Assembly (NCBI RefSeq): GCF_023511815.1
Contig: NZ_JAIMAV010000018.1
Coordinates: 1 to 40,158 of the forward strand
Length of the DNA stretch: 40,158 nt
Source of the DNA: Alicyclobacillus sp.
GTDB lineage: Bacteria; Bacillota; Bacilli; Alicyclobacillales; Alicyclobacillaceae
Reading direction: 5' to 3'
Part shown: one piece after another, positions 1 to 40,158 of the stretch
Numbering within the stretch: position 1 is the stretch's first letter
How the letters are laid out: each line of letters opens with the position of its first letter
Program-made: the position numbers and the translations under genes
Notes under the pieces: model-generated
Seen by the model: the letters and a program-made list of their open reading frames with translations, nothing else
The model's database searches: none
What the model was told of the DNA's origin: nothing

Positions 1-38
1 TGCGGGTCAATGGGTGACGAGGATGACAAGGCTGTACA

Positions 39-74
39 AAATCCCCTCAATCGGTCCGTCGATTGAGGGGATTT
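39..74. terminator. Strong bidirectional rho-independent terminator
   Basis: A perfect 14-bp inverted repeat (arms 39-52 and 61-74) encloses an 8-nt loop. On the minus strand the stem runs straight into TTTT, so it fits the end of the minus-strand operon whose last gene stops at 249. The stretch 75-248 between them holds no gene I can support. Confidence 0.85.
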
Positions 75-248
75 GGTTTCAAAGCCGACCGGCACGGTGG
101 CGGCAAAACCTGCGGTTTCATGGGCGGCGATAAGCCTGGCGATGCGCCCAACCGTCTCCCGTGGCCTCCCGACGGTGGCCGCAAGCCCCAGCATAAAGCG
201 CAATCACCCCCGCCCGCCTGCGGCCCCGCCCCGCACGTCCCCTGCGCC

Positions 249-1445
249 CTACCGCAATTCCAGCTTCGCCACCTGACGGCGGTGCACCTCGTCCGGGCCG
301 TCCGCCAACCGGATGGTGCGGGCGTGCGCCCACATCTGCGCCAGCGGAAAATCCTCGCTCACGCCGGCGCCGCCGTGCGCCTGAATGGCCCGGTCGATGA
401 CGCGCAACGCCACGTTCGGCGCCACCACCTTGATCATGGCGATCTCCTTCTGCGCCACCTTGTTGCCGACCGTGTCCATCATGTACGCCGCCTTGAGCAC
501 CAACAGGCGCGCCTGTTCAATCTCGATGCGCGAGTCGGCGATCCACTCCCGGATCACGCCCTGCTCCGCCAGCGGCCGGCCGAAGGCCACGCGCTCCTTG
601 ACGCGCTTGACCATCAGCTCGAGCGCCCGTTCGGCCATGCCAATCATGCGCATGCAGTGGTGGATGCGGCCGGGGCCCAGGCGCCCCTGCGCGATCGCGA
701 ATCCTTTGCCCTCTCCCCAGATCAGGTTCGAGGCGGGAACCCGGACGTTGGTGAACGAGATCTCCGCATGCCCGTGGGGCGCGTCGTCGTACCCAAAAAC
801 CGGAAGCAGGCGTTCAATCTTGACCCCCGGCGTGTCGAGCGGCACCAGGATCATCGACTGCTGCTCGTGCCGCGGCGCGTCCGGATTGGTCCGGCCCATG
901 ACGATGGCCACCTTGCAGCGCGGATCGCCCGCGCCGGTCGACCACCACTTGCGGCCGTTGATCACGTACTCATCGCCGTCGCGGACGATGCTGGCGCGGA
1001 TGTTGGTGGCGTCCGAGGAAGCGACGTCCGGCTCGGTCATCGAAAAGCACGACCGGATCTCCCCGTTGAGCAGCGGGATCAGCCACTTCTGCTGCTGCTC
1101 CGGGGTGCCGTACCGGACCAACACCTCCATGTTGCCGGTGTCCGGCGCGGAGCAGTTGAACACCTCCGCGGCGATGGGAGAGCGGCCCATGATCTCCGCC
1201 AGCGGCGCGTACTCCAGATTCGTGAGCCCTGCTCCCCACCGGCTGTCCGGCAAGAACAGGTTCCACAGGCCGGCCGCCTTGGCCTTCGCCTTCATCTCCT
1301 CCATCACCGGCGGAATGGTCCAGCGGGTCGGAGCCTGGGCCAACTGCTCCCGGAACACCTTCTCCCCCGGATAGACCACCTCTTCCATGAATTCCGTCAA
1401 CTCGCGCTGCAACCGCTTCACCTTGTCCGAGTACTCGAAGTCCAT
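249..1445 (-). CDS. Acyl-CoA dehydrogenase (ACAD10/11-like C-terminal type)
   Basis: A 398-aa flavoprotein predicted to oxidise an acyl-CoA to the enoyl-CoA and pass electrons to ETF. Visible family marks are the flavin/substrate signature [13 protein letters not shown] in the middle of the protein and the C-terminal block [17 protein letters not shown] followed by [12 protein letters not shown]. At the position where medium-chain dehydrogenases carry the catalytic Glu (YEGT) this protein has ADGP, an Asp; that ending is typical of the ACAD10/11-like group. The ATG at 1445 is preceded by AGGAGG; upstream in-frame codons would run past this site. It is the last gene of the minus-strand operon carrying pdhABC, 131 bp after the E2 stop. 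Its substrate cannot be told from sequence. Confidence 0.9.
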
Positions 1446-1576
1446 GCGTTGCTCCTCCTCTCTGCCTTGGCGGCGAGCCGATGCCCCGGCCGCCGCGGGA
1501 CACAATCCACCGGCGGCCACGCGCGTCCGGCTTCGCCCGCGGGCTCGGGGCGTCGGCCGACTTCTCCCGAATCCTC

Positions 1577-2989
1577 CTACAGCTCCAGGACCAGCCGCTC
1601 CGGCCGCTCCAAGCGCTCCACCACGTGGCGCATGAAGCGGGTGGCGTCGGCGCCGTCGAGCACCCGGTGATCGAACGTCAGGGACACGGCCATCAGGTGC
1701 CGGGGCACGACGCGGTCCTGCGCGTCGAACATCGGCCGGCGCACAATCCGACCGGTGGCCAGGATCGCGACCTGCGGCGGATTGAGGATCGGCGTGGCGA
1801 AGGTGCCGCCGAAGGACCCGATGTTCGAGATGGTGAACGTGCCCCCCTGCATCTCGGCGACCGTCAGCTTTCGCTCGCGGGCCCGGCGCGACAAATCCTC
1901 AATCGCCTGCGCCAACTGCAACAGGTTCAGGCGGTCCGCGTCGTGGATCACGGGCACCACCAATCCATCCGGGGTATCCACGGCGATCCCGATGTGATAC
2001 CGCCGCCGCAGGACAATCTCGCCGCGGGTGTCGTCCACCTCCGCGTTGACATATGGATATGCGCGAAGCCCGGAGATCACGGCCTTGATGATGAAGGGCA
2101 GATACGTGAGCTTCACCCCGAGCCCCTCGGCTTCCGCCGCCGCCCGGCCCCGCAAGGCCACCAGCTCCGTCACATCCGCCTCGTCCATGCCCGTCACCTG
2201 CGCCGTCGTCTGAAGCGACCGCACCATGCGCTCGGCGATCACGCGCCGAAGCCCCGCCATCGGCACGCGTTCATCGTCCGGCCCCGCTGCCGTGGCACCT
2301 GCGGCGGGGGCCCCCACGCGCCCCTTGGGTTCCCCGACACGTTGGAGATCCGGCGTGATCCCGGGCGCCTTCCCAGAACCGCCGGCGGCACCGGCATCCT
2401 CCGTCCCCCGCGCAGCGCGCTCCACATCCGCCATCGTCACCCGGCCGCCCGGGCCCGTCCCCGCGATGGTGTCGATGTCGATCCCGAGCTGTCGCGCCCG
2501 CCTGCGCACGGCGGGGGCCGCCAGCGCTCGCCGGCGGCCGCCCGGCCCGGCGCCCGCCACACCGGTCCCCTGCGAACGCCCGGCCGTCTCGGCCACCGTA
2601 TCCGCGGCCAAGCCCGCCCGTTCCGCGCCCGCCTCGGCCCCTGTGGCCACACCGGTCACTGGCACGCCCCCGGTGCCCGGGATGCTCCCCTGCGCCGGTT
2701 CCGAGCCCTTCGCCGGCCCGTCGCCGCCGGGCGCCGCCGCGGCGTCCGTCTCCACCTCCAACAGCACCGTCCCGACCGGAACCACCGCGCCCGGCGGGGC
2801 CAACAGCCGAAGCACACGCCCGGCCACGGGCGAGGGGATCTCCACCAGGGCCTTGTCGGTCTGAATCTCCGCCAGCACCTGGTCCACCGCCACCCGGTCG
2901 CCCTCCGCCACGTGCCAGCGGACGACCTCGCCCTCATGCACGCCTTCGCCGAGATCGGGCAACGCCCACCGAAACACCGTTTTGTCCAT
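1577..2989 (-). CDS. pdhC: Dihydrolipoamide acetyltransferase, E2 of pyruvate dehydrogenase
   Basis: A 470-aa E2 core. In order: one N-terminal lipoyl domain (about residues 4-80) with the lipoylated lysine in [11 protein letters not shown] (Lys46), a long Ala/Pro/Gly linker, a peripheral subunit-binding domain ([17 protein letters not shown], near residue 160), a second linker, and the C-terminal acyltransferase domain ending with the catalytic signature [12 protein letters not shown] (His and Asp). It passes the acetyl group from E1-bound hydroxyethyl-TPP to CoA. The ATG at 2989 lies 5 bp after the E1 beta stop, so the two are co-translated. No E3 (lipoamide dehydrogenase) gene follows; it must lie elsewhere. 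A branched-chain 2-oxoacid role is possible but the neighbouring E1 subunits look pyruvate-type. Confidence 0.93.
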
Positions 2990-2994
2990 GCTCC

Positions 2995-3972
2995 TCACGC
3001 CTCCATCACGCGGCGCACCGCCGCCAGCACGCGCTTTGAGGTCGGCAGCCACAGGTCCTCCACGGCCGGCGGGGGATACGGCGTGTCGTATCCGGTGACG
3101 CGTTCCACCGGCGCGAGCAACGAATAAAACGCCCCGTCGTGAATGGCCGCCAACACCTCCGCGCCGACACCTCCGGTGCGCACCGCCTCGTGCACCACCA
3201 CCGCGCGGCCCGTCTTCTCCACCGATGTCACGAGCGTCCTGCGGTCCAACGGCGAGATGGTCCGCAGGTCCACCACCTCGCAGGACACGCCCTCCGCGGC
3301 CGCCGCTTCCGAGGCCTCCAGCGCCACCGGCACCGTCGGCCCCCACGCCACCACCGTCACATCCGTCCCGGGGCGCGCGATGCGGGCCTGTCCAATCGGA
3401 ACCGTGTAATGGCCGTCCGGCACCTCCATGCGGCCGAGGCGGTACAGCCGCATCGGTTCGAGCACCAGCACCGGGTCCGGATCCGCCACCGCCGCGAGCA
3501 ACAGGCCCTTCGCGTCATACGGATTGCTCGGCATCACCACCTTGAGGCCCGGCGTGTGCAGAAACAGGGCCTCCAGGCTGTCCGAGTGCAGCTCCGGCGT
3601 GCGCACCCCGCCGCCGAACGGCGCCCGGACGACCAGCGGAACCGTGAAGCGGCCCTGCGTCCGAAAGCGGACGCGCGCAGCCTGGGATGCCAGCTGGTCC
3701 ATCGTCTCGTAGATGAACCCGAGAAATTGGATCTCGGCGATGGGGCGCATCCCGGCGATGGCCAGGCCGACGGCGCTGCCGACGATGCCCGACTCCGCCA
3801 GGGGGGTGTCGACCACCCGGTGCTCGCCGAATCGTTCCTGAAGACCCTCCGTCGCCCGGAAGACGCCCCCGTTTTTCCCCACGTCCTCGCCCAGGACCAG
3901 CACCCTGGGATCCTGTTCCAGCGCGATCGCGATGGCGTCCTGGATGGCCTGGATCATCGTGCGCTCGGTCAT
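2995..3972 (-). CDS. pdhB: Pyruvate dehydrogenase E1 component, beta subunit
   Basis: A 325-aa transketolase-like subunit that forms the heterotetrameric E1 with PdhA. Landmarks: N-terminal TMIQAIQDAIAIALEQD, GEDVGKNGGVFRAT, the active-site region TPLAESGIVG, ELHSDSLEALF, and the C-terminal transketolase domain beginning near VVDLRTISPLDRRTL. Length and motif order match Bacillus PdhB. The ATG at 3972 overlaps the stop of pdhA in an ATGA arrangement, the usual sign of translational coupling. In-frame open sequence extends further upstream but lies inside pdhA and has no ribosome site. Confidence 0.95.
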   Translation of the reverse strand: MTERTMIQAIQDAIAIALEQDPRVLVLGEDVGKNGGVFRATEGLQERFGEHRVVDTPLAESGIVGSAVGLAIAGMRPIAEIQFLGFIYETMDQLASQAARVRFRTQGRFTVPLVVRAPFGGGVRTPELHSDSLEALFLHTPGLKVVMPSNPYDAKGLLLAAVADPDPVLVLEPMRLYRLGRMEVPDGHYTVPIGQARIARPGTDVTVVAWGPTVPVALEASEAAAAEGVSCEVVDLRTISPLDRRTLVTSVEKTGRAVVVHEAVRTGGVGAEVLAAIHDGAFYSLLAPVERVTGYDTPYPPPAVEDLWLPTSKRVLAAVRRVMEA

Positions 3973-5057
3973 GCGTTCGCCCCCCTCTCCCAAGCCGCCA
4001 GCCAAGAGCGCCGCTCGTCCTCGAGATCCGGGGTCCTTGTGCCGTACACGTGATCGAACAGGGCCTCGGCCGCATCCGGGGCCGGGTGCGATTCCGCCCG
4101 TTCCACCGCCTGGGCGATCCGCTCGTCCGCCTCGCGGAGCCACCGCTCCTCGGCCTGCTCGTCCCAGGCGCCGCGCGCTTCCAGATACAGGCGCAGGCGG
4201 CGGATGGGATCCCGGGTCTCCAGCCACGTCCGGTGCGCCTCGGGGTCCCGGTACCGGCGCGGATCGTCCGCCGTGGTATGGGGCCCCTGGCGGTACGTCA
4301 CCGCCTCAATCAGGGTCGGGCCGCCGCCCGACCGGGCGCGATCGACCGCGCGGCGCATCGCCGCGTACACCGCCACCACATCGTTGCCGTCCACACAGAT
4401 GCCCTCCATGTCGTAGGCCAGCGCGCGCTGAGCCACCGACCGGACCGCCATCTGGCGGCTGACCGGGACGCTGATGGCGTACTGATTGTTCTGGCAGAAG
4501 AACACCACCGGCAACCGAAACACGGATGCGAAATTGAGCGCTTCGTGAAAGTCGCCCTCGGAGGTGGCTCCGTCTCCGAAAAAGGTCGCCGCGATCCGCC
4601 GCTCGCCCCGCAGCTTGGACGCCCACGCCGCCCCGACGGCGTGCAGGGTCTGCGCCGCGATGATGATCTGGCCCGGCAGCATGTTCAATTCATCCGGCAT
4701 GCGGCCGGCGACCGGGTGCCCCTTGCTGAACAAAAGCGCCATCTCCGGCGGCAGCCCAAAAAACAGCATGCCCGCCACCTCGCGGTAGCTCGGAAACACC
4801 CAATCGTCCTTCTCCAACGCCGCGAAGCTGCCGATCTGCGCCGCCTCCTGCCCGGCAAAGGGCGCGTAGGTGCCGAGCCGGCCCTGGCGGTGCAAATTGA
4901 GCGCCCGCTGGTCAAATCGCCGTGCGAACACCATCCATCGGTAGAATTCGACGAGGCGCGCGTCGTCCAGGTCCTGTGGCAGCGCCCCCACCAGGGTTCC
5001 GTCCGGGGCCATCACCTGGTGGGCCGGCACGTCGTTGTCCCATCGGTATGTACGCAA
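3969..5057 (-). CDS. pdhA: Pyruvate dehydrogenase E1 component, alpha subunit
   Basis: About 362 aa. It holds the thiamine diphosphate motif GDGATSEGDFHEALNFAS continuing to CQNNQYAIS, and the phosphorylation-loop equivalent GPHTTADDPRRY. HTTADDP is the pyruvate-type form; branched-chain E1 usually reads HSTSDD. NRQG-like HRQGRLGTYAPFAGQEA near residue 60 also matches Bacillus PdhA. Start choice: AGGAGG directly abuts an ATG at 5063 (zero spacing) but lies 6 nt before an in-frame TTG at 5057, so I prefer TTG; the ATG start would add two residues. It follows the YheC-like gene by about 20 bp, and pdhB overlaps its stop. Confidence 0.94.
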   Translation of the reverse strand: MRTYRWDNDVPAHQVMAPDGTLVGALPQDLDDARLVEFYRWMVFARRFDQRALNLHRQGRLGTYAPFAGQEAAQIGSFAALEKDDWVFPSYREVAGMLFFGLPPEMALLFSKGHPVAGRMPDELNMLPGQIIIAAQTLHAVGAAWASKLRGERRIAATFFGDGATSEGDFHEALNFASVFRLPVVFFCQNNQYAISVPVSRQMAVRSVAQRALAYDMEGICVDGNDVVAVYAAMRRAVDRARSGGGPTLIEAVTYRQGPHTTADDPRRYRDPEAHRTWLETRDPIRRLRLYLEARGAWDEQAEERWLREADERIAQAVERAESHPAPDAAEALFDHVYGTRTPDLEDERRSWLAAWERGANA

Positions 5058-5078
5058 CGTCATCCTCCTCTTGGGGCC

Positions 5079-6161
5079 TCAGGCGCGCCCTCGGCGCGCC
5101 AGATGCACCAGAAACTCCGCGTTCAGTCGGGCCGCAATCCGCTTCATCTCCCCGTCCAGCAGCGACCGCGCCGGCTTCGGATTCATCTCAATCATCCATA
5201 CGCGGCCCTGGTCGTCGACCCCGAGATCGAATCCGATCAGTCCCGCGGCAGGCCGGTGGGCACTGACTTTCTTCGCGATGGCGTGGGCACATTCCTCCAG
5301 ATCCGCGACGGGAATCACCTTTCCTTCCCGGGCGGCGAGGGCGCGGGCCCGATCCAGATCCAATCGCTCTCCCCCGGCGATGATGTTGGTCACCACGCCG
5401 TCCGGCGCCGCCCACTTGGGAATCATGCCGACGGTGTGCCACACGCCCCCCAACCCCCGGTACACCACCACGCGGAAGTCGAGCTTGCGCCCGGCCAGCG
5501 TCATCAGCGACAGCCCCCGCTGCAGCAGATGCGGCGGTCGCAGGCGCGAGGCCAACCACGCCCGCAGCTCCCGCTCCGTCATCCATCGGCGGACGGCGCC
5601 TCCCTCCCGCCGGCGGTCCACACTCACGCGAAAGCGGCCGTCGGGGAAGGCCTCCACGCGCGCAACCCCCATCCCGCCGTAGCCGCCGATGGGCTTGACG
5701 TATCCGCATCGCCACTCGCGGATGTGCGAAATGGCCTCCCCGGGCGAGGTCAGCCGGTGTGTCTCCGGCAGATACCGGGCCAGATCCGTCTTGGTGAGCC
5801 AACGGTACATCTGCCACTTGTTCGGCAGCACCGGGTTGACCAGCGGAATTCCGAGCCGCCTGGCCCACCGGCGCAGCGAGCCGGTGTAGCCGCGGACGGC
5901 CAGGTGGACGAACACGTTCTCGTACAGGGCGTCCGGCAGCGGACGCCACGCCCGGTGCCACGAGCCGTGCGGCCGCGCCCGATCCACCGGCACCCAGGCG
6001 TAAACCCGCCGCGCCGGCCAGTCGACATCCTCCGGCCGAAACACCATCAGTTCGGCCCCCAGTTCCGCGGCCCGCGCCGCCATCTCCCGGTAGTAGCCGA
6101 TGGGCCGCGCACTCCCATCGCGGCGCCGCGGCAGGACCGTGGTGACGACACCCACCCGCAC
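5079..6161 (-). CDS. YheC/YheD-family endospore coat-associated ATP-grasp protein
   Basis: A 360-aa protein close in length to Bacillus YheC (about 363). The ATP-grasp fold is visible in its C-terminal two thirds: glycine-rich nucleotide loop KPIGGYGGMGVARV, a central RKLDFRVVVYRG strand, and metal-binding GFDLGVDDQGRVWMIEMN with the E-x-N pair. The N-terminus VRVGVVTTVLPRR looks like a YheC-type start. I chose GTG at 6161; GTG at 6176 is also possible and neither has a strong ribosome site. It lies only about 20 bp upstream of pdhA on the same strand, so it appears to be the first gene of the pdh operon or to share its transcript. The biochemical reaction of this family is not established to my knowledge. 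Confidence 0.85.
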   Translation of the reverse strand: MRVGVVTTVLPRRRDGSARPIGYYREMAARAAELGAELMVFRPEDVDWPARRVYAWVPVDRARPHGSWHRAWRPLPDALYENVFVHLAVRGYTGSLRRWARRLGIPLVNPVLPNKWQMYRWLTKTDLARYLPETHRLTSPGEAISHIREWRCGYVKPIGGYGGMGVARVEAFPDGRFRVSVDRRREGGAVRRWMTERELRAWLASRLRPPHLLQRGLSLMTLAGRKLDFRVVVYRGLGGVWHTVGMIPKWAAPDGVVTNIIAGGERLDLDRARALAAREGKVIPVADLEECAHAIAKKVSAHRPAAGLIGFDLGVDDQGRVWMIEMNPKPARSLLDGEMKRIAARLNAEFLVHLARRGRA

Positions 6162-6275
6162 GATGGAATCCCTCACACCAGTCACCCCATTCGCAAGCCT
6201 TGCACATGATATGTCGGGACGTTTGGCAAAGGCTGGACAACCGCCCAGGGGCGCTGTCTGAGGAGGGAGAGCGCG

Positions 6276-6653
6276 GTGCAGAGAACGGTGTGCAAAGGCA
6301 AGATCCACCGGGCCACCGTCACACAGGCCGACCTCAATTACATGGGCAGCATCACCATCGACAAGATCCTGATGGATGCCGCCGACATTCGGCCGTTCGA
6401 GGTGGTTCAGATCACCAATCTGTCGACCGGGACCATCTGGCAGACGTACGCGGTGGAGGGCACCCCCGGTTCCGGGACCATCTGCCTCAACGGCCCGCCC
6501 GCCCGTCATTTTCAGGTCGGCGACAAGGTGATCATCCTGTCTTTGGCCATGGTCACGGACGAGGAATGGGCGAAACTGGAACCGGCCGTGGTGTTCGTCG
6601 ACGAACGCAACCAGATCCAATCTATCGTCCGCCACAAGACCATCGACCCGTGA
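6276..6653 (+). CDS. panD: Aspartate 1-decarboxylase proenzyme
   Basis: A 125-aa pyruvoyl enzyme making beta-alanine for pantothenate. The self-cleavage site is Gly24-Ser25 within YMGSIT, Lys9 and Tyr22 are in place, Tyr58 is present in QTYAVEG, and Asn72-Gly73 is in CLNGPP. By direct count against E. coli and Bacillus PanD, position 54 is Ile (TGTIWQTY) where those enzymes carry the substrate-binding Arg54. The GTG start at 6276 is preceded by GAGGAGGGAG. panB and panC are not next to it; the other pantothenate gene here is panE at 24357. It is divergent from the YheC-like gene and convergent with queF. Confidence 0.93.
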   Translation: MQRTVCKGKIHRATVTQADLNYMGSITIDKILMDAADIRPFEVVQITNLSTGTIWQTYAVEGTPGSGTICLNGPPARHFQVGDKVIILSLAMVTDEEWAKLEPAVVFVDERNQIQSIVRHKTIDP

Positions 6654-6692
6654 GTGCGACGGCCGGGTGTCACATCGGCCGGAAACATGCAA

Positions 6693-6725
6693 ACGCCGCG
6701 GCCAGGGGTTCTCTGGCCGCGGCGT
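6693..6725. terminator. Bidirectional terminator between panD and queF
   Basis: A perfect 13-bp GC-rich inverted repeat (arms 6693-6705 and 6713-6725, 7-nt loop) lies between two convergent genes. T-tracts are weak on both sides; the minus-strand exit reads TTTG. Confidence 0.7.
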
Positions 6726-6737
6726 CGCGGGTGTGGC

Positions 6738-7103
6738 TCAGGCGGGATCCGGCTGCCGGTACTCGACGGTCACCTTGGTGCGGATTCCACCGCGCACGGT
6801 GAAATCGCCGATCACGCGGCAGAAGCGCGGCTTGGCCGCCGCCACGAAGTCGTTGAGGATGATGTTGGTCACGTCTTCGTGGAAGTGCCCCTCATTGCGG
6901 AAACTCCAAAGATACAATTTCAGGGATTTGAGCTCCACCAAAAACGGACCGGGTTGATACTGAATCGTGATGGTCGCAAAGTCCGGCTGACCCGTCATCG
7001 GGCAGATGGTCGTGAACTCGGGCGTCGACATCTCCACGTCGTACACCCGGTCCGGATGCGGATTCGGTACCACGACGAGCTCTTTGCTCGGTTGCGTCGG
7101 CAT
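6738..7103 (-). CDS. queF: NADPH-dependent 7-cyano-7-deazaguanine reductase
   Basis: A 121-aa single-domain (unimodular) QueF that reduces preQ0 to preQ1 in queuosine synthesis. The thioimide-forming nucleophile is Cys34 in FTTICPMTGQPDF, with the proton-donor Asp41 in the same block. The NADPH-binding QueF motif is seen in ELKSLKLYLWSF, followed by the HFHED His/Glu pair. The ATG at 7103 is preceded by AAGGGGG. It is shorter than Bacillus QueF (165 aa) but complete in motifs. It starts 28 bp after the GerPC-like gene on the same strand, so it may be read through from there. I see no preQ1-I type aptamer in the short gap. Confidence 0.92.
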   Translation of the reverse strand: MPTQPSKELVVVPNPHPDRVYDVEMSTPEFTTICPMTGQPDFATITIQYQPGPFLVELKSLKLYLWSFRNEGHFHEDVTNIILNDFVAAAKPRFCRVIGDFTVRGGIRTKVTVEYRQPDPA

Positions 7104-7131
7104 GGTGATCCCCCCTTGTCGTCCATCCACA

Positions 7132-7554
7132 CTATACGGGCGAATCCCCAGGGGCGCAACCGTCCTCCCCATCCGGCGGCACCGGTTCGTCCGGCCAGCC
7201 GGGGGCGTCGGGCGGCAGACCCGGACCCGATTCCGCGTCGCAAAGCCCGGGTTGGCCCTCCGGGGGGAGATTCGACGCGGCAACCCATTCGTCCGGGAGC
7301 CCCGCGAGATCCAGGTGAAGGGGCCCATCGCCGATGCTCGTGATCCCGATGTTCAGCGTCCCCGTCAGTTCCCGCACCGACAGCCGTCCGATGTGAAACT
7401 CCACCTTGCGCAGGTTGGGGAGCGCTTGGTTCACCCGTTCAAGCAGGCTCCGCAATCGCGCGACCTCGGCCTCGAGCGCCTGCACCCGCCGCTCCAGCGC
7501 GGGCACCGCATCCGCCTCTCCCATCCACGTCATGCCCATGCCATCCCCGTTCAT
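7132..7554 (-). CDS. GerPC-like spore germination/coat-permeability protein
   Basis: About 140 aa, with an N-terminal coiled coil (ALERRVQALEAEVARLRSLL) followed by VEFHIGRLSVRELTGTLNIG. That second block is the characteristic GerPC pattern of a beta-rich segment plus a GTLNIG turn. The C-terminus is an acidic Pro/Gly/Asp tail. GerP proteins let germinants pass the spore coat in Bacillus. The start is uncertain: ATGs at 7554, 7539, 7533 and 7524 are all in frame and none has a clear ribosome site. It follows a small GerP-like gene by about 10 bp. The rest of the gerPABCDEF set is not in the window. Confidence 0.65.
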   Translation of the reverse strand: MNGDGMGMTWMGEADAVPALERRVQALEAEVARLRSLLERVNQALPNLRKVEFHIGRLSVRELTGTLNIGITSIGDGPLHLDLAGLPDEWVAASNLPPEGQPGLCDAESGPGLPPDAPGWPDEPVPPDGEDGCAPGDSPV

Positions 7555-7564
7555 CGGCACCGGA

Positions 7565-7744
7565 TCATCCGGGCCGCCGGCCCCGGACGTGGACGCTGGC
7601 CACGGGCTCATCCGCCTCCCCCCTATCGCGCGCCCGGGGGGACGGCCGCTTTCGACAAACCTGCATGCCGACGTTGACCACGCCGCCCTCCACATTGCGG
7701 ACCCGCCACTCGCGCACGTCGAATTGCAGATGCGCCCTTCGCAC
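7565..7744 (-). CDS. Small GerP-type protein (GerPB/PD/PE-like)
   Basis: A 59-aa frame starting at GTG 7744 behind a good GGAGGAGG site. The core reads HLQFDVREWRVRNVEGGVVN followed by VG, which resembles the repeated pattern of small GerP proteins (hydrophobic strand, N/E-rich turn, then a VxxIG/VNVG end). Its basic and acidic C-terminal tail is unremarkable. Assignment rests on this pattern plus its position immediately upstream of a GerPC-like gene; I cannot say which GerP member it is. The frame remains open upstream, but there is no better start. Confidence 0.5.
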   Translation of the reverse strand: MRRAHLQFDVREWRVRNVEGGVVNVGMQVCRKRPSPRARDRGEADEPVASVHVRGRRPG

Positions 7745-7763
7745 GCCGATCCCTCCTCCTCGG

Positions 7764-7791
7764 CAATGTATGCACATCCGCCCAGGCGGGT
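7764..7791 (-). promoter_or_regulatory. Sigma-K-like promoter for the gerP-like genes
   Basis: On the minus strand AC at 7791-7790, a 17-bp spacer, then CATACATTG (7772-7764), close to the sigma-K pattern AC...CATANNNTA. It lies 20 bp before the GTG of the small GerP gene. Bacillus gerP is transcribed in the mother cell by sigma-K, which makes the match plausible; the motif itself is weakly informative. Confidence 0.4.
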
Positions 7792-7848
7792 TTCCCTCCG
7801 CAGGGGACGTTCGGGTATGCTGGATGCATCGACAGAGGGGGTGGACCT

Positions 7849-9330
7849 GTGACAATCCCGGAGGCGTTCGCCGCCACGATGAAGCGATGGCTCGGCGCGG
7901 AATGGGAGGCGTTTTCGGAGGCGCTCCACCGGCCGGCGGAGCGGGGGGTCCGCCTTCACCGCGTCGCGTTGACGGACCTTCGGCCACCTTCGGGGCCCGA
8001 GTCCGTCCGCTGTACCCTCCCCGCCCCGGATGCCATCCGGGAGGAGTTGCTCGATCCCATTGCGTGGGCGGAGGCCGGGTACTACATCCGGCCGGACAGC
8101 CCGCTCGGCCGCCTCGTCTATCACGACGCGGGCGCGTACTACCTGCAGGAACCCTCCGCCATGGCCGCCGTGGCCGCGCTGGCGCCGCAACCGGGCGAGT
8201 GGGTGCTCGACCTGTGCGCCGCTCCGGGCGGCAAATCCACCGCCATCGGGCACGCGCTGGCCGGCGAGGGGTGGCTGCTGGCCAACGAGATCCACCCGGG
8301 ACGGGTTGAGGTGTTGGCGGAGAACCTGGAGCGCACCGGCGTCCCCGCGACGGTCTGCCAGGAGACCCCCGCGCGCCTCGCACAGGCCCTCGGCCCGTGC
8401 TTTGACGCGGTCCTGGTCGATGCGCCGTGTTCGGGCGAGGGCATGTTCCGCAAGGATCCGGCCGCCGCCGCGGCGTGGTCGGAAGACGCCCCCGCCCGCT
8501 GCGCCGAACGCCAGCGCGAGATCCTCGGCCACGCGCTGCGGCTCGTCCGGCCCGGGGGGCGGCTGGTGTACTCCACGTGCACGTTCAACCCGCTCGAGAA
8601 CGAGCAGATCATCGCCTGGGCGATGGCCAACCACCCGGTGGCGGTGCGCGAGCTCCCCGACTGGCCCGGGTGGTCCCCCGGCCGGCCGGAGTGGGCGAAC
8701 GGGGATCCCCGCCTGCTTCACACCCGCCGCCTCTGGCCGCATCTCGGCCGGGGCGAGGGGCACTTCGTGGCGCTTCTGGAGGTGCTGGACACCCCGCACG
8801 GCACCCAGAGCGATGGGTCCACCGGCACGCGCGACCGCTCGGAAGACCGCGGCGTGGATGGCCGGACAGCCCGCCGGCGGGCGCACCGCACGCCGGATCG
8901 GTCGCGCCGTGTGCACGACGCGGAGTGGACGGCGTGGCTCTCGGACCTGCTTGCGGTCAATCCGCCCCCAGCGTGGCGCCATCCCTTGTGGCGGGGGGAT
9001 CTGGCGTTCACCGCGCCGCCCGGACCGCTTCCAGACGGGCTGCGCGTGCTCCGGCCCGGGCTTGTGCTCGGGCGGCGCCGGCGGGATCGATTCGAACCGG
9101 AGCACGCCCTGGCCATGGCGCTCGCCCCCGGGGCGGCCCGCCGCGCGGTCGCGCTCGACGAGACGACGGCGGCGCGCTATCTGGCCGGTGAATCCCTCCC
9201 CGGGGACGGGGAGAAGGGCGTGGTGTGGCTGCACGTGGCCGGCCTGCCGCTGGGATGGGGCAGGCGAGCGGCCGGGCGCATCAACAACCTGTACCCCAAG
9301 GGCCTGCGCCGCCCCGGCGTGTTCGTCTGA
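7849..9330 (+). CDS. RsmB/RsmF-type rRNA (cytosine-C5) methyltransferase
   Basis: A 493-aa SAM-dependent RNA m5C methyltransferase. Residues 100-300 carry the Rossmann core: SAM motif LDLCAAPGGKST, DAVLVDAPCSGEGMFRKDP (release cysteine) and YSTCTFNPLENEQI (catalytic cysteine). The N-terminus is a NOP/RsmF-like accessory region. The C-terminal 150 residues (from about ARRRAHRTPDRSR) form a separate domain of the RsmF-C/PUA-like sort ending RINNLYPKGLRRP. The GTG start at 7849 follows GAGGGGGTGG. It is divergent from the gerP-like genes. The exact rRNA target (for example C1407 of 16S) cannot be read from sequence. Confidence 0.9.
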   Translation: MTIPEAFAATMKRWLGAEWEAFSEALHRPAERGVRLHRVALTDLRPPSGPESVRCTLPAPDAIREELLDPIAWAEAGYYIRPDSPLGRLVYHDAGAYYLQEPSAMAAVAALAPQPGEWVLDLCAAPGGKSTAIGHALAGEGWLLANEIHPGRVEVLAENLERTGVPATVCQETPARLAQALGPCFDAVLVDAPCSGEGMFRKDPAAAAAWSEDAPARCAERQREILGHALRLVRPGGRLVYSTCTFNPLENEQIIAWAMANHPVAVRELPDWPGWSPGRPEWANGDPRLLHTRRLWPHLGRGEGHFVALLEVLDTPHGTQSDGSTGTRDRSEDRGVDGRTARRRAHRTPDRSRRVHDAEWTAWLSDLLAVNPPPAWRHPLWRGDLAFTAPPGPLPDGLRVLRPGLVLGRRRRDRFEPEHALAMALAPGAARRAVALDETTAARYLAGESLPGDGEKGVVWLHVAGLPLGWGRRAAGRINNLYPKGLRRPGVFV

Positions 9331-9339
9331 GCATCCGCC

Positions 9340-9357
9340 CGCATCCCCGGCGATGCG
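9340..9357. terminator. Weak hairpin between convergent genes
   Basis: A 6-bp stem (CGCATC/GATGCG, 6-nt loop) lies between the methyltransferase and the thiolase gene. There is no T-tract, so its role as a terminator is doubtful. Confidence 0.3.
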
Positions 9358-9398
9358 CGTGCCGGCCGGGCCACCAAACGGACGCCCCGCCGGCCGAA

Positions 9399-10589
9399 TC
9401 AGGCCTTGGTCGATTCAATCACCATGGCGATGCCCTGCCCGCCGCCGATGCACAGGGACGCGACGCCGATGCGTTCGCCGCGGTGCGCCAGCTCATACGC
9501 CAGGGTCAGCAACACCCGCGCCCCGCTCGCCCCAATCGGATGGCCGAGCGCGATGGCGCCGCCGTTGACGTTGGTCCGCTCCCTCGGCAGCCCGAGTTCC
9601 CGTTCGACCGCCAGGTACTGGGCGGCGAACGCCTCGTTGACCTCCCACAGGGCGACGTCGTCGAACGACACCCCCGCCGCGGAGAGCGCCTTTCGGATGG
9701 CGGGAACCGGACCGATGCCCATGTAGGCCGGATCCACACCGGCGACCGCCCAACCGAGGATGCGCGCCAGCGGCCGCAGCCCGTGCTGGCGGACGGCCCG
9801 TTCGGACGCGACCACCACCGCGGCCGCGCCATCGTTGATCCCGCTGGCGTTCCCGGCCGTCACCGTGCCATCCTTCCGGAAGGCCGGCTTCAGCTTCGCC
9901 AGCGCCTCCATCGTCGTGCCGGGCCGGATGTGTTCATCCTGCTCCACCGACGCCTCCCCTTTTTTGGCCGGGACCGTCACCGGCACAATCTCCTCTGCCA
10001 ATCGGCCGCTCGATCTCGCCCGCGCCGCCCGGGCCTGGCTCTCGCACGCGAATTCATCCTGCGCCTCGCGCGAGATCTCGTACCGCTGTGCCAGGTTCTC
10101 CGCGGTGATGCCCATCGGCAGGTTGCCCCGGCAGTCGGTCAGAGCCTCCGTCAGCACATCGCTCGCCAGGGCGTCGCCCATCCGCATTCCGAAGCGGGCC
10201 CCGCGCAGCACGTACGGGGCCTGGCTCATCGATTCGGCCCCTCCGGCCAGGGCGACCTCGCTCTCCCCGAGCAGGATGTCCTTCACCGCACTGACGACCG
10301 CCTGCAGCCCCGAGCCGCACAGGCGGTTGACGGTCAACGCCGGCGCCTCGACGGGCACCCCGGCATCCAGCGCGATGTGACGCGCCAGGTACGGCGCCCC
10401 GTTGTGCGACTGGATCACGTTTCCGAACACCACGTTGTCGACGGTCCCAGGGTCCACCCCCGCGCGCCGCAGCGCCTCCACACTCGCGATGGCGCCAAGC
10501 CGCGTGGCCGTCACATCCTTCAGGCTTCCCCCGAATGTTCCGAACGGCGTGCGCGCGCCGTCCACCAGATACACCGGCAACCGTTCCAT
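9399..10589 (-). CDS. Acetyl-CoA acetyltransferase (thiolase)
   Basis: A 396-aa thiolase that condenses or cleaves acyl-CoA units. The nucleophilic Cys91 is in [11 protein letters not shown], the NEAF motif is in [11 protein letters not shown], the catalytic His is in [14 protein letters not shown], and the second catalytic Cys is in [10 protein letters not shown]. Length (about 393) matches biosynthetic/degradative type II thiolases. The ATG at 10589 follows GGGAGGGGATGAC. It is not clustered with other beta-oxidation genes. Whether it acts in acetoacetyl-CoA synthesis or fatty acid breakdown is not visible. Confidence 0.95.
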
Positions 10590-10850
10590 GTCATCCCCTC
10601 CCGCCCTCATTATCGCACGGGGCGGCCGGGCTGGATAGACCCGCCGCGGGCCGGGCGAAGGACAGGCCGCTCCTGGCTGGCCCCCCGAGCCGGGCGGCGA
10701 TCCGACCACACGTGGAGGCTGCGCATCCCCTTCGCGGACATCTTGGCCCGCGCGCCCCGAGCCGGGGGGCGGTCCAATGCCACATCGCCCCGGATCCCGG
10801 CTTTCCATTCATGATTTCAACACGTATATGCCTATTTTTAAAGAGATAGT
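10590..10850. other. Gene-free interval with a repeated GC motif
   Basis: No credible gene. The motif CCCCGAGCCGGG occurs twice (10683-10694 and 10755-10766), 72 bp apart. The right end turns AT-rich from about 10808, leading into the overlapping divergent promoters listed below. The interval would be a long 5' leader for the thiolase gene if the minus-strand promoter is real. Confidence 0.5.
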
Positions 10851-10863
10851 TTGACATTGTTAA
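10835..10863 (-). promoter_or_regulatory. Candidate sigma-A promoter facing the thiolase gene
   Basis: Minus strand TTAACA (10863-10858), 17-bp spacer, TAAAAA (10840-10835). It overlaps the -35 of the plus-strand promoter at 10851, so the two would compete. It predicts a leader of roughly 240 nt before the thiolase start. Confidence 0.35.
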
Positions 10864-10879
10864 ACATCGTCTTCATAAT
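10851..10879 (+). promoter_or_regulatory. Sigma-A promoter of the DUF2089/DUF4097 operon
   Basis: Perfect TTGACA (10851-10856), a 17-bp spacer and CATAAT (10874-10879), inside an AT-rich island in GC-rich surroundings. The first gene starts about 118 bp downstream. Confidence 0.8.
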
Positions 10880-10996
10880 GAATATCAATCCCAGAAAACC
10901 GACGGCCGGCACGCCCCAGACGGCCCCTGTCGTGCGGCGCCCCGCCGCCACGGCGACCGGGACGGCCCGGCCATGGATCCCGAAGGAGGCCCGAAC

Positions 10997-11383
10997 TTGT
11001 CCCATCCCGTTCCGACCCGATGCCCCGCTTGCCAGACGACGATGCGGGTGACCGAGCTGACGTGCCCGGCGTGCGACACGCGCGTGCAGGGTTCGTTTCA
11101 CCCGCCGGCCCTGTTTCAGCTGACGCCGGAGCAGGCGCAGTTTGTCGAGGTGTTCCTGCGCTGCCGCGGCAACTTCAAGGAGGTCGAGCGCGAGCTGGGC
11201 ATCTCCTACCCAACCGTGCGCGCCCGGCTCGACCAGGTGATTCAGTCCCTGGGCTACACCCCCGCGGCGGAACCCGCCGCCGAGGCGGCGGATGCCGAAG
11301 GGGTGCTCGACCAACTCGGCAGCGGTGAACTCACATTCGAAGAAGCGCTCGCGCGCTTGAAGGAGGACCGATGGTCGCGATGA
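10997..11383 (+). CDS. DUF2089 family protein (zinc ribbon plus helix-turn-helix)
   Basis: A 128-aa protein. The N-terminus has two CPxC knuckles (TRCPACQTTM and LTCPACDTRV) that form a zinc ribbon. The middle reads LTPEQAQFVEVFLRCRGNFK then ELGISYPTVRARLDQVIQSL, an HTH typical of DUF2089. The C-terminus, about 30 residues ending FEEALARLKEDR, resembles the short SHOCT-like helix pair that also begins the next protein. Start: AAGGAGG lies 7 nt before TTG 10997, so I chose it over an in-frame ATG at 10973 that would place the ribosome site inside the gene. It overlaps the DUF4097 gene by 13 nt. It is probably a regulator of its own operon; that is inference. Confidence 0.85.
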   Translation: MSHPVPTRCPACQTTMRVTELTCPACDTRVQGSFHPPALFQLTPEQAQFVEVFLRCRGNFKEVERELGISYPTVRARLDQVIQSLGYTPAAEPAAEAADAEGVLDQLGSGELTFEEALARLKEDRWSR

Positions 11384-12381
11384 ATGAGCGGAAGAAAATC
11401 CTCAATCTGCTGGCGGAAGGCAAGATCACCCCGGAGCAGGCGGAGTTGCTGCTGCAGGCGCTCGGAGACGACCAGCCCGCGGGCAATCCGAAGGCGTGGC
11501 AGGAGTGGAGCCGGAGAATCCCTCTGCAGGAGTTGAAACAGGTGGGCGCCCAGATTGCCTCGACCGTGACCCAGTCCCTCGGCGAGGTCAAGCGGACGCT
11601 CGAACAGCAAAAGCGCGCCGTGGAGCAGCAGTTGGAGCATCTGTCGTGGAATCACCCCACGGTCTCCGTCTCCCACGACCTGCAACTGCCCGAGGGGATT
11701 CAGGAGGTCTGTGTGGAGACCGGCCAGGGCAGCGTGCAGATCACCGAGGGCGAGGGGCCGGGCATTTCGATTCACGTGCGGGCGCGGGTGCGGACGGACA
11801 ATCTCGCGGATGGCAAGCGGGTCCTGGAGCAGGCCCTGCAGACGCTGGAGAGCGGGGACCGATTTGAGCTGACCATCCTGCCCGGGTACCGGGACAGCGA
11901 TTCCGGCGCCGCGGTGGCGGCGGCCGATGTCGACGTGTTCCTGCCGAAAGGCGTGCGGCGCGTCCTGGCGCGCACGCGCAGCGGCCGCATCCTCGCCGAC
12001 AGCGCCGAGGCCGGCGAACTGCGGCTGGAGACCACCCGCGGCAGCATCCTCGTGGTGCAATCCGCGGCGGATCGACTGCACCTGACGACCGAGTCGGGGG
12101 ACATCGGGGTGCACACCCTGTCCGATCGCACGCGCAGCGTATACGCCCAGGCGAAACATGGCACGATGGACATCGACGGGGTTCCCCGCCACCTGGCCGT
12201 CACCGGTACCGCCCAGACGACCCTCGGCACGGTGGACATCGACGCCGAGCTCTTTGAGGTGACGTTCGACGACGGACCGCGCCGCAACGGCGCGCGCTTC
12301 CGCCGCCAGGGGCAGACCGAGAGCCCGGCGTTGCATCTGCAGCTCACCACCCGCAGCGGCAGCATCCGGGTGCGCGGTTGA
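11371..12381 (+). CDS. DUF4097 beta-strand repeat protein with SHOCT-like N-terminus
   Basis: A 336-aa protein. Residues 4-30 (NERKKILNLLAEGKITPEQA) are the short helical domain found at the front of YvlB/LiaX-type proteins. Residues 60-90 are a likely coiled coil (EVKRTLEQQKRAVEQQLEHL). From about residue 100 it is a run of DUF4097 beta-solenoid strands with repeats such as ARTRSGRILADSAEAGELRL, TTRGSILV, TTESGDIGVHT and TTRSGSIRVRG. There is no signal peptide or membrane span. ATG 11371 has AAGGAGG 4 nt upstream; ATG 11380 overlaps the DUF2089 stop as ATGA and is the alternative. Relatives act in cell-envelope stress responses in Bacillus and Enterococcus; a similar role here is inferred. 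Confidence 0.85.
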   Translation: MVAMNERKKILNLLAEGKITPEQAELLLQALGDDQPAGNPKAWQEWSRRIPLQELKQVGAQIASTVTQSLGEVKRTLEQQKRAVEQQLEHLSWNHPTVSVSHDLQLPEGIQEVCVETGQGSVQITEGEGPGISIHVRARVRTDNLADGKRVLEQALQTLESGDRFELTILPGYRDSDSGAAVAAADVDVFLPKGVRRVLARTRSGRILADSAEAGELRLETTRGSILVVQSAADRLHLTTESGDIGVHTLSDRTRSVYAQAKHGTMDIDGVPRHLAVTGTAQTTLGTVDIDAELFEVTFDDGPRRNGARFRRQGQTESPALHLQLTTRSGSIRVRG

Positions 12382-12474
12382 AGGGCCTGCTGAAGGCGCA
12401 CGCCCCAGGGTGCACCGCCGGGGCGGCGGGAGCGGACGGCAATCCCGGAGTCGCACGCGAGAGGAAGATGACCC

Positions 12475-12606
12475 TTGGACCGGACGCATCCGCTGTACGT
12501 CGGGGTGTGCATCCTGGTGGCCGTGGCCATCCAGGCCATCCTGCTGTGGAAGCTGCGCGCGGGCATGGCGCGGGCACAGGCCGATTCGGAGGACCCGGCC
12601 CCATAG
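12475..12606 (+). CDS. Tiny single-span membrane protein
   Basis: A 43-aa frame from TTG 12475 to TAG 12606. Residues 7-25 (LYVGVCILVAVAIQAILLW) form a clean transmembrane helix, followed by a basic stretch and an acidic tail (DSEDPAP). GAGAGGAAG lies upstream at an acceptable distance. It sits 93 bp after the DUF4097 stop and its 3' end is built into the following terminator stem. I do not recognise a family. It could anchor or report to the DUF2089/DUF4097 pair, as small membrane partners do in other envelope-stress operons; this is inference. Confidence 0.55.
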   Translation: MDRTHPLYVGVCILVAVAIQAILLWKLRAGMARAQADSEDPAP

Positions 12607-12616
12607 GGCCGGGTCC
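12591..12616. terminator. Terminator hairpin after the DUF4097 operon
   Basis: A perfect 11-bp inverted repeat (12591-12601 and 12606-12616) with a 4-nt CATA loop, lying between convergent genes and overlapping the stop of the 43-aa gene. The T-tract is poor. Confidence 0.6.
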
Positions 12617-12628
12617 ATTGCGTTTCGG

Positions 12629-13822
12629 TCAATCCCCGGCCGGTTTGGACGGGGATTCGGGCTTCGTCTCCGCCAGCCACTTCAGCAGGCGGGCGACGTC
12701 CTCCGAATGGTTGTACAGCCCGAATGACACGCGCAGGCCGCGGCCGTCGGGGGTGACGCCGAGATCGATCCCGCGGCTGCGCGCCGCCTCGGCGAGCGCG
12801 TTCGCCCTGTGCCCGGCCACCTCGAGGGCGATCATGCCGGCGCGGGCGTCCCTCGGGGTCCACACCCGCACGTGCGCAAGATCCAAGAGGCCGTCGAGCG
12901 CTTCCCCGGTCAGGCCCATGACGCGGGTGAACACCAGGTCCCACCCGGCCTGCCCGCGCAGGAAACGCAGGCTCTCCAGCCATCCCGTCCACACCGCCGG
13001 CTCCAGGGCCGCCCCCTCAAAGCGGCGGGCGTCCGGCGCGAGCAGGAACCCGCCCCACGCATCGATGGCCGCCGGTTCGGCCAACGCCGGTTCACCCGCC
13101 CAGGCCGGTTGCAGCGCGGACCACCACCCCGGTTGGATCACCAGCGCCCCGACGCCGAACGGGCCGCACAGCCAGCGCCGGCCATCCACCAGGTACGCCA
13201 TCGCGAAGCCGCCGGCGAGATCCACCGGATCCGCGCCCGCACCGTACGTTCCGTCGACGACAAGGGGGACGCCGCGCGCCCGGCACACCTCTCCCACCGC
13301 CTCCACGGGCAACCGCCGTCCGCTCCGATGATCCACCTGCGCCACGACGACCAGTCGCGTGCGCTGGGTGAGGGCCTCTTTCACCTGGGCCACCAGGGCG
13401 TCCCCGTCGGCAAAGCCTGTAAGATGACGGATGACGACCCCGCTTCGCTGCCGGAAGGTGTAAAGCGGCAAAAGCAGATCCGGATCGCCCAGGCCGGCGT
13501 ACAGGATCTCCTCCCCGGGCTGCATCGTGAGCCCCCACAGCACCAGGCTGAGGGCGTGCGCCGCTCCGGTGGTCAACGCGATGGTGGAGGGGTTGGTGTG
13601 CAACAGATGCGCCAGATGTTCGCGCAGCTGTTGGCGGATGACCGCCAGGCGAGACGTCTGCACCACCTCCAGCCGCCCCTCCTCACCGGCCTGCGCATGG
13701 GCAGCCTGCATCGCGGAGACGGACGCCTCGGGCAGCGCCCCCGCGTACGCCGTGTTCAGATAGGTCACTCCGCGAACCGCTGGGAAATAGCGGCGAAGAT
13801 GCTCTGCGTACGCCACCGTCAC
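12629..13822 (-). CDS. Class V aminotransferase-fold protein lacking the PLP lysine
   Basis: A 397-aa fold-type I protein of the isopenicillin-N-epimerase/cysteine-desulfurase-like class. Visible: YLNTAYAGALPEAS, NPSTIALTTGAAHALSLVL, QVDHRSGRRLPV, and VVDGTYGAGADPVD holding the pyridine-binding Asp190. Where the class reads SGHKWLxGP, this protein reads VDGRRWLCGPFGVG: the Schiff-base lysine position is Arg216. Without it normal PLP transamination is not expected, so it may be a binding or structural relative. Start: GTG 13822 overlaps the SDR stop as GTGA; GTG 13816 has better spacing to GGGAGGG and is the alternative. It is co-transcribed with the SDR gene upstream. Confidence 0.85.
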   Translation of the reverse strand: MTVAYAEHLRRYFPAVRGVTYLNTAYAGALPEASVSAMQAAHAQAGEEGRLEVVQTSRLAVIRQQLREHLAHLLHTNPSTIALTTGAAHALSLVLWGLTMQPGEEILYAGLGDPDLLLPLYTFRQRSGVVIRHLTGFADGDALVAQVKEALTQRTRLVVVAQVDHRSGRRLPVEAVGEVCRARGVPLVVDGTYGAGADPVDLAGGFAMAYLVDGRRWLCGPFGVGALVIQPGWWSALQPAWAGEPALAEPAAIDAWGGFLLAPDARRFEGAALEPAVWTGWLESLRFLRGQAGWDLVFTRVMGLTGEALDGLLDLAHVRVWTPRDARAGMIALEVAGHRANALAEAARSRGIDLGVTPDGRGLRVSFGLYNHSEDVARLLKWLAETKPESPSKPAGD

Positions 13823-14610
13823 CCCTCCCTTGGCCCAGCGAACGATTCCGCCGCCGGAGCCTCTTCACGGGCGCGAATGTCCCGCCCGCCCGTGACCTGA
13901 GTCACGGTCCCATTCACCTGTTGGCTGTCCTCGTGGCACAGAAACGCAATCATCCGGGCCACATCCTCCCCCACCGGCGGCCGCTCGCCGTCCGGCCCCG
14001 GCGGGACCTCCCGGCGCATGCGCTCCTTGTTGACGCCGCGGATGTCGCCCGGACACACCATGTTCGCGGTGATCCCGTACGCCCGTTCCTCGCGGGCGAT
14101 GGAGCGGGTGAGGCTGGCCAGGGCGGACTTGGCGGCGGCGTACGCGGCGCGGTGGCGCCACCCCGCCGCCTCTCCGGCGCCATCGTACCCGACGGTGACG
14201 ATGCGCCCGAAACGGCGTTCACGCATCCTGCCGATGACCCGCCGGTAGATCCAGAAGAAATTGTTCAGATTGCCGTCCATCATGCGCGTCCACATCTCCT
14301 CGGTGTACGACGCCAGCGGTACGCGCTCGAAGACGAACGGTCCGAAGTTGTGGACCAGGGCGTCGATGGCCGAACACTCAGACATCACCGTCTCCACCGC
14401 GTCGACGACCTGCGCCCGGTCCAACAGGTCGGCGCGGACCGCGTGCGCGCGGCGGCCGAGGCCGGACGCCAACCGGATCAGGGCCTCGGCCTTGTCCAAA
14501 CTCGTCCGGTAGGTGAAGCACACGTCCCATCCGGATTCCAACAGCGTGCGCACGACGGCGAAGCCGAGGCCGCCGGCGCCGCCGGTCACCAGTGCTGTGC
14601 GGGCCGTCAT
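13819..14610 (-). CDS. SDR-family oxidoreductase (FabG-like)
   Basis: A 263-aa Rossmann protein. The cofactor loop TGGAGGLG is at residues 9-16, the structural HNFGP replaces the usual NNAG near residue 88, and the active-site Tyr157/Lys161 are in YAAAK. ITANMVCPGDIRG and VTQVTGG follow in the usual SDR order. The Ser expected about 13 residues before the Tyr is not there (the segment reads VGYDGAGEAAGWRHRAAY), a form I recall in a subset of Firmicutes SDRs. The ATG at 14610 has GAAGGAGG about 12 nt upstream. Its stop overlaps the start of the aminotransferase-fold gene. The substrate is unknown; a 3-oxoacyl reductase label would be a guess. Confidence 0.85.
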   Translation of the reverse strand: MTARTALVTGGAGGLGFAVVRTLLESGWDVCFTYRTSLDKAEALIRLASGLGRRAHAVRADLLDRAQVVDAVETVMSECSAIDALVHNFGPFVFERVPLASYTEEMWTRMMDGNLNNFFWIYRRVIGRMRERRFGRIVTVGYDGAGEAAGWRHRAAYAAAKSALASLTRSIAREERAYGITANMVCPGDIRGVNKERMRREVPPGPDGERPPVGEDVARMIAFLCHEDSQQVNGTVTQVTGGRDIRAREEAPAAESFAGPREG

Positions 14611-14647
14611 GCGGGATGCGGTCCTCCTTCAAGGTGTCGCGAGCCAC

Positions 14648-14659
14648 TTCGCCGGCGAA
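14648..14659. repeat. 12-bp perfect palindrome in a divergent promoter region
   Basis: TTCGCCGGCGAA, followed by a second TTCGCC half at 14663. It lies 11 bp upstream of the -35 of the plus-strand promoter and between two divergent genes, which suits an operator. No regulator can be named. Confidence 0.35.
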
Positions 14660-14669
14660 AAATTCGCCG

Positions 14670-14699
14670 TTGTCCGCACCGCGAGGGCTCGCCTATGAT
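14670..14699 (+). promoter_or_regulatory. Sigma-A promoter
   Basis: TTGTCC (14670-14675), 18-bp spacer, TATGAT (14694-14699), about 60 bp upstream of the 115-aa gene at 14761. Confidence 0.6.
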
Positions 14700-14760
14700 G
14701 AAAGTATGCCAGCGGATCGCCATACACATCACTATACCTGAGCTTGCAGGAGGTGCGCCG

Positions 14761-15108
14761 ATGTCCTTCAAACTCGACCCCAGGCTCGGCATCGAGCTGC
14801 CGGATTTCGAGCGTCCGTACGAAGAGCTCGATCCCCGGGAGCAGGAGGAGATTCTCGTCCAGTGGGAGCGAATCCGCGCCACCATCCCCGACCAGATTGT
14901 CCGTTTTGAGCGCGCCATCGAAGACCTGCTGCAAGAGGTGCATCACGAGGAGGACTGGGACGTCATCTCCGCGCACTTCGCCGATATCGCGGACTTGGCG
15001 AGCCGCATCCACGAGCTGAACACCTGGCGTCGGGTCGATCCGGCGGTCGGCCCCGTCCCCGCGCACGGCCACGCCCAGGAACACCGGGATAGAGAGAAGT
15101 CCACCTGA
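14761..15108 (+). CDS. Hypothetical 115-aa acidic protein
   Basis: I do not recognise a family. The protein starts MSFKLDPRLGIELPDFERPY and is rich in Glu/Asp with predicted helices (LDPREQEEILVQWERIR and FERAIEDLLQEVHHEEDWD). The tail from about residue 98 contains several His (AHGHAQEHRDREKST). No membrane span or signal. The ATG at 14761 follows GCAGGAGG at ideal spacing and a good promoter lies upstream, so it is a real gene. It stands alone: divergent from the SDR gene and convergent with the cyclophilin. Confidence 0.75.
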   Translation: MSFKLDPRLGIELPDFERPYEELDPREQEEILVQWERIRATIPDQIVRFERAIEDLLQEVHHEEDWDVISAHFADIADLASRIHELNTWRRVDPAVGPVPAHGHAQEHRDREKST

Positions 15109-15255
15109 CACCGGCCCCCGCCGGGCGACGTCCCGACCGGGGCAGCCGCCCGGCCCCAAGGTCCACCTTGACGGCGGCCGGCGGTGCCGGCCTCGTCCAA
15201 ACCAGGGCGGCCGCCTGGGCCGGGCCGGCCGTCGCCCCTTCCGATGGGGCCTCCC

Positions 15256-15804
15256 TCACTCCGTCCGGGGCCGGGCCACAATCTCAATGGACGTCATGCG
15301 CACCTCCACCGTCGGCCGGCTCATCTCCCCGGTCGCGGACCGCGTCACCGGCGTCGCCGCGATGCGCCGGACGGTGTCCATGCCCTCGCGCACCCGCCCG
15401 AAGACGGTGTAATTCGGATATCGATTCAGATGCCGGCACTGATCTCCCGTGCAGATGAAAAACTGCGATCCGTTCGTGTTCGGGCCCGCGTTCGCCATGG
15501 CGACGACGCCCGGCTCGTACGGCTCGACCGGGGGCAGCTCGTCCGCGAACCGGTACCCCGGCCCCCCCATGCCGGTGCCGGTCGGATCGCCCGTCTGGAT
15601 CATGAACTCCCGAATGATGCGATGGAACACGACGCCGTCGTAAAACCCGTCGCGCGCCAGCGCGACGAAATTGTTCACCGTCAGCGGCGCCTTGGCCGCA
15701 AACAGCTCCACCGTGAAGTCCCCTTCCGTGGTGTGGATCACGGCGTCGTACTCGGTGTTTGGCTCCAGCTGCATGGCCGGCGGTTGCGTGTACGATTTCG
15801 GCAC
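15256..15804 (-). CDS. Cyclophilin-type peptidyl-prolyl cis-trans isomerase
   Basis: A 182-aa cytoplasmic cyclophilin. The core reads VVFHRIIREFMIQTGDPTGTG (catalytic Arg and Phe/Met/Gln), NAGPNTNGSQFFI and NYTVFGRVREGMD; a Tyr stands where eukaryotic cyclophilins have the His before TVFG, as in related bacterial forms. The start at GTG 15804 gives VPKSYTQPPAMQL, matching the N-terminus I recall for Firmicutes homologues (MxKxYxQPPAM), with GGGAAGGG 8 nt upstream. No signal peptide. It probably helps protein folding. It is a single gene with its own promoter. Confidence 0.92.
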   Translation of the reverse strand: MPKSYTQPPAMQLEPNTEYDAVIHTTEGDFTVELFAAKAPLTVNNFVALARDGFYDGVVFHRIIREFMIQTGDPTGTGMGGPGYRFADELPPVEPYEPGVVAMANAGPNTNGSQFFICTGDQCRHLNRYPNYTVFGRVREGMDTVRRIAATPVTRSATGEMSRPTVEVRMTSIEIVARPRTE

Positions 15805-16114
15805 CGACAACACCCTTCCCTGCCTGAGTCCGCGCGCGCCGCAGGGCCAGCCGGCCGCTGAAGCGCGGCGCCACAGCGGTTGGAATCTCCTTCCGCCGGG
15901 ATGGCTCCATCCTAGCACACCCCCCGCCCCCCGTCCACCCGCCGGCTTGTCCCGCCGAAGCAGGCGGACTCAAACGGCACAGGATGGATACAATGGGAGA
16001 AGGGCGCCTCGGATCCCGGACCACCACCCGGTCATCTCATCCGCCGGCCACTCGCCGGATCCGGCGCATCGTCCCTCGGCAGACCCCCATTCCGCGCACA
16101 GGAGTGTGCTCGCC
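15805..16114. other. Intergenic interval between cyclophilin and GNAT-like genes
   Basis: Holds the minus-strand promoter below and a lone TACAAT hexamer at 15989-15994 facing the GNAT-like gene without a convincing -35. I see no further gene or strong structure. Confidence 0.5.
15909..15937 (-). promoter_or_regulatory. Candidate sigma-A promoter for the cyclophilin gene
   Basis: Minus strand TGGACG (15937-15932), 17-bp G-rich spacer, TAGGAT (15914-15909), about 105 bp upstream of the chosen start. Confidence 0.45.
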
Positions 16115-16699
16115 ATGCCCATTCGTTCTCGATTCGCCCATCCCTTTGCACCACCGGTCGATCCCGCCGGCAGCCCGCATTCCCCATCGAACACCGGATG
16201 GCCCCCCATCCTGGATGCCCGCTGGCTGCCGCCGCGGGAGGTCAAGCCCGTGTTGAACCGAACCGTTTCCGCGTGGCGCCGGGAGGCCTCCTCGGACGAC
16301 GCGTGGGAGCGGGCCGCGCGAGCGCTCGCCGCCATCCGCCACGAATTCTGGCTGGCGGATTGCGGTCATCAACCCGCGCCCCGGCTCGCCGTCGGGCAGT
16401 GGCCGGACGGGCGCGTGGCCGGCCTGCTCGCCGGATGGGCCCGGCCCGCCCTGCGCGATTTTTTCATCGCCGGCATCGCGCTGCACCCATCGCTGCGTCC
16501 GGCCGACCCCATCGGCCTTCGCACGGCCGAAACGCTTCTGACCTGCGCCATGGACGCCAGCATCGAGGCCGGATGCGGCGGCTGGATCGCCTGTCTGACC
16601 GGCCAGGACGACGATTGCTGGCGGGCCCTCGGCTTCGTCGCGGTCGATCCGTTCACCCTGCGCCGCCTCGGCTACTTCCAACGAGGTCCCCTGCAGTGA
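16115..16699 (+). CDS. GNAT-like acetyltransferase-fold protein
   Basis: A 194-aa protein. The middle and end resemble a GNAT fold: GIALHPSLRPADPIGLRTAE (strand 4 and acetyl-CoA loop region), a helix TLLTCAMDASIEAGCGGWIA, and WRALGFVAVDPFTLRRLGYF, the usual xxxGF motif near the C-terminus. The R/Q-x-x-G-x-G/A acetyl-CoA signature is only loosely matched by RPADPIG, so catalytic activity is unsure. The ATG at 16115 follows AGGAG by about 10 nt. It lies just upstream of the aldo/keto reductase, but a promoter separates them. The substrate is unknown. Confidence 0.6.
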   Translation: MPIRSRFAHPFAPPVDPAGSPHSPSNTGWPPILDARWLPPREVKPVLNRTVSAWRREASSDDAWERAARALAAIRHEFWLADCGHQPAPRLAVGQWPDGRVAGLLAGWARPALRDFFIAGIALHPSLRPADPIGLRTAETLLTCAMDASIEAGCGGWIACLTGQDDDCWRALGFVAVDPFTLRRLGYFQRGPLQ

Positions 16700-16742
16700 G
16701 GGCCGGATGCGGCTCATTGAACAAAAGGTCCGAAATCCACGC

Positions 16743-16771
16743 TTGGAGGCGGGGGCCCGCTGGAGTAGAAT
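16743..16771 (+). promoter_or_regulatory. Sigma-A promoter of the aldo/keto reductase gene
   Basis: TTGGAG (16743-16748), 17-bp spacer, TAGAAT (16766-16771), 23 bp before the ATG at 16794. Confidence 0.6.
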
Positions 16772-16793
16772 GAGGGGCGGAGGTGGAAGCCAC

Positions 16794-17750
16794 ATGGAGT
16801 ATCGCAGACTCGGCAAAAGCGGCCTCAAGGTATCCGAAATCGCACTCGGCAGCTGGCTTACATACGGCACCGTGACGGAGCAGGAGCAGGCCGTGCGGTG
16901 CATCAAGACCGCGTACGACCTCGGGATCAACCACTTTGACTGCGCGAACGTGTACGGGGCGACCCCGCACGCCGCGGAGGAGGTGCTGAGGCGGGCGCTG
17001 GCCGGGTACCCCCGGGACAGCTACGTGGTGACGACCAAGGCGTTCTGGCCCGTCGGACCGGGCGTCAACAACCGCGGTCTGAGCCGCAAGCACATCTTTG
17101 AAGAGGTGGACAAGAGTCTGCGCGCGCTCGGCGTGGACTACGTCGACATCTTCTACTGCCACCGCTACGACCCCGAGACGGATCTGGAAGAGGTGCTGCG
17201 CGCCCTCGACGATCTCGTCGCGCAGGGCAAGGTCCTCTACACCGGGATCAGCGAGTGGCCGGCGGATCGCATCGCCGCCGCGGTCAGCCTGCAGAAGCAG
17301 CTCGGCCTGCGCAAATTGGCGGCCAGCCAGCCGGTGTACAATCTGTTCAACCGCTACATCGAGACGGCGGTCATCCCTATCTGCGACGAGGCGGGCATCG
17401 GCCAGGTGGTCTTCTCCCCGCTGGCGCAGGGCGTCCTGACCGGCAAATACAAGAAGGGGCAGCCCCTGCCGGAGGGATCGCGCGCCGCGACCCCGAAGGT
17501 GGCCCAGTCCATTCAACGGTATCTGGACGACGCCCTGCTCGACAAGGTGGAACAGCTGCGGACCGTCGCCAACCGCCTGGAGATTTCCCTGGCGCAGCTG
17601 GCCATTGCCTGGGTGTTGCGGCTCCCGAGCGTCGCGAGCGCACTCATCGGCGCCTCGCGTCCGGAACAGGTGGAGGAGAACGTCAAGGCCTCCGGCGTGA
17701 AGCTGGATGAGGAGGCGCTCGACGAGATCGAACGTATTCTCCAGGCCTGA
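16794..17750 (+). CDS. Aldo/keto reductase, Kv-beta/YghZ-like
   Basis: A 318-aa TIM-barrel NADPH oxidoreductase. The AKR tetrad is present: Asp in HFDCANVYG, Tyr in the same motif, Lys in VVTTKAFWP and His in FYCHRYDPE. NADP-binding signatures occur late (VFSPLAQGVLTGKY, ALIGASRPEQVEENV). The opening MEYRRLGKSGLKVSEIALG is typical of the Kv-beta-related subgroup, which reduces aldehydes such as methylglyoxal. The ATG at 16794 follows GGAGGTGG. It appears monocistronic, with its own promoter and possibly the hairpin at 17868-17894 as its terminator. The physiological substrate is not deducible. Confidence 0.92.
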   Translation: MEYRRLGKSGLKVSEIALGSWLTYGTVTEQEQAVRCIKTAYDLGINHFDCANVYGATPHAAEEVLRRALAGYPRDSYVVTTKAFWPVGPGVNNRGLSRKHIFEEVDKSLRALGVDYVDIFYCHRYDPETDLEEVLRALDDLVAQGKVLYTGISEWPADRIAAAVSLQKQLGLRKLAASQPVYNLFNRYIETAVIPICDEAGIGQVVFSPLAQGVLTGKYKKGQPLPEGSRAATPKVAQSIQRYLDDALLDKVEQLRTVANRLEISLAQLAIAWVLRLPSVASALIGASRPEQVEENVKASGVKLDEEALDEIERILQA

Positions 17751-17816
17751 TCCCGAACGCGGCGCGGATGAGAGGTGCCGCGTGCAGGGGTGAGCGCTTG
17801 GCACGGGCGATGGTCG

Positions 17817-17898
17817 CACGGTCGCATGACCGTGGGGCGGATCAGCCCGTGGAACGGCCGAAACGGGAACGGAGGGCGCATCGCTCCCTCCGTTCTTT
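17817..17898 (+). promoter_or_regulatory. Two-hairpin leader upstream of moeA
   Basis: Hairpin 1: CACGGTC/GACCGTG (17817-17823 with 17828-17834, 4-nt loop). Hairpin 2: AACGGAGGG/CCCTCCGTT (17868-17876 with 17886-17894, 9-nt loop), then TCTTTCG, ending 18 bp before the moeA start. Hairpin 2 can be the terminator of the upstream reductase gene or an attenuator for moeA. I could not match it to the Moco riboswitch by eye. Confidence 0.4.
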
Positions 17899-17915
17899 CG
17901 TGATGAGGTGAAAAG

Positions 17916-19133
17916 ATGGCGGAATTCTGCACACTGGACGAGGCCATCGGCCGCGTCGCGGCGCTGGCCCAGCCGATGCCGGTCGAGGAAGTCCCCCTGA
18001 CGGCGGCGCGGGGCCGGACGCTCGCGGGGCCGGTGCGGGCGGCCATCCCGGTCCCCCCGTTCGACCGGGCGATGATGGACGGCTTCGCCATCCGGGCGGC
18101 GGACACCGAGCGCGTGCCCGCGCGGCTGGCGGTGCGCGCGGCCACCGCCGCGGGAGAGAGGGCCGCGCCGTGGGTCGGGCCGGGCGAGGCGGTTCGCATC
18201 CTCACCGGAGCGCCGATGCCTCCGGGTGCGGACGCCGTCGCCCGGTTCGAGTGGTGTGATGAACCAAAGCCGGGTCAGGTGGAGGTGCTGCGGCGCGTGC
18301 GGCCGGGGGAGTCGGTGCAGCCCGCGGGGGACGATGCCCCGGCGGGGCGGACCCTGCTCGTGGCGGGCACCCGGATGGGCCCGCTGGAGGAGGCCCTGGC
18401 CAAGACGTTCGGGGTCGCCCGCGTGCCGGTGCACCGGACGCCGCGCGTGGGTGTGGTGGTCACGGGCTCCGAGTTGGTCACCACGCCCGGGGCGCCGCTC
18501 GGGCCGGGCCAGATCTACAGCGGAAACGACCTGCTCATCCCAGGTTGGGCCACGGCCGCCGGCGGCGAGGTGGTGGCGGTGGAGGTCCTCCCGGATGACG
18601 CCGAGCACATCCGAAAGGAGATCGCCCGGCTGTCCGCGTCGTGCGACTGCGTGATCACGACGGGCGGCGCGTCGGCGGGCGACTTCGACTTCATTCCCGG
18701 GGTCCTGGCGGCCCTCGGCGGAAGGACCGCCGTGCACAAGGTGTGGATGCGGCCGGGATCGCCTTTCCTCGCCGCCCGCATCGGGACGTGCACCGCCTTC
18801 GCCCTCTCCGGCAACCCGGCCGCGGCGCTCATTCAATTCGAATCGCTGGTTCGGGTCTGGTTCGATGTGGCCCTCGGCCGCCCGGTTTGCCCCTTCCCCG
18901 CGACCGGCCGCCTGATGCACGATCTGCACCTCAAGCCGGTCAAGCACACCCGGATCCTGCGCGCCCGGGCGATGCTGACCGACGGGGTGCTCTCCGTCGA
19001 CGCGAGCCTGTCCCAATCCTCCGGCGTGCTCTCCAGCCTCGCGGTGAGCAATTGCCTGGTGCGGATTGACGAGCCCGACTTGCCCAAAGGCACCGTGGTG
19101 CCGCTGCGTTGGCTGCCTGGATGCGCTCCGTGA
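17916..19133 (+). CDS. moeA: Molybdopterin molybdotransferase MoeA
   Basis: A 405-aa enzyme that inserts molybdate into adenylylated molybdopterin in the last step of Moco synthesis. Domain order is normal: the N-terminal region with PPFDRAMMDGFAIR, TGAPMPPGADAVARFE, the MoaB-like domain starting RVGVVVTGSELV then GQIYSGND and CVITTGGASAGDFDF, WMRPGSPFLAAR, ALSGNPAAALIQFE, and the small C-terminal beta domain from about residue 330. The ATG at 17916 follows GAGGTGAAAAG. It has a structured leader and its own terminator. No other moa/mob gene is nearby, so it is a stand-alone Moco gene. Confidence 0.95.
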   Translation: MAEFCTLDEAIGRVAALAQPMPVEEVPLTAARGRTLAGPVRAAIPVPPFDRAMMDGFAIRAADTERVPARLAVRAATAAGERAAPWVGPGEAVRILTGAPMPPGADAVARFEWCDEPKPGQVEVLRRVRPGESVQPAGDDAPAGRTLLVAGTRMGPLEEALAKTFGVARVPVHRTPRVGVVVTGSELVTTPGAPLGPGQIYSGNDLLIPGWATAAGGEVVAVEVLPDDAEHIRKEIARLSASCDCVITTGGASAGDFDFIPGVLAALGGRTAVHKVWMRPGSPFLAARIGTCTAFALSGNPAAALIQFESLVRVWFDVALGRPVCPFPATGRLMHDLHLKPVKHTRILRARAMLTDGVLSVDASLSQSSGVLSSLAVSNCLVRIDEPDLPKGTVVPLRWLPGCAP

Positions 19134-19215
19134 CGGGCCGAAGCAGGGCGCGGCCGCAAGCTCCCACCGACACGTCAACCCCTCCCCGGCAACAACTCCG
19201 CCGCCCCCCGGCCCA

Positions 19216-19251
19216 GGGCGGGCTCCGCAGCACCCGCGGCGGAGCCCGCCC
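19216..19251 (+). terminator. Terminator after moeA
   Basis: A 13-bp perfect GC-rich stem (19216-19228 with 19239-19251) and 10-nt loop, between the moeA stop and the next promoter. No T-tract. Confidence 0.65.
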
Positions 19252-19275
19252 GGTCCACAAATCACCACACAGGTC

Positions 19276-19305
19276 TTGACAAACGCGCCCGCGGCGCCGT
19301 ATTGT
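19276..19305 (+). promoter_or_regulatory. Sigma-A promoter of the GntR/ABC operon
   Basis: Perfect TTGACA (19276-19281), 18-bp spacer, TATTGT (19300-19305). Confidence 0.7.
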
Positions 19306-19308
19306 CTG

Positions 19309-19333
19309 TGTGTACTAGTAATACCGGTACACA
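19309..19333. promoter_or_regulatory. Probable YtrA-type GntR operator
   Basis: The inverted repeat TGTGTAC-N11-GTACACA lies just downstream of the -10, across the expected transcription start. Such wide-spaced GTGTAC/GTACAC arms are what YtrA-subfamily regulators bind, and the next gene encodes one, so autorepression is likely. Confidence 0.65.
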
Positions 19334-19376
19334 TGGACATAAACGTCGTGCTCATCCACGAGAGGGAGGTGCCTGA

Positions 19377-19793
19377 ATGTGGCTGCACGTCAACCCAAAG
19401 TTGTCTGTACCGGTGTACCAGCAGGTGATTGACGGTGTGAAGGCCGCGGTGGCCAAGGGCGTGTTGAAACCGGGGGATCGGTTGCCGTCGGTGCGTGAGC
19501 TCGCCGTGGCTCTGGCCATCAATCACAACACGGTCGCCAAGGCGTACCAGGAACTCGAACGTGACCGAGTCATCGAGGTCATCCGCGGGCGGGGCACCTT
19601 CATCGCGGAGCCCGCGGTGCCCCCCGATTCAGAACGACGATTCGCCGAACTGCGGGCGTCCATGCGCAAGTTGCTCGTCGATGCGCATCACCTGAACCTG
19701 CGCCCCGAGGACGTGCTGGCGATGTTTCAAGACGTGGTGCATCAGTGGAAGCGGGAGGAGGATGGACATGAGGACGGCCATCGAGACCGTTGA
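19377..19793 (+). CDS. YtrA-subfamily GntR transcriptional regulator
   Basis: A 138-aa regulator. Residues 8-78 form the GntR winged helix-turn-helix (VPVYQQVIDGVKAAVAKGVL, PGDRLPSVRELAVALAINHN, RGRGTFIAEP). The short C-terminal part of about 50 residues (SERRFAELRASMRKLLVDAH) is the two-helix dimerisation tail that defines the YtrA group, with no ligand domain. ATG 19377 follows GGGAGGT. It overlaps the ABC ATPase gene, the classic YtrA arrangement in which the regulator represses a linked transporter. Inducers of this group include cell-wall-active antibiotics in Bacillus; the inducer here is unknown. Confidence 0.92.
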   Translation: MWLHVNPKLSVPVYQQVIDGVKAAVAKGVLKPGDRLPSVRELAVALAINHNTVAKAYQELERDRVIEVIRGRGTFIAEPAVPPDSERRFAELRASMRKLLVDAHHLNLRPEDVLAMFQDVVHQWKREEDGHEDGHRDR

Positions 19794-20682
19794 CCTGCAC
19801 AAAATGTTCGGCGGACGCCCGGTGCTCCGCGGCGTGAACCTGTCCGTGCCGGCGGGCAGCATCCACGGCGTCATCGGCGCCAACGGAGCGGGAAAGAGCA
19901 CCCTGCTCCGCATTCTAATGGGGCTGTACCGGCCAAGCAGGGGGCAGGTCCGGGTGCTCGGCGAAGTGATGGACACAGAGGCCACCGAGCTTCGCCAGCG
20001 TGTGCACCTCGTGGCCAGCGAGGGAGATCTCCCCCGCGGCATGCGCGTGCGCGATTATCTGCACTACCACCGGTTGCTGTACCGGACCTGGGACGAGACC
20101 CGCTGCCGGCGGTTGCTGGAGGCGCTGGAGTTGCCCGAGGGTGCGCCCCTGCGCAACCTGTCCCAGGGAATGCGCACACAACTCCGCCTCACCGTTGCAC
20201 TGTCGGCACACCCGGAGGTGCTCCTGCTGGACGAACCGACCAACGGGCTCGATCCGGTGGTCAAACGCCAGTTCCTTCAACTTCTCCTGCAGGAGGCATC
20301 GGGGACCGGAGCCACCATCGTGATCGCCACGCATCACCTGGACGATCTCGAACGCATCGCGGACAGTGTGACCATCCTGTTCAGCGGCCGCGCTCTGGCA
20401 TCCGGCCAGCTGGACCACCTTCGGGACACGGTCAAGCGCGTGCAGGCCGTTCTGGCCGGGGAGTTGCCCGAGTCCATCGTCCACCACCCGGCCGTCGTGG
20501 AGGTGCAGCGCAGCGGCCGGATGGTCCTGATCACCGTGAGCGGCAATGTGCAAGCGGTCGTCACGGCGCTGGGCGAGGCGGGCGCGACGTACTGCGAAGT
20601 CGTGGACCTGGAGCTCGAGGAGCTGTTCCGTCATTTCATGGAAAGGGAGGGCTACCGGCGTGAGGGCATCCTTCTTCCCTGA
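19768..20682 (+). CDS. ABC transporter ATP-binding protein
   Basis: A 304-aa ATPase. Walker A is GANGAGKST (near residue 40), signature LSQGMRTQL, Walker B LLLDEPTNGLDP, H-loop IVIATHHL. After residue 215 comes an extension of about 90 aa (beta-rich, ending LELEELFRHFMEREG) as in export-type ATPases of the CcmA/YtrB group. Start choice: GGGAGGAGG abuts ATG 19762 with no spacing but lies 6 nt before ATG 19768, which I prefer. It overlaps the GntR gene by 26 nt and the permease gene by 23 nt, so the three are translated as a unit. Confidence 0.92.
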   Translation: MRTAIETVDLHKMFGGRPVLRGVNLSVPAGSIHGVIGANGAGKSTLLRILMGLYRPSRGQVRVLGEVMDTEATELRQRVHLVASEGDLPRGMRVRDYLHYHRLLYRTWDETRCRRLLEALELPEGAPLRNLSQGMRTQLRLTVALSAHPEVLLLDEPTNGLDPVVKRQFLQLLLQEASGTGATIVIATHHLDDLERIADSVTILFSGRALASGQLDHLRDTVKRVQAVLAGELPESIVHHPAVVEVQRSGRMVLITVSGNVQAVVTALGEAGATYCEVVDLELEELFRHFMEREGYRREGILLP

Positions 20683-21700
20683 GGCCATCGTCTACAAACA
20701 GTGGCGCCAGCTGCGCGGCTGGTTGATCGCGTGGGCGCTTTTCACCTGGGCGGGCCCCGTGCACACCCTGGTCGGATACTGGACGGCCATGCAGACCCGC
20801 ACGGCGTATTCGCCGCCTCCCGAGCTGTTGGCGCAACCCGTGATCGCCATGTTGCACACGCTGGATCCGCACGTCAACGCCGCCAGACACCTGGCGATGG
20901 CGGCCCTGGTCGTCGGCGTCGTTCCGATGGCCATGGAGCGGGCCCGCGGCAGACTTCTCATCACGCTGGCAGCGCCCATCCGTCGGCGCGACCTTCTCGC
21001 CACCCAGATCGCCATCTGCCTGACAGGGATCTGGGGAGTTCTCCTGGTGCTGACCCTGTTTGATATCGCCGTGAACAAGGCGTTCGGCACCGTCGTCCCC
21101 ACCGTGCAGATCCTCGCCTGGTTTCTGATGGAGGGACTGCAGACCACGGCCGCCTTCGCGGTGGGCTTCGCGGTGTCCATCGGCGTCGGACCCACCCTCT
21201 TCGCCATGGTGTGCGCACTGCTTCTGGCCCTGGTCCCGAGTTACGCGGCCATGATGACGACGGAGTTGGCCAACATGACCATGCACGGTCCCGCGTACTG
21301 GAACGCGGTGAACCGGATCACCCAGGCCGTCGAATCCCTCTCTCCCATCCAAGGTCCCTCCCTGTGGTCGGAGCACCCGGTGATCTCGCCTTGGCACGTC
21401 GGACTCTGGTACGCCGTCTGGAGCGTCGGGTGGCTTGCGCTCGCCTTCGCCATGTTTCGGCGGTTGCCATTGGAGCGGGAGGGAGGTCTCTTCTCCTTCG
21501 ACGCGCTCTGGGACGTCCTGCTCGTGGGCACAGGCCTCATGGCGGGGACCGTCTTAGGACTCATCGCGGTCGGCGGGATGTCGCAAAATCCACAGCGAAC
21601 CCCCGTCCTGCTCGCGGTCTGGATCCTCGTCGCCGCGTTGACCTGGTTGACGGGCCGCCTCCTGCTGACCCGATTGGCCCGGCGCGCGCGACGCGCCTGA
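20660..21700 (+). CDS. ABC transporter membrane protein
   Basis: A 346-aa integral membrane protein with about seven hydrophobic spans, for example residues 13-33 (WLIAWALFTWAGPVHTLV), AALVVGVVPMAME, IWGVLLVLTLFDIAV, AFAVGFAVSIGVG, MVCALLLALVPSYAAM, WYAVWSVGWLALAFAMF, VLLVGTGLMAGTVLGLI and LLAVWILVAALTWL. It has no homologue I can name beyond the YtrC/ABC-2-like permeases that accompany YtrA regulators. The GTG at 20660 lies 8 nt after GGAGGG, within the end of the ATPase gene. It is the partner of that ATPase; cargo unknown, export more likely than import since there is no binding protein. Confidence 0.85.
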   Translation: MRASFFPEAIVYKQWRQLRGWLIAWALFTWAGPVHTLVGYWTAMQTRTAYSPPPELLAQPVIAMLHTLDPHVNAARHLAMAALVVGVVPMAMERARGRLLITLAAPIRRRDLLATQIAICLTGIWGVLLVLTLFDIAVNKAFGTVVPTVQILAWFLMEGLQTTAAFAVGFAVSIGVGPTLFAMVCALLLALVPSYAAMMTTELANMTMHGPAYWNAVNRITQAVESLSPIQGPSLWSEHPVISPWHVGLWYAVWSVGWLALAFAMFRRLPLEREGGLFSFDALWDVLLVGTGLMAGTVLGLIAVGGMSQNPQRTPVLLAVWILVAALTWLTGRLLLTRLARRARRA

Positions 21701-21740
21701 CGCGCCCCTGCCCCGAGACCCCGAGTGCTCCGGCCCAAAG

Positions 21741-21774
21741 GAGAGGCTCCGCCGCATGTGCGGCGGAGCCTCTC
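21741..21774. terminator. Bidirectional terminator between ABC permease and pckA
   Basis: A perfect 16-bp inverted repeat (21741-21756 with 21759-21774) at convergent gene ends. The innermost pair must open to leave a 4-nt loop. No long T-tract on either strand. Confidence 0.75.
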
Positions 21775-21779
21775 GGTGC

Positions 21780-23267
21780 TCACACAGACAGCGTCTCGTA
21801 CAGCGCCAGGCGCTCTGCGAACGCCTCGGCCAGTTCACGCCGCGCCGCCTCGTACCGGCTGGAATCCGCAAAGCCGAGCCACGGCTTCAGGTACACCTCC
21901 GGGATCCCGTCGATGGCCACCGGCACCTCGAGGAACAGCGCCTCATCCCGCGTCGTCGGCACCCCATCCAAAGCCCCCGACAACGCCAGGTGCACAATCC
22001 GGCGCGTCAACGCCAGCGGCATGCGGTCCGTCTGCCCGTACCCGCCGCCGACCCAACCGGTGCTCACCAGATACACCGGCACCCGGTGCCGCGCGACGCG
22101 CTCCATCAACATGTCGGCGTAACGCGCCGGCCGATCCGTCAAAAACGGCGCTCCGAAACAGGCCGAGAACGTCGGCTCCGGATTCACCACGCCGCGCTCC
22201 GTCCCCGCCAGCTTGCTGGTGTATCCCAGCAGGTAGTGCCGACGCGCATCCTCGGGCGACAGGCGGGCCACCGCCGGAAGCACCCCCGACGCGTCCGCCG
22301 ACAGAAAGACAATCGCCCTCGGGTGCCCGCCGCGGCCGCTCGGCTCGACGTTCCGGATGAACGAGAGGGGATACGCGGCGCGCGTGTTCTCCGTCCGCGT
22401 CCGATCCTGATACAGCGGACGACGGGCGTCGTCATACATCACGTTCTCCAGCACCGCGCCGAACCGAATCGCGTGGTAGATGTCCGGCTCCCGCTCCTCC
22501 GAGAGGTCGATGCACTTCGCGTAGCACCCGTTTTCCATGTTGAACACGCCGTCATCGCACCACCCGTGCTCGTCGTCGCCAATCAGACGGCGCGCCGGAT
22601 CGGCGGACAGGGTGGTCTTCCCGGTCCCCGACAGGCCGAAGAACAACGCCACATCCCCCGCGCCGCCCACCGACGCCGAGCAGTGCATCGGCAACACCCC
22701 CTGCTCCGCCAGGTGGTGATGCATCAGCGTGAAAATGGATTTCTTCAACTCCCCCGCGTACTCCGTCCCTCCGATGAGGACGATGCCGCGGCGCAGATGG
22801 AGGACGATGAACGTCTCCGAGCGCGTGCCGTCCACCGCCGGATCCGCCTTCAGGCTCGGCACACCGTAAACGGTGTACAGCGGCGCCTCCTCCGGATTGC
22901 CCGGCATGAACAACCGCTGGACGAACAGGTTGTGCCACGCGAACTCCGTCACGAATCGCACCGGCACCCGGTACCGGGGATGGTGGTTGACCGCGCCGTC
23001 AAACACGAACCCGCCCGTCTCGGCCAGGTGTGCCTGAACCTTTTCAAACAGCCGATCAAACTGTGCCTCGGTCAGCCAGTTGTGCGCCTCCCGCGGCAAC
23101 GGGCATCCCTCGTAGGCCACGAAATACTTGTCCTTCGGAGACCTGCCCGTGTACTTCCCGGTCTCGGCGCAGAGGGCCCCATTTTCCAAAAGGACCGCCT
23201 CGCCCCGGCAGATTGCGGCCTCCGTCAACTGCACCGGCGTCAGACGCTGAACGTTCGCGCGATTCAC
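21780..23267 (-). CDS. pckA: Phosphoenolpyruvate carboxykinase (ATP)
   Basis: A 495-aa enzyme catalysing oxaloacetate + ATP to PEP + CO2 + ADP, the entry to gluconeogenesis. Motifs: GKYTGRSPKDKY, GGTEYAGELKKSIF (active-site Lys), kinase-1a loop GLSGTGKTTLS, metal-binding IGDDEHGW, TENTRAAYPLSF, and LAGTERGV near the end. I chose GTG 23267, 7 nt after GAGGAG, giving MNRANVQRLTPVQL, which aligns with Bacillus PckA from about its residue 18; ATG 23300 (506 aa) is the alternative. Bacillus PckA is about 527 aa, so this is slightly short at the N-terminus. The upstream region carries two CcpN-like boxes. Confidence 0.95.
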   Translation of the reverse strand: MNRANVQRLTPVQLTEAAICRGEAVLLENGALCAETGKYTGRSPKDKYFVAYEGCPLPREAHNWLTEAQFDRLFEKVQAHLAETGGFVFDGAVNHHPRYRVPVRFVTEFAWHNLFVQRLFMPGNPEEAPLYTVYGVPSLKADPAVDGTRSETFIVLHLRRGIVLIGGTEYAGELKKSIFTLMHHHLAEQGVLPMHCSASVGGAGDVALFFGLSGTGKTTLSADPARRLIGDDEHGWCDDGVFNMENGCYAKCIDLSEEREPDIYHAIRFGAVLENVMYDDARRPLYQDRTRTENTRAAYPLSFIRNVEPSGRGGHPRAIVFLSADASGVLPAVARLSPEDARRHYLLGYTSKLAGTERGVVNPEPTFSACFGAPFLTDRPARYADMLMERVARHRVPVYLVSTGWVGGGYGQTDRMPLALTRRIVHLALSGALDGVPTTRDEALFLEVPVAIDGIPEVYLKPWLGFADSSRYEAARRELAEAFAERLALYETLSV

Positions 23268-23302
23268 AGGACCACTCCTCACCTTCTCCGTATGGCTCAT
23301 AT

Positions 23303-23346
23303 TATGACATACTATATCGCGCCGTTGCACCCATTTCTGACATACT
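23303..23346. promoter_or_regulatory. Two CcpN-like boxes upstream of pckA
   Basis: TATGACATACT at 23303-23313 and TCTGACATACT at 23336-23346 are direct repeats 33 bp apart (about three helical turns) in an AT-rich leader. The first agrees at all 11 positions and the second at 10 of 11 with the CcpN consensus TRTGHYATAYW as I recall it. In Bacillus subtilis CcpN represses pckA and gapB when glucose is present. Confidence 0.55.
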
Positions 23347-23374
23347 TTTTGGCTCGTTTTTGAACAACAATCGG

Positions 23375-24145
23375 TCACCGTTTGCGCAGCGCCTGTTGGT
23401 ACGACCTCCATCGGCGGTCCATCAGCCGCCCGATCTCCGGATGGCTCCGGAGTTTCTTCATCAGCGGATGGCTCGGTGCCGTGTTCTCTTCGATGAGCCA
23501 GATGCGCCCGGCGCGATCGATCCCGATGTCAAACCCCAACTCCCGGTACGGCTGATACCCGTCGAAGTGCCGGGCGGCGGTCAGGGCCAGTTCGCGCAGA
23601 CGCGCCACGCACGCCCGAATCCTCTTCGGGCCCCACCCGAGGCCGCGGCGAAGCGCCTCCTCCACCGCAATCACCCGCCCTCGGCTCAGCGCGACATTCG
23701 TCACCACGCTGCCCGCACCCGCCACCTTCGCCACCATTCCCGTGTACAGCCACGGTCCACCGGGTCGATCCCGCTGCACCAACACTCGAATGTCAACCGG
23801 CCGTCCATCCACGCGCAGCAGGTGCAGGCCCTGTTGCACCACGTACGCCTTCGCTTCGCGCAGGCGCTCCACGTGCCGCACCGCGTCGTCCACGGAGGAA
23901 AACGACTTCGCGGGGTGCACCGTGTGCTGTACATACACGCGGTCCCCGTCCCGCCACACCTTGAGGATGCCGTGGCCTCGGCTGCCCCCCGACGGCTTGA
24001 CAAACACCGTTTTATACATTTTGAGATACGCCCGCAGCACGGCCGGCGTGTAACGGGCCGTGGCGGGCAGATGGCGCCGGATGTCCGGGTGTTTCGAGAA
24101 CCACCGATACAGTAGATACTTGCCGAGCTCCGGTTTGCGTGCCAT
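23375..24145 (-). CDS. Short YheC/YheD-family ATP-grasp protein
   Basis: A 256-aa protein that is essentially only the ATP-grasp domain of the YheC/D family. Seen in order: KYLLYRWFSKHPDIRRHLPA, nucleotide loop VKPSGGSRGHGILKVW, QQGLHLLRVDGRPVDIRVLV, and LGFDIGIDRAGRIWLIEENT with the metal ligands. It lacks the roughly 100-residue N-terminal region of the longer paralogue at 5079-6161. The ATG at 24145 follows GGAGGCGGGAG. It lies upstream of pckA on the same strand, but 107 bp of regulatory DNA separates them. A spore-coat association is inferred from family. Confidence 0.82.
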   Translation of the reverse strand: MARKPELGKYLLYRWFSKHPDIRRHLPATARYTPAVLRAYLKMYKTVFVKPSGGSRGHGILKVWRDGDRVYVQHTVHPAKSFSSVDDAVRHVERLREAKAYVVQQGLHLLRVDGRPVDIRVLVQRDRPGGPWLYTGMVAKVAGAGSVVTNVALSRGRVIAVEEALRRGLGWGPKRIRACVARLRELALTAARHFDGYQPYRELGFDIGIDRAGRIWLIEENTAPSHPLMKKLRSHPEIGRLMDRRWRSYQQALRKR

Positions 24146-24260
24146 GGCTCCCGCCTCCCGCACAGGATGGGGCCAGCGTATGCGGACGCGATTGCACCGA
24201 AACGGACATCCGCACCGCGTCATCGGCACAAAAGCGTGGTATGATGGAGGGGTCAGAATC

Positions 24261-24323
24261 GTGGGACATCGGTCCCGGCGCCACCCGGTCGCCATGGGCA
24301 CGGTCCTGCCCAAGGCGTCCCAC
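24261..24323 (+). promoter_or_regulatory. Structured 5' leader of panE with alternative pairings
   Basis: Pairing A: GTGGGAC (24261-24267) with GTCCCAC (24317-24323), closing a junction that holds TGGGCA/TGCCCA (24295-24300 with 24307-24312) and GGCG/CGCC (24277-24280 with 24290-24293). Pairing B: GGGAC (24263-24267) with GTCCC (24272-24276), which excludes A. A TATGAT hexamer at 24240-24245 could be the -10 (its -35 is poor). The ribosome site follows at about 24341. It could be a regulatory RNA; chance pairing in GC-rich DNA is not excluded. Confidence 0.35.
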
Positions 24324-24356
24324 AAGCAGACCGGTGTCACGGAGGAGGCTTCATTC

Positions 24357-25280
24357 ATGCATGTGGTCGTCATCGGAGCGGGGGCCGTGGGGGGGTATTT
24401 CGGGGCGAGGCTTGCCCAACACGGCGTCCCGGTCACGTTCCTCGTACGCGAAAACCGGCGCCGCCAGCTCGCCGAACGGGGCCTGCGCGTGCACAGCGTG
24501 CACGGGGACATCCACGTCGATCCCCGAATCGCGACGCGCGCGGCGGATGTGAAAGACCCGGAGCTGGTGCTGTTGGCCGTCAAACAGTATCACCTCGACG
24601 GCGCGCTGCCGCAGGTATCCGAACTGGCCGACCGCGGCGCCCTGGTCCTGCCGCTGCTCAACGGCATTCGGCATCTCGACGACCTGCGCAAGGTCGTCCC
24701 CGCCGGTCGGCTGCTCGGCGGCCTGTGCCACATCGAGAGCACGCTGAATGAGGAAGGAGACGTGGTGCACACCAGCCAATTGCACGACGTCACCTACGGC
24801 CCTCTGCCCGACAGCGACCGCGAGCGGCTCCCCGCTCTCGACGAGACGCTGCAGAACCGCGGATTTGTCGCTCGCCGAAGCGATCAGATCCTCGCCGATA
24901 TGTGGATGAAATACATCTGCCTGTCGACGCTCAGCGGCCTGACCGCAACCATCCGGCAACCCATCGGCGTCATCCGGGAGGACCCGGCCGCCGCCGGGTT
25001 GATGCGCGACTTCGCCCTTGAGGCGGCCGCCATCGCCAGGGCCGAATGCCCCGATGTACCCTCCGACGCCGCCCTGCGGGCCCTCCGGTGGTTGGAGCGC
25101 CTGCCCGCGTCCATGACCGCGAGCATGCACCGCGACCTGGAGAAAGGGTTGCCGATTGAGGTCGAGCGCATTCAGGGGGTGCTGCTGCAGCTGGCGGATT
25201 CACACGCCATCGACACGCCCGCCATCCGGGCGGTGTACGCCATCCTGCATCCGCACCGCGAGGGGCGCCGGGCGAACTGA
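24357..25280 (+). CDS. panE: 2-dehydropantoate 2-reductase
   Basis: A 307-aa NADPH-dependent ketopantoate reductase, the second pantothenate-pathway step. The N-terminus MHVVVIGAGAVGGYFGARLA holds the GxGxxG cofactor motif. LLAVKQYHLD contains the conserved K(Q/A)Y region, and MWMKYICLSTLSGLTATIRQ carries the catalytic Lys. ASMHRDLEKGLPIEVERIQG is the C-terminal S-x-x-x-D-x-x-x-G-x-x-x-E substrate motif. The ATG at 24357 follows GGAGGAGG by 8 nt. It is monocistronic. Together with panD at 6276 it gives two scattered pantothenate genes in this window; no panB or panC here. Confidence 0.93.
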   Translation: MHVVVIGAGAVGGYFGARLAQHGVPVTFLVRENRRRQLAERGLRVHSVHGDIHVDPRIATRAADVKDPELVLLAVKQYHLDGALPQVSELADRGALVLPLLNGIRHLDDLRKVVPAGRLLGGLCHIESTLNEEGDVVHTSQLHDVTYGPLPDSDRERLPALDETLQNRGFVARRSDQILADMWMKYICLSTLSGLTATIRQPIGVIREDPAAAGLMRDFALEAAAIARAECPDVPSDAALRALRWLERLPASMTASMHRDLEKGLPIEVERIQGVLLQLADSHAIDTPAIRAVYAILHPHREGRRAN

Positions 25281-25286
25281 GGCCAA

Positions 25287-25370
25287 TGGACCCTTCACCC
25301 CGCGGTTTGACGGGGCGCTCCGTGAGGCGGGCGCCGCGCCGTTTGACGGGGCGCTCCGCGTGGACCCTTC
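25287..25370. repeat. Nested short direct repeats between convergent genes
   Basis: TGGACCCTTC occurs at 25287-25296 and 25361-25370, and between these GTTTGACGGGGCGCTCCG occurs twice (25305-25322 and 25341-25358, 36 bp apart). The order is A-B-B-A. It lies in the 184-bp non-coding gap after panE; no coding sense. Confidence 0.8.
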
Positions 25371-25464
25371 GCCCGGAGGGCGGGTCGTGCGCTGCGCGTA
25401 AACCGGCACCCGGCGAACCGGCCGGCCGCCGGGGCCGCCGTGCGCGGCAGACGGCCCCTTGGGC

Positions 25465-25806
25465 TCAGGGTCCCGCTCCCGCATCCGGTGCCGAGGCCGC
25501 GCCTTCGCTCGAGCTTCCGGATTGGATGCGGGCAATCTCCCGGGCGATCTCATCGCGAAACCGCGCGACGGCCTCGCCCGGCTCCTCCAACTCCGACTCC
25601 GTGAACGTGCGCAGCCATGGCCCACCCCGAAACGGCGCCACGTTGTGCGGCGCCACGCGCACCTCGTATCGGGCTTCCTCCCCTTCGTCCGGCACACGCC
25701 GGAATGTCCGCACCAGCACGTTGGCCACCCGCGGGTCGAGCGGGGGCCCGGCCACCTCCATGTCCGCCAGCGGAAACCGTTTGAACAGCCACGTCCACTC
25801 GCCCAT
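25465..25806 (-). CDS. Hypothetical 113-aa protein
   Basis: I do not recognise it. The ATG at 25806 follows AGGAGGGG at good spacing. The protein starts MGEWTWLFKRFPLADMEVAG, continues with a beta-like stretch VLVRTFRRVPDEGEEARYEV and a helix EPGEAVARFRDEIAREIARI, then a low-complexity Ser/Gly/Ala tail. No signal peptide or membrane helix. It is divergent from the glycosyltransferase gene and convergent with panE, with no operon partner. Confidence 0.65.
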   Translation of the reverse strand: MGEWTWLFKRFPLADMEVAGPPLDPRVANVLVRTFRRVPDEGEEARYEVRVAPHNVAPFRGGPWLRTFTESELEEPGEAVARFRDEIAREIARIQSGSSSEGAASAPDAGAGP

Positions 25807-25941
25807 TCCAAGCCCCTCCTGAACCAAAGCCTGTTTCTCGCACACCCGGGCCCCGCCCCGGACAGGCCGACCCGGCGTGACATACCGTGGAGAAGATGCA
25901 CCGAAGCAAACCACCGCAACGGGAGAGAGGAGGCAGGATCG

Positions 25942-26973
25942 GTGCACATTCTCCACGTCATCCATCGCCTCTGGCCGGGGGGCGGGACCGAAACGCACGT
26001 CCTGACCCTCGCCCGAACCCTCGCAGCCCAAGGAAACACCGTCTCCGTGTTCACCGCGGGCGGCCCGTGGACCGCCCACCTGCGCCGGCTGGAGATTCCG
26101 GTGGTCACCGGGCCCTGGCGGATCTCCGCGCTGCGTCAGACCATCCGCGCACTCGGCGCGGATGTGGTCCACGTCCACGACACGCCCGGTTACCGGTTGG
26201 CCGCCGCCCTCGGGGGCACGACGCGCGTGATCGTCACCGTCCACGGCCTGTACGCCCAGCCAGCGGCCCTGCGCCGCGTCGCAAGGCGGGCACACGCCGT
26301 GATTGCCGTCTCCCCGGCCGCCGGACGTTACGCTGTTGGCGTCGGGGTCCATCCCGGCAAAGTCGTCGTCATCCCAAACGGCGTCCCGCCCTGCCGTGCG
26401 GGCGCCGTCCGACGGTCCAAAGGCCGATTTGTCATCGGCTACGCCGGGCGCTTCACGCTCGGGAAGCGGGCCCTCGGTCTGCGCGTGATCCGCGCCGCCG
26501 CCCGATTCGCCGCCCGGCACCAGGACGTCACCGTCTTGGTCGCGGGGCACGGCAGCCCTTCGGCCGTCACCCGGTACCCGGGTGTGCGTGTTCTCGGGCA
26601 CCTGGATGATCTCGCCCTGTTCTATCGTTCCTGCGACCTGGTCATCGGCACCGGGCGGGTGGCGATGGAGGCCATCCGCTGCGGCGTCCCGGTGCTCGCC
26701 ATCGGCATGGGCGGCTACCTCGGCCTCATCACCCGTCGAAATTTCCGGCGCGCCCTGCGGACCAACTTTGGCGATCACGCCGTCCCCCGCATCCCCTGGA
26801 CGGCCGCCCGCCTGCACGATGACCTCGGCCGCTGCCGTGCACATCTGGACGATCTCCGGCGCGAAGCCCAGCACCTGCGGCGGATCGCCGGCGGAGCCAT
26901 CTCCAGCGCCACGATGGCCCGGCGCACCCTCCGGCTGTACCGCGGGGATTTGCCGGGCGCGGGCCTGCGTTAG
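25942..26973 (+). CDS. Glycosyltransferase family 4 protein (GT-B fold)
   Basis: A 343-aa GT-B enzyme. The N-terminal domain begins VHILHVIHRLWPGGGTETHV, the acceptor-side loop of GT4 proteins (GGxE). DVVHVHDTPGYRLAAALGGT and VTVHGLYAQ follow. The C-terminal nucleotide-sugar domain starts near VIPNGVPP and GYAGRFTLGKR. The usual GT4 E-x7-E motif is only partly matched in VAMEAIRCGVPVLAIGMGG. The GTG at 25942 follows GAGAGGAGG. No neighbouring polysaccharide genes are seen, so its acceptor is unknown. Confidence 0.85.
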   Translation: MHILHVIHRLWPGGGTETHVLTLARTLAAQGNTVSVFTAGGPWTAHLRRLEIPVVTGPWRISALRQTIRALGADVVHVHDTPGYRLAAALGGTTRVIVTVHGLYAQPAALRRVARRAHAVIAVSPAAGRYAVGVGVHPGKVVVIPNGVPPCRAGAVRRSKGRFVIGYAGRFTLGKRALGLRVIRAAARFAARHQDVTVLVAGHGSPSAVTRYPGVRVLGHLDDLALFYRSCDLVIGTGRVAMEAIRCGVPVLAIGMGGYLGLITRRNFRRALRTNFGDHAVPRIPWTAARLHDDLGRCRAHLDDLRREAQHLRRIAGGAISSATMARRTLRLYRGDLPGAGLR

Positions 26974-27009
26974 GATGGATGGAACCCGCGAAGGCGCCTC
27001 TCCGGGCCT

Positions 27010-27038
27010 CCAGAGCGCCTGGGCAGGCGCCTCTCTGG
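27010..27038. terminator. Hairpin between convergent glycosyltransferase and nucleoside hydrolase genes
   Basis: CCAGA (27010-27014) with TCTGG (27034-27038) and GCGCC (27015-27019) with GGCGC (27026-27030), a 6-nt loop and a 3-nt bulge. The nearby motif AGGCGCCTCTC is directly repeated (26992-27002 and 27025-27035). No T-tract. Confidence 0.45.
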
Positions 27039-27067
27039 ACATCCACAACCCGAGCACAAGCCCGGCT

Positions 27068-28003
27068 TCAGGACATCCCCAACCGTTCGCGGAATCGGCC
27101 GAGGAACCGATCCACATCCACGTCGACGCACACCGCCACGTTCGGTTCCTTGTCGGCGTGCGGCCGGGCGTCGACGACGGTCATCCCCGCGGTCGCCCCG
27201 TCGCACGAGATGCGCACCGGATACGGCCGCGTGGTGCACAGCGTCGGGTCTTCGGCGACGGCGACCGCCAGGGGGTCGTGCAACGGACACCAGCGGCCTC
27301 GCACGCCCTGGGTCTCCTCGTACGCGTTCATGTAAAAGGAGACCGCGTCGCGGACCAACGCCGCATGCGGCAAAGCGGGATTGAGCCGATCCAGTTCGTG
27401 CGCCTCCAGCCGCGCCCGCATCGTGACATCGAGCCCGACCATGGTCAGGGGCGCGCCGGATTGCAGCACAATCTCCGCGGCTTCCGGGTCCCCCCACACA
27501 TTCGCCTCTGCCACCGCGGTGACGTTCCCTGGGCAGAACGCCGCGCCGCCCATGAAGACCACGCCGCGGACCAACCGGGGCAGCTCGGGATCGAACAGAA
27601 ACGCCCGGGCGACGTTAGTCAGGCGGGCGACCGGCACCAGGGCCACCTCACCCGGATGGCGCCGGATGGCTTCCCGCAAAAACGAGGCGGCCTCCTGCGA
27701 TTCGGCCCGGCGCCGGGGCGCCGGAAGCGCTGTGTTGCCGAGGCCGTCCTCACCGTGAATCCAGGGAACCGGGCCGGTCCACTCGCGCAGGATCGGCCGC
27801 TCGGCCCCCCGGTACACCGGGACGTCCAAACCGCACAGCTCCACCACGGCCAGGGTGTTCCGGGTCGCCCGATCCACATCCACATTTCCAAAACAGGTGG
27901 TGATGCCGAGCACGTCCAGGCCCGGCGAGCGCAGAGCATACAGAATGGCAAGGGCGTCGTCCACGCCCGTATCGACGTCCAGGATGATGCGCGTGCGTTC
28001 CAC
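27068..28003 (-). CDS. Inosine-uridine-preferring nucleoside hydrolase family protein
   Basis: A 311-aa hydrolase that splits a ribonucleoside into base and ribose. The Ca-binding signature DVDTGVDDA is at residues 9-17, ITTCFGNV follows, HGEDGLGN is present near residue 84, and the later metal/substrate region reads EANVWGDPEAAEIVL. The third metal ligand lies in CPLHDPLAVAVA. The GTG at 28003 follows AGAGGGGG. It is convergent with the glycosyltransferase and divergent from the DUF309 gene, with no purine-salvage neighbours. Base preference cannot be assigned. Confidence 0.9.
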   Translation of the reverse strand: MERTRIILDVDTGVDDALAILYALRSPGLDVLGITTCFGNVDVDRATRNTLAVVELCGLDVPVYRGAERPILREWTGPVPWIHGEDGLGNTALPAPRRRAESQEAASFLREAIRRHPGEVALVPVARLTNVARAFLFDPELPRLVRGVVFMGGAAFCPGNVTAVAEANVWGDPEAAEIVLQSGAPLTMVGLDVTMRARLEAHELDRLNPALPHAALVRDAVSFYMNAYEETQGVRGRWCPLHDPLAVAVAEDPTLCTTRPYPVRISCDGATAGMTVVDARPHADKEPNVAVCVDVDVDRFLGRFRERLGMS

Positions 28004-28256
28004 GTGGGTCCCCCTCTTTGCTCAGGCCGATCCGCTCCTGGTGCACACGCCGGCCGGCCGTGATACCATGGTGCCATGAGGACGGCGTCTCCCGGCATCC
28101 GCCCGGGCCTGTCCCGTCCCCAGTATACACCATCCCGCTTCAGGCACCGCGGGGCGGCGGGACGGGCTCTGCCACACCCATGTCCGCCCGGGCCGACGTC
28201 CGGCAAGACGTCGGTGTAGCCGCTCAGTCGAGTCCCGACCGAAGGGGGTGTGACAC

Positions 28257-28688
28257 GTGGATCCGCGTATGATGACCTACCTGTATTGTTTCAACGTCAC
28301 GCGCGATTACTTCGAATGCCACGAGTATCTGGAGTCGCTCTGGCTCGACAGCGGCCGTCCGGTGGTCCTCAAGGGCCTGATTCAGGCGGCCGTGTGTCTC
28401 TATCACCTCGAGAATGGAAATGTGCGTGGAGGATGGCGGATGTGGCAGCGCGCCCGCGAATACCTCGCACCGTATGGTCCGGTGTACGAGGCCATCGACC
28501 TCCATCAACTGATTCGGGATATCGACGCCGTGTTCCATCGGGTGCCCGCGGCGTGGCGTCCGCTCATGGTCTCCCCGAAGCAGGTCGAGGCGCTCGGACT
28601 TCCGATCGTCCGGGTTCACCTCACGGACCCCGCGGTGAGCGAGGCGTTGGCGCACTGGTCCCCGGAACAGTTCCCGCCCCTCGATTGA
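28257..28688 (+). CDS. DUF309 domain protein
   Basis: A 143-aa helical protein. The DUF309 core is clear: DYFECHEYLESLWLDSG (the HExxE/W block), KGLIQAAVCLYHLENGN and GGWRMWQRAREYLAPYG, the same order as in Bacillus YpuF-type proteins. The function of the family is not known to me. The GTG at 28257 follows GAAGGGGGTGTG. The 253-bp gap before it (28004-28256) contains no convincing promoter or gene. It stands alone ahead of a sigma-A promoter for the next operon. Confidence 0.82.
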   Translation: MDPRMMTYLYCFNVTRDYFECHEYLESLWLDSGRPVVLKGLIQAAVCLYHLENGNVRGGWRMWQRAREYLAPYGPVYEAIDLHQLIRDIDAVFHRVPAAWRPLMVSPKQVEALGLPIVRVHLTDPAVSEALAHWSPEQFPPLD

Positions 28689-28762
28689 ATCCACTGAGCC
28701 CCTGAATCGAACAACCCCTCGGCGAACTCTGTCAATTCCACCCTTTTTTAATCCACTTTCAT

Positions 28763-28791
28763 TTGATCTTCTCATGGCGGGCTCGTACAAT
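28763..28791 (+). promoter_or_regulatory. Sigma-A promoter of the DUF3311/symporter operon
   Basis: TTGATC (28763-28768), 17-bp spacer, TACAAT (28786-28791), in an AT-rich stretch about 55 bp before the first start codon. Confidence 0.7.
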
Positions 28792-28846
28792 GTTCGTCTG
28801 TAATCGTTTACAGCCAACTCGTGAGAATTGGAAGGAGGAGAACGGC

Positions 28847-29044
28847 TTGCGCCGCTTCATCGTCTTCATTCTGTTCATCGTGCCGTTTTTGGCGCAGCTG
28901 GTGGCGCTGCCCTGGGTGAATCGCATCCATCCCATCATCCTGGGCTTCCCGTTGCTGCACTTCTGGCTGCTGATCTGGATGGTGCTGACGCCGCTGTTCA
29001 CGTGGGCCATCCATGCAATCCTGTCGAAGGAGGCGTCCGTCTGA
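28847..29044 (+). CDS. DUF3311 small membrane protein, symporter partner
   Basis: A 65-aa protein with two transmembrane helices (about residues 4-24 and 31-58: RRFIVFILFIVPFLAQLVAL, FPLLHFWLLIWMVLTPLF). DUF3311 proteins typically sit directly before an SSS-family symporter and resemble the small subunit of such carriers. Start at TTG 28847, with AAGGAGGAG about 7 nt upstream; an in-frame ATG at 28763 falls inside the promoter and is rejected. Its stop overlaps the symporter start as TGATG. Confidence 0.88.
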   Translation: MRRFIVFILFIVPFLAQLVALPWVNRIHPIILGFPLLHFWLLIWMVLTPLFTWAIHAILSKEASV

Positions 29045-30543
29045 TGCAGGGCAACCCGTTGGCATTCGCCGTCACGGCCGTCATCGTGCTGGCCGTGGTG
29101 TTGGTCGGCTTTCTGGCGGGCCGCAGTAAGGAGGCGCGCAGCTCCGTCGAGGAATGGTCCGTCGGCGGCCGGAAACTCGGCAGTCTGTTCGTCTGGTTCC
29201 TGGTCGGCGCGGACGTGTACACGGCGTACACCTTCCTCGGTTTGACCAGCTCCGCCTACTCCGGCGGCAGCACGGCCTTCTTCGCCACCCCGTACGTGGT
29301 GCTGGCCTATCCGTTGGCGTACTTCTTTTTGCCGCGCCTGTGGCGGGTGGCCAAGGAGCATGGATACATGACGCTCGCCGACTACGTGGGCGGGCGCTTC
29401 GACAGCAAACTGCTCTCGTTTTTGGTGGCCATCACCGGAGTGCTGATGCTCATCCCGTACATTGATCTTCAATTGAGCGGCATCCTCGACACCCTGCAGG
29501 TGGCGGCCGCCGGCATTGTCAATGTGAAACTGATTGTCGTCGTCTCCTTCCTCCTGGTGGCGCTGTACACGTTCTTCAGCGGGCTGAAGGCCCCGACCTA
29601 CACCGCCATCATCAAAGACATCCTGGTGTGGGTCGTCATGCTGTTCCTGGTGATCTCGCTGCCCATCATCCACTTCGGCGGCTGGGGCCAGATGGTTCAG
29701 GCCATTGCCGACCAGCATCCGAAGTTGCTGGTGCTGCCGACCTCCGGTCCGAAGGGCATCTGGTGGTTCTCGACCGCGGCCCTGATCTCCGCCATGGCGC
29801 TGTTCATGTGGCCGCACACGGCAACCGGGACGTTCAGCTCCAAGAGCGCCGAGATCCTGAAGCGCAACGCCATCGTCCTGCCGCTGTACAACATCGTGTT
29901 GATGCTGGTGACGTTCCTCGGCCTGCTGGCGTTCATGGTCGTCCCGCATGGGACCAACGCGCGCCTGGCGTTCCTGACCCTCATCCACGACTCGTACGGC
30001 GGATTCGCGCAGGGGCTCGCGTATGCGACCATCGCGCTGGCATCGCTGGTCCCCTGCTCCATCATGGCCATCGGGGCGAGCAACCTGTTCGCGAACAACG
30101 TCTACCGTGACCTCATCCGTCCCGACGCCGATCAGCGCCGCCTGACCCTGGTGACGCGTTCCATGGTGTTCGTCGTCATCGGCCTCGCCCTGGTGTTCGG
30201 ACTGGCGTTCCCGACGGCGCTGGTGTCGCTTCAGTTGATGGGTGTCTCCGGGATCGTCCAGACCTTCCCGGCCGTCGTCCTCAGCCTCTACGTGCGCAAC
30301 CTGCCCAAGGAGGCGGTGACGGGCGGACTGTTGGCCGGCCTGCCGACCGTGTTCTACCTGTACGCCAGCCACAACGCCCACGGGGTGTACGAGGGCTTCT
30401 GGGGGCTGTTGGTCAACCTCGTGGTGATCCTGGTGTTGACGCCGCTGTTCATCGGCAGAGCGCGCCAGCGGACCAACGCGGTGATGGAATTCCTGTTCGG
30501 CGGCCGGCGCCGTGCGCAATCCGCCGAGCAACACATCGCCTGA
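29044..30543 (+). CDS. Sodium:solute symporter (SSS family)
   Basis: A 499-aa carrier with about 13 predicted transmembrane helices. Typical SSS features: EEWSVGGRKLGSLFVWFLVG near residue 40, TFLGLTSSAYSGGSTAFFAT, RVAKEHGYMTLADYVGGRFD, and a sodium-site helix LASLVPCSIMAIGASNLFAN. The subgroup paired with DUF3311 usually carries monocarboxylates or related organic acids; the substrate is inferred only at that level. The ATG at 29044 overlaps the DUF3311 stop by one base and has AAGGAGG upstream. A strong terminator closes the operon. Confidence 0.92.
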   Translation: MQGNPLAFAVTAVIVLAVVLVGFLAGRSKEARSSVEEWSVGGRKLGSLFVWFLVGADVYTAYTFLGLTSSAYSGGSTAFFATPYVVLAYPLAYFFLPRLWRVAKEHGYMTLADYVGGRFDSKLLSFLVAITGVLMLIPYIDLQLSGILDTLQVAAAGIVNVKLIVVVSFLLVALYTFFSGLKAPTYTAIIKDILVWVVMLFLVISLPIIHFGGWGQMVQAIADQHPKLLVLPTSGPKGIWWFSTAALISAMALFMWPHTATGTFSSKSAEILKRNAIVLPLYNIVLMLVTFLGLLAFMVVPHGTNARLAFLTLIHDSYGGFAQGLAYATIALASLVPCSIMAIGASNLFANNVYRDLIRPDADQRRLTLVTRSMVFVVIGLALVFGLAFPTALVSLQLMGVSGIVQTFPAVVLSLYVRNLPKEAVTGGLLAGLPTVFYLYASHNAHGVYEGFWGLLVNLVVILVLTPLFIGRARQRTNAVMEFLFGGRRRAQSAEQHIA

Positions 30544-30581
30544 GGCCTGGGCGGACCATTCCCCACACCGAGCACACTCAA

Positions 30582-30616
30582 GGGCGGATGGAGCACATCT
30601 CCATCCGCCCTGTTTT
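30582..30616 (+). terminator. Rho-independent terminator of the symporter operon
   Basis: A perfect 12-bp stem (30582-30593 with 30599-30610), 5-nt loop, followed by TGTTTT. Confidence 0.85.
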
Positions 30617-30734
30617 CACACGCTCATCTTGTCTATCGCCATACCGGCGCGCTAAGGCGCGCCCGCCTCCCAGACCGGTCTGTGCCACGCCCGGGCCGGC
30701 TGTGCGCCTCCGGTCAAACGCCCGGTCCAACGCG

Positions 30735-31961
30735 TCACCGGCCGAGCCAGCGCGTCCGAACCGGCTGTGCCACCGGCCGCGGCCCGTGGACCATGCGACG
30801 CCCGTATCCGTACGCCGCGCCCCCGGTCACCAAAAGCAGCAGTCCGGTGACGAGAAACACACTGTGCGCCCCGAAGGCGCCGCCAATGGCACCGCCGACC
30901 AGCGGACCCACCATGTTGCCGAGTTGATTCGCGGTCTGATTGAGCCCGAATGCGCGGCCGCGGAACTCCGGGTCCGTGTTGGCCACCACCAACCCGTTGA
31001 GCGCCGGAAAGACGGCGCAAAAAAACGCCCCGTACACGAACCGGACGACGGAGAAGCCCCAGATGTCGTGAAACGGAATCTGCAATAGGTTGCCGATCCC
31101 GCCGCCGATGAGCCCGATCAACAGCACCTTTTGAAAGCCGACCTTGTCCGCCCACCTCCCCCATCGCGGAGCAAACAGCACGCTGGCGACGCCCGCCAGC
31201 GAGAACACGATGCCCGCGAGCAACGACGCGTCCTGCAACGACCCGCCGAGATCGGCGATGTAAAGCGGCAACACCGGCTCAATGGTCATGATGGAGAACG
31301 TGGTCAACACCGTCAGCCCCAGCGTCCAGACGAACGGGCGGTTGGACGCCGCAATCTTCATCGCCTCCACCACCGAACTGCGCGTCTTGCTGGGGACGAA
31401 CCGTTCCTCCGTGACGAAGAACAACACCAGCAAGGTCGAGAGCAACACGAGAATGCCCGCGCTGGCAAATGCGACCCGATTCCCGAACAGCCTGGCCAAC
31501 CCGCCGCCCAACAGCGGCCCGAGGATGCCCCCCACCGCGTTGCCGGTCGACATCAGGGCCAGAGCCCACCCGACCCGCGCCTCCGGGGTGTTGGTCGCCA
31601 CCAGCGCGATGGCTCCCGGGACGTATCCGGCGAGCGCCCCCTGCAGCGCGCGCAGGACCAACAGCTCGTACGGATTTGTCACCAGCGCGGTCAGAATGTA
31701 CAGCGCGCACAATGAGAAACCGGCCCGCAGGATCATCGGCTTCCGGCCGTACTTGTCGGCCAGAGACCCCCAATACGGGGAGACCAGCGCGCCGGTCAAA
31801 AACGTGACGCTGTACAGCAGCCCCGACCACAGCTCGGTCTGCTGATGAACGCCGATTTTCAAGAGGAACAGGGGTAAAAACGGGACCACCATGGAAAAGC
31901 TGGCCGACGTGACCAGCACGCCGAACCACAGCAACCACAGATTTCGCTTCCAGGTCTCCAT
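30735..31961 (-). CDS. MFS transporter, DHA1-like efflux permease
   Basis: A 408-aa carrier with 12 predicted helices. The cytoplasmic loop 2-3 signature reads WGSLADKYGRKPMILRAG, with its repeat in the second half, PRWGRWADKVGFQKVLLIG. The antiporter motif C-like stretch is ALMSTGNAVGGILGPLLGGG. These mark the drug:H+ antiporter (12-TM) group. The ATG at 31961 follows GGAGGCGGCG; open sequence upstream to 32105 crosses the terminator and is rejected. It is monocistronic. The substrate is unknown. Confidence 0.9.
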   Translation of the reverse strand: METWKRNLWLLWFGVLVTSASFSMVVPFLPLFLLKIGVHQQTELWSGLLYSVTFLTGALVSPYWGSLADKYGRKPMILRAGFSLCALYILTALVTNPYELLVLRALQGALAGYVPGAIALVATNTPEARVGWALALMSTGNAVGGILGPLLGGGLARLFGNRVAFASAGILVLLSTLLVLFFVTEERFVPSKTRSSVVEAMKIAASNRPFVWTLGLTVLTTFSIMTIEPVLPLYIADLGGSLQDASLLAGIVFSLAGVASVLFAPRWGRWADKVGFQKVLLIGLIGGGIGNLLQIPFHDIWGFSVVRFVYGAFFCAVFPALNGLVVANTDPEFRGRAFGLNQTANQLGNMVGPLVGGAIGGAFGAHSVFLVTGLLLLVTGGAAYGYGRRMVHGPRPVAQPVRTRWLGR

Positions 31962-32079
31962 CGCCGCCTCCGGATTCCAGCTGGGATGCCTCGATTCTAC
32001 GCTCTTTCGGCGCGCGAAGGAATCCGAAAATCCGGCGAGATCCCGCCGATTTTGCAGATCTCTTGGAACACGGTGAAAA

Positions 32080-32112
32080 CAACCCGGCGAGACGCGCCTT
32101 CTCACCGGGTTG
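32080..32112 (-). terminator. Terminator of the TRAP/CoA operon
   Basis: On the minus strand a 13-bp stem with one mismatch (32112-32100 with 32092-32080) and 7-nt loop is followed by TTTTCACC. It begins 8 bp after the dctP stop and marks the end of the long minus-strand operon. Confidence 0.8.
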
Positions 32113-32120
32113 CGGCGATT

Positions 32121-33182
32121 TCATCCCTTCTTGTTGTGGCTCATCGCGTCCTGGATCACGTCCGCGCCGATCTTCGAGGTCCACTCGTCGTACACCGGCT
32201 TCAGCGCATCGCGCCACTTCTGCACGTCCTCTGGCGTCAGGGTGTAGATCTGCATCTTGCCTGTCGCCTTGATCTTGTCCAGCGCCGATGCGTTGAGCTC
32301 AGCCGCCTTCTGGCGCGCGACCTGTGTCCCCGCCTTGACCCCGTCCATGACAATCTTCTTGGTCGCGTCGTTCAGGCTGTTCCAGAACTTCGTATTCGTC
32401 AAGAGGACATAGTCGACCCGGGTGTGGTTGGTGATGGTCATGTACTTCTGGACCTCGTAGAACTTCTTGGATTCGATGTTGCTGAAGGTGTTCTCCTCAC
32501 CGTCCACGGTCCCCTGCTGCAGCGCGGTGTACAACTCGTCGAAGGGGATGGACACCGAACCCGCGCCGAGCGTCGAATACACTTTCTCCAACACCTGCCC
32601 GCCCTGGGTGCGGAATTTCAGGCCTTTCATATCCTCCGGTGACTTGATGGGTCGAACATTATTCGTAATGGACTTCGGTCCGTTCGGCCACATGGCGAGG
32701 CCAAGAACACCGTCCTTCTCCAGGTGTTTGAAGATCTCCTGGCCTTTCGGGCCATCCCAGAAAGCCTCCGCCGCCTCATCGCTGTCGAACAAGAACGGCA
32801 TCGACGGAATGTTGAAGCCCGGGTCGTTGCCGACCAGCTTCGCCATGTCGGGGATGATGAACTGCACATTGTTGGCCACCAGATTCTGATATTCATCCTT
32901 GTCTCCGAACAATTGGCTGTTCGGATACACCTGCACCTTGATCTTGCCGCCCGATTCCTTTTCAATCGTGTCCTTCATGGCGAGTGCGCCCTGGTGTTTC
33001 GGGGTATCCTCCGCCACCACGTGCGAGATCTTGATGGTCAACGACTGAATGTCCCCGCCCGCCGAACCCCCGCCGGCATTTGCCGGTGAACCGCCCGCGG
33101 ATTGGGTTTGCCCGCAGGCCGATAAGCCAACGGCTAACAGCGGTGCAGCCAAGATGGCCGCCCAGCGCTTCCAGCGAAACAT
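32121..33182 (-). CDS. dctP: TRAP transporter substrate-binding lipoprotein DctP
   Basis: A 353-aa extracytoplasmic binding protein. Residues 1-22 are a lipoprotein signal (MFRWKRWAAILAAPLLAVGL then SAC) with lipid-anchor Cys23, followed by a Gly/Ser linker to about residue 45. The DctP fold follows: KISHVVAEDTPKHQGALAMK, VYPNSQLFGDKDEY, and MKGLKFRTQGGQVLE holding the conserved Arg that binds a substrate carboxylate. The ATG at 33182 follows GGGGG about 6 nt before. It is the last gene of the operon, 86 bp after dctM. With DctQM it should import an organic acid using the sodium gradient; the operon context suggests a C5 dicarboxylate. Confidence 0.93.
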   Translation of the reverse strand: MFRWKRWAAILAAPLLAVGLSACGQTQSAGGSPANAGGGSAGGDIQSLTIKISHVVAEDTPKHQGALAMKDTIEKESGGKIKVQVYPNSQLFGDKDEYQNLVANNVQFIIPDMAKLVGNDPGFNIPSMPFLFDSDEAAEAFWDGPKGQEIFKHLEKDGVLGLAMWPNGPKSITNNVRPIKSPEDMKGLKFRTQGGQVLEKVYSTLGAGSVSIPFDELYTALQQGTVDGEENTFSNIESKKFYEVQKYMTITNHTRVDYVLLTNTKFWNSLNDATKKIVMDGVKAGTQVARQKAAELNASALDKIKATGKMQIYTLTPEDVQKWRDALKPVYDEWTSKIGADVIQDAMSHNKKG

Positions 33183-33268
33183 GTGGTTTCCCCCTTTGAA
33201 TTTCCCGGATGGTTCTGACATGAGGCCGCAAAGCGGGTGATGACCGCCCCCGGCCCTCCAACCCCTGG

Positions 33269-34537
33269 TCACTTTGCCAACGTCAGCGACAACCCTGGGA
33301 AGACGATGACCAGCACCAGCGCAATCAACATCAACCCGTAGAACGGCACAACCCCCTTGACCACCTCCCCGATCTTCTCACGCGCTATGCCGCTGACCAC
33401 AAAGAGATTGAGGCCGACGGGCGGCGTGATCATCGCGAACTCCATGTTCATGGTCATGATGATGGCGAACTGGATCACGTTGATGTGGAACAGGGCCAAC
33501 ACCGGCAACAGGATCGGCAGCGTGATGAGGATGATCGCCACCGACTCGAGGAACATCCCCAGGATGAAGAACATGATGTTGACCCCGAGAATGAACAACC
33601 ACTTGTTCGAGGTGCTCGACTCAATCCACTGCGCGAAGTCCTGCGGCACCTGTTCGGTCGTCAAAAACATGCCGAACACGGTCGCCGACGCGATGATGAG
33701 AAAGATCATGGCGGTGATGTTGATGGACTCGCGCAGCACCTCGAGGAACCCCTTCCAGGTCATCTCGCGGTACACCAGGACGGACACGAGGAATCCATAC
33801 GCCCCGGCGACGATGGACGCCTCGGTGGGCGTCACCGCGCCGGAGTAGATGCCCCCGAGGATGATCACCGGCAGCAGGAATCCCCAGATGGCCTTGCCCG
33901 TCTTGCGCCACCGTTCCTGCATGCTCTCGCGCGGCAGTCCGCCGAAGTTTTTGATGCGCGCGTAGATGACCGCCGAGACCAGCAGGATGCCGCCGAGCAC
34001 GAGGCCCGGGATGATCCCGGCGGAGAACAGCTTGCCAACCGACTCCTCCGCGACGGAACCGTAGATGATGAGCGGGATGGACGGCGGGATGAGGATGCCG
34101 AGCGTCCCCGATGCGGCCACCAATCCCATGGCGTAGCGTTTGCTGTAACCGGACTCCACCATGGCCGGGATCATGATGGCGCCGATGGCGGCCGCCGTCG
34201 CGGGGCTCGATCCGGAGATGGCCGCGAAAATCATGCAGGCGAGCACGGTGACGACCGCGACCCCGCCGCGCATGTGGCCAACCCAGGCGCGCAGCGCGGA
34301 AATCAGGTGGTTCGACAGACCGCCCTTGGACATGATGGCGCCGGCGAACACAAATCCCGGGATGGCCATCAGAGTCGCCGAATTGAGCGCGCTGAACATC
34401 TTCTGGATGACGGTGTACAGCGTGAAATCGACCAGGTGAAGCGCGATCAGGCTCGCCACGCCGAGGGACACGGCGATCGGCACCCGAATCAGGCAGAGGA
34501 GAGCGAAAGTTCCGAACAAAACGACCGTGGCGTTCAC
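33269..34537 (-). CDS. dctM: TRAP transporter large permease DctM
   Basis: A 422-aa membrane protein with about 12 helices, the transport-catalysing subunit. DctM marks: IPGFVFAGAIMSKGG, AAISGSSPATAAAIGAIMIP, GTLGILIPPSIPLIIYG, the second-half GAVTPTEASIVAGAYG, and MITPPVGLNLFVVSGIA. The GTG at 34537 overlaps the dctQ stop (GTGA), so the membrane subunits are coupled. It partners with DctQ and the lipoprotein DctP downstream. Confidence 0.95.
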   Translation of the reverse strand: MNATVVLFGTFALLCLIRVPIAVSLGVASLIALHLVDFTLYTVIQKMFSALNSATLMAIPGFVFAGAIMSKGGLSNHLISALRAWVGHMRGGVAVVTVLACMIFAAISGSSPATAAAIGAIMIPAMVESGYSKRYAMGLVAASGTLGILIPPSIPLIIYGSVAEESVGKLFSAGIIPGLVLGGILLVSAVIYARIKNFGGLPRESMQERWRKTGKAIWGFLLPVIILGGIYSGAVTPTEASIVAGAYGFLVSVLVYREMTWKGFLEVLRESINITAMIFLIIASATVFGMFLTTEQVPQDFAQWIESSTSNKWLFILGVNIMFFILGMFLESVAIILITLPILLPVLALFHINVIQFAIIMTMNMEFAMITPPVGLNLFVVSGIAREKIGEVVKGVVPFYGLMLIALVLVIVFPGLSLTLAK

Positions 34538-35073
34538 GAAACGGGCACCCCCCCGTGTCCCATCTCGGCCGTCTGTTTCTCGTGGCTGATGTGCCCCAGA
34601 ATTTCGACGCGATCCCCGCGCAGGGCGCGGTACGCCTTGACCACGAAGAACAACCCCAGAAACGCCATGCCGATGGGCATGATGAGATACGGGATCCAGA
34701 TCGGCATGCCGACGTCAATCGTCACGATGCCCTGCTGCCGGGCCAACAGCGTGATCTGCACACCGGTGACCGTCATGAAGACGCTGTACCCAAATCCAAT
34801 CAGATTGGCGATCACGCTGATCCATCGCTTGACCGCGTACGGCAGACGGTCGTACAGCAGGTCGACCACGATGTGGTGATTGTCCCGCAGGGCCATGCCG
34901 AACCCGAGGAACACCGCCCACGTCATCACCGATTCAAAGATCTCGAGCGCCCAGGGCGGCGGCATGTTGAACACATACCGCATCACGACCGCGTACAGGT
35001 TGATCAGCATGCCGAGGACAAAGAAGATGGACGCCAACGCCTCCTCCGCCTGGCCGATCCGCCTCAGCCACAT
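34534..35073 (-). CDS. dctQ: TRAP transporter small permease DctQ
   Basis: A 179-aa protein with four predicted helices (for example ASIFFVLGMLINLYAVVMRY, WAVFLGFGMALRDNHHIVVD, VIANLIGFGYSVFMTVTG and LIMPIGMAFLGLFFVVKAYR). RYVFNMPPPWALEIFESVM and the HHIVVDLL stretch are typical DctQ signatures. The ATG at 35073 follows AAAGGAGG. It starts 114 bp after the acyl-CoA dehydrogenase stop, the widest gap within the operon, where a GC-rich hairpin lies. Confidence 0.93.
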   Translation of the reverse strand: MWLRRIGQAEEALASIFFVLGMLINLYAVVMRYVFNMPPPWALEIFESVMTWAVFLGFGMALRDNHHIVVDLLYDRLPYAVKRWISVIANLIGFGYSVFMTVTGVQITLLARQQGIVTIDVGMPIWIPYLIMPIGMAFLGLFFVVKAYRALRGDRVEILGHISHEKQTAEMGHGGVPVS

Positions 35074-35110
35074 GCGCACGCCTCCTTTCCTCCCCACTCA
35101 ATTTTGCCCC

Positions 35111-35135
35111 GGCGCCCCCCGCTTGGGGCGGCGCC
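35111..35135. other. GC-rich hairpin between the acyl-CoA dehydrogenase and dctQ
   Basis: GGCGCC (35111-35116) pairs with GGCGCC (35130-35135), and CCCC (35117-35120) with GGGG (35125-35128), leaving a 4-nt loop and a one-base bulge. There is no T-tract on the minus strand, so it may be a leaky terminator or an mRNA-stabilising element that sets catabolic versus transporter expression. Confidence 0.45.
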
Positions 35136-35187
35136 GAGCCGCCTTTCGCCCGCGGCGGCGGTTTGTCATTCGGGCCGTCACCGGCCG

Positions 35188-36330
35188 TCAGTACGACTTC
35201 GGCAATCCGAGAACGTGCTCCGCGATGTACGCCAGCACCAGGTTGGTCGACACCGGCGCCACCTGATACAGGCGGGTCTCGCGGAATTTGCGCTCGATGT
35301 CGAACTCCTCCGTGAACCCGAACCCGCCATGGGTCTGCAGCGCCACGTTGGCCGCCTCCCAGGACGCCTCCGCCGCCAGCAACTTCGCCATGTTGGCCTG
35401 AGGGCCGCAGGCCTCGCCCGCGTCAAACCGGGCGGCCGCGTCAAACCGCATCCGGTCGGCCGCCTCGACGCGGACGTACGCCTGCGCGATGGGAAACTGG
35501 ATTCCCTGGTTCTTCCCGATGGGCCGCCCGAAGACCACCCGCTCCTTCGCATAGGCCACGGCTCGGTCGATGAACCAGCGCCCGTCGCCGATGCACTCCG
35601 CCGCAATCAGGATGCGCTCGGAGTTCATCCCGTCGAGGATGTACCGAAAGCCCTGCCCCTCCTCGCCGATGCGGTTCTCCACCGGCACCTCCAGGTCTTC
35701 AAAGAACAGCTCCGTGGTCGCGTGATTCATCATCGTCCGGATGGGCCGAATCGTCAGCCCGCGTCCCACCGCCTCGCGCAGGTCCACCAACAGGACCGTC
35801 AGCCCCTCCGTCTTTTTCACCACCTCCTGCAGGGGTGTCGTCCGCACCAAAAGCACCATCAGATCCGAGTGCTCCGCCCGGGAGATGAACACCTTCTGCC
35901 CGTTGACGATGTACCGGTCGCCCTTGCGGATCGCCGTCGTGCGCAGATGGGTGGTGTCCGATCCGGTCGTCGGCTCGGTCACCCCGAATGCCTGCAGGCG
36001 CAGCCGCCCGGCGGCAATCTCCGGCAGATACGTCCGCCGCTGCGCCTCCGACCCGTGGCGCAAGAGCACGCTCATGGTGTACATCTGCGCGTGGCAGGCG
36101 GCCGCGTTGCCGCCGGATCGATGGATCTCCTCGAGAATGACCGACGCCTCCGTCACGCCGAGCCCCGCGCCCCCGTATTCCTCCGGAATGAGGGCCGCCA
36201 GATATCCGGCCTCCGTCAGCTCGCGCACAAATTCCTCCGGGTACGCGCGCCGGGCGTCCAACTCCCGCCAGTACCGCCCCGGATACCGCGCACAGACGCG
36301 CCGCACACCCTCCCGCAGCTCCTCCAGCAT
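35188..36330 (-). CDS. Acyl-CoA dehydrogenase of the C5-dicarboxylate cluster
   Basis: A 380-aa flavoprotein. Visible: LAALIPEEYGGAGLGVTEAS, the flavin signature FGVTEPTTGSDTTHLRT, AYAKERVVFGRPIGKNQGIQ, and LQTHGGFGFTEEFDIERKFR near the C-terminus. At the place where short/medium-chain enzymes have YEGT with the catalytic Glu, this one reads LYQVAPVSTN, so the base must come from elsewhere (isovaleryl-CoA dehydrogenase uses an internal Glu). The ATG at 36330 follows GGAGGAGG and overlaps the lyase stop by one base. In the Pseudomonas itaconate cluster an acyl-CoA dehydrogenase also sits between these genes. Methylsuccinyl-CoA or itaconyl-CoA-type substrates are plausible guesses. Confidence 0.9.
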   Translation of the reverse strand: MLEELREGVRRVCARYPGRYWRELDARRAYPEEFVRELTEAGYLAALIPEEYGGAGLGVTEASVILEEIHRSGGNAAACHAQMYTMSVLLRHGSEAQRRTYLPEIAAGRLRLQAFGVTEPTTGSDTTHLRTTAIRKGDRYIVNGQKVFISRAEHSDLMVLLVRTTPLQEVVKKTEGLTVLLVDLREAVGRGLTIRPIRTMMNHATTELFFEDLEVPVENRIGEEGQGFRYILDGMNSERILIAAECIGDGRWFIDRAVAYAKERVVFGRPIGKNQGIQFPIAQAYVRVEAADRMRFDAAARFDAGEACGPQANMAKLLAAEASWEAANVALQTHGGFGFTEEFDIERKFRETRLYQVAPVSTNLVLAYIAEHVLGLPKSY

Positions 36331-37262
36331 CACCGGCCGCCTCCTCCCCCACCCGGCGGCGCATCGGCGGAACCGCCGGCCTCCACCGCCCCGTCCCCGA
36401 CCATCGTCAGGACGCGGCGGGCCCACTCGTACATCGGGCGGTCGACCATCCGGCCATCCACCCCGACGGCCCCCGTTCCCTCCGCCGCCGCCCGCTCGTA
36501 CACCGCAACCAGCTCGCGCGCCCGCGCCACCTCATCCGGGGTGGGCGAGAACGTCTCGTTGGCGATGGACACCTGCCGGGGATGGATGACGAGCTTCCCC
36601 GCGAAGCCCATCCGGCGGGCGGTGGCGCAGGCCTCCCGAAACCGGTCGAGATCCTGAAAATCCGGGTCCACCGTGTCCACCGGCGGATGGACCCCCGCCG
36701 CCCGCGAGGCCAGGACCAGCCGTGCGCGCGCGTGCTGCAGGATGGCCGAATCCAGCGCCTCGAGGCCGAGATCGAGCGCCAGGTCGACCGCGCCCAGGGC
36801 CAGCCGCACCACCTGCGGGCTGGCGGCGGCGATGGCGCGGGCGTTCTCCACCCCCGCCGCCGACTCCACCAGAGGGAGGATGGCGAATCGGGACCCCTCC
36901 ATGCCGCGGCGCGACGCCGCCCGGACCAAGAGGTCGAGAAACGACCGCACGTCGTCTTCCGACTCCGCCTTCGGCAGCATGAACCCGGCCAGATGCGGCG
37001 ACAGCGCGGCCTCGATGTCCTCCGGCAGCCATCGCCCGGGGTGATTGATCCGGACGTAGGTCGGCACCGGCACCGGCGCGGCCAGGACGTCCGCCACGAT
37101 CGCCCGCGCCCTGTCCTTCGCGCCTTCAGCAACGCCATCCTCCAGGTCGAGCAGGAGGACGTCCGCCCCCCGCCCAGGCGCTTTGCGCACCTTTTCCCCA
37201 TCGCTCGCCGGGACGAACAGCCAGGAGCGGCCCGGGTGCCCGCCCGTTTTTGGGTCATTCAC
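36330..37262 (-). CDS. HpcH/CitE-like CoA-ester lyase (candidate citramalyl-CoA lyase)
   Basis: A 310-aa TIM-barrel lyase. Landmarks: GRSWLFVPASDGEKVRKA, LLLDLEDGVAEGAKDRAR, YVRINHPG (substrate Arg), ILPLVESAAGVENARAI (metal ligand Glu), ALGAVDLALDLG (metal ligand Asp), and KLVIHPRQVSIANETFSPT. This is the CitE/Ccl/Mcl type, which cleaves citramalyl-CoA, malyl-CoA or citryl-CoA. With a MaoC hydratase and a class III CoA-transferase in the same operon, citramalyl-CoA to acetyl-CoA plus pyruvate is most likely. The GTG at 37262 overlaps the MaoC gene by 8 nt. The C-terminus ends in a Gly-rich tail. Confidence 0.88.
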   Translation of the reverse strand: MNDPKTGGHPGRSWLFVPASDGEKVRKAPGRGADVLLLDLEDGVAEGAKDRARAIVADVLAAPVPVPTYVRINHPGRWLPEDIEAALSPHLAGFMLPKAESEDDVRSFLDLLVRAASRRGMEGSRFAILPLVESAAGVENARAIAAASPQVVRLALGAVDLALDLGLEALDSAILQHARARLVLASRAAGVHPPVDTVDPDFQDLDRFREACATARRMGFAGKLVIHPRQVSIANETFSPTPDEVARARELVAVYERAAAEGTGAVGVDGRMVDRPMYEWARRVLTMVGDGAVEAGGSADAPPGGGGGGR

Positions 37263-37782
37263 GCGGTGTCACCCCCGGCAGGTCCTGCAGCGTACGCATC
37301 CAGGGCTCAACCGGCCCCTGGCCCCGTTTGTACACCATGAACGTGCGCACGAACGAGATCACCACCTGCCCGCGCTGGTTGTACCCGACCGTCCGCACCT
37401 TGACAATGCCGACGTTGGGCCGCGACCTGGACTCTCGCTTTTCCAACACCTCGCTGTACGAGTACACGGTGTCTCCTTCGAAGACCGGATTGGGCAAGCG
37501 CACCTCATCCCACCCAAGGTTCGCCATCACGTTCTGCGAGACATCCGCGACCGACTGGCCGGTGACGAGCGCAAGGGTGAAGGTGGAGTCGACGAGCGGC
37601 CGGCCGAACTCCGTCTGTCGGGCGTACTCCGCGTCGAAGTGAATCGGATTGGTGTTCTGCGTCAGCAGCGTGAACCAGATGTTGTCCGTCTGCGTCACCG
37701 TCCGCCCCAGGGCGTGCGGGTACACATCCCCGATCTCAAAATCTTCATAGAAGCGGCCGGTCCAACCGGGTTTGACCGTCAA
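37255..37782 (-). CDS. MaoC-family enoyl-CoA hydratase (candidate itaconyl/mesaconyl-CoA hydratase)
   Basis: A 175-aa hot-dog protein. It starts WTGRFYEDFEIGDVYPHALG, and the MaoC hydratase motif is clear in LTQNTNPIHFDAEYARQTEF (catalytic Asn/His with the downstream acidic residue), then GRPLVDSTFTLALVTGQSV. VFEGDTVYSYSEVLEKRESR is the family's substrate-channel strand. Single-domain size fits Ich/RipB and mesaconyl-C4-CoA hydratase. Start choice: GGAGGTG lies 6 nt before TTG 37782, so I prefer it to ATG 37797, which would place the ribosome site inside the gene. It is 25 bp after the CoA-transferase and overlaps the lyase gene. Confidence 0.88.
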   Translation of the reverse strand: MTVKPGWTGRFYEDFEIGDVYPHALGRTVTQTDNIWFTLLTQNTNPIHFDAEYARQTEFGRPLVDSTFTLALVTGQSVADVSQNVMANLGWDEVRLPNPVFEGDTVYSYSEVLEKRESRSRPNVGIVKVRTVGYNQRGQVVISFVRTFMVYKRGQGPVEPWMRTLQDLPGVTPRE

Positions 37783-37807
37783 GCCCCTCACCTCCATCGA
37801 GCCATGC

Positions 37808-38998
37808 CTAGACGACGCCCTGCCGACGCCAGGCCGCCACGTCCTCCGGTGCGTACCCGAGCTCCTTCAGGATGCGCTCACTGTGCTCCCCCGCCGCCGG
37901 AACCGGGTCCATCCGAACCGGCCAGTCGGCGGCCCGGAAAGGCGGCGCCAGCGCCGACACCGGACCGGCGGGGGTGTCGACCGCATGCCAGCATCCGCGC
38001 GAGCGCAGCTGCGGATGGTTGGCGAAGTCGGCGACGCGGTTGAGCGGCGCCATCGCGATGTTCGCCGCATCGAGGCGAGCCATCAACACATCCGACGGCA
38101 ACTCCGCGAGGATCCCCTGGATCTGGGCCTCGAGTTGTGCGCGATGCCTGATCCGATCCGGATTGGTCCGGTAACGCGGGTCGTCGGCGAGCGCCGGGCG
38201 GCCGAGCACCTGCTCGCAGAAGCGATGCCACTCGCGGTCATTCTGAACCGCCAAAAAGACCCGGCGGCCGTCCGCCGCGGTGAACGCCCCGTACGGGCAG
38301 ATGGTCGCGTGGGCGGAGCCGGTCCGCGGCGGCTCCTGCCCGCCGTACACCGCGTAATAATACGGAAATCCCATCCACTCCCCGAGCGCCTCCAGCATCG
38401 ACACCTCGAGGTACCCCCCCTTCCCGGTTCGATCCCGCTGGCGCAACGCCGCCAGAATTCCGGAAAACGCATACATGCCGGCCGCGATGTCGGCCACCGC
38501 GATGCCCGCCTTGGACGGCGTCTCCTCGGTTCCCGTCACCGAGAGCAGCCCCGTCTCGCACTGAATCAAAAGGTCGTACGCCTTCCGGCCGGTGTACGGC
38601 CCGCCCCGGCCGTACCCGGAAATCTCGCAGACAATCAGACGAGGATACGAGGCGGTGAGCGTGTCGCGGTCAAACCCCAACCGGTCCATCGCGCCGGGGG
38701 CGAGGTTGTGCACAAACACGTCCGCCCGCGCCAGCAGGCGCTCGAGCACCGCCTTCCCGTCGGGGTGTTTCAGGTCCAGGGTCAACGACTCCTTCGAGCG
38801 GTTCACCCACACGAAGTGGCTCGACAGCCCGCGGACCGCCTGGTCATAGTGGCGGGCGAAATCCCCGACCCCGGGGCGTTCCACCTTGATCACCCGGGCG
38901 CCGAGATCGGCCAACTGCCGGGTGGCGAACGGCGCGGCCACCGCCTGTTCCACCGACACCACGGTGATCCCCTCGAGCGGCAATCCCACAGATTCCAC
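37808..38998 (-). CDS. CaiB/BaiF class III CoA-transferase (candidate itaconate/mesaconate CoA-transferase)
   Basis: A 396-aa enzyme that moves CoA between acids through an aspartyl intermediate. The catalytic Asp142 lies in KAYDLLIQCETGLLSVTG. Other class III marks: QLADLGARVIKVERPGVGDF, WVNRSKESLTLDLKHPDG, FVHNLAPGAMDRLG, ICEISGYG-like VCEISGYGRGGPYTG, and GIAVADIAAGMYAFSGIL. Pseudomonas itaconate CoA-transferase belongs to this class. The GTG at 38998 follows GAAGGAGGGG, 31 bp after the regulator gene. It likely activates the imported dicarboxylate using succinyl-CoA or acetyl-CoA; the donor is not visible. Confidence 0.9.
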   Translation of the reverse strand: MESVGLPLEGITVVSVEQAVAAPFATRQLADLGARVIKVERPGVGDFARHYDQAVRGLSSHFVWVNRSKESLTLDLKHPDGKAVLERLLARADVFVHNLAPGAMDRLGFDRDTLTASYPRLIVCEISGYGRGGPYTGRKAYDLLIQCETGLLSVTGTEETPSKAGIAVADIAAGMYAFSGILAALRQRDRTGKGGYLEVSMLEALGEWMGFPYYYAVYGGQEPPRTGSAHATICPYGAFTAADGRRVFLAVQNDREWHRFCEQVLGRPALADDPRYRTNPDRIRHRAQLEAQIQGILAELPSDVLMARLDAANIAMAPLNRVADFANHPQLRSRGCWHAVDTPAGPVSALAPPFRAADWPVRMDPVPAAGEHSERILKELGYAPEDVAAWRRQGVV

Positions 38999-39029
38999 CG
39001 GTCATCCCCTCCTTCGCGCGAACGTTCCC

Positions 39030-39755
39030 TCACGCCGGTCCAAGGCCGCCATCCGCGGGCCCGGGCGTGCGCGGCGGCCCTTGGGGCACCTCCTCCTTCG
39101 CATCGCGGGCCGTTGGCGCGAACCCCCGGAATGAGTGCAAAAATTCCACCATGCTCCGCCGGATGTGGGCGGCCATCACCGTCCGGGCCGTCTCGGCGTC
39201 CCCCGCCATCAGGGCCTCGACAATCCAGCGGTGCTCCAGTTGGGAATGCTCCACCTGTCCGGGGACCAATTGCGGAAGATGAGGCGGAAGCCCGTTCCAC
39301 ATCTGCTCCAGCAACTGCACCAGATTGCCGCTTCCGGAGGCCTCCCACACCGCGTGATGGAAGGCGTAGTTGGCTTCGACGAAGGCGTCGGCGTTGCCGG
39401 AGGCGGCCGCCCGGTCCGCCTCCTCGTGACAGGCCAGCACGTCGGTCAGGTCTCCGTTTTTACAGGCGCGCGCCGCCGCCTCCCCTTCCAGGAGGCTGCG
39501 GATGTCGTAGTGGTCCGCCACCTCCTCGGGCGAGAGCGGCCGGACCACCGCCCGCCGGTGATTCTCCAGCACCAGCAGTCCGTCGCGGGCCAGCATCAGA
39601 AACGCCTCCCGGACCGGCATGCGCGACACGCCGAGCCGGGACGCGACCGCTTCCTGGGTCAACGACTCCCCCCAGCGGATCTCCCCCCGATAGATGGCTT
39701 TGCGCAGCGCGTCCGCGACCTGTTCACGGACCGAGATCGACTTGATGGGATCCAC
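39030..39755 (-). CDS. FCD-domain GntR transcriptional regulator
   Basis: A 241-aa regulator. Residues 5-75 form the winged helix-turn-helix (VREQVADALRKAIYRGEIRW, VASRLGVSRMPVREAFLMLA). The C-terminal all-helical FCD ligand domain shows its metal-binding His pattern in NYAFHHAVWEAS and LEHRWIVEALMAGDAETART with MAAHIRRS. A disordered Pro/Gly tail of about 25 residues follows. The GTG at 39755 sits inside the end of the fumarase-like gene (32-nt overlap), preceded by GAGGAGGAG. It probably senses the dicarboxylate or its CoA product and controls this operon; the operator would lie beyond the right edge. Confidence 0.93.
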   Translation of the reverse strand: MDPIKSISVREQVADALRKAIYRGEIRWGESLTQEAVASRLGVSRMPVREAFLMLARDGLLVLENHRRAVVRPLSPEEVADHYDIRSLLEGEAAARACKNGDLTDVLACHEEADRAAASGNADAFVEANYAFHHAVWEASGSGNLVQLLEQMWNGLPPHLPQLVPGQVEHSQLEHRWIVEALMAGDAETARTVMAAHIRRSMVEFLHSFRGFAPTARDAKEEVPQGPPRTPGPADGGLGPA

Positions 39756-40158
39756 AGAGCTCCTCCTCGTCCTTCGTCAGCCGCGCCCGCCAGAGGCGCT
39801 GGTTCTCCGCGTACAGATCCCGCCCCTTTGTGTCGTAGGCGACCAACACCGGGAAATCGCGGACCCAAAGACGGGTGATGGCCTCCGGTCCGAGGTCGGG
39901 ATAGGCCAGAACCTCCTGGCGCTCCACGCAACGCCCCAACAGCGCCCCGGCGCCGCCGGTCGCCACGAAATAAACCGCGCCGTGGCGGCGCATGGCCTCC
40001 TTCACCGCCTCGCTCCGGTATCCCTTGCCGATGGTGGCCACCACGCCCATCTCGAGCATCAGCGGGGTGAACGGGTCCATGCGGCCGCTGGTGGTCGGCC
40101 CCGCCGCGCCGACGGGATGCGCGTCGTCTCCGGGAGACGGGCCGACGTAATAGATCAC
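39724..40158 (-). CDS. Class I fumarase/mesaconase beta part (partial)
   Basis: The C-terminal 144 residues of an Fe-S hydro-lyase; the start lies beyond the window. Diagnostic stretches: IYYVGPSPGDDAHPVGAAGP then TTSGRMDPFTPLML, GVVATIGKGYRSEAVKEAM, and YFVATGGAGALLGR, with LGPEAITRLWVRDFPVLVAY near the end. This is the beta domain of class I fumarase, tartrate dehydratase or mesaconase. Enzymes of this class hydrate fumarate and often mesaconate to (S)-citramalate. Its tight overlap with the regulator of a CoA-transferase/hydratase/lyase operon makes mesaconase activity attractive, but fumarase is equally allowed by sequence. Confidence 0.88.
   Translation of the reverse strand: MIYYVGPSPGDDAHPVGAAGPTTSGRMDPFTPLMLEMGVVATIGKGYRSEAVKEAMRRHGAVYFVATGGAGALLGRCVERQEVLAYPDLGPEAITRLWVRDFPVLVAYDTKGRDLYAENQRLWRARLTKDEEELCGSHQVDLGP

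Follow-up and report, generated by a model that had tools for sequence, protein, structure and literature searches.

We consider it likely that the nine-gene operon described here, from an Alicyclobacillus sp., imports and breaks down branched C5 dicarboxylates, namely itaconate, (R)-methylsuccinate, mesaconate and (S)-citramalate. This reading draws on the gene content, the clades in which the CoA-transferase and the dehydrogenase fall, the pocket residues of the importer and a gene set that recurs elsewhere; from these we infer the enzyme activities, the order of the substrates and the regulation. The initial annotation had seen in this DNA the itaconate pathway known from Pseudomonas aeruginosa, here in a high-GC spore-former and with a fumarase-like enzyme added. 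The pathway stands at the level of sequence, given the Ict and Mcd clades, but the gene set is a different one and the hydratase is more like RipB.

In the likely scenario, the TRAP importer takes up itaconate and related acids, and the CoA-transferase, if it works as Ict does, draws on succinyl-CoA to form the C4-CoA ester. The RipB-like hydratase would isomerise and hydrate itaconyl-CoA to (S)-citramalyl-CoA, and the CitE-like lyase would cleave this to acetyl-CoA and pyruvate. (R)-Methylsuccinate would enter through the Mcd-type dehydrogenase as mesaconyl-C4-CoA and follow the same hydratase and lyase, while mesaconate would be converted to (S)-citramalate by the class I fumarase acting as a mesaconase and then pass to the CoA-transferase and lyase, bypassing the hydratase.

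Gene order and operon limits

The window (the whole stretch of DNA that was analysed, 40,158 nucleotides) is an entire contig, C77. An ORF list and a Pfam scan place all nine genes on the minus strand with operon-like spacing (Table 1). The single run of nine genes with short gaps or overlaps, followed by a terminator, had been noticed in the initial annotation, and ORF coordinates, Pfam and folding bear it out. The fumarase beta and GntR genes overlap by 32 bases; gaps of 31 and 10 bases follow GntR and the CoA-transferase, respectively; MaoC and the lyase overlap by 8 bases, and the lyase and dehydrogenase by 1 base if the latter starts at the ATG at 36330, which we prefer to the mechanical ORF start at 36426. 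The dehydrogenase and DctQ are 90 bases apart, and DctQ and DctM overlap by 4. For DctP there are two candidate starts, the mechanical ORF start at 33272, which lies 4 bases into DctM, and 33182; we favor the ATG at 33182, after which comes a lipobox-like LSAC.

Table 1. Features of the operon, in the direction of transcription
Feature	Position	Strand	Basis
Split-type beta subunit of a class I fumarase, truncated 5' by the contig end; likely belongs to a mesaconase/fumarase	39724..40158	-	Pfam Fumerase_C
FCD-GntR regulator, probably of the same operon	39030..39755	-	Pfam FCD and GntR
Class III CoA-transferase, Ict-like	37808..38998	-	57% to P. aeruginosa Ict; Ict clade
Single-domain MaoC hydratase, probably RipB type	37255..37797	-	Best NCBIfam model RipB_Ich; 60% to P. 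caribensis RipB
CitE-like lyase, probably cleaving (S)-citramalyl-CoA	36330..37262	-	42% to P. aeruginosa Ccl
Acyl-CoA dehydrogenase; Mcd (methylsuccinyl-C4-CoA dehydrogenase) likely	35188..36330	-	67% to P. aeruginosa Mcd
DctQ small TRAP permease	34534..35097	-	Pfam DctQ
DctM large TRAP permease	33269..34537	-	Pfam DctM
DctP solute-binding lipoprotein	32121..33182	-	42% to IctP; pocket residues
Predicted intrinsic terminator of the operon, directly after DctP	32068..32125	-	Folding energy

The predicted terminator folds at -26.9 kcal/mol (z -3.74), a value equalled by 0 of 200 shuffles. A consensus terminator scan did not list this hairpin, whose short T tail is the probable reason. At the other end the contig stops at 40158 and, therefore, the fumarase beta gene is cut off. 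The FCD-GntR protein (Pfam FCD 81.3 bits, GntR 55.9 bits) probably controls the operon; GntR genes adjoining related Bacillota clusters are 33-38% identical to it.

Enzymes of the predicted pathway

The CoA-transferase (Pfam CoA_transf_3, 389.7 bits) aligns with P. aeruginosa Ict over 392 aa. Phylogeny, which the initial annotation had suggested as a check, groups it with Ict in a 37-row clade (SH-aLRT 99), outside of which fall six further CoA-transferases of the same genome; D170 is invariant in 36 of 36 aligned rows. Two other types do not fit the sequence. On the model for 2-methylfumaryl-CoA isomerase the enzyme reaches 60 of 725 bits, which speaks against an intramolecular, Mct-type transferase and leaves the 3-hydroxypropionate bicycle, offered earlier as an alternative, unsupported. 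It is also of class III and so is not a RipA-type transferase; a RipA-like gene occurred within 6.5 kb of 0 of 80 related MaoC loci.

The hydratase is a single-domain protein of 180 aa (Pfam MaoC, 84.8 bits) with the motif QNTNPIHFD. Judged by its sequence it probably belongs to the RipB type and not with P. aeruginosa Ich: RipB_Ich is its best NCBIfam model (214 bits, below the cut-off of 340), its identity to Paraburkholderia caribensis RipB extends over 150 aa, and blastp at 1e-4 gave no match to Ich of P. aeruginosa, Marinobacter or Phaeobacter. The long Pseudomonas-type Ich (about 275 aa) was rejected as the operon's hydratase on the same length and blastp grounds. In the MaoC tree the protein belongs to a Bacillota clade of 13 rows (SH-aLRT 98), every one of them adjoining cluster genes: Ict or Mcd in 11 cases (the window and L028, both labelled by hand, included) and DctM, GntR and Msi-like genes in the other two. 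Of 80 loci with homologues at least 71% identical, 28 have no scored cluster gene within 6.5 kb (21 of the 49 whose flanks are complete), and all of these fall outside the operon's Bacillota clade.

It is conceivable, if very unlikely, that the operon is of the haloarchaeal or 3-hydroxypropionate-bicycle kind, in which mesaconyl-C1-CoA and beta-methylmalyl-CoA would lead to glyoxylate and propionyl-CoA. With 82.7 bits the hydratase exceeds the cut-off (26.5) of Pfam's mesaconyl-CoA hydratase model, but as a single-domain protein it covers only positions 21-168 of 353. Scores on the corresponding NCBIfam models, 86 of 560 for the hydratase and 204.6 of 700 for the transferase (succinyl-CoA:mesaconate CoA-transferase), are far below cut-off, and the latter model gives P. 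aeruginosa Ict a similar score (201 of 700). Furthermore, the dehydrogenase groups with Mcd, which is C4-specific (PMC12290011).

That dehydrogenase has all three Pfam domains (N, M and C), aligns with P. aeruginosa Mcd over 379 aa and lies with it in a 38-row clade (SH-aLRT 99). Methylsuccinate use had been put forward as an alternative to itaconate breakdown. In clusters of this kind, however, methylsuccinate is what the dehydrogenase is for (PMC12290011, PMC9875883), and we therefore regard methylsuccinate use as part of the function of the same operon.

A tentative proposal, less probable than our main reading but with some weight, is that methylsuccinate or mesaconate is the main substrate of the operon, the use of itaconate being incidental, with the dehydrogenase and fumarase as key enzymes and the hydratase acting on mesaconyl-C4-CoA. 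Consistent with this idea, P. putida carrying the P. aeruginosa cluster used itaconate with no need of the dehydrogenase, and a fumarase served mesaconate (PMC9875883); such clusters have been argued to be methylsuccinate more than itaconate clusters (PMC12290011); and Mcd-like genes are slightly commoner than Ict-like ones near the hydratase homologues (35 versus 29 of 80 loci). Against it, the (S)-methylsuccinate isomerase Msi (MmgE/PrpD) was found neither in the operon by Pfam nor in the genome, which is 99.33% complete, and so just one methylsuccinate enantiomer would be used well. Among P. aeruginosa-type clusters Msi is expected only in those of five genes, and these isomerases are reported almost only from Pseudomonadota (96.2%; PMC12290011).

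The operon's fumarase is likely a mesaconase, which would convert mesaconate to (S)-citramalate. The beta fragment (Fumerase_C, 132.8 bits, profile positions 86-204) is 55% identical to FumB of a Thermus cluster and 66-71% to FumB of three relatives (G010, G457 and G009), versus 37-42% to the family's other, mostly fused, fumarases. Split beta subunits of this type occur in 4 of 41 genomes of the family, in all four with an Mcd-like gene within 5 kb. An alpha partner was not found in the assembly, where the sole alpha match is a separate fused fumarase on contig C88. Methylaspartase is one source of mesaconate; none above cut-off was found in the genome (23.1 of 27 bits), which also weighs against a role mainly in mesaconate use.

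The CitE-like lyase (Pfam HpcH_HpaI, 137.6 bits) has R71, E133 and D160, present in 36 of 36 aligned rows. It is 34% identical to P. caribensis RipC and scores 154 on the RipC_Ccl NCBIfam model (cut-off 375), on which P. aeruginosa Ccl itself reaches only 158; support in the lyase tree is too weak to choose among Ccl-like groups. Compared with relative G011 the lyase is only 52% identical, versus 82-84% for the hydratase and dehydrogenase. A CitE-like lyase serving both leucine breakdown and citramalyl-CoA cleavage, as in Mycobacterium tuberculosis, is described in the available text of PMC6689899, and in two relatives the Mcd-like and Ict-like genes have a crotonase gene and one for an HMG-CoA-lyase-like protein as neighbors. 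That the operon works in leucine catabolism of this kind is nonetheless highly improbable: no carboxylase appears among the ten proteins scanned with Pfam, the CoA-transferase and dehydrogenase are Ict-like and Mcd-like, and the TRAP importer has a dicarboxylate pocket.

The TRAP importer

Pfam scores are 114.2 bits for DctQ, 408.1 for DctM and 326.7 for DctP. DctM is 45% identical to P. aeruginosa IctM, and DctQ only 29% to IctQ over 65 aa. Of the 12 residues with which IctP, which binds itaconate, contacts its ligand, DctP retains 11, among them the marker Val (V234). This Val, which admits itaconate and so speaks against itaconate being an incidental substrate, is found in 0 of 17 other DctP-type proteins from relatives and the same genome; four of the 17 have Leu. 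The single differing contact, IctP S91, is D in the operon's protein and adjoins the C2 substituent of the ligand; a different C4 or C5 acid may therefore bind best.

Another possibility, which we think unlikely, is that the importer serves C4 dicarboxylates (succinate, fumarate, malate) and merely happens to neighbor a CoA-ester operon to which it is unrelated. Among solved structures, those nearest to DctP, IctP (9ht3) included, carry the name of dicarboxylate or C4-dicarboxylate binding protein, and IctP itself prefers C4 acids, according to the available text of PMC12599236. Two relatives (G011 and G016) have the enzymes with no DctP, DctQ or DctM match in the stretches read. However, in our operon DctQMP belong to the same strand run, ahead of the terminator, V234 stands in place of Leu, and MaoC adjoins DctPQM in Anoxybacillus and Brevibacillus as well.

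Occurrence and comparison with known systems

Comparable gene sets are present in other Bacillota, Rubrobacter and Thermus, and in two relatives an MmgE/PrpD gene lies between the lyase and dehydrogenase. With about even confidence for and against, we propose a third, mosaic lineage of C5-dicarboxylate pathways, spread over Bacillota, Actinomycetota, Chloroflexota, Acidobacteriota, Thermus and some Pseudomonadota, in which a fixed core (Ict-type transferase, Mcd and often a dedicated mesaconase) would be combined with interchangeable hydratase and lyase modules: Pseudomonas-type Ich, a hydratase of RipB type or, as two relatives have it, a crotonase paired with an enzyme resembling HMG-CoA lyase. 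If our reading of the operon is correct, the pathway would reach into Gram-positive bacteria and bacteria of hot habitats, since spore-formers, Rubrobacter and Thermus would have a mosaic set with an importer and a likely mesaconase, the hydratase step would have been swapped between pathway versions, and such operons would be a source of heat-tolerant enzymes. Itaconate inhibits isocitrate lyase (PMC9875883), which the same genome encodes; the operon could therefore protect as well as feed.

Precedent for itaconate and methylsuccinate breakdown comes from two convergent gene sets (PMC12290011). In P. aeruginosa PA0878-PA0886 (Ich, Mcd, Msi, Ict, Ccl, IctPQM), Ict and Mcd resemble the operon's enzymes (57% and 67% identity), Ccl less so (42%), and the TRAP importer has nearly the same ligand pocket. 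The operon differs in its hydratase family, has neither Msi nor a VOC lactonase gene, and has in addition a class I fumarase and a regulator of the FCD-GntR type, whereas the Pseudomonas cluster is flanked by LysR genes. The cluster of Cupriavidus necator, compared by description, consists of five genes (Ich, Mcd, Msi, Ict, Ccl; PMC12290011) and has the same enzyme steps and, like relatives L027 and L028, an MmgE/PrpD gene; the operon lacks the isomerase and has the fumarase and TRAP importer. Because that cluster is homologous to that of P. aeruginosa (PMC12290011), its hydratase should be of a non-RipB type.

The Yersinia-type RipABC system, compared through P. caribensis plasmid 2, probably has the same type of hydratase, but RipA belongs to another family (acetyl-CoA hydrolase/transferase type), the lyase is only 34% identical to RipC, and neither an acyl-CoA dehydrogenase nor a TRAP importer is annotated around the P. 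caribensis cluster. Thermus thermophilus plasmid pAA2-2c brings together fumarase alpha and beta, dehydrogenase, CoA-transferase, RipB-type MaoC, lyase, GntR and TRAP genes; there the TRAP importer is of the TAXI type, the genes form two divergent runs and the record gives no function. As far as sequence comparison goes, then, the operon appears to be a mosaic that combines parts of both published variants with a fumarase of its own and does without the methylsuccinate isomerase.

Operon layout and the proposed C5 dicarboxylate pathway

Nine minus-strand genes, with short gaps or overlaps, occur in the order given by the initial annotation, namely an incomplete class I fumarase beta part (FumB), an FCD-GntR regulator, a CoA-transferase, a MaoC hydratase, a CitE-like lyase, a dehydrogenase and the importer genes DctQ, DctM and DctP; the terminator placed after DctP was likewise recovered as a hairpin. 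A promoter scan of 31800-40158 was uninformative (2 sites against 1.1 expected). After the terminator, on the same strand, comes an MdtG-type MFS exporter, which was not counted as an operon member. The genome of the window (3.01 Mb, 165 contigs) is 99.33% complete.

Coordinates of the operon and of related features in genomes of the family
Feature	Locus	Positions	Strand	Remark
Nine-gene operon	window	32068-40158	-	
Terminator hairpin	window	32068-32125	-	directly 3' of DctP; -26.9 kcal/mol, z -3.74
MFS exporter	window	30735-32105	-	after terminator
Split transferase and apparently truncated MmgE/PrpD, G016	L027	2020-3038 and 4455-5363		
Cluster, G457	L168	472-8981		
VOC protein gene, G457	L168	15631-16086		about 6.6 kb downstream of cluster
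Cluster, G009	L169	8106-16218		
Cluster, G010	L167	4214-13188		

Degradation of C5 dicarboxylates, the function first proposed for these genes, is well supported at the sequence level by resemblance to Ict and Mcd of Pseudomonas aeruginosa. In blastp comparisons the transferase was 57% identical to Ict over 392 aa, the dehydrogenase 67% identical to Mcd over 379 aa and the lyase 42% identical to Ccl, the reference cluster being taken from a named plasmid record in which the lyase stretch is 99.6% identical and the gene order is that of the papers. The phylogeny suggested as a check grouped the transferase with Ict (37-row clade in a tree of 55 rows) and the dehydrogenase with Mcd (38 of 50 rows), both at SH-aLRT 99, whereas the lyase tree (34 rows) was weakly supported. 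Reference loci in these three trees were chosen by name, and L006, L012, L013, L027 and L042, loci with duplicate copies or a gene in two frames, were omitted; all of our trees were quick, with SH-aLRT as the sole support measure and long branches on several rows. Outside the Ict clade fell six further CoA-transferases encoded by this genome (L001-L005, L007), with 31-39% identity to the operon enzyme. NCBIfam names were not decisive for transferase or dehydrogenase, as Ict and Mcd of P. aeruginosa, too, hit only models of other families, with scores under the cut-off. Furthermore, we found invariant: (i) D170 of the transferase (36/36 rows); (ii) R71, E133 and D160 of the lyase (36/36 rows each) and (iii) E270 and R271 of the dehydrogenase (39/39 rows). 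We take these to be the catalytic positions of the Frc, CitE and isovaleryl-CoA dehydrogenase families, respectively.

In our working model the TRAP importer would bring the acids in, the imported acid would be activated to its C4-CoA ester, and itaconyl-CoA or mesaconyl-C4-CoA would be converted to (S)-citramalyl-CoA, from which the lyase would then yield acetyl-CoA and pyruvate. Methylsuccinate may enter via the dehydrogenase, because the gene was required for methylsuccinate in P. putida carrying the P. aeruginosa cluster (PMC9875883) and the enzyme was purified as a methylsuccinyl-C4-CoA dehydrogenase (PMC12290011). (S)-Methylsuccinate should be poorly used by the window organism, since an MmgE/PrpD isomerase gave no match in its genome. 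The 3-hydroxypropionate bicycle, an alternative raised earlier, and the haloarchaeal mesaconate route were both set aside, NCBIfam scores being far under cut-off; the hydratase does pass the Pfam mesaconyl-CoA hydratase model, but across one of its two halves. Leucine catabolism was also rejected, there being no carboxylase among the proteins scanned.

A probable dedicated fumarase and the TRAP importer

FumB, the first gene of the operon, is incomplete because the window is an entire contig, which stops at 40158. Elsewhere in the genome, the only match to a FumA (alpha) partner lay in a fused protein of 507 aa on contig C88, the sole other class I fumarase of the assembly. As this fused protein is only 38% identical to the FumB fragment, the operon fumarase is a second enzyme; judged by its nearest relatives it appears to be of the split type, and its alpha part probably sits in the assembly gap. 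FumB of the operon's type occurs in 4 of 41 family genomes, those of the window, G010 (71% identity), G457 (69%) and G009 (66%), and in all four it lies less than 5 kb from an Mcd-like gene, the three in the relatives being 77-83% identical to the G011 dehydrogenase. FumA and FumB also adjoin the gene set in Pseudalkalibacillus, Oceanobacillus (2/3), Lentibacillus, Rubrobacter and others and on a Thermus plasmid, and lie about 8 kb away from it in Aneurinibacillus. In the P. putida strain carrying the P. aeruginosa cluster, mesaconate entered by a host class I fumarase, after which Ict and Ccl were required and Ich was dispensable (PMC9875883).

By blastp, DctP is 42% identical to IctP and DctM 45% to IctM, and DctQ aligns with IctQ along just 65 aa, at 29% identity. 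PMC12599236 describes V234 of IctP, in place of Leu, as the change that admits itaconate, and the numbering of IctP in the reference plasmid fits all 12 ligand contacts printed there. The window DctP keeps 11 of these 12, V234 included, with Asp replacing S91. At this position Val is absent from all 17 further DctP-type proteins compared, which were drawn from relatives and from the window's own genome (Leu in four); the Anoxybacillus and Brevibacillus proteins have Ile.

Distribution in the family

Mcd-like genes were found in 7 of 41 family genomes (E 1e-120) and Ict-like genes in 4 of 41 (E 1e-110), G016 being missed as its gene lies in two frames. A RipB-type hydratase of 84% identity occurs in G011 and G016 (in a search of 61 genomes, 12 of which gave any match at 1e-10). 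The operon is patchy in the family, as the two congeneric relatives gave no Mcd-like, Ict-like or RipB-type gene at thresholds of 1e-120, 1e-110 and 1e-10. In G011 and G016 the cluster comprises transferase, hydratase, lyase, MmgE/PrpD and dehydrogenase; in G016, an Alicyclobacillus MAG, the transferase runs over two frames and MmgE/PrpD is apparently truncated, through either sequencing errors or decay.

G457 and G009 carry GntR, MmgE/PrpD, crotonase, Mcd, HMG-lyase-like, Ict, lyase, FumA, FumB and MFS genes, and the 18 kb examined held no MaoC of the RipB type; the crotonase and HMG-CoA-lyase-like pair could perform the citramalyl-CoA steps via leucine-pathway-like chemistry. The VOC protein of G457 is 65% identical to PA0880 of the P. 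aeruginosa cluster, a 2-hydroxyparaconate lactonase according to PMC9875883. G010 has HMG-lyase-like, Mcd-like (83%), crotonase, FumB, FumA and GntR genes together with a non-Ict CoA-transferase (37%) and an ADP-forming acyl-CoA ligase-like gene, and may represent a version in which the acid is activated at the expense of ATP.

The hydratase and the mosaic composition

The likeness to an Ict/Ich/Ccl set first proposed held for the transferase and failed for the hydratase, which at a blastp threshold of 1e-4 matched none of the Ich proteins of P. aeruginosa, Marinobacter and Phaeobacter. It appears instead to be of the RipB type, sharing 60% identity along 150 aa with the Paraburkholderia caribensis RipB, although against the curated RipB_Ich model (cut-off 340) it scores 214 and that RipB 356. 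In a 92-row tree it belongs to a 13-row Bacillota clade (SH-aLRT 98) in which cluster genes adjoin all 13 rows and Ict or Mcd lies beside 11, the window and L028, both outside the 80 loci considered below, being labelled separately among these. Within this clade, DctPQM, GntR and MmgE/PrpD adjoin the hydratase in Anoxybacillus and Brevibacillus. MaoC is not a diagnostic gene alone, because the tree over all rows mixes pathway loci with others (13 context changes).

Neighbourhoods were scored within 6.5 kb at the best 80 of 582 confirmed candidate loci with the closest hydratases, a set biased to close relatives in which 31 loci have short flanks and 49 full ones. Among these 80, Ict-like genes occur at 29, Mcd-like genes at 35, both at 24 and either at 40; lyase at 19, MmgE/PrpD isomerase-like genes at 17, GntR at 10, DctM at 2 and class I fumarase at 11, of which 8 belong to the 40 loci that have Ict or Mcd. 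Neither Pseudomonas-type Ich nor RipA-like genes were found there, and 28 loci had no scored cluster gene; of the 49 with full flanks, 17 had Ict-like genes, 20 Mcd-like genes, 16 both and 8 fumarase, and 21 had none. With so many neighbourhoods lacking cluster genes, the hydratase family is not specific alone. At two loci of the "other" class, L095 and L084, the nine surrounding proteins included nothing related. At seven loci from Burkholderiales and one other Pseudomonadota MAG (L083, L086, L090, L092, L110, L116, L032), a hydratase with 72-78% identity to that of the window belongs to a conserved group of genes for an AMP-ligase, a Liv-type binding protein, an SDR and ETF-QO, presumably a different pathway sharing the hydratase family.

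What is new here is the mosaic composition, the dedicated fumarase and the occurrence outside Pseudomonadota. Among the matches listed for Gram-positives, titles and abstract openings held no mosaic cluster of this kind. A review (PMC13307414) includes Bacillus cereus in its list of species that have a three-gene cluster of the Rip kind; if that listing is correct, a Gram-positive case is already on record. The pathway is known as two convergent variants whose enzymes are unrelated or distantly related (PMC12290011), and the window, as judged from its genes, appears to draw its transferase and dehydrogenase from one variant and its hydratase family from the second. Compared with the P. aeruginosa cluster, its transferase and dehydrogenase are alike (57% to Ict, 67% to Mcd) but its hydratase is of a different family; compared with RipABC of P. 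caribensis, its hydratase appears to be of the same family as RipB (60%).
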